Below, in pieces: positions 1 to 62,802 of a stretch of DNA of 62,802 nt. This DNA is from a virus. The notes beneath the pieces were generated by a model. The model saw only the letters and a list, made by a program, of their open reading frames with translations, was not told where the DNA came from and ran no database searches. A program made the translations under genes and the position numbers. The stretch spans positions 1 to 62,802 of the IMG/VR virus record IMGVR_UViG_3300034520_000265. The stretch is one strand, 5' to 3'. Each line of letters opens with the position of its first letter. Within the stretch, counting starts at the first letter, position 1.

Positions 1-924
1 AAAGGATGGCTTGCACCAAGTGTTCAATGGAAGGTTGATGCACACATCAGACTGGTTAATTTAATAGCCAAGATACTACCAGTTACTAAAGTTGTTGTTG
101 AAGTAGCACCATTTGATATACACAAGATAGTCAATCCAACTGTAGAAGGTACTAAATACCAAGAAGGACCACAAAAAGATTTCTGGGACGTTAGAGAATA
201 CTGCTTGTGGAGAGCAGGATATAAATCTGAACTGTCGGGTAAAAAAGGTGTATTAGAAGTACATCATATTGTTCCCAGAAGTCAAGGTGGAACAGATAAT
301 CCATCAAATTTGATAGTGTTAACCGTTGAGGAACACAAAGCAATACATGAGGGGAAAATTAAGATTCCACGTAGTAAACTTAAAAAAGTTAAAATTCTCA
401 AAGATGCAAGTCATGTATCAACAATAGGATGGTGTATAGTTAACACATTAAAAGGACGATATGACATCAATATAACTTATGGTAGTATTACAAAAGCAAA
501 AAGAGTAGAGATGGGATTAGAGAAGGCACATAGAAACGACGCATTTGTAATAGCAGGTGGTAACAAAAATATTAACAGAACGACTGAATGGTACTTTGGA
601 AAATTTTTTAGAAGACAAAACAGGTCATTACACAAAGCTAATCCAATCAAAGGGGGGATTAGACCATCGAATACTATAAAGGAAGTTAGAGGATTTAGAA
701 GATTCGACAAAGTGAGATATAAAAATCAAATTGGCATAATCCACGGGTTAAGAAGTTCTGGATACTTCGATATACGTACATTGAGCGGAGAAAAAATTCA
801 CTCATCGGCAAAGTGGTCAAACCTAAAACTTTTAGAAAAAGCAAAAACACTAATGTTAGAAAGGAGGGAACAGCGCATTCCTCTCCATCTTAAAGAAGAT
901 GGAGTCTCCTGCGCTGGCTTATGA
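1..924 (+). CDS. iscB: IscB RNA-guided DNA nuclease, C-terminal part (5' end outside window)
   Basis: C-terminal 307 residues of an IscB (OMEGA-type) RNA-guided nuclease; the frame is open from base 1, so the N-terminus and the omega-RNA lie outside. In order: RuvC-II with Glu34 of VVVEVAPFD (codon numbering from base 1); HNH domain with HHIVPRSQGG at codons 88-97, the Asn of NPSNL and the His of EEHKAIH; RuvC-III KAHRNDAFVIA with His177 and Asp180; the RRQNRSLHKANPIKGG stretch; and a target-side domain with GLRSSGYFDIRTL. This order is the known IscB order, so a simple HNH homing enzyme is unlikely. The zinc cysteines usual in IscB HNH domains are absent (KSELSG in place of a CxxC, LTVEEH in place of LCxxCH). 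The gene ends inside a hairpin, and its TGA overlaps the next ATG. An internal ATG-like start at 205 would drop RuvC-II and is not the real start. Confidence 0.88.
   Translation, partial: KGWLAPSVQWKVDAHIRLVNLIAKILPVTKVVVEVAPFDIHKIVNPTVEGTKYQEGPQKDFWDVREYCLWRAGYKSELSGKKGVLEVHHIVPRSQGGTDNPSNLIVLTVEEHKAIHEGKIKIPRSKLKKVKILKDASHVSTIGWCIVNTLKGRYDINITYGSITKAKRVEMGLEKAHRNDAFVIAGGNKNINRTTEWYFGKFFRRQNRSLHKANPIKGGIRPSNTIKEVRGFRRFDKVRYKNQIGIIHGLRSSGYFDIRTLSGEKIHSSAKWSNLKLLEKAKTLMLERREQRIPLHLKEDGVSCAGL
871..916 (+). other. Imperfect hairpin at the 3' end of iscB
   Basis: CAGCGCA (871-877) pairs with TGCGCTG (910-916), and CTCCATCTT (883-891) pairs with AAGATGGAG (896-904) around an AAAG loop, leaving a 5x5 internal loop. 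It encodes the last IscB residues. IS200/IS605-type elements, which often carry IscB or TnpB, end in such subterminal hairpins, so this may be the right end of the element; that is inference. The GGAG at 901-904, the only Shine-Dalgarno-like sequence before the next gene, lies in the 3' arm, so translation through iscB could be needed to open it. Confidence 0.7.
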
Positions 925-3353
925 TGATTGAACGTGTATTTGGACCGTATCCACGAGTTGATGGTGTAGGATATGTCATTGATTTTAAAGAGTTAGTTAA
1001 TGCAAATATTTCTGTTCGAATTTGGAATGAAACTAATCAAGATTTTACCGATATAGAAACGAAAAACATTAATTTATATTTAAAAGGATATCAGATTATA
1101 GTTATCTACGAAGGAATGAGCGTATATGATTCATTAAGACTTCAAGCTTCAAAGATATACGACAAAACAACAACATATTCAGATGGCACTAAAAAAGTGA
1201 GAACATATGCAGTTATTTATGTAGAAACTGGTTTAGAATATGAAACAGCAGATAAACGTTTTAGATTTAGTTCAAGTGGTAGTACAACAATTCGTGCTCC
1301 ATATCCAAATAAAGTCGCATTGGAATTTTGGTTAAAAACAGTTACTTATGATAAAAATGGCAATATAGTTAATGAAGAGTATACACAAAAACTTCCAGTA
1401 CCGTGGGATTATCCTAAAACAATCACTACTCCTTCAACTATGTATGGCTATTTCTGGGAATTTCCTGTTAAGGCATATTCAGTTGATTGTTATGGTAATA
1501 ATTCATATACAGAAGTAGGGACCGTTTCATTGAAATCAGCTAATAACTTAATTGGTCAAGAAACTACAGTTGAATTCAACGGGAAGCAGTATACAATAGT
1601 TCCTACTAGTGCAACTTCGCCTGCAATTAACCTTGATGAAGAATACAAAGATCCAAATAATACATATCCAAATTTAAGGTATAATTATAAGTTTGTAATA
1701 AAGGATTTATTAGATAATGTAATTGATGAGATTGAAACCACACCAAATGAAACAACGGATTTAATTGTTCCAGCTCATACTATTGAAGTTGATTTACCTC
1801 ATTTCCCAAAACAGACATTTTATATACAAGATGCAACTCTAAATAAAAATTACTGTATAACTCAAAATATATCTAAATTTGAACTTACTATACCACATAA
1901 AACAAATCAGTTAAATACAGAAGTTGCACACAGACACGTCAAAGACATAAATATAAACAGTGATGTAACGTTCGAATTTAAACATGCTAATTCACTTAAA
2001 TCAGCTCGATTAATTTATTACGGACAAAGGTATACATATGAATTTCCTATTTATAAATTTGAACTAAGCGAAGATGATCTCAAAGTTACATCGGCGTATA
2101 AAGCACCAATATTATTGATTGGAGAAGTTAATTACGTAAGAGATGGTAAAGACGCTTATGTAACTGATATAGATACACAAGCGAATATTTTAAATGAATA
2201 CGAAGTAATTATGACTGTACCACTTGAATATGAACTTCCAACTGAAAAGAAGGTTGTTTTAGTTCCTGTTAATATTAATAAAGATATTCAAATGTATACA
2301 GATAAAGAACCAGATATGCCTTATATAGATATTACCGAATGGCTTAAAAAAAGAAATTTGATGTTCGACTATGCAGTTATTGTACCAAATTTAATTGAAA
2401 TTGCTCCAAGTGAGTTAGATCTTGTTAAGGTGCATAACACAAAATTGATTTATAAAGACGGTTTCTATTATCCAGAATTTAGTAGAGCTAAATTATATGT
2501 AATGTATAAATCTTATCCGCTGAGAAATAGTATGATTTACAGACAGCCGTTTATGATTTCTGAACCAAAGCAAATAAAGCAATTTTTTGGACTTAGTACA
2601 CCAAAGAATCCACTTGCTTATGCAGCTAATTATATTTTATCTAAAACTAATCAACCTATTTTAGTTTGGGGATTATTAGATCAAACAGCAGATGATATTT
2701 ATAACACACTAGAAAACCTTAAAGGGTTAGAATACGCATATATTCTCAAAGATGGTTCGGAACCGTTAATTCACAATTTACTTGATAAATACATTAATAT
2801 AAACAACAAACCTTATACGTTAGTTGTCTCTTCTTCGAATGAAAATGTAATTAATAAGTATAATTCTGATTCAATTGTGTATCTTATAGGTATGCACAAA
2901 GATGGATATAATTACCTTTTAGGCTGTGATTATATTATTGAAGGAAAAAACAGCTTGAAAGAGGTTGTAGCTATGGACAAAATGAGCAATTTAAGTGATT
3001 ATAGAACGGCTATTAATCTTTCAAATCAAGGTTTTATATGTAAATACAACGATGAAATACTCAATCCGAGTACATTAAATATGAAAAACGGCTTAAAACT
3101 TGAACGTGAAAAGCGATTATTTAATAAAATTGCAAATGAACTCTACCAAATACCAAATAAGGTTTATACTATTGATGAGTACATATATACTCTTAAACAA
3201 ATTTTGGATAATTATAAATCACAAAAATTGATTTATGATTATTCTATAAATGTTCTTGAGAAAGTACAATTAGAATATACGGTTGTTGTAAGCATAAAAT
3301 TCAACTTATTAAGAGAAGCGAGAGTAGTACTTAGAGGTGGTTTAGTTGGCTAA
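921..3353 (+). CDS. Second tail-sheath-like protein with N-terminal extension
   Basis: An 810-residue virion protein whose C-terminal half resembles a contractile tail sheath. It shares YIDITEWLK exactly with the true sheath at 60482-62176. It then follows the sheath plan: an ISEPKQIKQFFG segment, a NPLAYAANYIL helix, ILVWGLL, a final LEREKRLFNKIANEL helix, and a last beta strand VVVSIKFNLL. The first roughly 480 residues are beta-rich and have no counterpart in the sheath. It starts four bases before the iscB stop and is followed by baseplate genes. It may be a sheath paralogue at the baseplate or collar. The sheath relationship is by eye; the exact role is unknown. Confidence 0.6.
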   Translation: MMIERVFGPYPRVDGVGYVIDFKELVNANISVRIWNETNQDFTDIETKNINLYLKGYQIIVIYEGMSVYDSLRLQASKIYDKTTTYSDGTKKVRTYAVIYVETGLEYETADKRFRFSSSGSTTIRAPYPNKVALEFWLKTVTYDKNGNIVNEEYTQKLPVPWDYPKTITTPSTMYGYFWEFPVKAYSVDCYGNNSYTEVGTVSLKSANNLIGQETTVEFNGKQYTIVPTSATSPAINLDEEYKDPNNTYPNLRYNYKFVIKDLLDNVIDEIETTPNETTDLIVPAHTIEVDLPHFPKQTFYIQDATLNKNYCITQNISKFELTIPHKTNQLNTEVAHRHVKDININSDVTFEFKHANSLKSARLIYYGQRYTYEFPIYKFELSEDDLKVTSAYKAPILLIGEVNYVRDGKDAYVTDIDTQANILNEYEVIMTVPLEYELPTEKKVVLVPVNINKDIQMYTDKEPDMPYIDITEWLKKRNLMFDYAVIVPNLIEIAPSELDLVKVHNTKLIYKDGFYYPEFSRAKLYVMYKSYPLRNSMIYRQPFMISEPKQIKQFFGLSTPKNPLAYAANYILSKTNQPILVWGLLDQTADDIYNTLENLKGLEYAYILKDGSEPLIHNLLDKYININNKPYTLVVSSSNENVINKYNSDSIVYLIGMHKDGYNYLLGCDYIIEGKNSLKEVVAMDKMSNLSDYRTAINLSNQGFICKYNDEILNPSTLNMKNGLKLEREKRLFNKIANELYQIPNKVYTIDEYIYTLKQILDNYKSQKLIYDYSINVLEKVQLEYTVVVSIKFNLLREARVVLRGGLVG

Positions 3354-3864
3354 TGCCTATTTACCTATGTCTTATGACTTTAAATATATATCTGTTAATC
3401 CTACTCGTTTTCCAATTGAATATATTTTACGCTTTAATACTCAAACAGAAGAGTATAAATTTTATGATATACCGGCATTAGCGGGGCAAGATATTACAGG
3501 GCGAGCATTGATTTATTATCCTAATCCTTCTCTTGCTTTAAATTTAATGAATAAACGTCTAATTGCGGCTGGGATAGGCAAGTATAAACCAGCTAAACCG
3601 ATGTTTATTGTAGTTAACACACGCATTTCCAATCAAAAATTACTTAATTTTAATCGTATGTTAGCTGAAATAGATATAAAATCAATTGATTTAAAAACAT
3701 TTAATTTGCTTTGGAATTCATATTTTCATGAATTATTACCTCAAACACAGTTAACTGTGATCTATAACAATCAAGATAGCAGAAATATTATTTCACAAAC
3801 AACGAATATTCAAGTAACAGAAGGATATATTTTACAAGTTATACTACAAAGCATGGTCTTTTAA
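3346..3864 (+). CDS. Hypothetical virion protein (172 aa)
   Basis: Starts at TTG after AGAGGTGG and overlaps the end of the sheath-like gene by 8 nt, which suggests translational coupling. No recognised family. It is a mixed alpha/beta protein without signal peptide or membrane segment. Its place between the sheath-like protein and the spike in one operon suggests a tail or baseplate part. Confidence 0.7.
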   Translation: MANAYLPMSYDFKYISVNPTRFPIEYILRFNTQTEEYKFYDIPALAGQDITGRALIYYPNPSLALNLMNKRLIAAGIGKYKPAKPMFIVVNTRISNQKLLNFNRMLAEIDIKSIDLKTFNLLWNSYFHELLPQTQLTVIYNNQDSRNIISQTTNIQVTEGYILQVILQSMVF

Positions 3865-3877
3865 GGGGATGGTAAAG

Positions 3878-5227
3878 ATGATAGATGTATATGAAGATAC
3901 GTACGGTTATCCAGATGAAGAACCATCTCAAAAGAGTAATATAATTGATAATATAGAAGCGTGGTTAGATACAGTTGTATTTGATAATACGCTTGAAGTA
4001 TTAATGAATGACTATCACAGAGGGCAATTAACCTTTGAATGGCTGGAAAATTTTATGCTTCCTGTGATTAGTACTACAATGAAAGCTATGTATTTAGGTG
4101 GTTTAATAGAAACATTAACGAATGCATTGGGACTTGCTTATCCCAAAGATACTATTTCTAATGATATTAAATCTGCATTTGCTAAAACAAACCGTATAAC
4201 ACTTACAAGAAAAGGATTAATTGCCTTTCCAGATAGATTAGTTCATGCAATGTCAAAAGCAGTTAAATCGGTAGAAGCAAATTTGCGGTTAGTTTATGCT
4301 GTTTTTGGTGTTGATCCAGATAATCCAGATACACCAAATTTATGGGATATGCTTGGTTCTGCAGCTAATTTTACCGCTTCTATGATTATTACAGAACCAT
4401 ATTATATATTTTTGGATAGTAATAGAGCTTTTTATGAGCAAAATAAGGAGGAATTATCGAAACAATTAGTAAAAGTTCGTATGCTTCGTAATGAATTAAC
4501 CGCTTGTGAGCTTTTAAAAAAAGAAAAAGTACCGTATACAAAGTATTATAGCTGTAGAATGCAGTATTTAGTGCATAATTTAAAGAAAGAAATAAAGAAT
4601 ATTTTAAATGATTTATCTGCTGATCCGCTTGTCTTAATGTTTACACTCATATTTGGCCTGTTCGATTTTATTAATTTGCTCTTTTTAAACCCAAAAACAC
4701 GTGTTTTTCCACTTCTAACTGATGTAAATGCATGGTTAGAACGTATAGATAACGCTTTAGATGCATTAAGTGGTATTGAAAAAGGCTTTGTTGAATGGTT
4801 GAAATCACCATATAATCCATTTGCTCCCGTTGTTTTGTGGTATGAAAATAATATTGCTTATAATATTAATGCATTTAATAGTACTGTTTCAGATCTTTCC
4901 GCTAAATTAGAGAATATCTTTAGCTCTCTTATAACTGAAGGACAATTTCCAGAGGAAAATACACTTAATTTCTTGGAAAATTACATTAAATTCTTAATTT
5001 CCTTGCTTGGAATAAAGGATAATTTTAAAGAAATAGAGCCTATTCCAGAGCTTTCTGCAGATACAAAAGGGTTAGAAGAAGGAAAATATGCAAATCAACC
5101 GGTAATTTTATCACCTGAAACTAAATCTCTTATAGCTAAACGCTCTAAATATTTTCAAAAAACGGAAGAAGGCGATGAAATCATCTCAAATATAGACTTT
5201 TCTCCTAAAAAATTAAGAGGATTTTAA
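3878..5227 (+). CDS. Hypothetical baseplate-region protein (449 aa)
   Basis: Product not recognised. An in-frame ATG at 3869 directly abuts the AAGGGG ribosome binding site (3863-3868), so the ATG at 3878, ten bases away, is the better start. Mostly helical, with a hydrophobic stretch near residues 250-270 (LMFTLIFGLFDFINLLFL) that could be a membrane segment or a buried helix. A long structural protein in the spike/baseplate operon; a tail or baseplate role is inferred from position only. Confidence 0.7.
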   Translation: MIDVYEDTYGYPDEEPSQKSNIIDNIEAWLDTVVFDNTLEVLMNDYHRGQLTFEWLENFMLPVISTTMKAMYLGGLIETLTNALGLAYPKDTISNDIKSAFAKTNRITLTRKGLIAFPDRLVHAMSKAVKSVEANLRLVYAVFGVDPDNPDTPNLWDMLGSAANFTASMIITEPYYIFLDSNRAFYEQNKEELSKQLVKVRMLRNELTACELLKKEKVPYTKYYSCRMQYLVHNLKKEIKNILNDLSADPLVLMFTLIFGLFDFINLLFLNPKTRVFPLLTDVNAWLERIDNALDALSGIEKGFVEWLKSPYNPFAPVVLWYENNIAYNINAFNSTVSDLSAKLENIFSSLITEGQFPEENTLNFLENYIKFLISLLGIKDNFKEIEPIPELSADTKGLEEGKYANQPVILSPETKSLIAKRSKYFQKTEEGDEIISNIDFSPKKLRGF

Positions 5228-5241
5228 TTGGAGGGGTGTGT

Positions 5242-5940
5242 ATGACCGCTTTAGATGAAATAAAACAACTGTTTTTAGAAGCATTAAAAGGATTCAAAAG
5301 TGATTATTTGAATGAAATATCTAAATTATCTGTTGAATCTATGCCTATTTACCATGAAGAAGACAAAAAATACGTCTCTCAAACCTTATATGATGATAGA
5401 TACATTAAAAATATTACTGAAACAACAATTGAATTACCACATAAGTGGTTTAATATAACAAAAATATCCAATGAAAAGGGGCAAAACTTAGAATTTCAAG
5501 TGAATAATAACGTAATTACTGTTCCTAAATCGGAAATATACATTTTAGAAGGCTTTTCTATTATAGAACCTTATTGGTTTGATATAATTTCACTCTTAAA
5601 ACTCAGTTTTTTTGATAAAATGCTTCAAAATGCATCTAATATAAGCGAAATTGAAGAGCTGATTATTCGAATTAAAGCATTTTTTGCACAAAGACGCTTT
5701 AGAGAACTCTCAAATAACAAATTATTTTATGAAAATATCATAAATTTAGCTCTTGGCTACCCTTTTATTATGTATTCAGGTACAATTGAGAATATAATTG
5801 ATAATACAGTAGATATAACGCTTACAATAGACGGTCAAAAACAAGTAGTTCCACGTTTATTTGCAGACAAATTACATTGGAATGTAAATGATACCGTTTA
5901 TTTTGGAGATAAAATATTTGATACGGTTGTAATAAGCTAA
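5242..5940 (+). CDS. Hypothetical baseplate-region protein (232 aa)
   Basis: Starts at ATG 5242, seven bases after GGAGGG; the in-frame GTG at 5236 touches that site and is unlikely. The C-terminal third is beta-rich and reads like a small OB- or SH3-like barrel (YSGTIENIIDNTVDITLTID, then VNDTVYFGDKIFD). It immediately precedes the spike gene, as small baseplate proteins often do. Function unknown. Confidence 0.68.
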   Translation: MTALDEIKQLFLEALKGFKSDYLNEISKLSVESMPIYHEEDKKYVSQTLYDDRYIKNITETTIELPHKWFNITKISNEKGQNLEFQVNNNVITVPKSEIYILEGFSIIEPYWFDIISLLKLSFFDKMLQNASNISEIEELIIRIKAFFAQRRFRELSNNKLFYENIINLALGYPFIMYSGTIENIIDNTVDITLTIDGQKQVVPRLFADKLHWNVNDTVYFGDKIFDTVVIS

Positions 5941-5950
5941 GAAAAGGTAG

Positions 5951-7126
5951 GTGTTTGGGCTAATGATTATCCCTCCAAGGTATTTACCAGAGCAAAATGG
6001 ATTAAAATTATTGAATTGTTATGTAAAAGATATAGATTCAAAGACATATACGATGAAATTAGAGTGTTCTGGACTGCAGCATGCTATTACAGCACCTATT
6101 CCTATGTTAAATAGTGCAAACGGAGTTGGTTTTACTGCTGTTCCAACTGTAGGACAGGCATTAAAGGTACTATTTGATGGGATAAATGTTGTTCCACTTC
6201 CTTTGTTCCCTATAGAAACACCATCAGATGGTTATAAAGGTATTAGACCCTCTAATCCTTCTCCTAAAGATCTATATATGATAGGTTGGCATGCGGGATA
6301 TATTGTAAAAGATTATAAATTAATTTCCTTTGTTACTAATGATGACGGTGAAAACTCTATTATAGAATTCGGAATAGATAAAAATACAAATTTAACCTAT
6401 ATTATAAACAAAACACGAGATTGGACATTAAAAGGTAAATATTACAGTTTTAATATAAAAGATGTTCCTGAATCATCAGATGCAACCTTTGAATTTAAAA
6501 CAAACAGTTTAAATATAACATATGAATCTAATCAAGGATTAAATCTTCAACTAACAGAGCCTGCAGTTCGTATAACTGTGGATAATAATAAATTGCTTTT
6601 AAGTAAAAATCAAGCGTATATTTCTATAGAAGACGATCAAATCATTTTAAAAGTAGGTAATTCACGAATAATCATAGATAGTGGTGGTAAAATGGAAATA
6701 AATGTGGATAAAATTGTAATTAATACAAATGAAGCAAAGATACAATCTAATAATATTGAACACAAGACATCAGATTTTTCTATTTCATCGTCAAATTATA
6801 AAGTTAATTCTAATATAATTACACAACAGGGCTCGAATATTAGTTTAGACGGTTCTAAAATAGACTTAGATAGTAGAATGACTACTATTAACGGTGATAT
6901 AACCGCATCTAATAATTTGAATGTATTAGGAAATGAAAATGTATTAGGTAATTTAACCGTAGCAAATATTCAAGTAGTTCTTATAACCGATTTAGAGCAA
7001 TTAAAAGGGAATGTAAATAATTCACTTCAGACATTAACTTCATCTTTAATAGCACATACACACGTTACAGCGGTAGGACCTTCTACACCGCCTTCTTCAC
7101 CTATTGTGTGCCCTATTATTCTTTAA
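5951..7126 (+). CDS. Central tail spike / baseplate V-like protein
   Basis: Probably the membrane-piercing spike under the tail tube (gpV / gp5 C-terminal type). Residues 15-110 look like an OB-fold. Residues 190-330 form a run of short alternating hydrophobic strands (QIILKVGNSRIIIDSGG, KIVINTNEAKIQS) typical of a trimeric beta-helix. The end carries HTHVTAVGPSTPPSSP, an HxH as used to bind iron at spike tips. Start is GTG 5951; ATG 5963 is an alternative with a longer spacing to AGGTAGG. The stop shares four bases with the convergent hub-like gene. Confidence 0.68.
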   Translation: MFGLMIIPPRYLPEQNGLKLLNCYVKDIDSKTYTMKLECSGLQHAITAPIPMLNSANGVGFTAVPTVGQALKVLFDGINVVPLPLFPIETPSDGYKGIRPSNPSPKDLYMIGWHAGYIVKDYKLISFVTNDDGENSIIEFGIDKNTNLTYIINKTRDWTLKGKYYSFNIKDVPESSDATFEFKTNSLNITYESNQGLNLQLTEPAVRITVDNNKLLLSKNQAYISIEDDQIILKVGNSRIIIDSGGKMEINVDKIVINTNEAKIQSNNIEHKTSDFSISSSNYKVNSNIITQQGSNISLDGSKIDLDSRMTTINGDITASNNLNVLGNENVLGNLTVANIQVVLITDLEQLKGNVNNSLQTLTSSLIAHTHVTAVGPSTPPSSPIVCPIIL

Positions 7127-8586
7127 TCTTCTTGAATTTGTAAGATTACAGTTTTGGGTTCTGTGGTAGGTAATTGCGGAGTTTTCCACGTTAAGCGTGG
7201 AAGATTCTCTATTTCTGATTCATCTTCTATAGGTTCTGCAGCTCCTATTGTAAGTGATGTAGTACATAAACCCGTTGCAGAATAATTATGTGAGACAGAA
7301 ATTAAATATCCTTTCATTATATTATATGTTCCTTCAAAAGCAATATATTTTCCTATGTATTGTTCTAAACCCGGTGTAAGGTCTATATTTATTGCATGTG
7401 TCTGCGATGATTGTAAAATACGTCTTCTACGCCATAAATTTCTATTCCTTGCAATTTGAACAGCAGAACTTAAAATATTATTTGCTTCATCTTCCGAATT
7501 TAAAAAGTTACTTGTTTCTCCATTTTTAAGCTTTTGATATTCGTATAATAATAAAGCAGATTGATATGTTAATACCTCTAAATCTAATATTGCTCCTTGC
7601 TCTAACTCAGGAATTTTTATTTTCTTTAATTGATCTTCTAATGACGTTAAATTAATTGAAATTGAATATCCTTCATCTCCTGTAGAAAGTAAAGGGAGTA
7701 TATGTCCACCAAAGATATAATTTAATTGAGCAGTTCCTTCATCTAAAACATCTTCTGTTGGAACAACAAAAGTTATAAATAAATTAGGTACATTATGCGA
7801 ATAATTAATTGATACATCAAATATTTTATTTCTTGGTATTAATAATTGAGCTTCTTTATTAAATTGGGCTAGAGTTCCTACCTTTAAATGATTCGGACCT
7901 ATACTTTTTAATTCAACCATAGCTAAACTTGATAATAATTGAATTAAACCATCTATTGTAGTTTGGGTAGCCATACCATAACCACCCATAATTAATTGAG
8001 CCATTTTTAAACCTTCTACATCACCAAATGTTATGTCGTTTTCTATTTTAATATCTGTTATTCCTAAGTGTTTAAATAAACTCTTAAATAACCCTTCCCC
8101 CGATTCTTTTGCATTTTGTAAAACTTCATATAGTAAACCACCAAACATAAATTCATTGTCACCATTGTTTATCTTTTCTTTTAATATCTTTACGTTATTA
8201 GCTAAAATCTTACTTAATATAAAATCTTGAATAAGAGTAGGAGAAAGAAAATCATTACTTGCAGCAGAAGCTACATTAAATGAAATAGGGGATATAATTG
8301 TCTGCTGTAGTTGCCTTGTAAGTTGATCTTGTATACTAAATCCTTCTGAATAATTAAATGCACTTCTTTGCAAAATTTGTTCACTCATTACCATTTGATA
8401 TTCTACATCATCAAAAATAAGAGTAACCGGACTAAAAGGCTTTAAATTTACTGCTTCTTGTCCGGGTGCTACCATAACATTACCTAATATATTCATTCCA
8501 TTAAATGAAATTGAAGCACTTTCTACCCAAAAATCTTTGTTTTCACCAGAAATACATTTACATTTATGATGAGAAATTTTAGGCAT
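7123..8586 (-). CDS. Baseplate hub-like protein (gpD/gp27-type candidate)
   Basis: 487 residues. The C-terminal part (about 405-450) reads LTPGLEQYIGKYIAFEG and then GYLISVSHNYSATGLCTTSL, the pattern of the last beta domain of D-type hub proteins, where a strand is followed by a VxHxY turn and a closing strand. The N-terminus has a Cys/His cluster HHKCKC. It faces the spike gene tail to tail, its natural partner. The middle is not recognised, so the hub call rests on C-terminal pattern and context. Confidence 0.42.
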   Translation of the reverse strand: MPKISHHKCKCISGENKDFWVESASISFNGMNILGNVMVAPGQEAVNLKPFSPVTLIFDDVEYQMVMSEQILQRSAFNYSEGFSIQDQLTRQLQQTIISPISFNVASAASNDFLSPTLIQDFILSKILANNVKILKEKINNGDNEFMFGGLLYEVLQNAKESGEGLFKSLFKHLGITDIKIENDITFGDVEGLKMAQLIMGGYGMATQTTIDGLIQLLSSLAMVELKSIGPNHLKVGTLAQFNKEAQLLIPRNKIFDVSINYSHNVPNLFITFVVPTEDVLDEGTAQLNYIFGGHILPLLSTGDEGYSISINLTSLEDQLKKIKIPELEQGAILDLEVLTYQSALLLYEYQKLKNGETSNFLNSEDEANNILSSAVQIARNRNLWRRRRILQSSQTHAINIDLTPGLEQYIGKYIAFEGTYNIMKGYLISVSHNYSATGLCTTSLTIGAAEPIEDESEIENLPRLTWKTPQLPTTEPKTVILQIQED

Positions 8587-9392
8587 TATTTATTTTCCTC
8601 CAATGGTTTCGGCTTGACTTTACCAGTAATTAAATCTTGATATGACACATCACGAGCTGCATCTAAAGCTATACTTAAACTAGATAACAAATTCTTTAGT
8701 TGTTCTGCATCACTTAATTGCATTTCTCTATTCATTCTTTCTTTTAAATCGTGAGCTGCAAATGCCATTCTAATAAGTTCTGTTGTACTTAATGTGCTGT
8801 GCTTGTTCCTCATTTCATTTAATAACCTCGAATATGCAAGTGAAGTTGTAGCTTCAATTATCTTGTTGCTTTCTATTGGAGGCATAAAACCTAATTTGAA
8901 AATCAAATCTAAATCAGGTTTGTAGAATGATATCTTAACAAATTTACTGAATTTGTCATAATCTGCACTTTCAACGTACATATCAAATTCATCTGCACTT
9001 TGTATCCCATTTAAATTCCATACAAGTACCCTGAATTTCTTTATTAAACCGGATTCAAAACTATTATACCCAGATACATCAAATGTATTAATTATCTGTT
9101 CATCTGTAAATTGCATGTTTATCATTACAGTAATTAATGCCTTAAAGGTTAAATTCCTTAAAATTAACTTATCAAAACCCAAAAACAATTTATTATTATC
9201 TAAAAACTCTTGAACTTCTTCGTTGATTATCGTTAGCTCATCTTCGGGTATTTGTTCATTAAACCATTCTTTGAATCGTTCAAATTCTATTCCATCATTT
9301 AAAATACCAGATTGCTTACATCTCTCAAATGTTAATTCTAAATCATTGGATATTTTATAAAAATATTGAAATATTCCATATGAAGGGTGCAT
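8586..9392 (-). CDS. Hypothetical protein (268 aa)
   Basis: Mostly helical, acidic, without membrane segments. The C-terminal half has long charged helices (HDLKERMNREMQLSDAEQL). Its TAA stop overlaps the hub-like gene's ATG by one base (TAATG), indicating coupled translation and perhaps a chaperone or baseplate partner of that protein. No family recognised. Confidence 0.68.
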   Translation of the reverse strand: MHPSYGIFQYFYKISNDLELTFERCKQSGILNDGIEFERFKEWFNEQIPEDELTIINEEVQEFLDNNKLFLGFDKLILRNLTFKALITVMINMQFTDEQIINTFDVSGYNSFESGLIKKFRVLVWNLNGIQSADEFDMYVESADYDKFSKFVKISFYKPDLDLIFKLGFMPPIESNKIIEATTSLAYSRLLNEMRNKHSTLSTTELIRMAFAAHDLKERMNREMQLSDAEQLKNLLSSLSIALDAARDVSYQDLITGKVKPKPLEENK

Positions 9393-9408
9393 TATTTCGA
9401 CCTCCTTT

Positions 9409-10467
9409 TTATGCTCCTTGACTGGTTAATTCTTCAATCGTAATTTTCTCTTTGATTGTATTAATCAATTTATCTAGTGCAATTAGGAAGTTCTTGATAA
9501 CTTTATAATCTATATTTTTTACTTTATTAAATTGAATTTGAATTAATAGATCAATTGCTTCGTGATAAATCTGTTCTAAAGTTTCTAAGTTAATTGATGG
9601 ATATTCTTTAAGTGATTCCAAGAAATCTTGCGCTAAATTATTTGTTTCATTCTGTGTCGCAAGATTTTCTTCCGCTATCTTAGTTAATTTGTATAATATA
9701 GCTTCTATATTCTTGTCTTCAGCTTCTTTTGTTATTTTATCGTTAACTACATATACTTTCCCGTACTGCGTTGCATATTTACATATCTCTTGCGCTTGAA
9801 CAGGTGGAATACCATATTGGAACATTTTCAAAATTGTATTTTCTTTACTAAGCTTTAAAGAAGCAGTTTTAGTTTGGAACAAATAAAATTTAGTTTTATA
9901 CGATATCTCAAATTCAGGGTCAATTGCACTTGCTTTCTTTACAAAAGTAGTACCACGTGGCATAAAAAGCATTGGTGTCTTTTTCTCTGCTTCATATACA
10001 CCTGTTGGATTCTTGATTATACTACTTCCTTCCTCTAATACAACCATACCTTCTTTAAGCGATTTTAAACCCGATGTTTTTACTATACATAAACGTGGAG
10101 TTTGAAGTAAAATCTGTTCGATTCTCATTGGCTCTGTAATGTAATTCGCTTCTTTATTTAAAAAGTGTCCTATCGCACCAGTAGATAAACCTATTTGTTT
10201 GTAATCTGTATCTATTTCTTTCATGTTTTCTGTATCAATAAACTTTTGCGTTGCACTCGCTGTCTTAATTATTTCATTATCAAATGTAATCATATGCATA
10301 GGCTTTTCTTCCGCTGTCTTTACAGCGTATACCTTGAATTCAGGATTATAAGCGACATTAGAATAAAACGTTTTGCGTGTTGGTATAGAATTAACATTCA
10401 TATCATATAATTCAAGAATTTTTTTAATTTCTGCTTTTTTTACGTAATACTCTGCTATTTTTTGCAT
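9409..10467 (-). CDS. Hypothetical protein rich in K-x-A-[S/E] motifs (352 aa)
   Basis: No family recognised. By hand count it carries eight K-x-A-[S/E] tetrapeptides (KIAE, KKAE, KTAE, KTAS, KKAS, KTAS, KEAE, KIAE), the densest set in the window. The same motif is found in the protease, scaffold-like proteins and capsid protein, so this may be a proteolytically processed virion or core protein. The start is ATG 10467; the in-frame GTG nine bases upstream lies on the GAGGTGG ribosome binding site. The start overlaps the end of the preceding gene by 44 nt. Confidence 0.65.
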   Translation of the reverse strand: MQKIAEYYVKKAEIKKILELYDMNVNSIPTRKTFYSNVAYNPEFKVYAVKTAEEKPMHMITFDNEIIKTASATQKFIDTENMKEIDTDYKQIGLSTGAIGHFLNKEANYITEPMRIEQILLQTPRLCIVKTSGLKSLKEGMVVLEEGSSIIKNPTGVYEAEKKTPMLFMPRGTTFVKKASAIDPEFEISYKTKFYLFQTKTASLKLSKENTILKMFQYGIPPVQAQEICKYATQYGKVYVVNDKITKEAEDKNIEAILYKLTKIAEENLATQNETNNLAQDFLESLKEYPSINLETLEQIYHEAIDLLIQIQFNKVKNIDYKVIKNFLIALDKLINTIKEKITIEELTSQGA

Positions 10468-10645
10468 TACGGCCACCTCGCTTGTATTTATATGGTATAT
10501 TGTATTTATCTAAAAGTTCTGCATTAGATATAGATGTATAAATCTTAGGTTTACCATTAACTACTTTCCTCACACATACTATATTAAGCTCATTTAAAAG
10601 ATCTGCATATTTATTGTATTCTTTTAATTCAATCATTCCTTCCAT
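10424..10645 (-). CDS. Small hypothetical basic protein (73 aa)
   Basis: ATG 10645 follows AGGTGAGAG at good spacing; the GTG at 10654 is less likely. The C-terminus is very basic (YKYKRGGRNAKNSRVLRKKS), suggesting nucleic acid or capsid binding. It overlaps the next gene by 44 nt in another frame. Function unknown. Confidence 0.55.
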   Translation of the reverse strand: MEGMIELKEYNKYADLLNELNIVCVRKVVNGKPKIYTSISNAELLDKYNIPYKYKRGGRNAKNSRVLRKKSRN

Positions 10646-10654
10646 CTCTCTCAC

Positions 10655-11182
10655 CTACTTTTCATAAATCTCAACTTTGAAGTTCCTTTTATCAAGTGGT
10701 GTTATTTGAGCTAATTTAACCTTTCCAAAACTCGGTTGATATAATCCCATTTCTCCTAATGCAGCAAGTGGATTTTGGAATGAAGCACTTCCGCTTGTAT
10801 CAGGTGTGGATTGTCTTGCCATAATCATCTTCATTACTTCATTTGAAACAGGTAAACCAATTGACATAGGATTAATAATCAAGCGCTCTACGTTCTTTTG
10901 TGTAATTACAGCTGATTCTGTTTTACCATCAGGTGTTTGTACATACATTACATACATAGGAAGTAAATTACCATCTTTGATAGCAAATGGTACTAAAATA
11001 TTAACTGCATCAAATTTAAAATTAATATTACCTGTAACAATTTCTGAATTAACTGTTGTATCGTCGATTACAACCTGTGCATCAGTTGCAACGAAAAACG
11101 GATATTGTTTATAAAATATCTGTAAAATCGAAGTTGGCCATTCCGAACGATTTAATGGTAATTTGACTTCATTGTCTATCAT
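10655..11182 (-). CDS. Hypothetical virion-associated protein (175 aa)
   Basis: A good ribosome binding site (AAGGAGGG) precedes ATG 11182. N-terminal half beta-rich (VVIDDTTVNSEIVTGNINF). The middle has a low-complexity stretch of Ser, Gly and Ala (STPDTSGSASFQNPLAALGE). Lies between fibre A and unknown genes of the hub operon. No family recognised. Confidence 0.65.
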   Translation of the reverse strand: MIDNEVKLPLNRSEWPTSILQIFYKQYPFFVATDAQVVIDDTTVNSEIVTGNINFKFDAVNILVPFAIKDGNLLPMYVMYVQTPDGKTESAVITQKNVERLIINPMSIGLPVSNEVMKMIMARQSTPDTSGSASFQNPLAALGEMGLYQPSFGKVKLAQITPLDKRNFKVEIYEK

Positions 11183-11196
11183 TTTTAATTCCCTCC

Positions 11197-13260
11197 TTAC
11201 GGTCTAATTGTTATATCAAAATAATATCCTTGAGTTCCATCTGGTGTTACCCCTCTAAATCTAATATTAGTTACGGTCGTTATATTATCCACATAATAGT
11301 AACTCAAACCATCTATTTCTATTATGTTTCCTTTTGCATTCGGATTATCTAAATCAAAAACTAATAATTCGTTATTATTTCCCCTTGCTAGCGCACTTAA
11401 TGGTATAAACAATTTATCTTTTTCGGCCATTACATACTCATCTAATAGTATTTGTCTTTCTGGATAAATCTCAAAGTTATCAATAGAATATAAATTGATT
11501 TTTACTTCTTGTGTTTGTCCGGAAACCGTATCAGTGAATTTTACAACAGCTGTTTCTTTTATTTTTCCTTCTACATCAAGTACATTAAACTCTAATTCGC
11601 CTTCCCAACCCATTTTATCACCATTGTAACTTGGTGTAGAATTCACTAATGTAAATTTGCTTATACCACTTGCAGATATATCTAAATCAAATTGCCCAAA
11701 TGGATCTGATATAAAATATTTTACTTTTCTTTTCACTCCTTCATTCCTAGAGAAAATTAACGTCTGTGTATTTAATTCGATTTCTTCTAATTTGAAATTT
11801 TGTACATTAAATGTAATTGTATCTACACTTGTTCCAATTTTATTTCTTGCGGTTATCTTAGCTGTCCACTTTCCTTCTGCGTTGAAGGTAGTGCTCGGAA
11901 CAAGTACTACAAAATCGCCTGAATTTCTATAGTCTGTTAAAACCGGACTTGTACTGTTCGGACCATATAATTTAAATTCAACTTCTTCAACATTAGGATA
12001 AGCTGCATATTTAATTGGTATATTAATCGCTGCTTTTAAAGGTAAATCATATCTCTTCGGCGCAATGAATTTAGGTGCATAGCCAAATGCATATTCTTCC
12101 TCTTCTCTAACAATTAAATCATCAACAGTAGTATCTGGATAATTTAACTCGTAAATTATAAATAGCTTACCTGTAATAGGCATATTAGGTGTATTCCAGA
12201 AATTCATACCATAAATTGCAAATTGGTCTCCACTCCAACCAATAAATACAGGCATTTGATTAGGCGCTTTATCACTTGCAGGTACACTTTTGAAATTAGC
12301 AAATATTCCTCTAATTTTTCCAGAAAAAGGCAAAGATAAACTAACTGTGTAATATTTACCTGGAGATACAGAAAAATCCATTGCATATACAATTGCAGTT
12401 GCGTTACCTATATAATTCAAACCTGCATTTACAGATGCTTCCGGCTTTAATCCCAATTCCACAAATGGTGATTGTAATACATCATATAATCCACTATCAG
12501 AATTAACTTCTATACTTCCACCTGAGTAATTAAGCTTATATAATTCAATATTAAATGTTTTTGAAAAATAATAAGGTTCATCTTTTAACATAAAGAATTT
12601 ATAAAATTCTTCACGTGTAAAATATTCTGGATGTTCATGTTCTGCAGGAGCTAAATCATTTTCACTGTATACTGCATTTGAATTCAAATCAATTAAATTC
12701 ATTGCGTTTTGAACTGTTTCGTCAAATTGATAATATTGAGTTTCATGCCTGTGATTGATATCTGCTAAATCATTAGGAGACACTCCACCAATTATATCTG
12801 CTATATCTGCAGGTTCATCTACTTTAAAATATTCTGCATGTTCATGGTCTTTTAATGCAAAATCGGAAGCAGGGCGGTCGCCTAGTTTTAATGTCCCTAT
12901 ATACGCCTCTCCTTTTTTTACATATTCAGGATGTTCGTGATCGATCGGAGCAAGCATTTCTGGTGTTAAATATTCATCTCCAACCTTTACTGAACGAGCT
13001 TTCTCAACTGTTTCATTCTTTTTATAATACTCTGAATGCTCGTGTTCTTTTAATGATACTTCTGTGTATTTTACACCATTAATCTCTTCCGCTGTTTGAA
13101 CCAGCGGATTCTCTTCTTTGGATTGCTCCGGATCTAACATTCTGTTTATTCTCCAATTCTTTAGCGCATCTATAACTTTCCCTATACTATCAGGGATTTT
13201 ACTTAAAGATTTGTATATACCACTTTCAATTATGTAATCTAATATCTTCTTGTCCGCCAT
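11197..13260 (-). CDS. Tail fibre A with five His-x-His rungs
   Basis: 687 residues. After a helical, basic N-terminus (virion attachment?), five HxHxxY-type units occur with His pairs at 73/75, 108/110, 139/141, 170/172 and 208/210 (for example DHEHPEYV). Such units are common in phage fibres, and HxH pairs can bind metal on the trimer axis. Residues 400-490 look like an Ig-type domain, and the rest is beta-rich, probably receptor-facing. Divergently transcribed from fibre B. Confidence 0.8.
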   Translation of the reverse strand: MADKKILDYIIESGIYKSLSKIPDSIGKVIDALKNWRINRMLDPEQSKEENPLVQTAEEINGVKYTEVSLKEHEHSEYYKKNETVEKARSVKVGDEYLTPEMLAPIDHEHPEYVKKGEAYIGTLKLGDRPASDFALKDHEHAEYFKVDEPADIADIIGGVSPNDLADINHRHETQYYQFDETVQNAMNLIDLNSNAVYSENDLAPAEHEHPEYFTREEFYKFFMLKDEPYYFSKTFNIELYKLNYSGGSIEVNSDSGLYDVLQSPFVELGLKPEASVNAGLNYIGNATAIVYAMDFSVSPGKYYTVSLSLPFSGKIRGIFANFKSVPASDKAPNQMPVFIGWSGDQFAIYGMNFWNTPNMPITGKLFIIYELNYPDTTVDDLIVREEEEYAFGYAPKFIAPKRYDLPLKAAINIPIKYAAYPNVEEVEFKLYGPNSTSPVLTDYRNSGDFVVLVPSTTFNAEGKWTAKITARNKIGTSVDTITFNVQNFKLEEIELNTQTLIFSRNEGVKRKVKYFISDPFGQFDLDISASGISKFTLVNSTPSYNGDKMGWEGELEFNVLDVEGKIKETAVVKFTDTVSGQTQEVKINLYSIDNFEIYPERQILLDEYVMAEKDKLFIPLSALARGNNNELLVFDLDNPNAKGNIIEIDGLSYYYVDNITTVTNIRFRGVTPDGTQGYYFDITIRP

Positions 13261-13350
13261 TGAGATCTCTCCTCACTCTAATGTGTTCAACAACTTTTCA
13301 CTATTATACTATCATTAAAATAGAATTATGCCGAAAAAGGAGGAATAGCT
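13261..13350. promoter_or_regulatory. Divergent intergenic region, weak promoters both ways
   Basis: The only gap between fibre A (-) and fibre B (+). A palindromic-looking core ATTATACTAT at 13303-13312 gives TATAAT on the minus strand (13308-13303) and TATACT on the plus strand (13305-13310). Neither has a clear TTGACA-like box at 16-18 bp. Ribosome binding sites at both ends are strong. Likely a late promoter pair that may need a phage factor. Confidence 0.3.
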
Positions 13351-15078
13351 ATGGCTAATATTCAAGCCGCAATATCTCTGCAGTTTAATAATGAAAATAA
13401 TCCATTTGCAAAATATATAGCTGGTATGTTAACTAATGCAATGGATAATATTTCTTATTTAAACCCAATTATTCAAAAATTAGTTGATTATGCAGCTCAT
13501 TATAAGCTGCTTAATAATTCTTTGTTGAATGAATTACAAAATAATACGGAACAGTTCTTACGTGATTATCTTAACTCACGATTACCTAAGCTTTCTACAG
13601 AAATTATGAGCTTAAATCAAGTACAAAGTATATCTGTTGCTCAAACTTTAGCTTGGCTTTTAAGCGAAAGCAAGGAAGAAAATATTCCGGATTCGAGCTT
13701 TGGAGATTTTATAATCGGTGATTTTAGAATAGAAGATTTCGGAACCGCATTTTTAAAAGCAATTGTATACACCTATTTACAAGAACAACTCAATACTATT
13801 TCTGGCGAATATAAGGTTTTTCAGTTTATAAATAATAACTTTCCATCTGAAATTGATAATATCACTGATGAGATTTTTACAGCGTTGATTGGAACATTTA
13901 TAGTAACTAAACCTGAATTAGTAAATCAGTTAGTTGCATCAAAACAATATTCTAACCCATTTATCAAGACAATTACACGATTGTATGCAAATGAAATAGA
14001 TAATTTAAAAGCTTCATTTGTACAAGTAATGAAAAAATTAGAAGAAATGTCCGTAGAAGCATTCGCTACTTTAAACGGCTTTACTTCGCAAATGTATAAT
14101 TTATCTATTCAATTTGAAAAGAATCTTAAAGGGCAAGCTTTTAAAGCACAAGAAGCTGAAAAAGCAAGTTACTTAGGAACTTATGATAACCATTATTCAA
14201 TTGATGAAATCGCAATAGAGGGACATACACATAATGAATATTTAAGAAAAGACGAACCAGCTGAAGAGGCAAAGTACTTAGTTGATGAAAACGGAAATAT
14301 ATATGAAAAGAAACATTTTGCAAAGAAAGGGCATACGCATTCAGAGTATATTAATAAAAACGAAATAGTCTCTGCAGATTTTTTAATTGCACAGAATGAA
14401 AATGGTAGTAAAACACTATTAACTTCATCCGATCTTGCACCAGCTAATCATTCACATAATTATGTCTCTGCTACCGGACAGGTTATTTATGCTTTTGCTT
14501 ATACAGTAGAGCTTATGCAAGATGTCTTATTAGTTCCAAAAGGGCATAAGCATAACGGTGATTATTTGAATCGCTTGCTTAAAAAGAGTGAAATTGCATA
14601 TAATGCATTTCATTTAAATAATAAAACAGCAGATGATTTTGCTTTATCACAACATACACATGGAAATAAATACGTAACTTCAGATGAAGCTTTAGAATTA
14701 GGTGTTAGTATAGGAAGTATGCCTTGGTATAACAGTACTTCGAAAGGAATTGTAATTTACGATGAAAAGTATGGTTATACCAATCTAAAGGGTTCAATCG
14801 CTCATATTTTGTCGGGAACAATCACATTATATGGAGGTGCTCAAGTTGTCAATGTGCCTAATCCAATACATGTGCTGTATAATGTTATTTCTGGTGATAA
14901 TCTTGCTTCTATGCCTACTTACGAATTTGTAACTTCTGTTGATAACGATGGAAATGTTAAATATACCGGAGTAAGGTTTGTACCTTCAACCTCCGGTAGA
15001 ACTACTATACAATATACTATCTTCTATACCCCAGAAATGCCTGTTGATAATAGACATTTACATAAGATAAGTAGGTGA
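13351..15078 (+). CDS. Tail fibre B with five His-x-His rungs
   Basis: 575 residues. The first 280 residues are mainly helical, unlike the other fibres. Then five His pairs at 292/294, 328/330, 367/369, 399/401 and 435/437, in units such as GHTHNEYL and GHTHSEYI. The last 130 residues are beta-rich and end with HLHK. First gene of the plus-strand fibre operon; ATG 13351 after AAAGGAGG. Confidence 0.8.
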   Translation: MANIQAAISLQFNNENNPFAKYIAGMLTNAMDNISYLNPIIQKLVDYAAHYKLLNNSLLNELQNNTEQFLRDYLNSRLPKLSTEIMSLNQVQSISVAQTLAWLLSESKEENIPDSSFGDFIIGDFRIEDFGTAFLKAIVYTYLQEQLNTISGEYKVFQFINNNFPSEIDNITDEIFTALIGTFIVTKPELVNQLVASKQYSNPFIKTITRLYANEIDNLKASFVQVMKKLEEMSVEAFATLNGFTSQMYNLSIQFEKNLKGQAFKAQEAEKASYLGTYDNHYSIDEIAIEGHTHNEYLRKDEPAEEAKYLVDENGNIYEKKHFAKKGHTHSEYINKNEIVSADFLIAQNENGSKTLLTSSDLAPANHSHNYVSATGQVIYAFAYTVELMQDVLLVPKGHKHNGDYLNRLLKKSEIAYNAFHLNNKTADDFALSQHTHGNKYVTSDEALELGVSIGSMPWYNSTSKGIVIYDEKYGYTNLKGSIAHILSGTITLYGGAQVVNVPNPIHVLYNVISGDNLASMPTYEFVTSVDNDGNVKYTGVRFVPSTSGRTTIQYTIFYTPEMPVDNRHLHKISR

Positions 15079-15084
15079 TAATCT

Positions 15085-16143
15085 GTGGATGCAATAACTA
15101 CAAAAACTATTTCTGAATCTCCATTAAAAGTCGAAAGACAAGCATCAATAGAATTAAATACTGAAGCCGCTGTAATAAAACATGCTAATTTAGAATTAAA
15201 AGTTGAAAGACAAGCATCAATAGAATTAAATACTAAAGTCGCTATAATAAAACAAGCTAATTTAGATAAAACTAAATTATTAATAAAAAATGTGCCAAAA
15301 TCATATATAGAAGTTGATTATTTAAAGGCTATTTTGTCACTTATGTATCATGATTATGAAAAAGCGGCAGAAATGTTTGCTCAATTATATCAAAAAGCAT
15401 ATATCCAAATAATTGACGGTAAATATGTTATTACCGAAGGATACGAAGATACGGTTTACGCTGCTTTTGAAGAAGTTTTCGTTCAATATTTATCGGAACC
15501 AATTTTTAAATTAGGTTTAGAAAAGCCTTTAATTAAAAGCTACGATTCAACTACTCATACAGCTTTATTGCAAATTATATTAGGAGCAGCAATAGAATAT
15601 AATCCTGAGCCACCTGAAATTCCTGGTACAGATTACACTAATGTTTACTTAAGGCGAAAAGAAAAGACATTAGATCGTGCTCCGATAACATTACACATAA
15701 CCAAAGACGCAGAACATCTACATCAACCTAAATCGTTAAATGCACAAGTTGCTCGACTACAAAAAAAGAATGTAACTCAATTACTACAAGCAGAAGTTAA
15801 TCAATCTTTTATAAAAACTGCACCAACATTAGGTGCTCATATTGTTTTAACTCAATCTAAATCTATATCATTAAATACTTATTCTAATTACGGCTTTTCA
15901 TCTGGAGCACAAACCTTATACGATAGAAATAACTTAGATCAGTTTCCTTATCATCAAAATTGGCTTAAAGCAGTTAAACCTTACCTAAAAAGTGAAGTTA
16001 TTCAAACAAATCTTACTACAAATTCATGTAATGCATTATATGCTTTAGATAGATCTCAACTAACATATCATACATGGTACCACGGCAGTCTTTATCCTTC
16101 ACTTTTATGGGAATTTAACACTCCCGAGGAGGTTAACGAATGA
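15085..16143 (+). CDS. Fibre-operon protein with N-terminal tandem repeat (352 aa)
   Basis: Starts at GTG seven bases after TAGGTGA. Residues 14-61 are two copies of a 24-residue unit (begins LKVERQASIELNT). The rest is helical, with a region around HITKDAEHLHQPKS and aromatic-rich C-terminus. No family recognised. Its position between fibres suggests a fibre connector, chaperone or adaptor. Confidence 0.65.
   Translation: MDAITTKTISESPLKVERQASIELNTEAAVIKHANLELKVERQASIELNTKVAIIKQANLDKTKLLIKNVPKSYIEVDYLKAILSLMYHDYEKAAEMFAQLYQKAYIQIIDGKYVITEGYEDTVYAAFEEVFVQYLSEPIFKLGLEKPLIKSYDSTTHTALLQIILGAAIEYNPEPPEIPGTDYTNVYLRRKEKTLDRAPITLHITKDAEHLHQPKSLNAQVARLQKKNVTQLLQAEVNQSFIKTAPTLGAHIVLTQSKSISLNTYSNYGFSSGAQTLYDRNNLDQFPYHQNWLKAVKPYLKSEVIQTNLTTNSCNALYALDRSQLTYHTWYHGSLYPSLLWEFNTPEEVNE
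15124..15267 (+). repeat. 72-bp tandem duplication
   Basis: Two direct copies, 15124-15195 and 15196-15267, each beginning TTAAAAGT and nearly identical. They keep the reading frame and double a 24-residue segment, a likely recent slippage or recombination product. Confidence 0.9.
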
Positions 16144-16649
16144 TATATTTTATAGTTAATAGCTATAATACAATTCAACATCAAAAAAATATAACGCCAA
16201 TTCAATACAATACAACTAATATAGGTACTAAAGAAAGTAATGTGCGATTGTATTCGTATAAAATTTTTGATGTGTATAATTTAGTAAATAAAATGCGCTC
16301 TTCCTTCTTGCTTAATACAGAAGAATTAGTCTTTGACCCTAATGTTGTAAAAAAATACTATTACTTACAATATAATCGGCCAATTATTGATATAACGATC
16401 ACCGTAAATAGTACAGAACTAAAAGAAGGAACAGATTATATAGTTGTTCCTGATGACCTTAATACTCTCTATACCCATGACAATAAACTGCTTATTTACT
16501 TCTTTGATGATTACAATAATGCAATACTTACATTTGAAACTGCAGAAATTAAAGCTGATGACTATATTGACTTTGGACTTATAGGCGAACAAGTATACGT
16601 AAAAGCATATGTACCACATAGAGATGAGTTCTTTATAAGGAGGTTTTAA
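16140..16649 (+). CDS. Hypothetical fibre-operon protein (169 aa)
   Basis: ATG overlaps the previous stop by four bases (ATGA) after GGAGG. Predominantly beta strands, many Tyr and Asn. The middle reads PIIDITITVNSTELKEGTDY, a common pattern in phage tail and fibre domains where a strand pair is followed by LxxGxDY. Probably a small virion protein; exact role unknown. Confidence 0.62.
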   Translation: MIYFIVNSYNTIQHQKNITPIQYNTTNIGTKESNVRLYSYKIFDVYNLVNKMRSSFLLNTEELVFDPNVVKKYYYLQYNRPIIDITITVNSTELKEGTDYIVVPDDLNTLYTHDNKLLIYFFDDYNNAILTFETAEIKADDYIDFGLIGEQVYVKAYVPHRDEFFIRRF

Positions 16650-16652
16650 TAT

Positions 16653-18524
16653 ATGCCAAATATTTTTGTGAGTCGAATACACTGTGCAACTAATATTGAT
16701 GATATTACTGATTTAGATCCTAATCAAACACTTAAGTTGATTGCTTATTGCGAATCTGGATATAAATTCGCATATTGGATTGATGATAATGGAAATATAA
16801 TTAAATCTAATCCTTTTGTATTTTATGTTCCAAATAAAGATACAGTTCACCTTACTGCAGTATGTAGTAGAGCTACAGGTTTCTTAAAAGTATTCGCTCA
16901 AAATCAAAATTATGGAGTGTTTTATATAACTTATACAAAGAACGATATTGAAATATCCGAAGAACAATTAACTAATTTTTACGATATAGTTGATTTTGGT
17001 TCAAAGGTTACTTTGATTGCAGAACCGAAAGAAGGATATAAGTTTGTTGGTTGGATGTATAACGGCTCATTAATTTCTACCGATCTTATGTTTACATTTA
17101 ATATGCCTGAGGAATACGATGTGACCATTATACCTATATTCGAACTTGAAGATGTAAATATACAAATTACTTATGACAAAACGTTAGGTGCAATTAGTGG
17201 AGACGGAACATATAAAAAAGGGCAAGAAGTGACAATAGAAGCTGTTGCTAACCCTACAGCTGAATTTATCGGGTGGAAAATTAACGGTGAAATGATTTTT
17301 GAAAATCCTTATACATTTATTGCAGAACAGGATTTAATTATTGAAGCGGTACTTCAAGGTAAAACAAGTAATTTATTACTTAATGGTAATTTTATGGATT
17401 ATAACGTTGCAATTTCTACACCAAAAACAATTAATTACGGCGAATTAATTACTTTAACTGCCCCAGAGAAAATAGGTTATAAAATAAGATGGACAATCAA
17501 TGGAAGCAAGGTAATTGAAGGTGTAAGTTCAATTGAATTGCTTGGAAAAGGAGAAGATTATACAGTTAGCTTGGATTATATTGCAGTAGAAGATGCGGTT
17601 ATATATCAATACATTTATCCAAATGGAAGCGCGCAAATTACTATAAACGGTGCAAAACAAACAGGAAATACTGTAGATGTAATTATTACAGCTTTAAATA
17701 ATTCAGTTATTCAATCGGTTATTATTAATGAAACAACCTATAACGTCAATAATACAGAATTTAATATCTCTATTACACTGCTGTCTGAAAATACTATTAT
17801 AGTTAACTGCAAAGAGAATATCCAAGATGAAAATACGGATATTTTGATTCATACGTCCGATTATATTACAAAAACAATAGAGCTTCCGATTATTGATGCA
17901 TTGGAATTAAACGCAATGCCTTTGAGTGTATTTTATGAATTCTATGAAGAATCAGATTTATTTACCTTAAGTGATGGTAGTATAAGTCCATTTAAGCAGT
18001 ACATTGATATAGAGAAACTTGGAACATCACTTATGTTCAAAAACTGTAAATTTGCTGTATTAGAAACAAATGAACCTATATTAGATGTACTCGCAATCGA
18101 AAATATGACTTATGGTAGCGATTATATTCTCTTTACCTTTGAACCTCAAAACAGCTTTAGTTTTCAAAATAAAGTAATTATTGTATTTAACCCAGACACA
18201 ATAGCAACAAGTGCATCTGTAACTTATTTAACTATTAACAACAGTCAAACTATTTATGATTTATTATCAAAAGCTTCACCTCTCGGTGCAAAAATTATTT
18301 GGAAAGCACCGAGCATAATTTGGATAAAAGAGCATAACATAACAGACGAACAAAAAAAGAAAGATTTAAATAAGCAGTTATCACAATACACAAGTGAATT
18401 AATACTTCCTGATGAATTATCGAATATTACACAAGGCACATACGTTACACCTGTTTACGGGCATATAGATATTGCAGTATACAATGGTATGAACTTGAAC
18501 GGCAAACTCATTCAACTTCTTTGA
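16653..18524 (+). CDS. Adhesin-like virion protein with InlB B-type repeats
   Basis: 623 residues with about four repeats of the InlB B / Listeria-Bacteroides type (roughly 26-72, 80-164, 168-236, 240-310). Signature segments are EGYKFVGWMYNGSLISTD and AEFIGWKINGEMIFENPY, each followed by a strand ending in a small-residue beta edge. These beta-grasp modules occur in bacterial surface adhesins and some phage tail proteins. The C-terminal half is beta-rich and unrecognised. A cell-surface-binding role is inferred from the domain and its place between fibres. Confidence 0.72.
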   Translation: MPNIFVSRIHCATNIDDITDLDPNQTLKLIAYCESGYKFAYWIDDNGNIIKSNPFVFYVPNKDTVHLTAVCSRATGFLKVFAQNQNYGVFYITYTKNDIEISEEQLTNFYDIVDFGSKVTLIAEPKEGYKFVGWMYNGSLISTDLMFTFNMPEEYDVTIIPIFELEDVNIQITYDKTLGAISGDGTYKKGQEVTIEAVANPTAEFIGWKINGEMIFENPYTFIAEQDLIIEAVLQGKTSNLLLNGNFMDYNVAISTPKTINYGELITLTAPEKIGYKIRWTINGSKVIEGVSSIELLGKGEDYTVSLDYIAVEDAVIYQYIYPNGSAQITINGAKQTGNTVDVIITALNNSVIQSVIINETTYNVNNTEFNISITLLSENTIIVNCKENIQDENTDILIHTSDYITKTIELPIIDALELNAMPLSVFYEFYEESDLFTLSDGSISPFKQYIDIEKLGTSLMFKNCKFAVLETNEPILDVLAIENMTYGSDYILFTFEPQNSFSFQNKVIIVFNPDTIATSASVTYLTINNSQTIYDLLSKASPLGAKIIWKAPSIIWIKEHNITDEQKKKDLNKQLSQYTSELILPDELSNITQGTYVTPVYGHIDIAVYNGMNLNGKLIQLL

Positions 18525-18537
18525 AGGGGGATAATAT

Positions 18538-19842
18538 ATGTTAATTGATACATTTAAACAAAATATACGGAAATTTTTTCTAACAATGCGTGCGGTAACT
18601 AAGAGCATATCAGAACAAACTAAGCATGTATTACGTGCTTATAAACTTTCAACTGCAAAATATCTTTCTAAGAAAGGACACGTACATAACGAATACTTAA
18701 AAAAAGGTGAAGCAGCACAAAAAGCTAATAGATTATTAAATCAAACAGATGAATTATCAGCTAAAATACATTCGCACAAAGAATATTTTCCGGTTAAAGA
18801 AGTAAAAATTATTGATAGCAAACCAGTTGTTATATTAGATAAATCAATATTCTTAAATAACGTAATGTATTTAAATTTTGCCGATAAAAAGCATTATCAT
18901 GTTGATTATTTACCTAAACAGCACATTTATAACCGATTATATGCGATGACAGCCGCACGTTTAAGTGATAATCGAACCCCTTCCAAATATAACCACGAGC
19001 ATGATGAATATGTAAGTAAAGAAGAAAGTGTTAATTATACACAAGCTTTAAGTGATTCAATGAGATTAAAAAACACACCCGATCAGTTTTCTCCGAAAGA
19101 GCATTATCACGAACAATTGAATATATATCCTCATATTTATTCCAAATTTCAAGGTAAGGATAAAACTATAACAATAAATAGCAAGAAATTAGTCCTTATA
19201 TATTCCAGCTATACAGGTATTTCCCAAACTAAACCTATTACAATACGTTTACCTTTACTTGATGAGTTAAAATGGCTTCCAGATGATATGTTAGCAAGGC
19301 AATTGGTGTTAACTAAAAATGTAAGATTTTATACTTTCTTTTGGGACGCATTGGCTCAATTTAATAGTTCGCTTAGTTCTTCTTCGCCTTTTACTATATA
19401 TTATTACCAACGTAAAAAGAACCAAGACTGGTTCCAAGAATTATTATCAGCATTTATGTTAATATCATATTCTAATTCGAATTATAACTTCAATTCGATA
19501 TTTGTATTTAATGAACATTTAAGTAGATTCTGCAATATAACTAAAACGACCGTATATAATAAAAAATGGCAAGTATCAAATAATGCAATTGTATGGGGAA
19601 CAGAAATCAGTACAAGTACTTTAACAAGCTATTTTGATAATATGCAGAAGCATCTTTCTGCTGTGGAGTCTTATTATCGCTTGTTTTTCGATATAGACCC
19701 AGGCGAAGAAATGAATTATCCGCTTTCAGGTTTATTTTCAGTTGGTGGATTCGGTTCTTATAAAGATGGCAATAATACAAAACTTGAATTTTTTAACGGC
19801 GGCTTTCCGTTTTCAGCATTATTATTTGTAAAGGAGGAATAA
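18538..19842 (+). CDS. Tail fibre C with five His-x-His rungs
   Basis: 434 residues. Basic helical N-terminus, then His pairs at 48/50, 78/80, 119/121, 153/155 and 189/191 (GHVHNEYL, HSHKEYF, HYHVDYL, HEHDEYV, HYHEQL). The remaining 240 residues, beta-rich with many Ser and aromatic residues, are presumably the receptor-binding tip. Rung spacing closely matches fibre D, so the two are likely duplicates with replaced tips. Confidence 0.78.
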   Translation: MLIDTFKQNIRKFFLTMRAVTKSISEQTKHVLRAYKLSTAKYLSKKGHVHNEYLKKGEAAQKANRLLNQTDELSAKIHSHKEYFPVKEVKIIDSKPVVILDKSIFLNNVMYLNFADKKHYHVDYLPKQHIYNRLYAMTAARLSDNRTPSKYNHEHDEYVSKEESVNYTQALSDSMRLKNTPDQFSPKEHYHEQLNIYPHIYSKFQGKDKTITINSKKLVLIYSSYTGISQTKPITIRLPLLDELKWLPDDMLARQLVLTKNVRFYTFFWDALAQFNSSLSSSSPFTIYYYQRKKNQDWFQELLSAFMLISYSNSNYNFNSIFVFNEHLSRFCNITKTTVYNKKWQVSNNAIVWGTEISTSTLTSYFDNMQKHLSAVESYYRLFFDIDPGEEMNYPLSGLFSVGGFGSYKDGNNTKLEFFNGGFPFSALLFVKEE

Positions 19843-19845
19843 TAT

Positions 19846-20562
19846 ATGGTTAAGATAGCTGATTGTGTTGAACAAGGGCAGACGATTTTAATAGTTAATC
19901 CCAAAACAACAAGAATATACGGTGCAATACATGCAGGTACAACAGTGCAAAATGCTGATCCAAATACACAATACGTACAAGTTGTAGAATCATTAGATGA
20001 AGTAAATAATTGGATTGCTCAAGGTGCATTTTACAAAGATGGAGCTATATATAAAGGTATGACTACAAATGATTTGAATGTATTAGCTACTGCAGAACAA
20101 GAATTTAAAATACGAATACAATTCCCAGAATATGCTTCTACTACTCTAAATGTCTATTTATATAAAGAAGAAGAATTAATATGGGACGAAAGCTATACAG
20201 CAACCGGAGAAGTATATGATTTAAAATTAACAGCTCCAAAAGAAATTGGGCAATATACATTAAAGATAATTTCAGAAGAATATGGTCGGTTATCTATTAC
20301 AATTGTTATTCCTGGTGAAGTTCCTAAACTTGTTAACGAACAAGTGCCCGAGCTTACAGAAGAAGAAAAAAGTCAAATTGAAGTCTTAAAACCCTTTGTC
20401 AATTCAGTAAAAGCAAGTATGAATATTCAAGAAGCTGATTTAGATAAACTTATAAATGATTCTGAGTTTGATACCTTAGCAAACGAATTATCTCAATTAT
20501 CAGATGCACAAAAGAAAAAAATAATAGAAATGATTATAGCCAGAATTAAAAAGCTGTATTAG
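19846..20562 (+). CDS. Hypothetical protein between fibres C and D (238 aa)
   Basis: ATG after AAGGAGG. Residues 85-155 resemble an Ig-like beta sandwich (EFKIRIQFPEYASTTLNVYL). The last 80 residues form acidic then basic helices. Could be a fibre accessory or assembly factor; no family recognised. Confidence 0.62.
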   Translation: MVKIADCVEQGQTILIVNPKTTRIYGAIHAGTTVQNADPNTQYVQVVESLDEVNNWIAQGAFYKDGAIYKGMTTNDLNVLATAEQEFKIRIQFPEYASTTLNVYLYKEEELIWDESYTATGEVYDLKLTAPKEIGQYTLKIISEEYGRLSITIVIPGEVPKLVNEQVPELTEEEKSQIEVLKPFVNSVKASMNIQEADLDKLINDSEFDTLANELSQLSDAQKKKIIEMIIARIKKLY

Positions 20563-20576
20563 TGAGGTGGAAAAGA

Positions 20577-22541
20577 ATGTTTAAATCTGTTTTCAGAGAA
20601 TTAAATCCAATTCGCCTGCTAAAATCATTATTTAGTAAGAACGTACATTCTGAAAGAGCTGATACATTCATAAAAGGGCAAAAACCATCGCATAAAAAAC
20701 ATACACATGATATTTTTTATCTTAGAAATGATATCGTTCAAAAAGCCAAGAAAGTATCAGAGGATTTTTCAGATGTTTCATTAAAAAATCATAAACATAA
20801 TGAATATATTGCAAATAGCGAAGTTGAAAATATAGAAAGCTTAAGAATTATTCCGTTGGAGAGTTTATCATATTTGAATCAAATCCCCGCTTATGCCTTT
20901 TCTCCGAAGAATCATAAACATCCGAGTTATAAAGAAAAACAAAATTATAAAGGGAGGATTAAAGCCGATAAAGGAAGTTTTATATATGGTAAAAATGGCC
21001 CTGTCACTGTTAATGGTATTTATTCTTCTTTGAATCATGAACATTCAGGTTATGTTTCTAAAAAAGATAGATGTATATACACACAAAAGCTTGGAAATCA
21101 AAAAGCAGAACATTTTGATCTAAAAAATCATTTTCATGAACAATATCATGACGTGTACAAATCAGTAAAACCTAAATTTACTGGTTTGGAATATGCAGAC
21201 TATATTAATCTTAATCAAAATCAAACAAGTAGCTTTGCAATTATTCTCGGTGGAAGAAATTATAATACATATACTAAAAATGTTACTATTCATCCTAGAA
21301 GTGTAATTCCACGTTCTGTAGTAACGCAAAAAGTAGGTGTAAGTAATTTTTTGCCTACAGTTAGTAGTGCACCGTCCGTTTCAATGAAATTTACAGCTGG
21401 TACTACAGCTAATTTAGTAACTCTTTATAAAAGTTTCTTTAAGGAAGGAGTGTTTTATCCTACATATAGTTACGGTCAAGGTGCAACACGTTCAATGAAA
21501 TATGCATTAGTATTTTATGATAGCGATGTATATTCTAACCTAAAAAAAGTAATTAAAAGACGATTAATTGTTGAAAATTTACCTACAATTAACGTATCAG
21601 TTGATTTTAAAGGTGATTTGATTGATAGTAGTAATAAATCAGCTGATTTAAATAACTCTTCATTTGTTAAATATGCAGGAATATACAATGATTCAGATAC
21701 ATGGATTCCAAGTATTAATCCAGATGATAATTCATTCCAATCAATTGGTCTTTCAATTAAAGCATGGTCAATGAAACTAGGTACTTTATTAAAACATAGT
21801 TTTAATTTAGCTGTCTTGACTATCTTAAATATTCTCGCGTCTATTGCAAATGGTTTTTATACTGTTGGAGATAATATAGATGTTGAAATTAATATTTTCG
21901 GTTGGAAATTTCGCCCTTTTAGTTTTGTGGCAAGTGTATTTTATGGTATTGCTAATGCTATAGGAGCGGGTATTAATGCAATTATAAGTACATTGTTAAT
22001 GACAATTGATACAACAATAATGTATGTGGGTGCTAATCCAAATAATGTTATTATTTATAAGTATCATCGACAAAGTGATGGTGTGCCTATAGATGAATTT
22101 ACAGGCGAATTAAAAGGTGAGACAATAGTAACGCAAAGTATAAACCGTGTGGTTGGTTCTGTAAAAATTGACACTAAATATCAATTCTATGGTGATCCAC
22201 CAATTACATATAATGGTGTGTTCGGTGGAGAATTTTCAAATATTAACGAAATAAAGAATTATATTAATGACTTAATTAATGTACAGTATCATTTTGCATA
22301 TTATTCTATTAAACCGCCTTCTTCGTCGACTAGTAGTTATTACGTAACAACAAAATACATTAACGGGTTTCCTGTTTACCTAATGAGAGGCATTTTGCCG
22401 ATAAGGAGCAAACAGATAGGATTCAATCTATCTGTGGCTCAAGATCAAATTATTGTATACAATACAGGTATACCATTTGCATTGTTTACCGGTCTTCAAA
22501 GTAAAAGTGCTGGTGGAGGCGGCGATTATATGGCTTCTTAA
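20577..22541 (+). CDS. Tail fibre D with five His-x-His rungs and hydrophobic segments
   Basis: 654 residues from ATG 20577 (eight bases after GAGGTGG; the GTG at 20562 is in the ribosome binding site). His pairs at 42/44, 72/74, 113/115, 154/156 and 185/187. Unusually for a fibre, two hydrophobic stretches follow around residues 400-425 and 440-475 (LAVLTILNILASIANG; VASVFYGIANAIGAGINAII), which could insert into a membrane or form a buried trimer core. The stop shares TTAA with the convergent gene. Confidence 0.75.
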   Translation: MFKSVFRELNPIRLLKSLFSKNVHSERADTFIKGQKPSHKKHTHDIFYLRNDIVQKAKKVSEDFSDVSLKNHKHNEYIANSEVENIESLRIIPLESLSYLNQIPAYAFSPKNHKHPSYKEKQNYKGRIKADKGSFIYGKNGPVTVNGIYSSLNHEHSGYVSKKDRCIYTQKLGNQKAEHFDLKNHFHEQYHDVYKSVKPKFTGLEYADYINLNQNQTSSFAIILGGRNYNTYTKNVTIHPRSVIPRSVVTQKVGVSNFLPTVSSAPSVSMKFTAGTTANLVTLYKSFFKEGVFYPTYSYGQGATRSMKYALVFYDSDVYSNLKKVIKRRLIVENLPTINVSVDFKGDLIDSSNKSADLNNSSFVKYAGIYNDSDTWIPSINPDDNSFQSIGLSIKAWSMKLGTLLKHSFNLAVLTILNILASIANGFYTVGDNIDVEINIFGWKFRPFSFVASVFYGIANAIGAGINAIISTLLMTIDTTIMYVGANPNNVIIYKYHRQSDGVPIDEFTGELKGETIVTQSINRVVGSVKIDTKYQFYGDPPITYNGVFGGEFSNINEIKNYINDLINVQYHFAYYSIKPPSSSTSSYYVTTKYINGFPVYLMRGILPIRSKQIGFNLSVAQDQIIVYNTGIPFALFTGLQSKSAGGGGDYMAS

Positions 22542-23272
22542 ACATTAATATAACCTGATATATTCAACATATATTCACCATATGGGCGTGGCGTAATTGC
22601 CACGTTTGTTATTAATATTGAATTAGAAACATCAATTGGTGATATTTCATCAAATGCTCTTAATGTGGTTTTGTCTCCTGCTTTGGGTAATGAAATAGAT
22701 GTAGTTGGAAGAACTAAAAAAGAGCAGTCTATTTGAGCAGGATATGTACCATATATAACTACTTTATTTCCACGATTCGTATTATGTTTCGTTAAAGCTA
22801 TGTGATAACTCAAAGTTAAAGCATTAAATGAAACTTTCCTCTTTTTTATCTTTTCATTGCTAACCGATATTGTTTGATTTATATTTTCAGGTACTTCTTT
22901 TATAAGTTTTTTAGGTGCTGTATTAATAATAATACCATTTATATTTACTTCTCCACCTATAGGTGAAGTAGATATAGTTAATGTTAATGTTTCTGCTAAA
23001 ACATAATATTGATCTATATGAAAAATAAAAGGTGTATTATTTATTGATGCCTGTTCAATTTTTTTAAAAAAATCTATTGCTTCATTAAATGGTAAAAACA
23101 TTTGAGCATCAATTGATTTGAATGCTTGTGCTTCTGGTACTATTAAAACCACATCTTCTAATGAATAGTTAATTCCCTTTAAGGTCTCTTCACCTAGTGT
23201 AATTTGAGTTAAATAACCCGGGTGCTCTTGAGCAATATTTGTATAGACTAATTCTTTTAAACGCTTCGGCAT
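22538..23272 (-). CDS. Hypothetical virion-region protein (244 aa)
   Basis: Isolated minus-strand gene between the fibre and head operons. Beta-rich; a central pair of strands contains SPIGGEVNINGIIINTAPK, and the C-terminus is KAGDKTTLRAFDEISPID followed by strands. It may be a tail or baseplate protein, but no family is recognised. Only 43 bp separate its start from the terminase start. Confidence 0.62.
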   Translation of the reverse strand: MPKRLKELVYTNIAQEHPGYLTQITLGEETLKGINYSLEDVVLIVPEAQAFKSIDAQMFLPFNEAIDFFKKIEQASINNTPFIFHIDQYYVLAETLTLTISTSPIGGEVNINGIIINTAPKKLIKEVPENINQTISVSNEKIKKRKVSFNALTLSYHIALTKHNTNRGNKVVIYGTYPAQIDCSFLVLPTTSISLPKAGDKTTLRAFDEISPIDVSNSILITNVAITPRPYGEYMLNISGYINV

Positions 23273-23315
23273 AATTATACACCTCCTGTATTATTATATT
23301 AGCAAGGGGGTGAAA

Positions 23316-24875
23316 ATGTTGAGTTTAGAGAAACAAATTAAAATAAGACCAAGTGACTTCGTCGAAAAATTCTTTTATATTAATAATAGCCCTTTTACAT
23401 TTAAAGGGCGTGAATATTTAAGAAAAGTTTATGATAGTGAATATAAAATATTCTTATTAAAAGCAGGGCGTCAGGTCGAAAAATCAACAACTATAGCAGG
23501 TAAAATGCTTACTTTAGCACTACTTATTCCTCATTTTCAAGAATTATACGTTTCACCATCATCGGAACAGACACGTAAGTTTTCATCACAGAAATTAGCT
23601 GAGCTAATAAATAATAGTCCTTTAATTCAAAGATATTATATAGGACCAGGTGTTGTTAAAAGAGTATATGAACGTTCATTTTTAAATGGAAGCCGTATTA
23701 TGCTTGGTTATGCTTTCTTAAATGCAGATAGAATAAGAGGTGCTTCCGCTGACGCTGTGTTCATAGATGAAATCCAAGATATGATTACTGATAATATTCC
23801 TGTTATAGAAGAAACTATGTCCCACTCTCCATATGGTTATAGATTATATGCAGGTACACCTAAACATATGCAATCTGCTATAGAATTTTTTTGGCAAAGA
23901 AGCACACAAACTGAATGGGTTATAAAATGTGAACATTGTAATCATTGGAATATTTTAAGTGAAAAGAATATACAACCTCATGGATTAGCATGTGAAAAAT
24001 GTGGAAAACTTTTAAATAAAGAGAATGGTGTATGGGCGGATATGGTTCCAGATGCCCCTATAAAATCATTAAGATTACCACAGCCTATTATGTCTTGGAT
24101 CTCATGGAGTGATATATGGTATAAATACCAAAATTACTCCCGTGAAGCATTTTATAACGAAGTTCTTGCTTTACCTTATTCTACTGCTACTAATGTCTTA
24201 ACTCAAGAAGATTTAGTTAGAGCTTCAGGTACACACCCCTTATTTGAAAAATATGATTCTAAATTTTTATATAATCAACCAACATATATGGGTATTGACT
24301 GGTCAACTAGTACACCAGATAGTCATTCGTATACAGTTGTAGTAATAGGAACATTTATCAATGGTAAATTTCACATTGTTCATATGAGACGATTTATGGG
24401 TTTACAGAGTGATATAGGTCTTGCAATAGAAGAAATATTAAAGCTTGCAAAAGAATTTAAAGTGCAGTTAATTGGTGCTGATTGGGGTGTTGGAAGTGGA
24501 GGAGCTAACGCTATCTTGAGAAGAGAATTAGGTGGATTTAATAAATTATGGGAGTTTTATTATTCATTTAATCAAAAGGAATTAGTTAAATGGGATAAGA
24601 AAGGTTTGAAGTTTGTAATTAATCGAACACAAACTTTAACTAATTTATTTATGAGAATCAAAGATCACTCTATAGTTTTTCCACGCTTTTCTGATTGGAG
24701 CTACTTAGCTGAAGATTTCTTGAATTTATACGTAGATTACAACAACCAAGAAGTAATGTTTTATAATAAATTACCGGATAAAAGCGATGATTTGGTTCAT
24801 GCTGTTAATTTTTGCTACCTTGCTGCACTATTAAATACAGGGCAATTAAATGTAGTTAAAGCAAAAATGGCCTAA
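23316..24875 (+). CDS. terL: Terminase large subunit
   Basis: The DNA-packaging motor, 519 residues. ATPase: Walker A GRQVEKST (51-58), where Glu takes the place of the usual Gly before Lys; Walker B VFIDE (148-152); YAGTPK coupling motif (178-183). A four-cysteine zinc motif CEHC...CEKC (205-208, 226-229) sits between the domains. The RNase H-like nuclease has GIDWS (Asp328), GADWG (Asp389) and DKSDDLVHA (Asp491/492). ATG 23316 is preferred because GTG 23310 abuts AAGGGGG. No small terminase was recognised nearby. Confidence 0.93.
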   Translation: MLSLEKQIKIRPSDFVEKFFYINNSPFTFKGREYLRKVYDSEYKIFLLKAGRQVEKSTTIAGKMLTLALLIPHFQELYVSPSSEQTRKFSSQKLAELINNSPLIQRYYIGPGVVKRVYERSFLNGSRIMLGYAFLNADRIRGASADAVFIDEIQDMITDNIPVIEETMSHSPYGYRLYAGTPKHMQSAIEFFWQRSTQTEWVIKCEHCNHWNILSEKNIQPHGLACEKCGKLLNKENGVWADMVPDAPIKSLRLPQPIMSWISWSDIWYKYQNYSREAFYNEVLALPYSTATNVLTQEDLVRASGTHPLFEKYDSKFLYNQPTYMGIDWSTSTPDSHSYTVVVIGTFINGKFHIVHMRRFMGLQSDIGLAIEEILKLAKEFKVQLIGADWGVGSGGANAILRRELGGFNKLWEFYYSFNQKELVKWDKKGLKFVINRTQTLTNLFMRIKDHSIVFPRFSDWSYLAEDFLNLYVDYNNQEVMFYNKLPDKSDDLVHAVNFCYLAALLNTGQLNVVKAKMA

Positions 24876-24889
24876 GGAGGCTGAAAAGT

Positions 24890-25162
24890 ATGATTATAGA
24901 AACTTTAATTAAATTAGCAGCGCAAGAAGCAAAACACAAATGGGAAGGAAAGACAAAGAATTATGTAGTTGAAAAACTTAACCCACCTCCTGGTAAGAAA
25001 GGAATTAAATGGAGAAGAAAAGTAGTAAGAGACAAACATGGGTATAAACATATAGTCAATTTAGCTTGTAAGGGAGGAAAATGTGTAGCTACAAGTTTAT
25101 GGCATGAAAAGAACGAGCCGATGGCTAAAAAGGCGAAAAAGCGCCTGCCGAAACTTAAATAG
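24890..25162 (+). CDS. Small basic hypothetical protein (90 aa)
   Basis: ATG after AAGGAGG. Begins MIIETLIKLAAQEAKHKW and is strongly basic throughout. Two Cys in LACKGGKCVATSLW. Between terminase and head genes; could bind DNA or sit inside the capsid. No family recognised. Confidence 0.65.
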   Translation: MIIETLIKLAAQEAKHKWEGKTKNYVVEKLNPPPGKKGIKWRRKVVRDKHGYKHIVNLACKGGKCVATSLWHEKNEPMAKKAKKRLPKLK

Positions 25163-25178
25163 AAAGGGGTTGAATTAA

Positions 25179-26339
25179 ATGACAACGGAACAATTATTTA
25201 TGCTTGCTGATTATATTTCGGATAAATATATCAGCGGTGAAAACGATGATTTAAATGAACTTATTGCAGAAGTAGCGGAAGAAGAACAGCTGAATATTAA
25301 GCAAATTGAAGCATTATTAAATGAAGTGAATAGAGCTGTATTTCAGAAGTTGTTTGATATATATGAAGATAAAACTTTTGAATTCCCTATTGCTAAATTA
25401 GATTTAATTCTTGCGAAATTAAACAGAACTGAACCAGATAAAGTAGAGATATTTAAGATAGAAGCCGAGCCAAAAGAAGTTAACGAAGAAGAAGAATCAA
25501 TGGCTAAGGCTGCTTCATTAATAGAATCAGAAATTAATGAAGAAGATTACATAATTGATTCTTCTATAATTGATACCGCTGATATTTTTGGAGTTAATTC
25601 CCTTGAGAAAGAAGCAAGTCAACCGGACAATACAAAGACTATTTTAAAAAAATATGTAAAACTTGCGAATGAATTTGAGCAATTAGCTCAAATTGCACAT
25701 ATAAAAATAGCGGAAATAAATGAACTTTTAGCACAAGCATCACAAATTATAGCTGAATTAAAAGCATTGGGAGTAAACGAAAATGAATTCGTAAAAACAT
25801 TAAAAAGCAACCAAGTACCTGATGAAGTAATAAAGGAATTAACTATTGAATTTAGAAAAGTACAACCTGCGAAAGAAATCAGATTAGCTAAAACAGCTAC
25901 ATTGAAAGATGCATACGATTTAGGCCATCGTATTATAGAAGCACTTAGAACAGGTGATTCGTATAGAATGCAATTCATAAAGAAAGAAGCTTCTGAATAT
26001 GATTTAAATAGTTTAGAAGAGAAATTAAAGATTATAGGTATTTACGATCAACTTCCAAGTTCCTTCTGGCATTCATTTAAACAGCCAATCAACGGTCAAG
26101 AAAAACTTGCTGAAGAGGAAATTAAATTTGAATCTAATATATTTCAAATAATCACAGTAGCAAATAAACTTCATGAATGTGAAAAAGCGGTTGGGCAATT
26201 TTTAAAGAAAGCATCAGAAATAAAGCAGTTTGTAGATGAACTTAACGACGAGAGTTTAAGATCTAATGCAGGTATTCTCTTTAAAAAACACGCTAATGTA
26301 ATTAAAAAATACAATCAAGTAAAGGAGGCAAAAATATGA
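25179..26339 (+). CDS. Helical, motif-rich head-module protein (386 aa)
   Basis: Largely alpha-helical and charged, with coiled-coil-like segments (YVKLANEFEQLAQIAHIKIA). Contains six K-x-A-[S/E] motifs by hand count (KAAS, KEAS, KIAE, KEAS, KLAE, KKAS). Located between terminase and protease. A core or scaffold-type protein that is cleaved during head maturation is plausible but inferred. Confidence 0.65.
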   Translation: MTTEQLFMLADYISDKYISGENDDLNELIAEVAEEEQLNIKQIEALLNEVNRAVFQKLFDIYEDKTFEFPIAKLDLILAKLNRTEPDKVEIFKIEAEPKEVNEEEESMAKAASLIESEINEEDYIIDSSIIDTADIFGVNSLEKEASQPDNTKTILKKYVKLANEFEQLAQIAHIKIAEINELLAQASQIIAELKALGVNENEFVKTLKSNQVPDEVIKELTIEFRKVQPAKEIRLAKTATLKDAYDLGHRIIEALRTGDSYRMQFIKKEASEYDLNSLEEKLKIIGIYDQLPSSFWHSFKQPINGQEKLAEEEIKFESNIFQIITVANKLHECEKAVGQFLKKASEIKQFVDELNDESLRSNAGILFKKHANVIKKYNQVKEAKI

Positions 26340-26773
26340 GTGAACTCTACAAACACGCACAGGTATTCAAACAAGCTTTAAAGGAAGATTTTGGTGTAGA
26401 TAATAAAAAAGAAGTTACTAAAGAGGCTTCATTTGCACAAAAAGTTGTTCCTATGATTAGTGCAGCAGGCAAAACAATTGGTGCAATAGCAACAGGAGTA
26501 GAAGCTATAAATTCTATTAGTAAGATTACCAAACAACTGTCAGCTAAAAGTATTAATCTTGAACGTCTTGCAGAATCCATTAGTAAAAAATATCCTGGTT
26601 GGCCAAAAGATGAAACATTAAAATATTTACATCAACTTAAAATAAATGTTCCTGCAATTTTTAATGATCCTTATACACTTGAAGAAGCATTAAGGAGGGC
26701 ATTCTTATACGGAGGATTCGATCCGCAGTATTTAATACAGCTAAAAGAGCTGTATTCAAAATATTCGAGGTGA
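26336..26773 (+). CDS. Small head-module protein with motif and glycine-rich helix (145 aa)
   Basis: ATG overlaps the previous stop by four bases. The N-terminus has VTKEASFAQKVV followed by the hydrophobic MISAAGKTIGAIATGVEAI, the same order (KEA motif, then small-residue hydrophobic helix) as the proteins at 43284-44559. Could be an internal virion protein. No family recognised. Confidence 0.62.
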   Translation: MSELYKHAQVFKQALKEDFGVDNKKEVTKEASFAQKVVPMISAAGKTIGAIATGVEAINSISKITKQLSAKSINLERLAESISKKYPGWPKDETLKYLHQLKINVPAIFNDPYTLEEALRRAFLYGGFDPQYLIQLKELYSKYSR

Positions 26774-26779
26774 TAATTT

Positions 26780-28099
26780 ATGATTTATAAAGAAATAGCT
26801 GTATCCGATTTTCAACATTCAGATATTTTTTTGTTGAAAGAAGGGAAATTAGAAAAGAGAGCTTCTATTGCAATGGAAGAGATAGCGAACGAAGCAAAGA
26901 AATTTATTGATAGTCTTGAACCAACCGAAGAAAAATTCTATTGTTTGGTTGTTGCATTAGGTGCAGGTGAATATTGGGGACCTAATAGAAATGGCGATTA
27001 TTTTAAAGAAGAAGATCTAATTAAAAGTTACAAAACTTTTGAAGAAGGGCATGTGTTTAGATTACATGAAAATAAAGATCCAAATAAAGCACTCGGAAGA
27101 GTGCTTAAAGCTTTTTGGAACGATAGAATGAAAAGAGTTGAACTTATCTTAGAAGTAGATAGAGTAAAAGCACACGATATTCTAAATAGATTAATGAACA
27201 ATGAAACAGTAGATGTATCAATGGGTTGTAAAGTTGAATATGATGTATGTAGTGTATGTGGTCATAAATCAAGAACGAGAGCTGAATATTGTGATCACTT
27301 AAAGTACAGTATGAAGAAAATGCTTCCAGACGGTACAAGAGTTTATGCGATTAATCCTAATCCGAAATTTTTTGATATTAGTTTTGTTAGACGCGGTGCA
27401 GATCCTACTGCAAAAGTTTTATTAAAAGTAGCTGAAGATGAATCAGTAGCTGCAATGCTTCCAAAACAAGAAAAAGTATCAGAAATGCACAAAGAAATTC
27501 CTGCAGAACACGTTCAATTAATAGATAAATTAATTAATAAGGGATTAGTTACAAGAGAATTCATTTTAAGACGTCCTATGATAGGACATTTAATTTTAAA
27601 TAGAATTCTCAATCATTTAACTCCAGAAGAACTTTTAAGTGGCGCTTTATCATTAGGGTTATTCTTTAAACCGGAAGAATTAGTCTTCTTACTAAGCAGA
27701 TTTCATACAAATAAACCAGAATATATTGCCAAGATAATAGCAGATACTCCTGTAACGAAAAAGAACATTATAATAATTAAAAAACATATTATCGATGTAC
27801 CTTCTATATTTGAAGCTGAATTACCAGATAAACCTATTCTTGCGATACAGCATGAGAAGACAGCGGAAGAGCGTATAGTTGAAAGTGCATATATGTTGAA
27901 ATTAGCTTCTGTATCTGATTTATTCCAATTATTAATTACATTAATTACTCCAGTTATGGCTTCAAGTGCAAAACGTGCAATTAAAAAAGAACTAATTCAA
28001 AAGCAGTTAAATCACCCAAAACTTGAACCACGTAATACAGCAATACTCAGACAACACGGAAATATAGCTGCAGGTATGCTTTTGTTAGGTAATGATTAA
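26780..28099 (+). CDS. Prohead protease with C-terminal extension
   Basis: Head-maturation protease, 439 residues. The GPNRNGDYF motif at 67-75, a His in EGHVFRLHENKDP (His96, with His91 near) and Ser147 in VDVSMGCKV are as expected of the Ser/His herpes-type prohead protease fold. A Cys/His cluster (Cys157, Cys160, His162, Cys171, His173) follows and may bind zinc. The C-terminal 220 residues are helical and may act in scaffolding. It carries K-x-A-[S/E] motifs near both ends (KRAS at 26-29, KTAE and KLAS near the C-terminus), possible self-cleavage sites. Sits just before scaffold-like and capsid genes. Confidence 0.82.
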   Translation: MIYKEIAVSDFQHSDIFLLKEGKLEKRASIAMEEIANEAKKFIDSLEPTEEKFYCLVVALGAGEYWGPNRNGDYFKEEDLIKSYKTFEEGHVFRLHENKDPNKALGRVLKAFWNDRMKRVELILEVDRVKAHDILNRLMNNETVDVSMGCKVEYDVCSVCGHKSRTRAEYCDHLKYSMKKMLPDGTRVYAINPNPKFFDISFVRRGADPTAKVLLKVAEDESVAAMLPKQEKVSEMHKEIPAEHVQLIDKLINKGLVTREFILRRPMIGHLILNRILNHLTPEELLSGALSLGLFFKPEELVFLLSRFHTNKPEYIAKIIADTPVTKKNIIIIKKHIIDVPSIFEAELPDKPILAIQHEKTAEERIVESAYMLKLASVSDLFQLLITLITPVMASSAKRAIKKELIQKQLNHPKLEPRNTAILRQHGNIAAGMLLLGND

Positions 28100-28113
28100 T
28101 AATACTGCTAAAT

Positions 28114-28143
28114 TTCAACATTTTTGAGTTTTTTGTATATACT
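28114..28143 (+). promoter_or_regulatory. Candidate promoter before scaffold/capsid genes
   Basis: The 95-bp gap after the protease gene holds TTCAAC (28114-28119), an 18-bp spacer, and TATACT (28138-28143). It would allow separate, stronger expression of scaffold and capsid genes. The match is weak. Confidence 0.28.
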
Positions 28144-28194
28144 TCTTAGTGTAATGCATTAAATCAACCAAATCTTTGTAAGGAGGGGTAAAGT

Positions 28195-28593
28195 ATGTTT
28201 AAAAGTGCAGAAGAAAAAATGGCATATGAATTAGGTAAGATTTTGGGAAGAGGTATGGCTGAAGGATATCTCGAAAAAATTGCAGAGGAGCTTGAAGAAC
28301 TTCAGCAAGCAGAATTAGAAGCAGCTGGAGTTCCAACAGATGTAGTTGAAGAAATTGAACCTGAAACAGATGAACCAGATTTCAACTATGAAGCTTCCGA
28401 TGAAGATCCTGAAGTACAAAGTGCAATTCAACTTAGAGAAACACTTCTTGATATGACTCCAGAAGAAATAGTTGCATGGTACAACTCTCTTGATGATGCA
28501 TCAAAGAATGTAATTGATAATATTCCTGAAATTAGATTGATTGTTGAGCAAGCACACGCAAGCTTCAACCAACCAATTTCCGAGCAGGTCTAA
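28195..28593 (+). CDS. Acidic scaffold-like protein (132 aa)
   Basis: Strongly acidic (EELEELQQAELEAAGVPTDV, then EEIEPETDEPD) and helical. Has KSAE and KIAE motifs in its first 30 residues. Small acidic helical proteins between protease and capsid genes are often scaffolds; that role is inferred. Confidence 0.6.
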   Translation: MFKSAEEKMAYELGKILGRGMAEGYLEKIAEELEELQQAELEAAGVPTDVVEEIEPETDEPDFNYEASDEDPEVQSAIQLRETLLDMTPEEIVAWYNSLDDASKNVIDNIPEIRLIVEQAHASFNQPISEQV

Positions 28594-28634
28594 GCGTCAC
28601 AGCTCTGGTCGGGGCTTATAAGGAGGTGAAATGA

Positions 28635-29282
28635 ATGAACAAAGAAGCCCTAGCGCAACATATTGGACATTTACTGAACTCAATTGGAGTTACAAATACA
28701 ATGACTATTTTTGCGGCTCAACCATTAAAAAAAGTAGCTGAAATGCTTGAAGAAGAGCCTACATTAAAGAAAGAAGCAAGTAGCTTTTTATTTAGTGAAT
28801 TATATGAAATGATTAAATCAGCTGCTGGAACAGAAAAAACTGCATCTGAAGTAACACACGAAGAAACTGAAAATCTTCCTTCTATATATTTAAAGATGCT
28901 GGAACAAACGAACAATGAGATTCAGAAAGAAGCTGAGGAAAGTACAGAAATAACTGAAGATTCAGAGCCTAATGAAGTTTCAAAACCTGAAAAAAATTCA
29001 GAACCTGGTGATGGTATTAAAACAGCAAGTGTAAAAAATGAATTGATTAAAGATATTCTCTTTAAAAAAGCTGAATTAGAAGGGCTTGATGGTAAAGCAG
29101 TAATAGATGAAATGAAAGAATTAGAGAATAAAAACGTTCAAGAACTACTCAAAATAGCCAAAGAGCTTGATGAAAAGATTATTTTAACACAATCTTCTAT
29201 AGGTGAACCTGATTTTATTAAGGGAGCATCTGCTTCCGATCCATTAACAGATTTATTGCTATCAAAAGCAAATTTATTTTAA
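28635..29282 (+). CDS. Scaffold/core-like protein rich in K-x-A-[S/E] motifs (215 aa)
   Basis: Charged helical protein with a low-complexity acidic middle (PNEVSKPEKNSEPGDG). Seven K-x-A-[S/E] motifs by hand count (KVAE, KEAS, KTAS, KEAE, KTAS, KKAE, KGAS) spread along the whole length, which would let a protease reduce it to small peptides, as happens to prohead cores in T4. Lies two genes before the capsid protein. Likely scaffold. Confidence 0.62.
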   Translation: MNKEALAQHIGHLLNSIGVTNTMTIFAAQPLKKVAEMLEEEPTLKKEASSFLFSELYEMIKSAAGTEKTASEVTHEETENLPSIYLKMLEQTNNEIQKEAEESTEITEDSEPNEVSKPEKNSEPGDGIKTASVKNELIKDILFKKAELEGLDGKAVIDEMKELENKNVQELLKIAKELDEKIILTQSSIGEPDFIKGASASDPLTDLLLSKANLF

Positions 29283-29306
29283 AAATAAATGAAAGGAGTG
29301 AACTAT

Positions 29307-29699
29307 ATGACCAACAAATTTGACCTTTTAGTATCATTGGATAAGATTCATGTTATTAGTGTACCTGTAGCATCATCAGTTAATGTAACTCTTAAACCTG
29401 GTATGTTCGTTTCAATTGTAAACGGTGAAGCAGTTCTTCCTCCATCAGAAGGTTATGCACCTATTTATCTTGTATTAAGTGATATGGACGAACCAATTAC
29501 TAAATATGCGGGAAAAATTGGTGTTGCATTTGGAGATATGAGAATTGAAACAGAAATGTATGAAACTGATACATATGCAGCAGGAGATGCTTTGACTGTT
29601 TCAAAAAATGGTCTTTTGAAAAAACATGCTGATGTTGGTGCTATCATTGGATACGTTGAATCAGTAGTAGATAACAAACTAATCGTAGTTTTAAAATAA
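29307..29699 (+). CDS. Capsid decoration-like protein (130 aa)
   Basis: Compact beta-rich protein; pattern of LKPGMFVSIVNGEAV, then GAIIGYVESVVDNKLIVVL resembles small capsid decoration or stabilising proteins encoded before the capsid protein. ATG 29307 follows AAAGGAG; an upstream in-frame ATG (29289) precedes that site and is rejected. Role inferred from position and fold pattern. Confidence 0.55.
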   Translation: MTNKFDLLVSLDKIHVISVPVASSVNVTLKPGMFVSIVNGEAVLPPSEGYAPIYLVLSDMDEPITKYAGKIGVAFGDMRIETEMYETDTYAAGDALTVSKNGLLKKHADVGAIIGYVESVVDNKLIVVLK

Positions 29700-29727
29700 G
29701 AGCCTATAGATAAGGAGGGATCCAAAT

Positions 29728-30642
29728 ATGTTATTTAAAGAAGCTGAACACAATCCTTATGTTATTAATTCAAGTTTCGTAAACTTAATTAAAACAGCTG
29801 AAGGTTTTGATGAGGTAGTTGAAAGTGCTGAATCATATCTAAGATTGAAACTCAGAGAAGATGGATTCTTTAGAAGAATTCTTCCACCAAGACTTATAAC
29901 TCCTGCAGAACTTGACAGGGCCGAAACCACACTTTCACCTGTTAAAATCGAAGATAAGGAACCTGATGCACCAGCAGCAGTTACAATTGACTTTAGAGGT
30001 GGAGTAGAAACCAGATACGTAACTGCATCAAGATATACCGTTACATTCACTACTGTTAGCTCTAGAGAACAACAATACAGAGAACTCGAACTTATTACTT
30101 ATAAAGAACCAGTAACCGCTATACTCAAACATATTCTTGAAAAAGAAATTCAAGCTGAAGAAGATAGAAACTTTATAATTGCATCTGATAAAGCAGTAGA
30201 GAATTCCGGAAACCTTGTAAATGGTACAAACACTATCTTCACAAAAGAAGAATTTGTTTCTATGCTTGAAAAACTTACAGAAAAGAAATTAATGCTTGAA
30301 GTAGTCTTAATGCCATTAAAAATGTTCTATCACATTCTTAAATGGGATTTCTCACAACTTGGTTCTGACCTCTTAAAAGAAGTTATAATTGATGGTTATA
30401 AATACAACACAATTCTTGGAAAGAAATTTGTTACTACAAACAAATACGAAATAGTAAAACCAAATGTAGCATATGGATATACAGAACCTAAATTCCTTGG
30501 TAAAGCATACTTGCTCGATCAAGATATTAAATTCCAACTCAAAACAGAATACGACTTAATTAGATTCAAGATGTGGGAAAATATCGGTGCTGCTATTGGT
30601 AACGCAAACGCTGTTGTTAAACTTGAACTTCCAACTGCATAG
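29728..30642 (+). CDS. Major capsid protein
   Basis: 304 residues, HK97-fold candidate forming the head shell. Placement after protease, scaffold-like and decoration-like genes, and a strong terminator after it, fit. A typical order is visible: charged N-arm, E-loop-like strands (VETRYVTASRYTVTFTTVSS), a long helix (EEDRNFIIASDKAV), and the final P-domain strands (LGKAYLLDQDIKFQL). Codons look more C-ended than in neighbours (ctc, aac), as in highly expressed genes. KEAE (4-7) and KTAE (23-26) in the first 26 residues could mark a removable N-terminal peptide. Confidence 0.83.
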   Translation: MLFKEAEHNPYVINSSFVNLIKTAEGFDEVVESAESYLRLKLREDGFFRRILPPRLITPAELDRAETTLSPVKIEDKEPDAPAAVTIDFRGGVETRYVTASRYTVTFTTVSSREQQYRELELITYKEPVTAILKHILEKEIQAEEDRNFIIASDKAVENSGNLVNGTNTIFTKEEFVSMLEKLTEKKLMLEVVLMPLKMFYHILKWDFSQLGSDLLKEVIIDGYKYNTILGKKFVTTNKYEIVKPNVAYGYTEPKFLGKAYLLDQDIKFQLKTEYDLIRFKMWENIGAAIGNANAVVKLELPTA

Positions 30643-30647
30643 TAATT

Positions 30648-30680
30648 AGCCTCCACGTTGTAGTGGAGGCTTCTTAAAAT
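30648..30680 (+). terminator. Rho-independent terminator after the capsid gene
   Basis: AGCCTCCAC (30648-30656) and GTGGAGGCT (30663-30671) form a 9-bp stem with a GTTGTA loop, followed by a mixed T-rich tail. It may be partial, letting the accessory genes be read at lower level. Confidence 0.75.
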
Positions 30681-30722
30681 CTTCTTTTTTAAGGAGAAGG
30701 GGCGAATAAAGGAGGGATTATA

Positions 30723-31220
30723 ATGCCTGTAATTTATAATAAAAGCTATGCAACATTAATATTACCTTCTATAGGTAAAAGTATCAAAGGAAGAAAAAGC
30801 GCTTATCTGACAGATGAAGAGTTTGCTAAAATGAAAGGCGCTTTAATCGAATACGAAAAAATGGGTATTATTGCTATTGAATATAAAACTAAAGGTGTAA
30901 CAATGCAACTTGTACAAGATGAAAATGGTAATTTAAAAACGGTATTACAAAAAGATTCAGATAAAGTACAAGTTGAAACAAATGTAGATGTAGCAGAAAA
31001 ACAATCAAAGGAAGCACCTGCAGAAACAACAGAGAAATCAGAAACTCAAGAAAATCAATCAGTTACTGATGAGCAAGAAGATAACGATACTTCAAATTCC
31101 ACAAAAAGCAGTAGTTCCACAAAAAAGAGTAGTTCAAAGAAGAGTAGTTCAAAGAAGAGTAGTTCAAAGAAGAGTAGCGGCTCAAAAGTAACTAGAACCA
31201 AACAAATAAATATGGGGTAA
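30723..31220 (+). CDS. Post-capsid protein with Lys/Ser repeat tail (165 aa)
   Basis: Residues 1-60 form a small alpha/beta domain (NKSYATLILPSIGKSIKGRK) like short head-completion proteins that follow capsid genes. Then an acidic Gln/Glu-rich linker and a tail of KKSSS units (about 130-157) ending VTRTKQINMG. The basic tail could contact DNA or the capsid. No firm family. Confidence 0.65.
   Translation: MPVIYNKSYATLILPSIGKSIKGRKSAYLTDEEFAKMKGALIEYEKMGIIAIEYKTKGVTMQLVQDENGNLKTVLQKDSDKVQVETNVDVAEKQSKEAPAETTEKSETQENQSVTDEQEDNDTSNSTKSSSSTKKSSSKKSSSKKSSSKKSSGSKVTRTKQINMG
31126..31178 (+). repeat. 15-bp tandem repeat encoding KKSSS
   Basis: Repeats of the unit AGTAGTTCAAAGAAG, three full copies plus a degenerate edge, in frame in the post-capsid gene. 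Likely to expand or contract by slippage. Confidence 0.85.
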
Positions 31221-31226
31221 TGGTGT

Positions 31227-31358
31227 ATGAATAATATAAATTTAATAGTAGCATTTATTAAAAGAACCAAAACTGAAAAAATGAAAATACCTATCCCATT
31301 AAAAAATTCTGATAAAGAAAAGAAAAATGCAATTGTTTTTATTATTGATTATAAATAA
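31227..31358 (+). CDS. Small hypothetical protein (43 aa)
   Basis: Not in the usual length range but open from ATG 31227 to TAA 31358, filling the gap between two genes on the same strand. Lysine-rich (MKIPIPLKNSDKEKKNAIVF). Upstream GGGGT/GGTG is only a moderate ribosome binding site. Plausible but unproven. Confidence 0.4.
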   Translation: MNNINLIVAFIKRTKTEKMKIPIPLKNSDKEKKNAIVFIIDYK

Positions 31359-31380
31359 CAAATGAAGAGGGGGAGAAGAT

Positions 31381-31620
31381 ATGGAAGAAATTAAGACGGC
31401 AAGAGAATTTAAAACAACTGATATCGATTTGGCAACACACTTAGTATTGGAAGGATATACTAATTATAAATTAATTAAAAATCCAACCGGCTTTGTAACT
31501 ATAGTTTTTAACGGTGAAGATATAGAACAAAAAGTGAGAGAATTTCCAAATAGTATAACAAATAAGGTCCTTTCAACTTATTTCGGATTAAAGAAAATAG
31601 TTAGATTAGCTAATAAATAA
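31381..31620 (+). CDS. DUF5659-like small protein (79 aa)
   Basis: Pattern FKTTDIDLATHLVLEGY, a central strand GFVTIVFNGED and a C-terminal LSTYFGLKKIVR helix match the DUF5659 family of short phage and bacterial proteins (an [F/L]xTxDxxLAxxL start and a Tyr/Lys-rich end). Function unknown in that family. Lies among accessory head genes. Confidence 0.55.
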   Translation: MEEIKTAREFKTTDIDLATHLVLEGYTNYKLIKNPTGFVTIVFNGEDIEQKVREFPNSITNKVLSTYFGLKKIVRLANK

Positions 31621-31637
31621 CAGGAGGTGTATTTCAT

Positions 31638-32255
31638 ATGAGAAGTGCATTTTTAAAAGTATTTACAAGTTCAGCTAAAGATGCAAAAGATTTTAATGTA
31701 GAAAATCCTTCAGACAACGCAGATGCACAACTTTATTTGCCTGGAATTACCAATTACGATGATTCTGTTTATGTAACAAGTGATAACGTTGCAAATTATA
31801 AAATAATCGTTGATGGAAACAACCCAACTCATAGTGCTGTTCTTGTAACTAAACTTAAATTCTTGGATCTTTCATCAGAACAAACATTAATAAGCAATGT
31901 AAGAATGTATCTTACAGGTACAGTAGCTTCAGGTGCTTTCGTCGCTGTAAAAACAGCTGCTGATTTAACTGGACTTGATCCTGTAGCAGCATTAAGCGAC
32001 TTTACACATTACTTTACAGATGATACAACAGCAACAAGTGATGCTTCCTTGTTCTCTGGAAAAACAAGAATTATAGATACAGATGACGCAACTTACGTTC
32101 AAATTCCAGTAAATGGTGCATTCGATCAACCATTTGAAACTGATTATATTCTTTTCCAACTCCAAATTAACCAAGGAACCGAAAAGATCACAACTACAAA
32201 TGTTCTTCAAGGAGTCACAATTACATTCCTTTACGATGAAGAAGAAAATGTATAG
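31638..32255 (+). CDS. Hypothetical virion protein after capsid genes (205 aa)
   Basis: Acidic, beta-rich, many Asp, Thr and Ser residues, C-ended codons similar to the capsid gene. Last gene before a strong bidirectional terminator. May be a second decoration or head protein; no family recognised. Confidence 0.6.
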   Translation: MRSAFLKVFTSSAKDAKDFNVENPSDNADAQLYLPGITNYDDSVYVTSDNVANYKIIVDGNNPTHSAVLVTKLKFLDLSSEQTLISNVRMYLTGTVASGAFVAVKTAADLTGLDPVAALSDFTHYFTDDTTATSDASLFSGKTRIIDTDDATYVQIPVNGAFDQPFETDYILFQLQINQGTEKITTTNVLQGVTITFLYDEEENV

Positions 32256-32278
32256 TGATAAAAAAAAATAAAAAAGAA

Positions 32279-32301
32279 AAGCCCCTCATCGAGAGGGGCT
32301 T
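32279..32301. terminator. Bidirectional rho-independent terminator
   Basis: Perfect 9-bp stem AAGCCCCTC / GAGGGGCTT around ATCGA. An A-rich run before it gives a U tract for minus-strand transcripts. On the plus side the stem ends in TT and the tail (AATTATTATT) is only moderately T-rich. It separates the converging head operon and the recombination operon. Confidence 0.85.
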
Positions 32302-32306
32302 AATTA

Positions 32307-33425
32307 TTATTCTTCTTTGTCTTCAAATGTTATTTTCGCTACCTTTTCAGTGTGTACAAATTCTTGCGGTAAATCAATATTTAATTTATTTAACAAGGTT
32401 TTTGTAATGTTAACTGCATTGAGTAACGTTTCAGATGGGATTTGTGCGTCTATAAGCATTTGCCTTATACTCTCTTCGTCTAATATTGTCTTGTTATATG
32501 TCTTTTTAACTATTCTAACGTTTTTCCCTTCTAATTCATCTACATCTTGTATTTTTTGTTGAATGTATTCTTCAATTAAGTTCAGTGCTCTCTTTAATGG
32601 TAGATACATATCTATTAAAGCTTCTTGTTCGTCATTTTCTATCTTTTCTTCTACAACTTCTGGCGATGCTTGTTTTACATATGGACAATGTACTGCAACT
32701 GAACACCAATTACAATGTGTTCCAGGTACAGCACTATATTCATCTGAATCCATAAGCTTTTTGTACATCTCTACAAAATCATCATCTTTAATATCCGATA
32801 CATTAATTTTCCATGTAGAGAAAGCATCTTTAGTATCAAATCTAACGTACCAGAAGTATACATTTATTACATCATTGTCACTCAATCCAAAATAGTGCTT
32901 TGCTAAGAATGCATAATAGAATAATTGTAATTCATCTGCATTTTGCATCTTATTGGTTTTAAAATCTAAAACATGAACTGTTTTGGTATTGAAGAATTCT
33001 TCAAACCATACAAAGTCAAATATTCCTCTAAATACTGCTTTGCTATCATTAAAATCACAAGGTTGCAAATTTTCATCTAACGCAACTTGTAATTCACTGT
33101 GATAATCTACATCTTTTAAGGTAGTGAGTAAATCAACGTTAATGTTTTTTATTATTTCTAATATTTCAGTTTGTACTTCAGGTGCCAGATCAGAATTCAT
33201 AAGTTTTTGTGTGGTTACATCTTCAAATACTTTGGTAATTGATTTCGAAGGAAATGCTTTAATTGTATTAATTGTTTCTTCTAAAATTTCATGGACTGTT
33301 TTACCTATTTGAAGTGCAGATGTTTCGATTTGAATTCTTGGTAGTTTATCTAAATATACCATTTTAAACTGAAGCGGACACTTCTTGAACATACTCATCA
33401 TTGTGTAACTCATTGGTAAACTCAT
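32307..33425 (-). CDS. RecB/Cas4-like PD-(D/E)XK exonuclease with Fe-S cysteines
   Basis: Nuclease for DNA recombination or end-processing, 372 residues. Motifs: His45 in GKTVHEIL; Asp137 in GIFDF; Asp154-x-Lys156 in LDFKTNK; QLFYYAFLA motif. Four cysteines placed as in the Cas4/AddB iron-sulfur nucleases: Cys16 (KKCPLQF) and Cys238, Cys241, Cys247 (HCNWCSVAVHCPY). ATG 33425 overlaps the stop of the annealing-protein gene (TGATG); the in-frame TTG just before is less likely. Linked to a single-strand annealing protein, as in phage recombination pairs. Confidence 0.82.
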   Translation of the reverse strand: MSLPMSYTMMSMFKKCPLQFKMVYLDKLPRIQIETSALQIGKTVHEILEETINTIKAFPSKSITKVFEDVTTQKLMNSDLAPEVQTEILEIIKNINVDLLTTLKDVDYHSELQVALDENLQPCDFNDSKAVFRGIFDFVWFEEFFNTKTVHVLDFKTNKMQNADELQLFYYAFLAKHYFGLSDNDVINVYFWYVRFDTKDAFSTWKINVSDIKDDDFVEMYKKLMDSDEYSAVPGTHCNWCSVAVHCPYVKQASPEVVEEKIENDEQEALIDMYLPLKRALNLIEEYIQQKIQDVDELEGKNVRIVKKTYNKTILDEESIRQMLIDAQIPSETLLNAVNITKTLLNKLNIDLPQEFVHTEKVAKITFEDKEE

Positions 33426-34201
33426 CAAAATCCACCTCCTACTCCATTATTAATATACTCTTGAATAACATTATATACTCTTTCTGCATCTTCTTCGTTT
33501 AATTCTGTGAATTTAGAAACACCATAGAACTCCAATTCTTGTTGTACTAAATCAATAATTTCTGGTTGCTGCTTCGATAATGTAATTAATTCTTTATACA
33601 ACTGCATTGTCTTACTTGAAATTGGTTGTGGTTGTGGTTGTACAGATGATTGTGGATTAGAAGCTGTATTATTATAATCATTTGAATCATCTTCTACTTC
33701 GTCAATTGCTTCTGCTTCTAATCCAACTCCAAGAGCATTTAAACATCTACCTAATGCATTTGTTTGTAATTTCTTAAATGTAAAATCATCTGCACTAACA
33801 TTTCCTATATTGACTGTTGATACACTATAAAGCTTATCTCCACCTATTTTATCTTTATATACATTCAATTCACAGGTTAATACAACAAAATACATTTGAT
33901 TCTGAGTTTGTTGTATAGTGTTTTGTTGATTCTGATTAGGTTGTGGACGTGTTATAATTGGTTTGATATCAGATAGATTATATTTGATTTCATAAGCCCA
34001 ATTCTTTTGATCGCATACTTCTTTGAATATCTTTAATCGCCCTTCTATAGTAAGATATTCTATTATATATACTTCCCCTGTTTTCTTATTTGATCTTTTT
34101 TGTTTGAGAATATAATCTTTAATTTGCTCTTTTGGAAATGTAATACCACACCAACCTATATTTTGTGGAATTTGTTTTATTACTTTTGGTGCATTGTACA
34201 T
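33425..34201 (-). CDS. Single-strand annealing protein candidate (Sak3/ERF/Rad52-like)
   Basis: Residues 1-170 end in QTNALGRCLNALGVGLEAEA, matching the T-x-A-h-x-R-A-L-x-x-h-G-h-G motif of phage annealing proteins (DUF1071, ERF and relatives). A Gln/Asn/Pro-rich linker follows, then a helical end rich in Glu and a GVGGGF tail. Gene order with the exonuclease, coupled by TGATG, supports a recombinase role. The family assignment is moderate. ATG 34201 fits the AAGGGAG spacing better than GTG 34210. Confidence 0.52.
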   Translation of the reverse strand: MYNAPKVIKQIPQNIGWCGITFPKEQIKDYILKQKRSNKKTGEVYIIEYLTIEGRLKIFKEVCDQKNWAYEIKYNLSDIKPIITRPQPNQNQQNTIQQTQNQMYFVVLTCELNVYKDKIGGDKLYSVSTVNIGNVSADDFTFKKLQTNALGRCLNALGVGLEAEAIDEVEDDSNDYNNTASNPQSSVQPQPQPISSKTMQLYKELITLSKQQPEIIDLVQQELEFYGVSKFTELNEEDAERVYNVIQEYINNGVGGGF

Positions 34202-34222
34202 ATTCTTCACTCTCCCTTCTCT

Positions 34223-36205
34223 TTATTTTTTTGATTTAAAACCAATGAAAAATTCTTTTGCTACATTAAGAATATTCGTCTTATCTTCGCCACCTTCAAC
34301 TGCAATTGTAAATTCTAATGATTTGCTATATAGCTTTTCTTCTACTAATTTTTCTACCGTCTTAAACTTTTCAGATGGTTCGTGTGCGACAAAATCGAAT
34401 ATGAACTTTGTTGTTTTTTCTTTATCGCCAAGACGATGGATACGATTAATTCTTTGCTGTACAACTGCAGGATTCCATGGTAAATCGTAATTAATTAGGT
34501 AATTTACAAATTGTAAATTAACACCATACGCTAATGTATCTGTCGCAATTAATATCCCTCCTTCTTTTTCTTTGAATTTGGAAATTAATTCCTCTTTCTT
34601 TTTATTAGATGTTGCACCAGTTATTACATATATACTCCTTCCTACTTTTGCTTTCTTTAAGAATTGCGCTATTCTGTCTGCTACCTGCGCAAATTGTGTG
34701 AATATTAATAAACGTTCTTTATCATCTAAATCTTCTAATATATCCAATAATGCTTCAATTTTTGGTGGAACTGATTCTTTCTTTGGTAGCATTTGTTTGA
34801 TTTCATCTGATGAAGTTAAGAATGGGTCATCTTCAACTACTCTTAAGTGCTGAAGCCATTTAAATAATTCCGATTGCTGATTTTTAAAACTCATTTTTCT
34901 AACCGTATCTAATATGTCTCTTTGTGTTTCATTGATTTCTATGTATCTTCTAGTTACTATCTTTTCTGGTAAGTCTTTTGCAACTTCTGATTTTACACGT
35001 CTAATAAACAGCGGCTTTGCAATCTCATAGAACAACTTTAGATTTTTAAAACCTTCTATAACTTCTACCGTCCTATTTTGAGTTCTAATATAAATTTCCT
35101 TAGTAATACAGAAATTACCCCTAAAGAAGTTATAACCAATGAAATCATTAATTAGAAATTCTAATATATTTTTAAAATCTTCGAGCTTATTTTCATAAGG
35201 TGTCCCGGTTAGTAGGATTTTAAAACTTTCTAAGGCTATTTGCTTGGATATTTTATGATTTATTGTGCTTTTGTTCTTGATTTTACTTGCTTCATCTATT
35301 ATAACTAAACTTCGTTTTCCAAGCGGTGGAATTAATGAGACTTTTAATTTGTTATTTTGCTGTACTTCTATGTTTTTGTATATTGTTTGTCTAAGTGCTT
35401 CAAAATTGATTATATGAACACCAGGCAAGTATAATTCCTTAAATGACCTTGGGTGAGAATCTAATACTTTTGCTTTTATTCCTTCGAATTTAAGGAATTC
35501 ATTTTTCCATTGCAGTTTCAGTGAGTTGGGACACACAACTAATACATTATCTATCTCTTCTTTTTGAAGAAGAATCGATGCAACCGCAATTGCTTGAACT
35601 GTTTTACCTAACCCCATTTCATCAGCTATTAAATAACCGTTCCAATTTAATTCATAAGCTTTGAGTGTGTTTATAACTCCATCTCTTTGAAATGGCATTA
35701 AGTAAGGTGGAAGTTTATATGCATTTTTCAGTTGATATTTCTCAAGCTCTAAATCAGGTTCATTAAAAATCAAACGTGAAACGATAGAACGTGTAGTAAA
35801 TGTATTAACTGTACTCCATGTGTTATAATAATCACTGTACTTAAAACCTAATTTTTGGAGTAATTTACGTTGATTATCATTTAGTTTCTTGTTATTAACA
35901 ACCAAAAAGCTTCCTTTACCATACGCTGGTTTCTCTATCTTCCATGTCCAATCTTTAGTCTTTGCGATTAATTCTTCTAATTTCTTTATATCTTCTGTAT
36001 TTGCACCAGCTTGAATTCCCCAGTTTTTTAAGGCGGTTAATGCTTCTTTATTCGGTAGTTTCTTAATTTCTATCTCCCAGCATTTATCATGCGGGTTCCA
36101 TCTTGTATTTGGTGGTCTTCCAAATTTTTCAAATGTTTGATAATCAGTAAAGAATTTAATAAATGTATTATCCACTACTATTGTTGTCGTTGGTCCGCTT
36201 AACAT
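34223..36205 (-). CDS. SNF2-family helicase with HARP-like N-terminus
   Basis: 660 residues. The helicase core has ADEMGLGKTVQAI (motif I), VIIDEAS (II), LLTGTPYENKL (III), LLIFTQFAQVA, ATDTLAYGVNLQ and QQRINRIHRLGD (VI). Residues 1-60 resemble the HARP domain of SMARCAL1-type annealing helicases (NTRWNPHDKCWEIEIKKL); a second similar block occurs around 95-150. May rewind single-stranded DNA or restart forks. ATG 36205 after AAAGGAG; the longer ORF would overlap the upstream gene by 86 nt. Confidence 0.8.
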   Translation of the reverse strand: MLSGPTTTIVVDNTFIKFFTDYQTFEKFGRPPNTRWNPHDKCWEIEIKKLPNKEALTALKNWGIQAGANTEDIKKLEELIAKTKDWTWKIEKPAYGKGSFLVVNNKKLNDNQRKLLQKLGFKYSDYYNTWSTVNTFTTRSIVSRLIFNEPDLELEKYQLKNAYKLPPYLMPFQRDGVINTLKAYELNWNGYLIADEMGLGKTVQAIAVASILLQKEEIDNVLVVCPNSLKLQWKNEFLKFEGIKAKVLDSHPRSFKELYLPGVHIINFEALRQTIYKNIEVQQNNKLKVSLIPPLGKRSLVIIDEASKIKNKSTINHKISKQIALESFKILLTGTPYENKLEDFKNILEFLINDFIGYNFFRGNFCITKEIYIRTQNRTVEVIEGFKNLKLFYEIAKPLFIRRVKSEVAKDLPEKIVTRRYIEINETQRDILDTVRKMSFKNQQSELFKWLQHLRVVEDDPFLTSSDEIKQMLPKKESVPPKIEALLDILEDLDDKERLLIFTQFAQVADRIAQFLKKAKVGRSIYVITGATSNKKKEELISKFKEKEGGILIATDTLAYGVNLQFVNYLINYDLPWNPAVVQQRINRIHRLGDKEKTTKFIFDFVAHEPSEKFKTVEKLVEEKLYSKSLEFTIAVEGGEDKTNILNVAKEFFIGFKSKK

Positions 36206-36626
36206 TATTGTCACTCCTTTCGCCTTTTTTCTTTTTCCTCGGTTTCGGTACAAATTGTAATGGTTTCTCGATCCCGTTTTCTAATAGTTCTCTGTTTAAT
36301 TGCCTACTGATTCTTGCAATTGCTTTATACGAAGGTTGAGTCCATGTCCATTCTTTTGTTTTTCTATTAAAGTATACTCTTGGTTTATAAAATAATACCC
36401 AAACAGTAAATGATCCTGCAAAGGTTAGTATACCATACTTCTTTAGTCCTTCTTTAATTGCTGTTTCTGCTTCCTGAGCTAATATTTCAGCTGTTTCTGT
36501 ATCCATTGTATCTTTGAATGTCTTTTGAAAATGCTTTTTAATCACTTTCCATGCTCTCGGGGCTCGATTGTTTATTTGCATTCCCTTCGGCTTGTATCTC
36601 TGGGCATCTTTGTAATTTTTTTGCAA
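36168..36626 (-). CDS. HU/IHF-like DNA-binding protein candidate
   Basis: The middle region (AIKEGLKKYGILTFAGSFTV then PRVYFNRKTKEWT) follows the HU pattern of helix, GxFxV strand and the NPxTG-type arm, although changed in detail (NRKTKEW). The C-terminus is very basic (KPRKKKKGERSDN). TTG 36626 has a GGTGGTGGAG site at four bases; an internal ATG 45 nt later (36581) is an alternative. Overlaps the helicase start by 38 nt and the RHH gene end. Confidence 0.48.
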   Translation of the reverse strand: MQKNYKDAQRYKPKGMQINNRAPRAWKVIKKHFQKTFKDTMDTETAEILAQEAETAIKEGLKKYGILTFAGSFTVWVLFYKPRVYFNRKTKEWTWTQPSYKAIARISRQLNRELLENGIEKPLQFVPKPRKKKKGERSDNNVKRTNDNNSSG

Positions 36627-36843
36627 TTTTCTCCACCACCTTTTCCGCTAAGATATCTGCATATGCTGAATAAAAATCTTCTAATAAATCACTATTATAA
36701 TCAAGTAATCCTATTTTATGAGACATTAAATTTAAATACCAGAATAAAGCTTCTTCTGTTACTTGCCGAATAGTTATCCCTCTAAATTTCGCTATCTTTT
36801 TGAATTGATCATATATGTAATCAGGAATTCGCAAATAGTGCAT
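36538..36843 (-). CDS. Ribbon-helix-helix-like regulator (101 aa)
   Basis: The first 40 residues fit an Arc/CopG fold: RIPDYIYDQFKKIAKFRG (strand, helix), then ITIRQVTEEALFWYLN (second helix). The remainder is helical and acidic. ATG 36843 follows GGAGGTTGAAACTT; TTG 36852 abuts the site. Likely a DNA-binding regulator of the replication operon. Confidence 0.55.
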   Translation of the reverse strand: MHYLRIPDYIYDQFKKIAKFRGITIRQVTEEALFWYLNLMSHKIGLLDYNSDLLEDFYSAYADILAEKVVEKIAKKLQRCPEIQAEGNANKQSSPESMESD

Positions 36844-37273
36844 AAGTTTCAACCTCCGGGAGCAGTGATATTAATCCATTTAAATCAAACGTTGGTAAAT
36901 GTTTTAATGGTTCTGGCAACTCAACTATGTTTAATGTCTGATCACTTCTTTTAGTAAATTTGAGAATATCTGGATATGAAACTAAAATCTTATTCGTTAT
37001 TTCTAATAATTGCTTTAATGTCAAATCTGGAAAACATGTTTTAAGCATTAAATTGATATCTTTTACACTTTTTACAGTTGTAGCTAAGTGAATTACCAAA
37101 TTGTCTTTACCGTCCTTCTGCTGATTGTAAGCTGTATACTTTAATATTGTATCATTATTAATGTAGACAATTTTTGTTGTTATTAATTCTAATTCATCGG
37201 CTTGTGTTGCAAGTTCTTTTAATACAATATCAAAGAACACACGATTTTCAAAGTCCAACCATGCTTGAATCAT
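36821..37273 (-). CDS. Hypothetical replication-operon protein (150 aa)
   Basis: Mixed alpha/beta, neutral, no membrane segment or known motif. ATG after GGGGGAAATAAA. Overlaps the RHH-like gene by 23 nt. Function unknown; position suggests a role with DNA metabolism. Confidence 0.62.
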   Translation of the reverse strand: MIQAWLDFENRVFFDIVLKELATQADELELITTKIVYINNDTILKYTAYNQQKDGKDNLVIHLATTVKSVKDINLMLKTCFPDLTLKQLLEITNKILVSYPDILKFTKRSDQTLNIVELPEPLKHLPTFDLNGLISLLPEVETYALFANS

Positions 37274-37294
37274 TTTATTTCCCCCCTAAGCTTT

Positions 37295-38191
37295 TTATTG
37301 TGGTTGTTCTTCAAACATTGTATCTAAGAAATCGAAAAGAGATAAATTATTTACAGGTAATGAATTTTGTTTTGAATACATATAAATATGTTCTACGAGA
37401 TTACGCCCACCATTACCATAAATACTTTCTTTTTCCATAATATCCTCACGCTGCTGGAAGAAATATAACATTTCATCCAACTTATAATATAGAAAATACA
37501 AACACCAATTATATAAAACTGTAAAAATATCCAAACCGGGCATAATCACATCATAAGGTAGGCCATCTTCATCTGCTTTTGATAAAAGTAATAATTGATC
37601 TTTACTACTTTGAGGAACCATTTGGTGGGCAATAGTCAATAGAATATTTTCAAGATGCTCTTCAAAATATTGTGGACGTTGCTTTTGCAAAAAGTATAAA
37701 TTCTTGCTCCATATACTAATTAGGAATATAATATCACCACGTGCTGTGTATTGATTAATCTTTGGTAAATCATTAATTGTATTAACAATCAAACTCTGAT
37801 TATCTGTTTCTTCAAGCCTATACACTCCTTTGCTAAGCTGTATAGGCATCGCATCATAATCAATGATATAATTTCCGACACGGACGTAATCTTTTGTTCC
37901 AGAAAAATGTGAAGTTTCTACGATAAAATGGTCAACTTTAACCTCTTCTAATTTTTTATTCGATATTCTCCAAAAAAATGAAAATGTATTATCTTCATTT
38001 ATTCGAATTAAAACTTTATTTGGTCCCCCTAAATACATATTAGGTAATATAGGCATGGCAAATGTTTTGCCGTTTGAAATAGTTAAATATGGCTTTGATT
38101 CAAGTAATTTATTTATTGCTCCACCGTTAACAAGTAAACCATAATCTATTTTCGAAACATTATCCAGAATTAAAATTTTGCCTATATTCAT
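37295..38191 (-). CDS. Hypothetical protein (298 aa)
   Basis: ATG 38191 after AAGGGGTGG; the longer ORF to 38257 would overlap the upstream gene. Beta-rich N-terminal half, then hydrophobic aromatic-rich helices (LYNWCLYFLYYKLDEMLYF). This looks T4 gp-like by size only; no family recognised. First larger gene after promoter 38529-38557. Confidence 0.62.
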   Translation of the reverse strand: MNIGKILILDNVSKIDYGLLVNGGAINKLLESKPYLTISNGKTFAMPILPNMYLGGPNKVLIRINEDNTFSFFWRISNKKLEEVKVDHFIVETSHFSGTKDYVRVGNYIIDYDAMPIQLSKGVYRLEETDNQSLIVNTINDLPKINQYTARGDIIFLISIWSKNLYFLQKQRPQYFEEHLENILLTIAHQMVPQSSKDQLLLLSKADEDGLPYDVIMPGLDIFTVLYNWCLYFLYYKLDEMLYFFQQREDIMEKESIYGNGGRNLVEHIYMYSKQNSLPVNNLSLFDFLDTMFEEQPQ

Positions 38192-38217
38192 AATATTACC
38201 ACCCCTTATTATAAATA

Positions 38218-38502
38218 TTAATGTTTTTTCTTTTTGCGATAGAAATTCTTCAGCCATTCATTAAATTCTTCTTCTCGCCATGCTCTTATTTTATCAGCTA
38301 ATATCAATCCTCCTTTCGCACCATATTTTCTAAATACTTTATCTGCTAAAAACAACGCATAATTATCTGCAAACTCCTTACCATATATCTTCCTTGCTTT
38401 TAAAATGGATTCCTTCATAACGTACTTCATTTCCCTTAATTTATATTTATTATCTATATTAAATTTATCTGAAATTTGTTTGACTAATTGATTAATATTC
38501 AT
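38218..38502 (-). CDS. Small basic helical protein (94 aa)
   Basis: ATG 38502 five bases after GGAGGTGGC. Helical, basic C-terminus (EWLKNFYRKKKKH). First gene of the operon driven by the adjacent promoter. Function unknown; could be an early DNA-binding protein. Confidence 0.6.
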   Translation of the reverse strand: MNINQLVKQISDKFNIDNKYKLREMKYVMKESILKARKIYGKEFADNYALFLADKVFRKYGAKGGLILADKIRAWREEEFNEWLKNFYRKKKKH

Positions 38503-38528
38503 GCCCGCCACCTCCATTATACAAGTTT

Positions 38529-38557
38529 ATTATATCATTATTTTGATTAAAAAACAA
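38529..38557 (-). promoter_or_regulatory. Strong sigma-70/A-type promoter for the recombination operon
   Basis: On the minus strand: TTGTTT (38557-38552), a 17-bp spacer, and TATAAT (38534-38529) with TGA directly before it (extended -10). Start site would be about 10 bp before the ribosome binding site of the gene at 38502. One of the best host-type promoters in the window, so these genes are likely early. Confidence 0.7.
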
Positions 38558-38580
38558 ACGAAAATTAGAAAGTTTACAAT

Positions 38581-38610
38581 AAGAGAAAGGGGCACTAAAA
38601 CCGTGCCCCT
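38581..38610 (-). terminator. Rho-independent terminator, replication operon
   Basis: Minus-strand stem AGGGGCAC / GTGCCCCT with a 7-nt loop, followed by TTCTCTT. It ends transcripts from the primase/helicase operon and insulates the next promoter. Confidence 0.8.
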
Positions 38611-38637
38611 CGAATTAAAAACAATATAATTGTTACA

Positions 38638-38946
38638 CTATGATTTTTTGATAATTTGATATTCTTCTAACGCTTTACCTAATTTCGTTATTTGCCCAGA
38701 TTTAACTAATCTTAAACCGTTTAATGCGTAACCAGCTATATCTTTTAGTGCGTCTTCTACTATTTCGTTGCCCGTTAATTCAGAGTTTGGATCTGATATT
38801 ACTTCTTTAATCCTTGCCACCTTATCGTTCAACCGAATAATAATTCCAATTAGACCATAATCAATCAAGTTTTTGTCACCATATTTTTTGTTTCTATCTA
38901 ACAAAAGTTCTTTTACCTCTTCAATGACTTTTTCTAAATCACCCAC
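38638..38946 (-). CDS. DUF1599/MazG-like small protein (102 aa)
   Basis: Pattern RNKKYGDKNL near the start, GIIIRLNDKVARIKEVI in the middle and EDALKDIAGYALNGLRLV after is that of the DUF1599/MazG-like helical nucleotide-metabolism family. Starts at GTG 38946 after AAGGAGGG. Could hydrolyse or bind nucleotides; catalytic residues not confirmed. Confidence 0.65.
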   Translation of the reverse strand: MGDLEKVIEEVKELLLDRNKKYGDKNLIDYGLIGIIIRLNDKVARIKEVISDPNSELTGNEIVEDALKDIAGYALNGLRLVKSGQITKLGKALEEYQIIKKS

Positions 38947-38959
38947 CAGAGATCCCTCC

Positions 38960-39466
38960 TTAAACGTTCAATTCTTGGCTCCTTAAATCAAATATTTTTT
39001 GAATTAGCTCAACATTATTTGTATTTTTAATTAAATCGACAATGCCGAGCCTTGTTCTTATTAACTCCTTTTTGCGCTCTGTACGAAAATGTCTCTTTAT
39101 GTCAATTATAAACTGAACAATTTGCTTTATTTCGGATAATGTAAGTTGAGTACTATAAAAACCAAATTTTAATTGTATTCCCGACATTTGGACTGTATAT
39201 TTCACATACAAAAACGTCTTTGGAATATTTACTATACGTTTTCGTGCAACTACCTTATAAAATACAGAGCGCTTTTTATAATTGAATAATGATTGCTCTT
39301 TTAAAAAGCCCGGTAAATCCATCTGATTGATTTGTTCTTTTAAATTTTCATTATCTTTCAATAATTCCCTAGCAAATAACGTTTGAACATATGAAACAGC
39401 GGCTTGAGTCGCCGCCGTAATATCTAAAAATTCCCATTTACTAAAGCTAATCTTAGAACGATACAT
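38960..39466 (-). CDS. Hypothetical replication-operon protein (168 aa)
   Basis: Basic alpha/beta protein; TAATQAAVSYVQTLFAREL helix, then strands with KRSVFYKVVARKR. No recognised motif. Lies between primase-side genes and the nucleotide enzyme. Confidence 0.62.
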   Translation of the reverse strand: MYRSKISFSKWEFLDITAATQAAVSYVQTLFARELLKDNENLKEQINQMDLPGFLKEQSLFNYKKRSVFYKVVARKRIVNIPKTFLYVKYTVQMSGIQLKFGFYSTQLTLSEIKQIVQFIIDIKRHFRTERKKELIRTRLGIVDLIKNTNNVELIQKIFDLRSQELNV

Positions 39467-39480
39467 TATTTCACCTTCTG

Positions 39481-39897
39481 TCAGAACAAATCCTTAAGTT
39501 TTTCGTACATTGCCGGATCAAAACCTGCTTCAATTACTCTCTCTATCAATTTGTTCTTTCTTGAAAGTAATATTTTCCTTCTTTGCATGTTCTTTTCTTC
39601 TTCTAAAATCTTATTTATCTCTTTAATTTCGTTTATACTTTCTTCTTGAATGTTCCTAACTACTTCTTTTTGTGCGTTCTTAATGTTTTCTAATACTTCG
39701 TTCTTTATCTCTTCAACTTTTAATACTGCTTCTTCATAAGTTGTTTTAGAAATACTAAAGCTAATATCAAAGCTTTCATAATTACCCAAGTTTTTAGTAA
39801 AACCAACGAATAAATGAATCTTCTTTTCCTCCTTTTTTGGATTATTCGCTTGTTTTTCCTCCTCTTCAATAATCTTATCCATGAATTCCTCTGCCAT
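39481..39897 (-). CDS. Acidic coiled-coil protein with NLGNYES motif (138 aa)
   Basis: N-terminal strand region IHLFVGFTKNLGNYESFDI matches a short motif (G-x-T-x-N-x-G-N-Y-E-S) common in small phage and mobile-element proteins of unknown function. A long charged helix follows (coiled coil, 60-115). Directly downstream of primase, so may be a replication accessory. Confidence 0.6.
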   Translation of the reverse strand: MAEEFMDKIIEEEEKQANNPKKEEKKIHLFVGFTKNLGNYESFDISFSISKTTYEEAVLKVEEIKNEVLENIKNAQKEVVRNIQEESINEIKEINKILEEEKNMQRRKILLSRKNKLIERVIEAGFDPAMYEKLKDLF

Positions 39898-39914
39898 AAT
39901 CTCTCCTCCTTTTT

Positions 39915-41543
39915 TTATTGTTCACCGTAATCATCATAATCAGCACGTAATTTAATTAAATCAATTTTGGTTTGTAATAACTTAATTCTCTCTTGCGAAG
40001 ATGCACTTTTTAGCTTAATATCAATTTGTGCAATTTTATATTGTATTTCTTTGTACTTTAATCGTTTATAAATATATTCTACATTAGGTTGAATTTCCTT
40101 ATCTAATCGCATTACTAAATTAGTCAAAAAATCTTTCTCACGTGGAGTGAGTTTATCGGGCTCGTGAATTAGCTTTTTTCTAATTAATTCAGCTGAACCT
40201 TGTAAAAGAATATCCCACTTACTAAATGCTTCACGATCTTTCATGAGCCAATATAAATACCAATGCTCAGCCAATATCTTTGGAATGTTATTTGTATTTG
40301 CTATGTTTTTGTTATCTTTCTTATCACGTGAATGTATATAATCTATAATTTCTTTTTTTGATAATCCTGATTCTTCACTCCACAAATTAACAAATTCATC
40401 AAATTTAGCAAGATTGTTCTTTTCTAAATCCTTTGCAATGTCCTTTAAGAATACAAATCGACTGTGTTGTTCTGCAATATCTAGACTTTGATCATAAAGG
40501 AATCTAACTGCATCAATTATATTATTTGGCTCTTGAATGTATTTTTGTAAATCAACTGCTTTAGCTAGTTCATCTAAATCTTTTGCTCCGTTAATTTTCA
40601 AGATTTTTACATTAAAATCATTCTTTAATGCTGGATAGATTAACCTTTTTGTCGCTTGCTCTCCAGCTGCATCATTATCTAAAGCAATAATTAAATTTTT
40701 TGCAACGCGCTCAAGCAAATATAAATGTTCATTAGTAAATGCAGTCCCCATAATTGCAACTGCATTTTTTAAGCCGTTCTTCCATAATGAAATCACATCG
40801 AAGAACCCTTCTACTATAAAAGCAAATTCATATGTTTTAATAAATTCTTGAGCACGTGCAAAATTATATAATAGTTTACTCTTATTAAAAAAGATTGTAT
40901 TAGGGCTATTTAAATATTTAACTTGTCCTTCGCCCACAACTCTTCCTGAAAAACCAACTACTCTCCCGTTAATATCTTCAATTGGAAATATTACTCTTCC
41001 TTCAAATGCATCATGCTTTTTTGTAAAGCCCCAAGAAGAGAACTGTGTCATATTATTTTTCTTTGCTATTTCAAGTGGCAAATGCTTTCCTATAGGTGCA
41101 TAACCTATCTTGAATGTTTTTATATCTTCATCTGTTAACCCGCGTTTATATAAATAATCTAATGCAGGTCTGTTTTCCGGTTTGTATAATTCTTCCATAT
41201 AAGCTTCCGATAATTCTTTATAGAACTTATAATATCCATGCTCTGCTTGCCTCTTTATATCTACATCTAAATTGAAAAATTCCGCTATCTTCTCAATTGC
41301 TTCTATAAAACTTATACCTTCGTATAATTCAACAAAGGTAATTGCATCACCTGATTTACCACAACCAAAACATTTAAATATTCCCTTTTCATCACTTACA
41401 GAAAAGCTTGGATCACTATCCATATGAAATGGACATTGAGCTCTATAATTCTTTCCCACTTTCTGTAAATTTAAATAATTGCCTATTATACTTGATATAG
41501 GAATTTCTGTTTTTATGTATTGAAGAGCCTCTTCAATTGTCAT
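39915..41543 (-). CDS. dnaG: DnaG-type primase
   Basis: Makes RNA primers at the fork. 542 residues. CHC2 zinc-binding: Cys37, His40, Cys58, Cys61 (CPFH...KCFGC). TOPRIM: EGFFD with Glu245 and Asp249, and LDNDAAG (Asp289, Asp291). The C-terminal 160 residues are helical, presumably the helicase-binding domain. Shares an operon with DnaB. Confidence 0.93.
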   Translation of the reverse strand: MTIEEALQYIKTEIPISSIIGNYLNLQKVGKNYRAQCPFHMDSDPSFSVSDEKGIFKCFGCGKSGDAITFVELYEGISFIEAIEKIAEFFNLDVDIKRQAEHGYYKFYKELSEAYMEELYKPENRPALDYLYKRGLTDEDIKTFKIGYAPIGKHLPLEIAKKNNMTQFSSWGFTKKHDAFEGRVIFPIEDINGRVVGFSGRVVGEGQVKYLNSPNTIFFNKSKLLYNFARAQEFIKTYEFAFIVEGFFDVISLWKNGLKNAVAIMGTAFTNEHLYLLERVAKNLIIALDNDAAGEQATKRLIYPALKNDFNVKILKINGAKDLDELAKAVDLQKYIQEPNNIIDAVRFLYDQSLDIAEQHSRFVFLKDIAKDLEKNNLAKFDEFVNLWSEESGLSKKEIIDYIHSRDKKDNKNIANTNNIPKILAEHWYLYWLMKDREAFSKWDILLQGSAELIRKKLIHEPDKLTPREKDFLTNLVMRLDKEIQPNVEYIYKRLKYKEIQYKIAQIDIKLKSASSQERIKLLQTKIDLIKLRADYDDYGEQ

Positions 41544-41793
41544 TTCTTAACCCCCTTTTTTTAAAATTTATTACATATTTATAGATCTCATTCAGGTTCT
41601 TTATTGCTTTCTGTTCGTTTTCGTCCCACCTGTCTTTTATTGATTCTACAAAATCATCGTACATATTTAATAATTCAATAATTTTATTTTGTTCTTCTTC
41701 GGTTATATCTTTCCATACTTTGTTTATTGCATTAAACAATTTATGCAATTCAATTTTGTATATTTCACTTGGTTTATAACCAATAAAATACAT
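41533..41793 (-). CDS. Small helical protein between DnaB and primase (86 aa)
   Basis: ATG 41793 after GGAGGAGGTG; the longer ORF overlaps dnaB. Charged helical protein starting MYFIGYKPSEIYKIEL. Stop overlaps the primase start by 11 nt. It may be a helicase loader or adaptor by position, but nothing in the sequence shows it. Confidence 0.6.
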   Translation of the reverse strand: MYFIGYKPSEIYKIELHKLFNAINKVWKDITEEEQNKIIELLNMYDDFVESIKDRWDENEQKAIKNLNEIYKYVINFKKRGLRNDN

Positions 41794-41810
41794 TTTTACA
41801 CCTCCTCCCA

Positions 41811-43091
41811 TTATTGTTGCTTCTGCAACCATTCCTGTAATGTATAAAAATATTGATTAGGCATATCAAACCACAGATAAGCCTCTCCTGTTGCACCATT
41901 TCTCTGTTTTGCAATTATTACTTCTGTATATTCTCGCGCTTCAATGTATTTACTTGGATTAATTTCGTCCAGAGGCTTATCTTTATTAGGGCGCCATACA
42001 AGTAAAATAATATCAGCGTCTTGTTCAATTGAACCTGATTCTCTTAGTTCGGCCATGGTTGGACGCTTGTTCTCTCTCTTTTCTGATTCCCTGTTTAATT
42101 GACTCGCTGTAATTAATATTGTTCCAGTAGTTTTTGCAAAGAATTTTAATGTATTACTAATCTTTCCAACTTCTTCTACTCTAGAATGACCTTTTGCAGT
42201 AATTAACTGCAAATAATCCACAAATAATACTTTAACTTGATGATTATAAACCAAGGCATGGAGAGCATTTTCAATATTCTCAATATGATTATTTCTAATT
42301 TTACCAAAATAAATAGGTAATTCAAATAAATACTTCTGAGCTTTGAGCATTATACTCTTGAATGTATCTTCATCCATTTCGGAATATCCTGAATACAAAT
42401 TATATCTTTTATGTTCATTCGGAATAAATCTTGCGGCCATTCTCGCAAGCAGAGCAGTTTCAGGCATTTCTACTGATACAAATCCAACGGGTATACCCCG
42501 TTCTGCAAAACGCTCTGCTATAGTTAAAAGTAAAGCTGTTTTACCTACACTTGGTCTGGCCGCAACAACTATCATTTCACCACCTAACAACCCACTTATT
42601 TGCTCATCAAATAAAGGCAATTGAAGACCACCTGTTTCACGCAGTTTTGACATTTCAAGTACAAACGATGAAAAAATTTCATCGATAGCTTCAACGTTAT
42701 TTTGATTGCCTAAACTAGCAATAACATCTAATAATTTTGATTTCGATTCATTTAAATTATCTACAGAGGTGGTTTCAATGAGTTGTTTTAGACTATTTTT
42801 GAATCTTTCAGTTTCTCTCTTTTTGTTATAGTCTTCTACAAGATCTGAAAGCTGTTTTGGACTCTTTGCATTATCCAAAAATAAATTAATATCATACCCC
42901 AAATTCTCAATTCTTTCTGATAACAACTGATATGAAGTTGATTCAGCTTTGATTAATAAACTTTTTAAAGGTTCAAATTCAGGTGGGACATCTAAATTAA
43001 GAAGGATAAAACGATGTTCTGGGTGAAGAAGTACTGTACCAAAAATACCATACAACGATAAAGAATAATCTTCTTGCTTTATCTCTGGCAT
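41811..43091 (-). CDS. dnaB: Replicative DNA helicase DnaB
   Basis: Hexameric fork helicase, 426 residues. Walker A ARPSVGKTA (179-187, Lys184), SVEMPETAL, Walker B VLFVDYLQL (288-296), ASQLNRE, AELRESGSIEQDADI, and the arginine-finger-like IIAKQRNGATG. The N-terminal domain is short but similar to the DnaB N domain. First gene of the replication operon. Confidence 0.95.
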   Translation of the reverse strand: MPEIKQEDYSLSLYGIFGTVLLHPEHRFILLNLDVPPEFEPLKSLLIKAESTSYQLLSERIENLGYDINLFLDNAKSPKQLSDLVEDYNKKRETERFKNSLKQLIETTSVDNLNESKSKLLDVIASLGNQNNVEAIDEIFSSFVLEMSKLRETGGLQLPLFDEQISGLLGGEMIVVAARPSVGKTALLLTIAERFAERGIPVGFVSVEMPETALLARMAARFIPNEHKRYNLYSGYSEMDEDTFKSIMLKAQKYLFELPIYFGKIRNNHIENIENALHALVYNHQVKVLFVDYLQLITAKGHSRVEEVGKISNTLKFFAKTTGTILITASQLNRESEKRENKRPTMAELRESGSIEQDADIILLVWRPNKDKPLDEINPSKYIEAREYTEVIIAKQRNGATGEAYLWFDMPNQYFYTLQEWLQKQQ

Positions 43092-43283
43092 AAAACTACA
43101 CCTCCCGTGCTTTTCTACTCAAAAATTCTAACATGAAAACAAAAAACAAGTTGCAATCTACTCCCCATGCCTAATAATAATAATAATAATCATTTTGTAT
43201 ATAACAAGAAATAGTCGTTTTTTGTAAAACTTCATCAAAGAATTCAAGTAATGATAAAATCAGAAAATAGAGGAGGGATTAAG
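43092..43283. promoter_or_regulatory. Divergent AT-rich region upstream of dnaB, (TAA)6 tract
   Basis: 192 bp between divergent genes. Holds a minus-strand extended -10 TGTTAGAAT (43133-43125) for the dnaB operon, a (TAA)6 run (43172-43190) and an inverted ACAAAAAAC / GTTTTTTGT pair (about 43138-43147 and 43216-43225). The plus-strand promoter is unclear (TTCATC, 18 bp, TAAAAT). An origin or a regulator-binding site is possible but not shown. Confidence 0.35.
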
Positions 43284-43643
43284 ATGAATCATGCCTTAAT
43301 TAAACAAGCTCAATTATTAACAGAACAGCTAAAAAAAGAGGCGGAGCAAAAGGAAGCGTCATTAGCTAATGTATTTAAACCTTTTGCTAAATCACTTTCC
43401 AAATATATTCAAAAAGGAATGTATAAAATCACACCTACTTTGAATAAAACAAAGAAATGGTATAAAAAACAGCCGAAACTTGTTCAAAATATATTACGAA
43501 CAGCAGGTGATGCAACTATGTTCGGTATAGCTTCAGTTCCTGTTTCTTTAGCAACTGATGCAGCTCTTACAGGATATCGCGCATCATTAGAAAAGAAATA
43601 TAATCTTACTAATCAATACAACAAACAATTAAATAAAATTTAG
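43284..43643 (+). CDS. Small basic protein with KEA motif and hydrophobic helix (119 aa)
   Basis: ATG 43284 after GAGGAGGG. N-terminus LLTEQLKKEAEQKEASLA, then a basic region and a small-residue hydrophobic helix (MFGIASVPVSLATDAA). Shares this order with the next two genes. Perhaps an internal or ejected virion protein with a cleavable targeting peptide; inferred. Confidence 0.6.
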   Translation: MNHALIKQAQLLTEQLKKEAEQKEASLANVFKPFAKSLSKYIQKGMYKITPTLNKTKKWYKKQPKLVQNILRTAGDATMFGIASVPVSLATDAALTGYRASLEKKYNLTNQYNKQLNKI

Positions 43644-43661
43644 AGGGGAGGATTGATTCGT

Positions 43662-44018
43662 ATGAGTGTAGAACACATAAAATTAGCACAAGCTACAAAA
43701 AAAGCACAAGAAATAATTGCAAACAGAAGTGAAAAAATACAATATGCATTAGAATTAACTAGAAGCCTTCAAAAAGAGGCGGCATGGGGAGATATATTTA
43801 AAACGATGGGGCAACATTTAAAGGATATATCAAGGAAGCTCAAGATAAATAAAGTTAAACCTCCAATTCAAAAAGTAAAATTACAAAATCCTTACATACA
43901 AAAAACGAAGAACTTCCTAAAGAATAATAAGAAGCTGCTCATAGCTAGTGGAGCTTCCGGTTTAACAGGAGGAATAATCGGTGCACAAATAGCTAAAAAT
44001 CAGAACAAACAGCAATGA
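43662..44018 (+). CDS. Small basic protein with KEA motif and Gly-rich helix (118 aa)
   Basis: ATG 43662 nine bases after GGGGAGG. N-terminal LTRSLQKEAAWGDIFK resembles the first gene's KEA region. Basic middle, then KKLLIASGASGLTGGIIGAQ, a short membrane-like helix near the end. A paralogue-like member of the trio. Confidence 0.6.
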   Translation: MSVEHIKLAQATKKAQEIIANRSEKIQYALELTRSLQKEAAWGDIFKTMGQHLKDISRKLKINKVKPPIQKVKLQNPYIQKTKNFLKNNKKLLIASGASGLTGGIIGAQIAKNQNKQQ

Positions 44019-44034
44019 GTGAGGTGAAAATAAT

Positions 44035-44559
44035 ATGACGCCATTAGAGCGAGAGTTTATTATAAATACCCTGCTTATTAAAGAAGCAGGTATGAACCCT
44101 ATTAGAAATTATCAAGCCAAGAAATACACACAAGCATTAGGAAAGAGTTTCAAATCAGCATTAAAAAGTTCTGCGCTATTCAGTTTGGCTTTTATGCCTT
44201 TAAGTTTGTATTCTGTTAATCAGCAAGTAAAAGCTAAGGCACAACAGCTAAATGCAGCCAAACCGCCTAATATTAATCAGATACCTAATCAAACATATAA
44301 GTTAAATCGTATAAACACCTTGCAAAAGCAAGCGAGTATATTTCAACAACCAAAACAATTAAAGAAAAAGAAAAATATTGCACAAGCATTTAACCCAAAG
44401 AATATGGCCAAATCATTTGGAAAAAGCTTTGTTGATTTAGGTGTATATTCTGGAGTAAGTTCTGTAACTGATAAAATATTTAATCCTATATATAAAGCAA
44501 ACAATAAAATCTGGTCTAAAATATTCAAAGCGCTGCCTGAGAGATTCTACCAACAGTAA
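44035..44559 (+). CDS. Basic protein with KEA motif and hydrophobic helix (174 aa)
   Basis: Begins with INTLLIKEAGMN; hydrophobic helix SSALFSLAFMPLSLYS around residues 42-58; a QKQAS motif near 100; very basic. Third of the trio, followed at once by a terminator. Could belong to the virion interior; no family recognised. Confidence 0.6.
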   Translation: MTPLEREFIINTLLIKEAGMNPIRNYQAKKYTQALGKSFKSALKSSALFSLAFMPLSLYSVNQQVKAKAQQLNAAKPPNINQIPNQTYKLNRINTLQKQASIFQQPKQLKKKKNIAQAFNPKNMAKSFGKSFVDLGVYSGVSSVTDKIFNPIYKANNKIWSKIFKALPERFYQQ

Positions 44560-44582
44560 AAAGCCCCATTAACGGGGCTTTT
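44559..44582 (+). terminator. Rho-independent terminator after the three-gene operon
   Basis: Perfect 9-bp stem AAAAGCCCC / GGGGCTTTT around ATTAAC, with its own T tract and further T's. The stem starts at the last base of the stop codon. Confidence 0.88.
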
Positions 44583-44598
44583 CTTATCTTGCTCCAGC

Positions 44599-44626
44599 TT
44601 CTAACTTCCATTGTTCATGATATAAT
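44599..44626 (+). promoter_or_regulatory. Extended -10 promoter
   Basis: TTCTAA (44599-44604), 16 bp, TATAAT (44621-44626) with TGA just before it. Same TGATATAAT core as the promoter at 38529. It drives only the short gene at 44658. Confidence 0.6.
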
Positions 44627-44657
44627 AAAAATGAAAATAAAAAAGGGGGAATTAGTT

Positions 44658-45011
44658 ATGGTTGAATATCAAGTAATTGATTTAGATAATTTAGATTATT
44701 CAAGAGTAAAATCTATACCAAAAATCAATCCAAATAAAGTTATAGTTACAGCACAATCAATTAATAAGAATTATATTATATTTCTAAATTTAGTTGAATG
44801 GCTTTATCGAAATAGATTACGAGTAATTGTAAAATTAAAGCATATGGACTTCAGTTTATTAAAACTTACTCGGTTCAGAGAAGCCTTAAGTAAAATACAC
44901 GGCTTATATATAAACGAAAAAGAAATGGATATAGAACAACTCTTAAAAAGCTACGAAAAAGTTATGGACGCAAATATGCAAGAGCTAATTTTATTATTGA
45001 ACAAAATCTAA
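44658..45011 (+). CDS. Hypothetical protein with its own promoter (117 aa)
   Basis: ATG 44658 follows AAGGGGGA; an ORF start at 44589 would begin before the promoter. Alpha/beta, no motif. A strong private promoter and convergence on structural genes suggest an early or takeover protein; this is inference. Its stop shares four bases with the converging gene. Confidence 0.6.
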   Translation: MVEYQVIDLDNLDYSRVKSIPKINPNKVIVTAQSINKNYIIFLNLVEWLYRNRLRVIVKLKHMDFSLLKLTRFREALSKIHGLYINEKEMDIEQLLKSYEKVMDANMQELILLLNKI

Positions 45012-45970
45012 AGTCTTGGAGCAAAGTTATGCGATTCTCTTTCTGGATTAATTTTAAATTTCTCAAGTAAATTTGGATTAGGTACTTCGGTACAAACCAA
45101 TTTATAAGCAACGGGAACCACACCTAAGCGAATTGGACTCACTTCTGATACTTTTAAAAATAAACCCAAACTATTCACATAAATTAAGTCTTCAGGTGAC
45201 AATATAATATCCGCTGGAAGTAATAAATACCATGACTTATTGAATTGTATAAATGGATTATTATTTTTCTGCTTTTGTGGTAGTGAAACCAAAAAGGCTT
45301 GTGTGAAAATTGGTTTATTATATCCTCCTTGATAACCTGTTCCGAAGCATTCGGGACAATATGGATCTGAAGCTTTTCTTAAAGCATGATTAAAACATCT
45401 CGGACATTTTGCACCACCATATTTAACTGTAAAAATATTAACGTTTACCCCTTGGTACTTCATAAATAATTGTTTAATCGTATCAATTGCATAATCATGT
45501 AATAAATCTTCAGTATTAACAACTGGAATATAAATTCCGGGCATTTCATTATAAACATTAGGTGTTTCGGTTTCAACTAAAATACGAAGTCTTACCGATA
45601 ATTCATATTGTTCATTGTATGTTAAATTACGTGGAATTTGTAGATATCGCTGTCCTGTAACATCAAAGCGTAAGATCATATTATCTGTATTACCAAAGTA
45701 TAATTCCAACCAAAGTAAATTTCCTGCTTCTAAAGCCTTTATATATTCCCATGAGACAATAACATTCTTTTCCGTTGGATATACCTGCATGTTTTTTATG
45801 TATTTATCAAAACCAGATATCTGGTCTTTAATTAATAATGTCTGAGCATTAAATATGGGATTATCATTTTGAATATCTGTTATTACCATATATTTATTTA
45901 ATTGTATTTCTTCTTTTTTCTGCTTGATTAAAAACGGCGTGTTGTTTAGATCGAAATCGAATTTTGCCAT
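45008..45970 (-). CDS. Zinc-ribbon virion protein (320 aa)
   Basis: Contains a four-cysteine ribbon, KCPRCF (about 200) and YCPECFGTGYQGGY (about 220), within a beta-rich protein. Zinc ribbons of this CxxC...CPxCxGTGxxGGY form occur in phage neck and tail proteins. At the end of the tail operon; role inferred. Confidence 0.58.
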   Translation of the reverse strand: MAKFDFDLNNTPFLIKQKKEEIQLNKYMVITDIQNDNPIFNAQTLLIKDQISGFDKYIKNMQVYPTEKNVIVSWEYIKALEAGNLLWLELYFGNTDNMILRFDVTGQRYLQIPRNLTYNEQYELSVRLRILVETETPNVYNEMPGIYIPVVNTEDLLHDYAIDTIKQLFMKYQGVNVNIFTVKYGGAKCPRCFNHALRKASDPYCPECFGTGYQGGYNKPIFTQAFLVSLPQKQKNNNPFIQFNKSWYLLLPADIILSPEDLIYVNSLGLFLKVSEVSPIRLGVVPVAYKLVCTEVPNPNLLEKFKINPERESHNFAPRL

Positions 45971-45984
45971 ATACTACACCTCAC

Positions 45985-46098
45985 TTATTGAACAACCAAT
46001 TCATATTCCAGCCACGGTGGTAGTACATCTTTGAGTATTTCTTGTAATTCTTCTTCTGTGACTTCTTCAGGCTTTATTACTTCTATGCGTACTACCAT
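45985..46098 (-). CDS. Small acidic protein (37 aa)
   Basis: ATG 46098 lies nine bases after GGAGG and overlaps the upstream stop; it ends at TAA 45985 just before the next ribosome binding site. Acidic helical sequence (KPEEVTEEELQEILKDVLPP). The tight fit between neighbours supports it as real. Confidence 0.5.
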   Translation of the reverse strand: MVVRIEVIKPEEVTEEELQEILKDVLPPWLEYELVVQ

Positions 46099-46613
46099 GA
46101 CCACCAACCTCCATAACCATTTTGTATATTTAAAAATGCTTTCCATTTAGCAGTAATTTGTTTATATTTGGCTTCATATATATTTGCAAGCTGTAAATAT
46201 CTATCTGTTTTATCACTTTGTACAGCAATTTCACCTAATTGCATAGGATACGAATTCCTTGCATCAGTTAAAGCTAAACTTTCAAATACTCTTGCTAAAA
46301 TACCATTTAGTAATATATCAGTTTGTGGAAAATTACATGGCGTGTAATTTGTTTTTATTGGAGGCGTCTGATTAAAATCTTCTACTACCAAATCTAATGC
46401 ATCCATTAAAAAATCATCGGAAATTTGCTCGGCTTTAAAATATGCATTTTTATCCGCAAAATCATTTAAAATCCTTCTTACTCTATTGATTATATTCAAT
46501 TTACACTCGTAAATAGGATTCTTTTCTATTATACCTTTTATTTGTGTTTTTAAGGATTGTTTATTTAATTTCACAGTTACATTTAACTCCGATTTTTTCT
46601 CAATTTCAGGCAT
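46092..46613 (-). CDS. Neck/connector-region protein (173 aa)
   Basis: ATG 46613 after GGAGGTGAAG; a longer ORF overlaps the previous gene. Helical, with DALDLVVEDFNQTPP and repeated Tyr positions in the second half, ending GYGGWWSW. The layout resembles head-tail connector or adaptor proteins. Low certainty. Confidence 0.5.
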   Translation of the reverse strand: MPEIEKKSELNVTVKLNKQSLKTQIKGIIEKNPIYECKLNIINRVRRILNDFADKNAYFKAEQISDDFLMDALDLVVEDFNQTPPIKTNYTPCNFPQTDILLNGILARVFESLALTDARNSYPMQLGEIAVQSDKTDRYLQLANIYEAKYKQITAKWKAFLNIQNGYGGWWSW

Positions 46614-46632
46614 ATCTTCACCTCCACTGTTT

Positions 46633-47208
46633 TTATAGATGTTCATATTCTATATCTAATGTAACTCCTATATATGAACCAACAGGCATTATATTTTGTA
46701 TCTTAAATACTTTTACTCCAAAAATTTTCATTTCACTTAGTTCTGGTATAATATATTCTTTGGTTTCTTTTTCTTCTTCATTTTCAAAGTAGGTTATTAC
46801 AGCATCGATATAATCTTTTAGTTTATCTGATATAACTGGTTTTATTTTTACATTGTATACAGGCTCCTCTTCATTTTGCACAAAATAATACATAGTAATT
46901 CCATCTTTTAAATCAGGAAATTCCAAGATGGTTTCTATACCTTCAAATAATAATATTTTTCCTGCGGTTACTTTACCACTTTGTACCGCTGCTGGCTTAA
47001 TTATCAATTTATCTCCTACAATATCATAGTCGATTTCTGGAGTTAACTTTCTAACTTTTTCTGTAACTGCTTCGATAAAAAACACCCCGAAGTTTAATCC
47101 CTGCCATACACGTGATAGTTTATATTCACCAATAATATCTGGAGTTAATTCGACAAATTCTTGTTCTGGTCTATCACCATTAAAACCCAAAGGTCCAATC
47201 TTAATCAT
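46633..47208 (-). CDS. Hypothetical tail/neck protein (191 aa)
   Basis: ATG 47208 follows GGGGGAGAG; TTG 47214 is too close. Beta-rich, without known motifs. Between RuvC and the connector-like gene in the tail operon. Confidence 0.58.
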   Translation of the reverse strand: MIKIGPLGFNGDRPEQEFVELTPDIIGEYKLSRVWQGLNFGVFFIEAVTEKVRKLTPEIDYDIVGDKLIIKPAAVQSGKVTAGKILLFEGIETILEFPDLKDGITMYYFVQNEEEPVYNVKIKPVISDKLKDYIDAVITYFENEEEKETKEYIIPELSEMKIFGVKVFKIQNIMPVGSYIGVTLDIEYEHL

Positions 47209-47210
47209 TT

Positions 47211-47717
47211 TCAACTCTCCCCCCTTGCAGACATTCCTAATAATATTGCAAATGCTTCGTCTTCTCCTTTGACTTTATGTCTTAAGACTTTTTCTACGTA
47301 ATTAATTATTGCTTTATGATATGTTTTACCTAATAAGTGATAATTTTTTTCATTTATACCCGTTAATGCAGAAACTTTTCTCGGTGATACTAACTCCACT
47401 TTTATATCAGGATAAGTTGCTTTAAACATACCTAATACAATACCTGCCATACGTGTTACTTTAATTGATGATTGTGCATTGACATGAAAATATTGATCTT
47501 CAATTGCAATAATATCTGGTTTTTCTTCTCCTAATTGCTCTTTTACAAATTCTAATGCCTTTTGTGCTAATTCAAGTGAACGTTCTAAATGTTCTTTACC
47601 TCGCTTCGAATGTTTTATCTGAGCACTACCTATTATTTTTCTCTTGAAACCTTTTAAAATAGCTACTCCAATTTTTACTGTACCGGGATCAACTGCTACT
47701 ATGATTTTAGATTTCAA
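47211..47717 (-). CDS. ruvC: RuvC-like Holliday junction resolvase
   Basis: Cuts branched recombination intermediates, and in phages debranches DNA before packaging. Acidic catalytic residues Asp9 (VAVDPG), Glu73 (IAIEDQ) and Glu152/Asp153 (GEDEAFAIL). 168 residues is normal for RuvC. TTG start with AAAGGAGG seven bases upstream. Unusual position inside the tail operon. Confidence 0.85.
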   Translation of the reverse strand: MKSKIIVAVDPGTVKIGVAILKGFKRKIIGSAQIKHSKRGKEHLERSLELAQKALEFVKEQLGEEKPDIIAIEDQYFHVNAQSSIKVTRMAGIVLGMFKATYPDIKVELVSPRKVSALTGINEKNYHLLGKTYHKAIINYVEKVLRHKVKGEDEAFAILLGMSARGES

Positions 47718-47730
47718 TGATATTCCTCCT

Positions 47731-49338
47731 TTAAAAGACTTTATTCTCTTTCGTTTGACTTGAAGCTACTTTAACTGTTACAATTGAGTCGTTCAATTGC
47801 TTTAATTGTTCAGATAAACTGTTCTTCACTAAAATTGTATCATTTATTTGCTCTTTAATGTGTTGAAATTTTTCCCATTTTTCTTTTGCTTCTTCTTGTT
47901 CTTTTTGAACTTGATCCCAATATTCCTTTTCACGCTTAGATAAGTTATTTATAACATTGTCAATTTCTTCAGAGGATTCAATTGCAGAACTCACACCAGC
48001 TTCTATTTTCTCCGCTGTCTCTTTATATAGATCAAATACAAGAGTACTTATATTAGCTTCTATGGACGTAAACATATCATATTTTGATTGCATAGCTCTT
48101 TTTTGTTGTACGTCTTTTATTGTGCTTAAAATATTGTCTATGTATTTATCTGGTGCTTTATATATTTCAAGGCTATTAGCTAAATAAAACTCATCAACTT
48201 GCGGATTATCAGGATTATCTAATCCCCATAAAATTGTATTATCAAACCAAGAAAGCATTTCACGAAGAATACCCTCCGCAAATAAGCGAACATACATTAA
48301 CTTCTTCATATTATCTTTATCTAATGCGCCTATTATTCGATCTGCTTCCGTTGAATAATATTCCTTCTTAATCTTTTCAATTACCGCATCACTTACTCTG
48401 TTCTTTTTTATAGAAGGACTTGTGTTTATACCATTCCAGTTTAATGTAAGATATGTTCCTGTATCTATTATTTCTTTATATATACTGTATTGCCATATTT
48501 TACTTAAATTACCAGAGGGTAATCCAATTGATACAGCTGAGTTGTAATCGTTAAATATTTCATAATCTATTTTTATTTTTAAGCCCATACCGTATATATT
48601 GTAATCACTACCTGAATATATTAAATTTGGAGAATAGCCGTGCTTCTTATTCCAATAAAACACACTTTGAAAACCATCGGCAATTTCAGTTAAGCCTATC
48701 TTTAGTTTGTGGTTTTTAGTTATAAACTGAAGTGTAATAGGTATAGTAATTGAATCAAATTCATTTATAGTTTGAATAAACAATTTAAATAATCCTGCAG
48801 CAATTGGATTAAGTGATTCATACCCGTTGTATGCATATTTAGTAAAATTACCAAATGAACCGTTATGTATTGCAATTGCTAATGCTTTATCTACATTATC
48901 AACTGATATACGACTGCTTTTTCCGTTAATTGTTAAATATCTATGATGTTCACTTTCTCCTTTAAATTCAAGATAATCAGGACTATATATTCTAAAGGCA
49001 TAATATGGTATATTATCCTCAGTTGTTCCAAAAATATACGTATCAGAAAATAAAGGTATATTTGCTTTTAATTTCTCAAACACTTTTTGATATGATTTAT
49101 TAGGTTTATTATCTAATTCAGGAAACACAAAAACCCAAGGGGCGGCATGTGTACCGAAAAGAAAAGCAATAGCTGGTAAAGATACAATTGCATCAACTAC
49201 AGAACCAGGCATTGTATTAATAGAAACAGTAAAACCATTTACTGCTCCTGTTGTGTTCAAATCTTTATTTGCTTGATAGAACCATATTATTTCAATTAAT
49301 TCTTCGAATTCAGGTAAGAAAAGTCCACTGTATATAAT
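47731..49338 (-). CDS. Large baseplate-operon protein, apparent ATT/ATA start (about 535 aa)
   Basis: The first conventional codon (TTG 49260) has no ribosome binding site, but the frame is open to TGA at 49350-49348. A strong AGGTGAG (49348-49342) sits just before ATT 49341, ATT 49338 and ATA 49335, and no ATG, GTG or TTG lies between. The extension reads IYSGLFLPEFEELIEIIWFY and is well formed. The rest is unrecognised, with a helical acidic end. It is in the same frame as the J-like gene upstream, separated only by TGA TGA. Confidence 0.55.
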   Translation of the reverse strand: MIYSGLFLPEFEELIEIIWFYQANKDLNTTGAVNGFTVSINTMPGSVVDAIVSLPAIAFLFGTHAAPWVFVFPELDNKPNKSYQKVFEKLKANIPLFSDTYIFGTTEDNIPYYAFRIYSPDYLEFKGESEHHRYLTINGKSSRISVDNVDKALAIAIHNGSFGNFTKYAYNGYESLNPIAAGLFKLFIQTINEFDSITIPITLQFITKNHKLKIGLTEIADGFQSVFYWNKKHGYSPNLIYSGSDYNIYGMGLKIKIDYEIFNDYNSAVSIGLPSGNLSKIWQYSIYKEIIDTGTYLTLNWNGINTSPSIKKNRVSDAVIEKIKKEYYSTEADRIIGALDKDNMKKLMYVRLFAEGILREMLSWFDNTILWGLDNPDNPQVDEFYLANSLEIYKAPDKYIDNILSTIKDVQQKRAMQSKYDMFTSIEANISTLVFDLYKETAEKIEAGVSSAIESSEEIDNVINNLSKREKEYWDQVQKEQEEAKEKWEKFQHIKEQINDTILVKNSLSEQLKQLNDSIVTVKVASSQTKENKVF

Positions 49339-49350
49339 AATCTCACCTCA

Positions 49351-50061
49351 TCAGAAAAGTTTTGTATCAGAAATAATTACCGCATCAATTAAACCGGATA
49401 AATATTTTTGCAAATAATCCCTATATTGCTCTGCTGTAAGTAATCTAAAATTGCGAATTGTAGTTCTAAGGATATCTATTACTTCTTCATCTGATAAATT
49501 TCCCAAAGATAATGCCGTTGGTACTTGGTTGATTTTTATAGTCGCATTTGCACTTAAGAGAATCGTATTTTCATCTGTATTAGTTGAATATAGTTTATAT
49601 TCTCCAATTTGAATTTCAGAAGGGGCATGTGCAATTGCAGATGTATAACTCAATTCAGGTACTACTACTTCGTCATATTCATTTTTGTGAATAAAGAAAG
49701 GAGAAACATTAAAAACCAAACCGTTAATTGAAAAATAAACATTTCTAAACGGATGAGTGTAATTGACAATTAACGGTTCAGAATTAGATAAAACCAATTC
49801 CCCTGAACCTGTATATACTATATTTTGTTCGTTGCTAAATCCTAATATTTGTAGCAATAATCTTTCTAAATGCCCGGTTTGTGGATTATATAATGAACCC
49901 CATAACCCTTTTTGAGCTTCTATTATTGGGAGAATTATATTAGTATAATGAGCTGTATAAATTGAAGAAAGAAGCTCTGTGATTTCTATTAATGCTTTAT
50001 CAGATACATTATTTCTAATTAATATTTCTTGTAATGCATTTTTAAATTCTGCAGGTGTCAT
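49351..50061 (-). CDS. Baseplate wedge J-like protein candidate (236 aa)
   Basis: N-terminal SSIYTAHYTNIILPIIEAQK and GHLERLLLQILGF look like the entry helices of J/gp6-type wedge proteins. The end TAEQYRDYLQKYLSGLIDAV recalls the J motif before the last domain. Short for the family (usually 350 or more), so the next gene may supply the missing part. Placed directly after the tape measure, as baseplate genes often are. Confidence 0.42.
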   Translation of the reverse strand: MTPAEFKNALQEILIRNNVSDKALIEITELLSSIYTAHYTNIILPIIEAQKGLWGSLYNPQTGHLERLLLQILGFSNEQNIVYTGSGELVLSNSEPLIVNYTHPFRNVYFSINGLVFNVSPFFIHKNEYDEVVVPELSYTSAIAHAPSEIQIGEYKLYSTNTDENTILLSANATIKINQVPTALSLGNLSDEEVIDILRTTIRNFRLLTAEQYRDYLQKYLSGLIDAVIISDTKLF

Positions 50062-50073
50062 ATATGTCCCTCC

Positions 50074-53000
50074 TTAGAATACCGTGATAATAACAATATT
50101 TGAATTAGTTCCTGCTATTGCTGATTTAAGCTGTTGTGCTTTCTGTTGATTAATACCACTCAATTTTTGTAAAAAGGTTTCAAATGAGTTATTTAAGTCT
50201 CTAAAGAATTGTTCTGATTTCAATGCAACTTCAACTGTTGTGTTTTGCGTTTGAGAACTCAATGAAGGAATAGCAAGTGTCCCTGTTTCTATGCTTGTTT
50301 GGATAGCTGGACCATATTTTTCTGATAAATAATTAATACCAGCCATAATCCCTTCTTTTGTACTTAAATCAAATCTATTTGCTACTCCTTCTTTTTGTAA
50401 TACTTTTGCAAGATCTGATCTTAATGATTGACTTAATTTAGGATTTTTTGAAATTATATTTAAAATTTGTTCAGTTATCTCAGATTTTTCAGGACCATAA
50501 GTAATAGCCATTGTCATAAATTCTCTTAAACGCTGTTCATCGTCATATGCCTTAGCAGTCCTAAGTATATTTTGGTCTGTTAATGGTATTTCTTCATTAT
50601 AAATTGCGTTCCATTGATAAATACCATAATCAGTAAAAGAACTTGTACCGAACAATTGTTTAGTAATTTGTTTGAATGATTTTCTTGTTCTAGTGTGAGA
50701 TACATTTAATGGTATTGTGCTGCCTTGAATAGCATTATAAACACTTTGTCTTGTTTCTTGAGCTGTTTTATATGTTTGTGCCCCTCTGTATACTATCCCC
50801 ATTTGCTTCATTTCATTTAATGCAGCTGGAATTAATCGTTGAGCGTCGGCTAAATTACCACGTTGTAATGCAATTAATAATTGATTGAAATTAGCAAATT
50901 TATTTGCTATCTCAGGATTTTGCATTAAAAGATAACCATATGTAAGAAATTGTCTGAATTCTTCCTCGCTTGCAAAAATATTACCGTTACCGATAAAATC
51001 TCTTTTGAGTTTATCAAACTCCTTGCTTTTTGAAAGCTGTGTATATAATTCTGTACCGTACCTTCTTAAATTACCAATTCCTATTTCGCGACCTTTATAT
51101 TGAACTACTTCACCAGAAATATTTGTTGGTAAATGCTTAATTATATCTTCAGCTTCACTTAAATTACTTAACTTTAGAACATCTTTTATATCTCCTAGAG
51201 CATTAGAAGAGACCTTACCTAAGTACTTATTTAATTTATCAATATCTGTATTAGTAAACTTACCACTGGTTACTTTTCCTATTACTGAGCCAATAAAAGG
51301 TTGATAAATTGCATTTCGCCCAACCAAGTATCTCGTAAGCTGTTCGTAGTTTGTTTCTATTTCCTCGGTTGGATTGTAATATTCTTTAAATACCGCTTTT
51401 GGAGTTAAAGCTAATTGTCCCATTACCTGTCCTGCACGTTCACCAAAGCGGTTTGTAATAATTTCTTGTGCTCTTGCTCTTGCTTCTTCATCTTCTGTAA
51501 GAAATGCTCTTGAAACATACATTCTTTCGTTATAAGTTAATTGATTTAGAATACTTGTACCAACATCTACTGCACTCGTTTCTTTTGTGATTGGTGTGTA
51601 CCTTAATCTTTCTGTTTCGTTAACTAAGCGGTTGTATTCAGCTTGAGAAATGCCTAATAAGTCCATATTATCTTTAATTAATTTTAATGCATCATCAAAC
51701 TGACCTACACTAAATAATTCTTTTGCTTTAGCGATAACATTAGAAATTCTTTCTGCTTGTTCAGCGTTTCCTTGCTCTAGTAATTTATTGGCTTTTTCTA
51801 TAGATGTACTAAATACATTAAACCAATCTGGTGCTTGTTCTTGAGTTATATTAATTGTTGGACCTAGTCCTAATTCTGCTTTTTTACGAGCTAACCATTT
51901 AGCTGGATTTTGTGCAAATGTCTTATCTCTTAGCGCTTCAGAAAGAATGATTTTTTGACCATATGAAGATAATTGCCTGTATTCAGGAAGATTATATAAT
52001 TGTTGCAATGCCTGATTGGCTGTTATATTAGCTTCTTGTACTTGCTGTACTGCTTGCTGCCCTAAATATTGTGTTGCATATCTTTCTCTTTCTGTTTGAC
52101 TCATTTGATTCCATTGTTCTGCAGTTATTGTTTTGCCGTTTATATTTATTTGTCCCGCTTTCTTTATCTCATCATTTATTTTGTTTAACATTTGATTGAG
52201 TTCAGATGGTTTTATACCTAATATAGATTTACCTAATAATTCATTTAAAATAGCTCTTAATTCATCTGGTGTAAGGGACTTTTCCTTTAATACGGTTAAT
52301 TGTTCTTTAGCACCGGTAATTACTTCTGGTGCAATTAATTTATATGCTTCGTTACCTAATGCAAGTCTTGACAAGGCAGAAACATTAGTTTCTAAGGTAG
52401 GAGTAATTTCTCTACCGCTACTTAATGCCTGAATAAGTGATTCATATTTTAATGTACTCGGTTGAGTTAACTGTTCAAAGATATCTATAGCTTGATTCTT
52501 TAATGGTTCTAATGAATATTGATAATTCTTTCTAAATGTTAATCTATCAATAAACGAGGCATATTCTCTTTGTATATTTGTCCCTATACCAGTAAAGAAT
52601 CTCGGGATACTTGTAAAGAATGATTTTAAATTATCCCACATTGAATACAATCGTCTATTTAATGATTGTTCATATTCACTAAGATAATCTAATTTAAATG
52701 CGCCACGCTGTACAACTTCTGGATTTTGCGCATTATATTGGAAAATATCAACTAAACGTGTTGCTATATTTTCAGGTAATCTATATTTATCTATTAAAAT
52801 ATCTCTCATTACTTCTTGTTCACTTAATTGTGGAGAAGTTAATTTATATTGTCTGAATTCAGGACTTGAGCGTAAATTAGAATAAATCATTCCCATTAGT
52901 GTTTCAGGGTGTTCAATAAAGGTTGATTCTAATAATCTTCTTCTTGCAGATGGGCTTGTAAAAAGCCATGTAGCTCCCGATTGTTGAATCTTCTGTGTTG

Positions 53001-54240
53001 CTATACTCATAATTTGCTCTGCAGGAATTTCACCTGATGTAATTCTCCTTAACATTTCATAATCAGGAGTTGCAGTTAATCTACCATTTTGTATTTGTGG
53101 ATTAACTGCTGCAAGCATCATATAATTAAATTGCTGATTTTCTAAACTACCACCAATTAATGTTTCTAATGCAGATAAAATTTCCTCTTCGTAATTACCT
53201 GTAAGTTGTCTATACTGAGTTGGATTAATTGTTTTTATTGCACTTAAGAATCGTGGTACAGTTTGTGCTATCTTTAATGCACTTTCTCCTGTATATCCAA
53301 TGTTATACAACTGCTGTGCAGTTGAAACAATTCTTTCCGTTAATGCTCCTTCATTCATTCTAAGTGCAGCTGAATAAGTTCTAATATTAAATGCGGTTCT
53401 TGATGCGAGTTCCGGTGCATTTTTAATTCCCATTCTACTAAATGTTTCCATGAATTTAACAGCATCTTCGTATGATACTTTTAGTGCATCAGATATTTCT
53501 CTGACGTTTTTAACTAATTTAGACATATTTTCTTTAAATTCTTCAGCTGTTCTAACTCCTCTCATAAGAGAAGTAGAAACCAATTGTTTACTAAGTTCTC
53601 TAACTTCTTTTTCTGTAAATGAGAATGTTTCATATGAAACTTCTTTCATTGCACGTCTTAATTTAACTGCATCTTCTAATCCTAAGCTTTTATATCCTAT
53701 TCTTTCTTCAGATGAGAACAGTGTTTGGAACATAGGTGCAATTTCATCACTTAATAATTTTTCTGGTGTAGGAGTAAGTGCATAGCCCAAGATACCACCA
53801 ATAAGACTTCCTACAGGTCCCAAAAATGCACCGCCTACAGCACCACCAAGCCAACCACCCATCATTTTAGGTAGTTCAGAATACAAAGCAACTTGCCTCA
53901 TTCTTTCTTTTGTTTCAATTGGTGTTAAATAAGCTGCAGGTGGTGTCTGCCCTATCATTTGTAAAACACTTATATTATAAGGTGTTGTTCTGGTTTGCCA
54001 AAATACAGGAGAACTCGGGGTATATAAAGGTCCGCCAAATGTAGTTGGTGTTAATGGTATGTATTGATTTGATGCAAATGATGTATACGGCAACGCTTGA
54101 TTAAAAAACATCATTGGCTTGGGTATTGCTGTAGTCATTTGCACCTTACTTAAGTTCGTATTTAATTGTGATAGCTGTGATAATAACTGTGAATTAATTA
54201 AATTTTGTGTTGGTTGATTAATTTGTGCATTTTCGGGCAA
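50074..54240 (-). CDS. Tail tape measure protein
   Basis: 1388 residues, the longest gene, directly after the G/GT chaperones. Sets tail length inside the tube and may form a channel. Long helical repeats dominate; a glycine-rich hydrophobic hairpin at about 127-155 (GGWLGGAVGGAFLGP, then GSLIGGILGYAL) is typical. No lysozyme domain seen. TTG start after AAAGGGGG. Confidence 0.88.
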   Translation of the reverse strand: MPENAQINQPTQNLINSQLLSQLSQLNTNLSKVQMTTAIPKPMMFFNQALPYTSFASNQYIPLTPTTFGGPLYTPSSPVFWQTRTTPYNISVLQMIGQTPPAAYLTPIETKERMRQVALYSELPKMMGGWLGGAVGGAFLGPVGSLIGGILGYALTPTPEKLLSDEIAPMFQTLFSSEERIGYKSLGLEDAVKLRRAMKEVSYETFSFTEKEVRELSKQLVSTSLMRGVRTAEEFKENMSKLVKNVREISDALKVSYEDAVKFMETFSRMGIKNAPELASRTAFNIRTYSAALRMNEGALTERIVSTAQQLYNIGYTGESALKIAQTVPRFLSAIKTINPTQYRQLTGNYEEEILSALETLIGGSLENQQFNYMMLAAVNPQIQNGRLTATPDYEMLRRITSGEIPAEQIMSIATQKIQQSGATWLFTSPSARRRLLESTFIEHPETLMGMIYSNLRSSPEFRQYKLTSPQLSEQEVMRDILIDKYRLPENIATRLVDIFQYNAQNPEVVQRGAFKLDYLSEYEQSLNRRLYSMWDNLKSFFTSIPRFFTGIGTNIQREYASFIDRLTFRKNYQYSLEPLKNQAIDIFEQLTQPSTLKYESLIQALSSGREITPTLETNVSALSRLALGNEAYKLIAPEVITGAKEQLTVLKEKSLTPDELRAILNELLGKSILGIKPSELNQMLNKINDEIKKAGQININGKTITAEQWNQMSQTERERYATQYLGQQAVQQVQEANITANQALQQLYNLPEYRQLSSYGQKIILSEALRDKTFAQNPAKWLARKKAELGLGPTINITQEQAPDWFNVFSTSIEKANKLLEQGNAEQAERISNVIAKAKELFSVGQFDDALKLIKDNMDLLGISQAEYNRLVNETERLRYTPITKETSAVDVGTSILNQLTYNERMYVSRAFLTEDEEARARAQEIITNRFGERAGQVMGQLALTPKAVFKEYYNPTEEIETNYEQLTRYLVGRNAIYQPFIGSVIGKVTSGKFTNTDIDKLNKYLGKVSSNALGDIKDVLKLSNLSEAEDIIKHLPTNISGEVVQYKGREIGIGNLRRYGTELYTQLSKSKEFDKLKRDFIGNGNIFASEEEFRQFLTYGYLLMQNPEIANKFANFNQLLIALQRGNLADAQRLIPAALNEMKQMGIVYRGAQTYKTAQETRQSVYNAIQGSTIPLNVSHTRTRKSFKQITKQLFGTSSFTDYGIYQWNAIYNEEIPLTDQNILRTAKAYDDEQRLREFMTMAITYGPEKSEITEQILNIISKNPKLSQSLRSDLAKVLQKEGVANRFDLSTKEGIMAGINYLSEKYGPAIQTSIETGTLAIPSLSSQTQNTTVEVALKSEQFFRDLNNSFETFLQKLSGINQQKAQQLKSAIAGTNSNIVIITVF

Positions 54241-54244
54241 TTAA

Positions 54245-54553
54245 TTATCCCCCTTTATCATCTTCAATACCCAACATTTTTTTGGCTTTTTCAATGAATT
54301 CATCTAGTCGCGATTTCTTTTGATGAACCATTTCTGGAAATAATAGTTCTGTATATCTATCAAGATGCTTTTTAAGATCCTCGCTTCTTGCAAGAGCAAG
54401 TAAATTTAGTATCGTTTCTTGAAATCTTATTTGTCTATTATATGAATCTTCCAACATAACAAATTTTGCTATCCATGGATTGGATATATATTCTTCATGT
54501 AATTTAGAACCAAGAGATTTAATATATCCTCGAATCCATGGATCACTTATGAG
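54245..54553 (-). CDS. Tail chaperone T extension, reached by -1 frameshift
   Basis: Frame -1 to the G gene. The frame is open from the slippery site to TAA. The product after the slip reads LISDPWIRGYIKSLG and continues through the ATG at 54457, giving a 102-residue T part and a 266-residue G-T fusion. The internal ATG 54457 could be a separate start, but it lacks a good ribosome binding site. G-T fusions of this kind bind the tape measure in lambda-like and myophage tails. Confidence 0.75.
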   Translation of the reverse strand, partial: LISDPWIRGYIKSLGSKLHEEYISNPWIAKFVMLEDSYNRQIRFQETILNLLALARSEDLKKHLDRYTELLFPEMVHQKKSRLDEFIEKAKKMLGIEDDKGG

Positions 54554-54559
54554 TTTTTT
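54471..54559 (-). promoter_or_regulatory. -1 ribosomal frameshift site with stimulatory stem-loop
   Basis: Transcript slippery heptamer A AAA AAC (54559-54553), a 9-nt spacer, then an 11-bp perfect stem: ATCCATGGATT (54543-54533) with AATCCATGGAT (54481-54471). Inside, after a CGA bulge, GGATATAT (54529-54522) pairs with ATATATCC (54489-54482) for 8 more bp. All parts are in the order and spacing seen in proven -1 frameshift signals. Confidence 0.85.
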
Positions 54560-55044
54560 TCTACGTCCTCATTTCCTTGCAATGCTTTCTTTATCTCTTC
54601 TTGCGATGCATTTAATTGTGCTATTATTTCATCTAATACAACACTTGGTATTTCTAAAATAACCATTAGACGTGGCTCAATGTATTTTTCATAAATATTA
54701 TTTACATATTCTTTTAATTCTTCAGAAGTACCAAATCCCATTGAATATTTAACTATATCTTTATAAATATCAGATGTTAATTCAGGTTTTAATGGTTCGC
54801 CATCTATACTAACTAATCCTACTGCTAATTTAAGTAATGAATCTAAAGTTAAGAACATCTGATTACTTATCATTCTTTGCGCAATAATTTGCTCTTGTAA
54901 TGTGTTAATTAAAAAAATCTCTTTGGTAGTTAATGTTTTATACTCTACTGTTTTACCACCTACGTTAGCTTTTAAAATAGTATATCCATTTACAATAAAG
55001 TCTCTTAACTGTTTTTGAGAAAATGTTAATTTTTCCTCTGCCAT
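54547..55044 (-). CDS. Tail assembly chaperone G
   Basis: 165 residues, soluble helical protein upstream of the tape measure. Its last codons (GNEDVEKNS, stop TAA) contain the slippery site that diverts some ribosomes into the T frame. Gene order G, T, tape measure is classic. Family sequence similarity itself is weak, the call rests on order and frameshift. Confidence 0.78.
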   Translation of the reverse strand: MAEEKLTFSQKQLRDFIVNGYTILKANVGGKTVEYKTLTTKEIFLINTLQEQIIAQRMISNQMFLTLDSLLKLAVGLVSIDGEPLKPELTSDIYKDIVKYSMGFGTSEELKEYVNNIYEKYIEPRLMVILEIPSVVLDEIIAQLNASQEEIKKALQGNEDVEKNS

Positions 55045-55081
55045 ATTCTACCTCCTCCTCCATTATCATAAGTTCACTACA

Positions 55082-55110
55082 ATTATATCTATTGAATAGT
55101 TTAATGTCGA
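55082..55110 (-). promoter_or_regulatory. Promoter for the chaperone/tape measure operon
   Basis: Minus strand TCGACA (55110-55105), 17-bp spacer, TATAAT (55087-55082). A near-consensus sigma-A promoter in the gap after a terminator. Confidence 0.65.
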
Positions 55111-55118
55111 TTCAAAAT

Positions 55119-55143
55119 AAAAGCCCCCGCATTATGCGGAGGC
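55119..55143 (-). terminator. Rho-independent terminator after the portal operon
   Basis: Minus strand GCCTCCGCA TAA TGCGGGGGC (55143-55123) with one G-T wobble, followed by TTTTATTTT. It ends the portal/sheath transcript just before the next promoter. Confidence 0.82.
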
Positions 55144-55176
55144 TGCGCTGGTCAAATACAAACATATTCAGTTGTG

Positions 55177-55467
55177 TTACTTCATCTGTTCAAGTATTGC
55201 AGATACAATATCGTTTACAGAATAGTCATTATCATCATCGTACAAGAATGCACCGTTTTCAATTTGATGTGCAACTTTTTCTGTTGCAAAAGCATAAGCT
55301 TCATCAACAAGTGCTGGAAGGAACTCTTCAATAATCTCTGCAGCTGTTTTTTCAATTTCATATTGAATAAGTTCCTCTGCTATCTTTTCTTCAGCAAGTT
55401 TTTGAAGCTCTGCTACTTTGTCCATAGAACTATAACCGTTTTGTGCAAGAATTTCTCTCATAGTCAT
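55177..55467 (-). CDS. Small acidic helical protein (96 aa)
   Basis: ATG overlaps the previous stop (ATGA) after AAAGGAG. Acidic helices with KVAE and KLAE motifs (MDKVAELQKLAEEKIAEELI). Possibly a chaperone or an internal protein; no family recognised. Confidence 0.6.
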   Translation of the reverse strand: MTMREILAQNGYSSMDKVAELQKLAEEKIAEELIQYEIEKTAAEIIEEFLPALVDEAYAFATEKVAHQIENGAFLYDDDNDYSVNDIVSAILEQMK

Positions 55468-55787
55468 ACGTTTTCACTCCTTTCGTTTGATAAAATCTTC
55501 TCTCTTATTTTATTAGCTTTAATAGCGATATCATCTGCAATTGTTTCAATTTCTGGTGAATCAGGTTCCGCTTTAATTAACTCAACTAAGAATATAATTG
55601 CTTCTGCCGATAACAGATTAGAGAGATCATTTGCTTTAGTACCAAATATCTTTGCAAATAAATAATTGTATAACCACTTAGCTGTTTTTTCCTTGTTCCA
55701 TTTACCTAACAACTTAATTATAAAAGGCAAGACTACTAATGTTGAAATAACACCGAGTATAGCCATAAGAAGGTTGTTTAATTCCAT
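55464..55787 (-). CDS. Single-membrane-helix protein, holin-like candidate (107 aa)
   Basis: ATG 55787 after GGAGGTGAC. One membrane helix at 6-28 (LMAILGVISTLVVLPFIIKL), then a basic/aromatic turn and a charged helical tail. This layout resembles LLH-type holins, but a structural membrane protein is equally possible; no lysin gene is nearby. Confidence 0.4.
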   Translation of the reverse strand: MELNNLLMAILGVISTLVVLPFIIKLLGKWNKEKTAKWLYNYLFAKIFGTKANDLSNLLSAEAIIFLVELIKAEPDSPEIETIADDIAIKANKIREKILSNERSENV

Positions 55788-55806
55788 AATGTCACCTCCA
55801 GCAATT

Positions 55807-56037
55807 TTAACCATTTTTATCTAAGATATACCATACAGCTACAAGATAATTACCTATTTTATCAAATTGTGTTTCTATTTTTGTAATTTGTACTTTTGAT
55901 GAATTTATTAATTTTTCTAGTTCTTCTGCTTCTGTATCGTCATCTTCAGGCGAAAGTCTGAATACCCTAACTTTTTTTATTCTCAAATCATCTGTAAGAT
56001 TTCCTGATGTTTCTGGATCAATGTATTTTCCGCCCAT
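55807..56037 (-). CDS. Small hypothetical protein after portal (76 aa)
   Basis: ATG after TAGGAGGTGCG. Acidic N-terminal half, a strand-rich end (LVAVWYILDKNG). Follows the portal gene; may be a head completion protein. Unrecognised. Confidence 0.55.
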   Translation of the reverse strand: MGGKYIDPETSGNLTDDLRIKKVRVFRLSPEDDDTEAEELEKLINSSKVQITKIETQFDKIGNYLVAVWYILDKNG

Positions 56038-56048
56038 GTTCGCACCTC

Positions 56049-57734
56049 CTAAATTCCACTTTTTGCACTTCTTGGTGGTTTCTGTTCAGGTAATTGCTGT
56101 GGTTCTATCATTTGATCTGGTTGTTGTTGTACCTGCTGCATGTTCATCGGTGGTGTTATTTGCATCATTCCTATTTGATTTGTTAATGGTCCCAAACCCA
56201 TGTTTTCTTGTACTATATTCAACTCTTGATTTGGCATTGAAGCTGCTTGTGCTTCTGCTTGTGCCTTAGCTTGTGCTATTATTTGCTCTTTCTGAATTTC
56301 ACTGTTGTTCTTTGCTTCTTGTTTAATTTGTTCTATTTCTCTATCATAATCAAGTTCAAATTCTTTTAATAATGTTTTCATTGATATAGCAGACATTTGT
56401 GCTAAGTTTAACATCATTTGTTTTCTTTGTAGATCATCAGCCATTTTGAATGATCTTAATTTAACTTTTACCTTAGGAATATTCAAAATCAGAGATATCT
56501 TTTGAACTATTCTTTCAAGCAATTCTTCTAAACGCTCTCTGTAATTTAAGAAGTGATTTTCTAACATTCTTAATGATACAGAACTACCACTCCAAGTTAA
56601 ACCACCTTTTATAAATTCTTGTGGAACTTGTAGAGATTGAATTATTTGTGTATTTGCAAAATCTAATTCACCAAACATATTTAATGTTTTGCCTTCTCCT
56701 GATAATGTACCAACTTGAAGTGGCACAGGGAATATTTGTACGTTATTTGGATTAAGTTTCCATGCAGTTAATGCTTCAGTTACCTTTTGTCGCCATTGCC
56801 TTATATCAAAAGCCATAGGTGACCCTTCTGTTAATAATTCAGTTGGTGGGAATACAAATCTATATGGTATCATTCTTTCTCTTAAAATAGTATCTTGTGT
56901 TTTTTGTAAAAGTAAATAATGATGAGCATCTAAGAATGTATGAATTAACCAAGGTAATCCCCAACCTTTAAATAATCCAGATGGAGATACTCTTTGGAAG
57001 ATAATTACATTTGATTTATTCAATTTAACTGAACGTGAACCTTTCATTATTGCTGTTAAAATAGGTTCAGGCGTTGTTTCAAGTAAGAACGGATCTTTTT
57101 TTACTCTGGATATAAAATTCTTGTTTATTGCTACATAATATTCTGCTTGATCTGCATATTCATTGTAATTTATCTCTATATCATGTGGATTCCAGATTTG
57201 CAAGCGGAAATTAGTATTTTTTAAACTAATATCCTTAATTTCAAGTGGTTCACTTATATTATCTTCTCTAATCCACAGTTCATTCCCTTCAAATGACCAA
57301 TTTGGACCTCTATTAGTAATTTGTAATTTATATTCTTTACCCGTTCTTTTCCCTATAAACTTTCTTTCATAAGGTGTAACTACAGAAGCAAATGCATTTC
57401 CATATACAAAATAATCAAAACCAAGTTTGAACATACGCTTAGTTATTTCCATTTTATCAATTAAAATTTCGCGATATGTTTGTTCTAATTTTGGATCATT
57501 TGTTTCAATCATTATTTCAGTTAATGCATATTCAACGAGTTTTTCTATACCGGAAGCAATAGTACCATTTACTGCATACAAAAACTCAGAAAAATGGAAA
57601 ATATCTTTTATATTATTTGTTAATGTAGCGGTATCTAAATTAATAATTTTATTGATAAATTCCTTAACAGAATTTGTAGAAGGTAATTTATAAATAGTCA
57701 TTTCATAGTCTGAATAGAAGGGTGTTGTTGGCAT
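56049..57734 (-). CDS. Portal protein
   Basis: Dodecameric DNA gate at the head vertex, 561 residues. Shows typical portal organisation: helical N-terminus, beta wing (IWNPHDIEINYNEYAD), GLFKGWGLPWLIHTF clip/stem region, GGLTWSGSSVSLRMLENHF, and a long helical then Gln/Met/Pro-rich end. ATG 57734 after AAGGGGTG. Separated by about 31 kb from the terminase gene and on the other strand. Confidence 0.8.
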   Translation of the reverse strand: MPTTPFYSDYEMTIYKLPSTNSVKEFINKIINLDTATLTNNIKDIFHFSEFLYAVNGTIASGIEKLVEYALTEIMIETNDPKLEQTYREILIDKMEITKRMFKLGFDYFVYGNAFASVVTPYERKFIGKRTGKEYKLQITNRGPNWSFEGNELWIREDNISEPLEIKDISLKNTNFRLQIWNPHDIEINYNEYADQAEYYVAINKNFISRVKKDPFLLETTPEPILTAIMKGSRSVKLNKSNVIIFQRVSPSGLFKGWGLPWLIHTFLDAHHYLLLQKTQDTILRERMIPYRFVFPPTELLTEGSPMAFDIRQWRQKVTEALTAWKLNPNNVQIFPVPLQVGTLSGEGKTLNMFGELDFANTQIIQSLQVPQEFIKGGLTWSGSSVSLRMLENHFLNYRERLEELLERIVQKISLILNIPKVKVKLRSFKMADDLQRKQMMLNLAQMSAISMKTLLKEFELDYDREIEQIKQEAKNNSEIQKEQIIAQAKAQAEAQAASMPNQELNIVQENMGLGPLTNQIGMMQITPPMNMQQVQQQPDQMIEPQQLPEQKPPRSAKSGI

Positions 57735-57739
57735 TTATT

Positions 57740-58393
57740 TCACCCCTTAATCCTAAATTCTCTGCGTATCTGTTGATTGTATTCTGCAGAGTAGCCGTAA
57801 TCTTTTAAAAAGCTAGAAATAATATTTAAACGATTAGCTTGTGCTTCAATTAAATTTTTAGAAAGTGATGGAACTACGATATCACTAAATGTCTTTTCTT
57901 TTACTTCAAGCGCATTTAAAATAGCATCAACTTGATTTGTTGGACCATTCCAAAAAGGGATAAGAACGGAATGAGGTGCGGCATAGCCATAATGTTTATG
58001 CCATGTTACAGTTACATACGTTTTTACCTCATCGGATAATAATTTCAATTTATTTTTAAAATCTCTATATATTATCCATGCTGTAAAAGCTAATTCTATT
58101 TCTGATGGTGGTTCAATTACCTCAGGAGAAAACACACCATCTAACACAGCACTAGCTACCTTTTCAAATACATGCCAATGCTTATATGGTAACTCAGAAT
58201 TACCCAAAGCCCAATATGCTCTTATTTTATCGATTACTGTTGGGTGTAAATTAATACCTAATTTAGCAAGTAAGCCCAAAGCAGTATCAACACCATCAGT
58301 TTCTACTTTGGTGTAGTAAATACTTATTTTATTATCAATCTCTTGAATAATCTGCTTTGGATCAGCTAAGCTCTGCTGAGTTAAAATATCCAT
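57740..58393 (-). CDS. Hypothetical protein before portal (217 aa)
   Basis: Alpha-helical protein with a KVAS motif (HVFEKVASAVLDG) and a Trp/His-rich middle (VTWHKHYGYAAPHS). First gene after promoter 58426-58454. Could be a head-assembly factor; no family recognised and no terminase small-subunit features. Confidence 0.58.
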   Translation of the reverse strand: MDILTQQSLADPKQIIQEIDNKISIYYTKVETDGVDTALGLLAKLGINLHPTVIDKIRAYWALGNSELPYKHWHVFEKVASAVLDGVFSPEVIEPPSEIELAFTAWIIYRDFKNKLKLLSDEVKTYVTVTWHKHYGYAAPHSVLIPFWNGPTNQVDAILNALEVKEKTFSDIVVPSLSKNLIEAQANRLNIISSFLKDYGYSAEYNQQIRREFRIKG

Positions 58394-58425
58394 ATTATTT
58401 CCTCCTTAATTATTTTTTCGACTTT

Positions 58426-58454
58426 ATTGTATCACTAACTCTTATTTATGTCGG
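58426..58454 (-). promoter_or_regulatory. Promoter for the portal operon
   Basis: Minus strand CCGACA (58454-58449), 17 bp, TACAAT (58431-58426) with TGA before it (extended -10). Similar to 55082-55110. Confidence 0.55.
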
Positions 58455-58461
58455 GCGTCTT

Positions 58462-59514
58462 TCAGAGGTTAAGTAAATCACTTGCTACTTTAGTAACGAA
58501 ATCTTTTACTTCTCTTGGTGGCTCTTTTTCAAATTTAATTGGTTCTTCTATTTTATTGGTTTTATTAAATAGATAAGAAGCTGTTTTATTCAAACCAGAA
58601 ACAATTTCTTCAGGTGTACCTAAAACATTCCAATATTTATCTACACCTGCATCTTTATCTATTTTCTCTATTGTTTTTGCTACAGCAGTTGGATCATATT
58701 TTTCTGCTACTGAAGCAATTTTTTCATATACAGGGATAAATTTCTTTGGTGCATATTTTTCTCTTAATGCAATTGCTTTATAGAAATCTCTATCAATTTG
58801 TTCTGATGCATATTTGTTTAATGCATTATCAGGTGCAATGTTTATACCATATTGTTTTGCTTTTTGCTTTATCTTTCTTGCTAATTGACTTCTATATTGA
58901 GGTGGTATTTTATTTTCGTGCATATTAAAGAATGTAATAGCGGCTCTAACGTGATTTTCATCATGCATAGGATATTTTCTTATTTTTCTTCCTGATTTAG
59001 TTTTAATAACCAAACCGAAAGCTGAATCAGGAAGGCTTTCTCTTTGTTGAGCTGTTAATTTAGCTGCTTTTTTCTCTAATTTTGGTTGTGGTACTGGTTC
59101 TTTAATAAACATGGTATTAATTACTACAGGACCTTCTGGTAATTCCATAGGACCATATTGCGCTAATTTTCTTAATGGTTGAATATAACTTAATTTATTA
59201 TGGATATTATTTTCAATAAGAGCTTGATTAATTTTAGCTGCTACTTCTGGTACATATTTTTGTGGAATGTACTTAGCGGTTTTAGTAAAATACCAAGCTG
59301 AAACAGCAGCATCTAATGGATTATCTATTCTATATTTGAATTGAGCACCTTTAGGAGTAATATATGCAACTGCATACTCCCTCTCGGTTTCTGCAGCTGC
59401 TTGTTTAACCATGTCTGGTGTTCTTAATTCTCGTGGTAATAGATTTATATCAAACCCCAATCTATTATCTTTATCATCATATTGATCGAATATTTTACCA
59501 GCAATTGAATACAT
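58462..59514 (-). CDS. K-x-A motif-rich virion protein (350 aa)
   Basis: ATG 59514 after AAAGGAGG. Has two related stretches with RIDNPLDAAVSAWYF and NHVRAAITFFNMHENKIPP, each followed by a basic helix, suggesting an internal duplication. Motifs KYAS, KIAS, KTAS and KVAS occur in the C-terminal third. Lies between tail tube and portal genes; a processed inner head protein is plausible. Confidence 0.58.
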   Translation of the reverse strand: MYSIAGKIFDQYDDKDNRLGFDINLLPRELRTPDMVKQAAAETEREYAVAYITPKGAQFKYRIDNPLDAAVSAWYFTKTAKYIPQKYVPEVAAKINQALIENNIHNKLSYIQPLRKLAQYGPMELPEGPVVINTMFIKEPVPQPKLEKKAAKLTAQQRESLPDSAFGLVIKTKSGRKIRKYPMHDENHVRAAITFFNMHENKIPPQYRSQLARKIKQKAKQYGINIAPDNALNKYASEQIDRDFYKAIALREKYAPKKFIPVYEKIASVAEKYDPTAVAKTIEKIDKDAGVDKYWNVLGTPEEIVSGLNKTASYLFNKTNKIEEPIKFEKEPPREVKDFVTKVASDLLNL

Positions 59515-59528
59515 TTTATTCGCCTCCT

Positions 59529-59957
59529 TTATTTTTCGGAGCTTTCTTCCTCGTAATAACCACATTCGAAGACTACGTTTTCGTATATTGCAAGATCACC
59601 AACATTAGCTGAAGAACCATAATTAGATAAAACGCACATATGGTATACTTTATCATCTATTCTTATATTCACATATTCATCTGTATAAAGTTTACCTAAG
59701 CCCATTAAGCCTGCAATTTGAATTACGTTAGTTCCTGGTCCTACCAAAATTTTTGATTTAGGCTTAGCGTTAAGTAAGAAAGTTCTTTGAGACATAATAT
59801 TTTCTTGAACAGAAACATTAACAGCGGCGTAATCTTCATATTCAGATGCGGTACCATCTTCATTTATTTTTGCTATCTGAATAACAGTTTCATCACTAGC
59901 TTTAACTAAATTTTTTGGAAGCACTCCGTTTTTTATTAAATCATTAATATTAGCCAT
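59529..59957 (-). CDS. Tube-like or tail completion protein (142 aa)
   Basis: Beta-rich protein of the same size as the tube gene just upstream; VGPGTNVIQIAGLMGLG and EYVNIRIDDKVYHMCVLS segments. May be a second tube paralogue or tail completion protein. Family not confirmed. Confidence 0.48.
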   Translation of the reverse strand: MANINDLIKNGVLPKNLVKASDETVIQIAKINEDGTASEYEDYAAVNVSVQENIMSQRTFLLNAKPKSKILVGPGTNVIQIAGLMGLGKLYTDEYVNIRIDDKVYHMCVLSNYGSSANVGDLAIYENVVFECGYYEEESSEK

Positions 59958-59984
59958 TATATCGCCTCCTCATAGCAAATAACT

Positions 59985-60422
59985 TTATTTATCCATAGAA
60001 TTTTCAATTACACCATCTTCACATTCAAGTGAGAAATCGTCATAAATAAGAACTGTTCCTGCTTGAACTGCTTTTGCTTTACTAATAACGTAGCAACCTG
60101 TAAATGATGCTACTCTTTCATTATTTAAAGAATAAATAGATATCTCAGGAATATATTGTTTCAATTCAAATTTAGGCAAAGAAGCAGTTGCTTCTGTTTC
60201 TTTTAAACTTACATTTCTAAGCGATAGTGTATATGCAGGATAAGCTGCAAATGGGGTATTATTTGCTGTTCCAAGAGCCATTAATCTATCTGTTTGCTTT
60301 GCTACGTTATATGATATCGATTGAATGAATGCATCAACTGGTTCTGATGTTTCAGTAAGTTTTATTTTAGCTTTCACATCGGAATAAGAAGCTATTTTGG
60401 TTCCACTAATTTCTTTAGGCAT
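59985..60422 (-). CDS. Tail tube protein
   Basis: 145 residues, directly downstream of the sheath, the usual tube position. Pattern ISYNVAKQTDRLMALGTANN, then YTLSLRNVSLKETEA and an extended beta end resembles myophage inner tube proteins. ATG after AGGAGGTGCG. Confidence 0.65.
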   Translation of the reverse strand: MPKEISGTKIASYSDVKAKIKLTETSEPVDAFIQSISYNVAKQTDRLMALGTANNTPFAAYPAYTLSLRNVSLKETEATASLPKFELKQYIPEISIYSLNNERVASFTGCYVISKAKAVQAGTVLIYDDFSLECEDGVIENSMDK

Positions 60423-60458
60423 TTATACGCACCTCCTGATAGATTTAATATAGAGTAA

Positions 60459-60476
60459 CGGCCCACAATGGGGCCG
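60459..60476. other. Small hairpin between sheath and tube genes
   Basis: CGGCCC / GGGCCG with a six-base loop. No clear T tract on either side, so a partial terminator or RNA processing site is only possible. It could lower tube expression relative to sheath or stabilise an mRNA end. Confidence 0.4.
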
Positions 60477-60481
60477 AATAA

Positions 60482-62176
60482 TTAAACTTGTGCTCCAGCT
60501 ACGACTTTTAAATCGACGTAATTTAATGGGAAGACTATTTGAAGTCTTACATTAGCAATTAATGTGTCTGGTGATTCTTCAGAAACAACTAATTCAACAA
60601 GTCTTGTATTATTACCAACTATTCCAGCTATCTTAAAGAGTTCTAGTTTCTTTTCAATTGCTGGTTTAATAACGTTATTTATATTATCTTCTGTAAGAAC
60701 TATTCTTGCTACAAAGTCCTTTAATGTTGATTTTAAAGAGTTAGATACATAATCAACGCTTCTTATAATACTATCTTCTAATGTAGCTACGTCCAAGTTA
60801 GCAGTTGTAATTTGATGTCTAACTTTGATCTTATCATCTTCATCTTTATAAAGTATCCAATATCCCATAGCCGCAATTTCATTAAGATCCATTTCACTGA
60901 AGTAATATCTCAAGAAATTTGGATAGATTATATCGTTAAATACAGGAACTTCAGTTTCAGTTAATATTTCAGATGGTTTACCTGTGAGTTCATTCATTAA
61001 ACCAGCAACTTGTCCTGCATAGAATGCACCGTACATGTATCCTGGAACGGGATAATTGAGTCCGTTGTAGTTAATTCTAAATGCAGGGTTCATACATATT
61101 CTTAATCTCTTTTCTTCTAATGGAGCAATTATATTATTTAAATATGTCTTGACAGCTGATTTATCGTTTGTATTTGTTCCAAATGCACTTTCAATATTTT
61201 TAAATCCGAGCATTGCAACTCTAAATTGCCTCATATAGTTTTCAGAATATGCTTCATTAATTGCTTGAATAGTTGAATTAATTACTGTTGGATTAGCTGC
61301 ATCGGCAAGTGGAGCTAATGCATAAACATTTGGGCTGACTCCAACTCTTAAAATTGCATCAGTTAATGCATCTGTATCTGGCTCTAATGGATCAATTGCA
61401 GATTGTTTAATTGGTGTTGCAATTACAGGGAGCAATCCACCATTTGCTATAAAAGCTAAATAAGCACCAAATGCTAATCTGTTCATTGGATGTATTTTAC
61501 CCAATACATCCTCAATCTGTGAAATACTTGAAACTTTTTGTGGATAACCAAGAATTGGGTTATCTTCAGTTGGATATGCGACAAATTCAATAAAGACTCT
61601 TACATAATCAAATCCTTTAGGGATACTATAATCAACTGTTGTTGTTGATCCGGTATCAGGATCGGTTATTGTTTCGCTAACAGTTTCAAATACGATATTT
61701 GGTGATGCTTGAATTAACGACATTTCGTCGTTTGTAAATTTGATTTCTTCTGGTATATAAACTGTTTGTCTACCATCTTCTACACATGTAATTGTATTAG
61801 AATCTACAGTTACTGTTTTTGTTTTAAGCCACTCGGTAATATCGATGTAATCTGCTGGGATAGTATATTTTAATCCGAAGTCTTCGTATACTTTCTTAGA
61901 TACAGATTTAATATTCATACTTGTTCCGCTGGTTGGAATAATAAAGACTCTCAACGTAGAATAATCAATTGCAAAATGTTCTTTAACAGGTAGTGCGTAA
62001 CTTGTAAAACTACCAGCAGTTAATTTTCTGGCTCTAATACCAAAATAAGCATCTTCTCCTTCTACAACTTGAGCTATAGTCCCAAACAATGCAGGGAGAT
62101 AATTTTCAATGTTTCTAGCTGGTTTTACACTTGCAAGATATTCTTGAGTTACATATACACCAGGTTTTCTATACAT
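60482..62176 (-). CDS. Tail sheath protein
   Basis: Contractile sheath subunit, 564 residues. N-terminal MYRKPGVYVTQEYLAS is the family start. YIDITEWLK, AYLAFIANGGLLPVIA and a C-terminal LQIVFPLNYVDLKVV strand follow the sheath order, with the variable domain in residues 40-220. Followed by the tube gene. Paralogue of 921-3353 by the shared motifs. Confidence 0.86.
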   Translation of the reverse strand: MYRKPGVYVTQEYLASVKPARNIENYLPALFGTIAQVVEGEDAYFGIRARKLTAGSFTSYALPVKEHFAIDYSTLRVFIIPTSGTSMNIKSVSKKVYEDFGLKYTIPADYIDITEWLKTKTVTVDSNTITCVEDGRQTVYIPEEIKFTNDEMSLIQASPNIVFETVSETITDPDTGSTTTVDYSIPKGFDYVRVFIEFVAYPTEDNPILGYPQKVSSISQIEDVLGKIHPMNRLAFGAYLAFIANGGLLPVIATPIKQSAIDPLEPDTDALTDAILRVGVSPNVYALAPLADAANPTVINSTIQAINEAYSENYMRQFRVAMLGFKNIESAFGTNTNDKSAVKTYLNNIIAPLEEKRLRICMNPAFRINYNGLNYPVPGYMYGAFYAGQVAGLMNELTGKPSEILTETEVPVFNDIIYPNFLRYYFSEMDLNEIAAMGYWILYKDEDDKIKVRHQITTANLDVATLEDSIIRSVDYVSNSLKSTLKDFVARIVLTEDNINNVIKPAIEKKLELFKIAGIVGNNTRLVELVVSEESPDTLIANVRLQIVFPLNYVDLKVVAGAQV

Positions 62177-62201
62177 TTTTTTACACCTCCATAACTAAGA
62201 A

Positions 62202-62802
62202 TTATTCTTTTTGGATATCTTCTTCAATTGTTGTAGATTCAGGCTCCGTTTCTATTGCTAAGTGTATTTTGTTCAATACAGGATCATCCTTAATTAATGT
62301 TAATTGATGTTCATAAGAGAAAGACAAATTAAGCATAACATCGTAATTAGAGCTACCAATTGCACCACTTTCATCTGGTATTACTACTGTTGCAGACATA
62401 CCATCTACTTTTAACTCATTAAATCCAAATTGTTTAAAGAATGGTCTATGAACTAAGAGCAGAGACATTAATGCCGTGGCTAATCTATGTGCAAAAATTT
62501 CATTTTGACTAATCACGTGTATTAATGCTGTACCACCAAACATAAAAATGTGTAATCCTTTAAAATACCTTTCTGAATGTCCCACATTAGGAAATGCAGG
62601 AGATATATTATTAATTGTACCCACATCTATTACTATTGTCGTTTTAGTCATTTTTGTTAGCAATGGATTATTATACACAGGTACTACTTCGACGTCATCA
62701 CCTAATTTAAGGTCTGTATATTCTTCTATAAAATACTTAATTGTTTCCATCAAACTAAGGGTTAATAGCTCATATATAGAATAAACTTCATTATTACCTG
62801 TT
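62202..62802 (-). CDS. Tail terminator/completion candidate (5' end outside window)
   Basis: The frame stays open past ATG 62750 to the right edge, reading YSIYELLTLSLMETIKYF, and ATG 62750 has no ribosome binding site, so the gene likely begins outside. The visible protein has an alpha/beta core with FKGLHIFMFGGTALIHVIS, HRLATALMSLL and a beta end. Size and place before the sheath fit tail terminator or neck proteins. Confidence 0.5.
   Translation of the reverse strand, partial: TGNNEVYSIYELLTLSLMETIKYFIEEYTDLKLGDDVEVVPVYNNPLLTKMTKTTIVIDVGTINNISPAFPNVGHSERYFKGLHIFMFGGTALIHVISQNEIFAHRLATALMSLLLVHRPFFKQFGFNELKVDGMSATVVIPDESGAIGSSNYDVMLNLSFSYEHQLTLIKDDPVLNKIHLAIETEPESTTIEEDIQKE

What the first reader, a model, noticed from the sequence alone, without database searches (positions are those of the whole stretch)
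1..924. IscB RNA-guided nuclease inside a phage tail operon
Seen: RuvC-II, HNH, RuvC-III and target-side motifs in IscB order, fused by an ATGA overlap to a structural gene. Established: IscB proteins are guided by an omega-RNA, usually encoded next to the gene, and are mostly found in IS200/IS605-type elements. Inference: here the nuclease may act as a homing device, or cut rival phage or host DNA, from within a late operon.
Basis: partly seen in the sequence, partly recalled or inferred. Interest (0 to 1): 0.82.

Follow-up and report, generated by a model that had tools for sequence, protein, structure and literature searches.

The report
Mobile RNA-guided nuclease element in phage
The window opens inside a gene for IscB, a small RNA-guided DNA cutter from the family that gave rise to Cas9; related copies show that it belongs to a short hopping DNA element that inserts just in front of the ATGA start of phage genes, which explains why it appears joined to the next gene.

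Summary
Confirmed: window 1-924 is the 3' 307 codons of an iscB gene (NCBIfam guided_IscB above cut-off although the N-terminus is cut off; visible RuvC-II, HNH and RuvC-III residues present; dN/dS 0.17 against its nearest relative). Base 1 is the contig end, so RuvC-I, bridge helix and omega-RNA cannot be tested here. All three are in the closest relative (L002: 84% identity, intact 425 aa, HEARO/omega-RNA 177.5 bits upstream); HEARO RNA occurs in 74 of 75 further iscB-bearing viral contigs.

It is not a fixture of a tail operon but the right part of a roughly 1.5-kb HEARO-iscB element without tnpA. Near-identical copies sit before unrelated genes in other phages, and two natural element-free alleles were found (L122 for L003; L119, 99.8% identical to L002). 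The element ends at 923; the target is ATGA (924-927), the neighbour's start codon, which also completes the iscB stop codon. Across the family ATGA/ATGG follows the right end in 47/52 loci, and the guide position carries a ribosome-binding-like motif in 15/23 start-codon insertions.

Phage IscB and NTGA motifs are already published: new member of a known kind. The systematic docking at start codons is the interesting part.

The parts
1..924 (+). iscB coding sequence, 3' 307 codons; 5' part (about 118 codons by comparison with L002) lies beyond the contig end
   Evidence: dN/dS 0.17 against L002
100..102 (+). RuvC-II catalytic glutamate (VVVEVAPFD)
   Evidence: invariant column in alignment of nine relatives
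262..336 (+). HNH core: His88-His89, Asn103, His112
   Evidence: Pfam HNH 28.8 bits
529..540 (+). RuvC-III His177 and Asp180 (HRND)
   Evidence: and sequence
871..916 (+). right-end stem-loop of the element, also coding for the IscB C-terminus
   Evidence: folds at -16.1 kcal/mol as single-stranded DNA, z -4.55; same motif in four other viral contigs; only copy in the window
923..924 (+). right boundary of the element (between these two bases); the iscB stop TGA 922-924 is two element bases plus the first target base
   Evidence: element-free allele L122 against L003; flanks of five copies
924..927 (+). ATGA: insertion target and presumed target-adjacent motif; also the native start codon of the next gene
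   Evidence: ATGA/ATGG follows the right end in 47 of 52 loci (counts)
924..3353 (+). downstream phage gene (809 aa from the native start), no known family

Best explanation
Window 1-923 is the right part of a small non-autonomous IS200/IS605-type element (HEARO omega-RNA + iscB + right-end hairpin, about 1.5 kb, no transposase) inserted in a contractile-tailed phage immediately upstream of an ATGA that is the start codon of the next gene. Inferred mechanism: a Y1 TnpA supplied in trans moves the element into ATGA/ATGG sites; transcription through the left flank makes an omega-RNA whose 5' guide is the DNA just left of the insertion; IscB with this RNA cuts element-free alleles of the same site (guide followed by NTGA), the break is repaired from an occupied copy, and so the element is kept and spreads. 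The occupied site is spared because the guide match is there followed by GTCA, not NTGA. Because the target is a start codon, often with its ribosome-binding site at the guide position, the neighbour keeps its coding sequence, and in this lineage iscB ends in a stop completed by the target, a stop-start overlap that may keep the neighbour translated. Shown: family, right boundary, omega-RNA in relatives, target motif, presence/absence alleles. Inferred: cleavage, homing, mobilisation in trans, translational coupling, and the presence of the omega-RNA and N-terminus in this particular copy.
For: IscB by curated model. Intact relative with RuvC-I, bridge helix and HEARO RNA. HEARO in 74/75 related viral contigs and 0/14 control genomes. 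Right end shared by copies with unrelated flanks; last 258 nt identical between window and L005. Element-free alleles L119 and L122. Similarity of related copies largely confined to HEARO-iscB-right end. ATGR after the right end 47/52, against 31% by chance; opens an ORF of 50 or more codons in 57%, against 27%; ribosome-binding-like guide position 15/23, against 14%. Purifying selection.
Against: The 5' third of the gene, the omega-RNA and the left flank of this copy are not in the contig. No Y1 tnpA in the window, and only 5 of 40 related contigs have one above cut-off. The L002/L119 pair is not clean: 22 extra nt on the right side. No cleavage or homing was measured. Related loci are not independent, so the chance values are too favourable.
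Confidence: 0.72

Rival explanations
1. A domesticated phage nuclease: IscB kept by the phage as a late-expressed weapon against rival phages or host DNA, without being mobile any more.
For: Strong purifying selection; position in a gene row on the same strand; stop-start overlap with the next gene.
Against: Near-identical copies with the same ends lie before unrelated genes in other phages; presence/absence alleles in otherwise almost identical phages; the overlap is produced by the insertion target. PADLOC gives no defence assignment beyond a weak HNH match.
Confidence: 0.1
2. A dead or dying copy: iscB without its N-terminus or omega-RNA, a remnant of an element.
For: The contig lacks the 5' part. 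Deleted derivatives exist: L006 (106 codons) and HEARO-only copies L132 and L134.
Against: All 307 visible codons are open, catalytic residues are kept, dN/dS is 0.17. The contig break is expected at a multi-copy repeat: G002, L005, L131 and L133 also end inside the element.
Confidence: 0.1
3. A chimeric assembly: the iscB end was joined to the phage contig through the repeated element and the upstream part may belong to another phage.
For: The contig starts inside a repeat, and the last 258 nt are identical in another phage contig.
Against: The junction with the phage gene obeys the family rule exactly (right end, then ATGA start codon), so the right end at least is probably genuine; only the upstream part could be mis-joined.
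Confidence: 0.05
4. An ordinary free-standing HNH homing endonuclease gene of a phage, protein-guided and without RNA.
For: PHROG and GenBank names of relatives are 'HNH endonuclease' or 'homing endonuclease'.
Against: RuvC halves and RRXRR region match IscB above the curated cut-off; HEARO RNA sits at a fixed place upstream in relatives.
Confidence: 0.02

Closest known systems
IscB / HEARO (OMEGA) systems, e.g. OgeuIscB and HEARO MG35-1 (PMC9755519)
   Same: Same domain order, HEARO RNA directly upstream, mostly without TnpA nearby, often on viral contigs (over 16% in that study)
   Different: This clade lacks the zinc cysteines of the HNH domain; element ends, ATGA target and natural empty alleles in phages are described here from sequence; no activity was tested
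IsrB nickases (PMC9581776)
   Same: Experimentally measured NTGA, NTG and NTGG target-adjacent motifs agree with the ATGA/ATGG found here from insertion sites
   Different: IsrB lacks the HNH domain, which is present here
IS200/IS605 transposons with TnpB
   Same: Hairpin at the right end, short fixed target on one side, nuclease that presumably enforces retention
   Different: IscB in place of TnpB, guide taken from the left flank and motif on the right, no tnpA in the element
IscB-like / HEARO loci of Staphylococcus Herelleviridae phages (PMC13346280; GenBank hits)
   Same: HEARO RNA reported in the phages of that paper and an IscB-like gene in such phages
   Different: Only about 27% identical protein; insertion site not examined here

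Membership tests
IscB (NCBIfam NF040563) | Score above the curated cut-off | tested here: met
   184.8 bits against 175 for the truncated window protein; 361.5 for the intact relative L002
IscB (NCBIfam NF040563) | RuvC-II, HNH and RuvC-III in order with catalytic residues | tested here: met
   sequence
IscB (NCBIfam NF040563) | PLMP domain, RuvC-I and arginine-rich bridge helix | not testable with these tools
   Upstream of base 1; present in the 84%-identical relative L002
IscB (NCBIfam NF040563) | omega-RNA (HEARO, RF02033) directly upstream | not testable with these tools
   Upstream of base 1; 177.5 bits in L002, found in 74 of 75 related viral contigs
IscB (NCBIfam NF040563) | RNA-guided DNA cleavage | not testable with these tools
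   Needs a cleavage assay
IS200/IS605-type element | Stem-loop at the end and a short fixed target on one side | tested here: met
   Right-end fold z -4.55; ATGR in 47/52; right boundary from L122
IS200/IS605-type element | Y1 TnpA transposase in the element | tested here: not met
   None in the window; none in related elements. Hence filed only as non-autonomous and IS200/IS605-like
IS200/IS605-type element | Clean insertion without target duplication or loss | tested here: inconclusive
   L003/L122: right junction clean, left side unseen. L002/L119: left junction at the HEARO start, 22 extra nt on the right

The most novel reading that the evidence does not exclude
HEARO-iscB elements are a class of start-codon-docking, RNA-guided selfish elements: the motif is the start codon (ATGA/ATGG), the guide is the target gene's own ribosome-binding region, and in some lineages the iscB stop codon is completed by the target so that the displaced gene stays translationally coupled. 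Guides that resemble ribosome-binding sites could also favour jumps to new gene starts.
Probability: 0.35. Interest if true: 0.72.

Novelty: new member of a known kind. Interest (0 to 1): 0.5.

Why it matters
IscB is the family from which Cas9 descends, and its natural role is still largely inferred. Paired occupied and empty alleles in phages, with guide and motif readable from the sequence, make the retention/homing model directly testable. A preference for start codons would help explain why such elements are tolerated in compact phage genomes, and it gives a genome-derived target motif for this IscB subfamily.

Tried and rejected
The 5' part of iscB is not at the other end of the contig. 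Rfam on the window found nothing. No close relative of the neighbour gene was found in viral contigs or phage records, so the empty site of this very copy could not be found. Single-sequence structure predictions of window 921-3350 and 5951-7123 were too poor to use (pLDDT 36 and 38). A search around phage contig L077 and searches with Finegoldia and Cetobacterium plasmids gave no element-free relative. A search among Anoxybacillus relatives could not be run for lack of a suitable handle. A defence-system reading was rejected: PADLOC gave only a weak HNH match. Kapitonov 2016, Altae-Tran 2021 and Weinberg 2009 were not held; I recall, unverified, that the last already noted ATGA/GTGA at HEARO 3' ends, so the bare motif may not be new.

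Full report
Observation. The window is one whole viral contig and its first base lies inside a gene. The frame 1-924 is open and is IscB by curated model (184.8 bits against a cut-off of 175), by Pfam RRXRR and HNH and by solved structures. The catalytic residues that can be seen are in place. The zinc cysteines of the HNH domain found in most aligned relatives are missing, as they also are in L002. Between the window and L002 dS is 0.55 and dN 0.09 (ratio 0.17), so the protein is under purifying selection.

The missing 5' part. The other contig end does not hold it. The closest relative, L002, has an intact 425-aa IscB with PLMP motif, RuvC-I (TVGIDIGSKVVGIS) and arginine-rich bridge helix, and a HEARO RNA (RF02033, 177.5 bits, E 7e-39) at 4658-4871, ending 45 nt before the start codon. 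A profile search gave 79 iscB loci in viral contigs. HEARO was found in 74 of 75 contigs tested, 70 above Rfam's cut-off, and in none of 14 control genomes. For this copy the N-terminus and the RNA are therefore expected, not seen.

It is a mobile element. The right end (GGGAACAGCGCATTCCTCTCCAYCTT...) occurs in four other viral contigs, each time followed by different DNA. The last 258 nt are identical between the window and L005, and nothing else is shared between these contigs; the window phage has a contractile-tail sheath, while L005 has a Mu-F-like minor-head gene. Among the wider relatives, the similarity of copies is largely confined to a stretch from about 270 nt upstream to about 60 nt downstream of iscB, which leaves no room for a transposase. 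No Y1 transposase lies in the window or inside the related elements. Contig G002 carries two Y1 genes and a tnpB elsewhere and could supply TnpA in trans (inference).

Empty sites. L119 is 99.8% identical to L002 over 4657 + 1899 nt but lacks the element. The same phage type is occupied in three metagenomes (L002, L131, L133) and empty in one. L122 matches L003 at 100% from the ATGA onward over 867 nt. There the empty site is the junction of an intact portal gene (Pfam 248.6 bits) and the minor-head gene...GGAGGAATTGGA|ATGAAACG..., a native stop-start overlap. In L003 the element tail ...GCTGGCTTATG abuts the same ATGAAACG; its left flank is not in the contig. By the identical tail, the right boundary of the window copy lies between 923 and 924: the neighbour's native start is 924, the ATG at 921 belongs to the element, and the iscB stop TGA is two element bases plus the first target base.

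Rule across the family. A right-end hairpin was recognised in 52 of about 80 loci scanned. In 47 of these an ATGA (40) or ATGG (7) follows, mostly 11-18 nt after the hairpin, against 31% by chance (binomial 6e-19); it opens an ORF of at least 50 codons in 57%, against 27% for chance ATGR sites. Where it does so and the left end is known, the 17 nt left of the HEARO RNA, which is the guide position, contain a ribosome-binding-like 4-mer in 15 of 23 loci, against 14% background (3e-8). In isolate plasmids the annotated CDS begins exactly after the right end in three of four cases (thioredoxin family protein, hypothetical protein, metallophosphoesterase). The iscB stop lies within a few bases of the ATGR in 12 of 44 loci. 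These loci are related, so the binomial values overstate independence, and loci without a recognised hairpin were left out.

Mechanism. Shown: family, omega-RNA in relatives, right boundary, target motif and presence/absence alleles. Inferred: TnpA in trans moves the element to ATGR; the guide is copied from the left flank; IscB cuts element-free alleles and repair copies the element in. The L119 site offers the L002 guide followed by CTGA, and NTGA was measured as a motif for the relative IsrB (PMC9581776). After insertion the guide match is followed by GTCA, so the occupied site should be spared. Docking at a start codon spares the neighbour's coding sequence, and the stop-start overlap may keep it translated.

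Unexplained. Between the right end of L002 and the flank shared with L119 lie 22 extra nt (ATGAAAAAGATTAAAGATCCAA), followed by another ATGA. L119 reads as one uninterrupted gene across the site, whereas L002 splits it. Use of a second ATGA as right cleavage site in an earlier excision, co-transfer of donor flank, or a deletion in L119 are all possible and were not resolved.

Known or new. Phage-borne HEARO/IscB is published (over 16% of HEARO fragments viral or prophage-derived, PMC9755519), as are HEARO RNAs in Staphylococcus phages (PMC13346280). NTGA motifs are published for IsrB. What I did not find in the papers held is the statement that the motif is the start codon and the guide region its ribosome-binding site, or natural empty/occupied phage pairs. 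I recall that the first HEARO description mentioned ATGA/GTGA ends; it was not available to check.

Noticed in passing
L006:1705-2336; L134 (reverse strand) from 2558; L132 (reverse strand) from 6340: Deleted derivatives of the element: HEARO RNA plus right end with iscB cut to 106 codons (L006) or to a few codons (L132, L134), like miniature elements that would depend on proteins supplied in trans.
   Followed up: partly
L002:6195-6216 against L119:4846: 22 nt present in the occupied allele but not in the otherwise nearly identical empty allele, followed by a second ATGA; the empty allele reads as one continuous gene.
   Followed up: partly
contig G002: 95860-97900 (L032:2360-4382): Two Y1 transposase genes followed by a tnpB in the same phage contig that carries a copy of the iscB element; possible source of TnpA in trans.
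   Followed up: partly
L006:5235-5902: Second HEARO-like RNA (73 bits, below Rfam's cut-off) followed by a right-end-like hairpin with an unrelated ORF between them.
   Followed up: no
window 15123-15266: Tandem duplication of a 72-bp unit (93% match) inside the 352-aa ORF at 15085-16143.
   Followed up: no
window 921-8586: The + strand ORFs 921-7126 and the - strand ORF 7123-8586 next to the element match no PHROG or Pfam family although they are long; the phage is far from any described one.
   Followed up: partly
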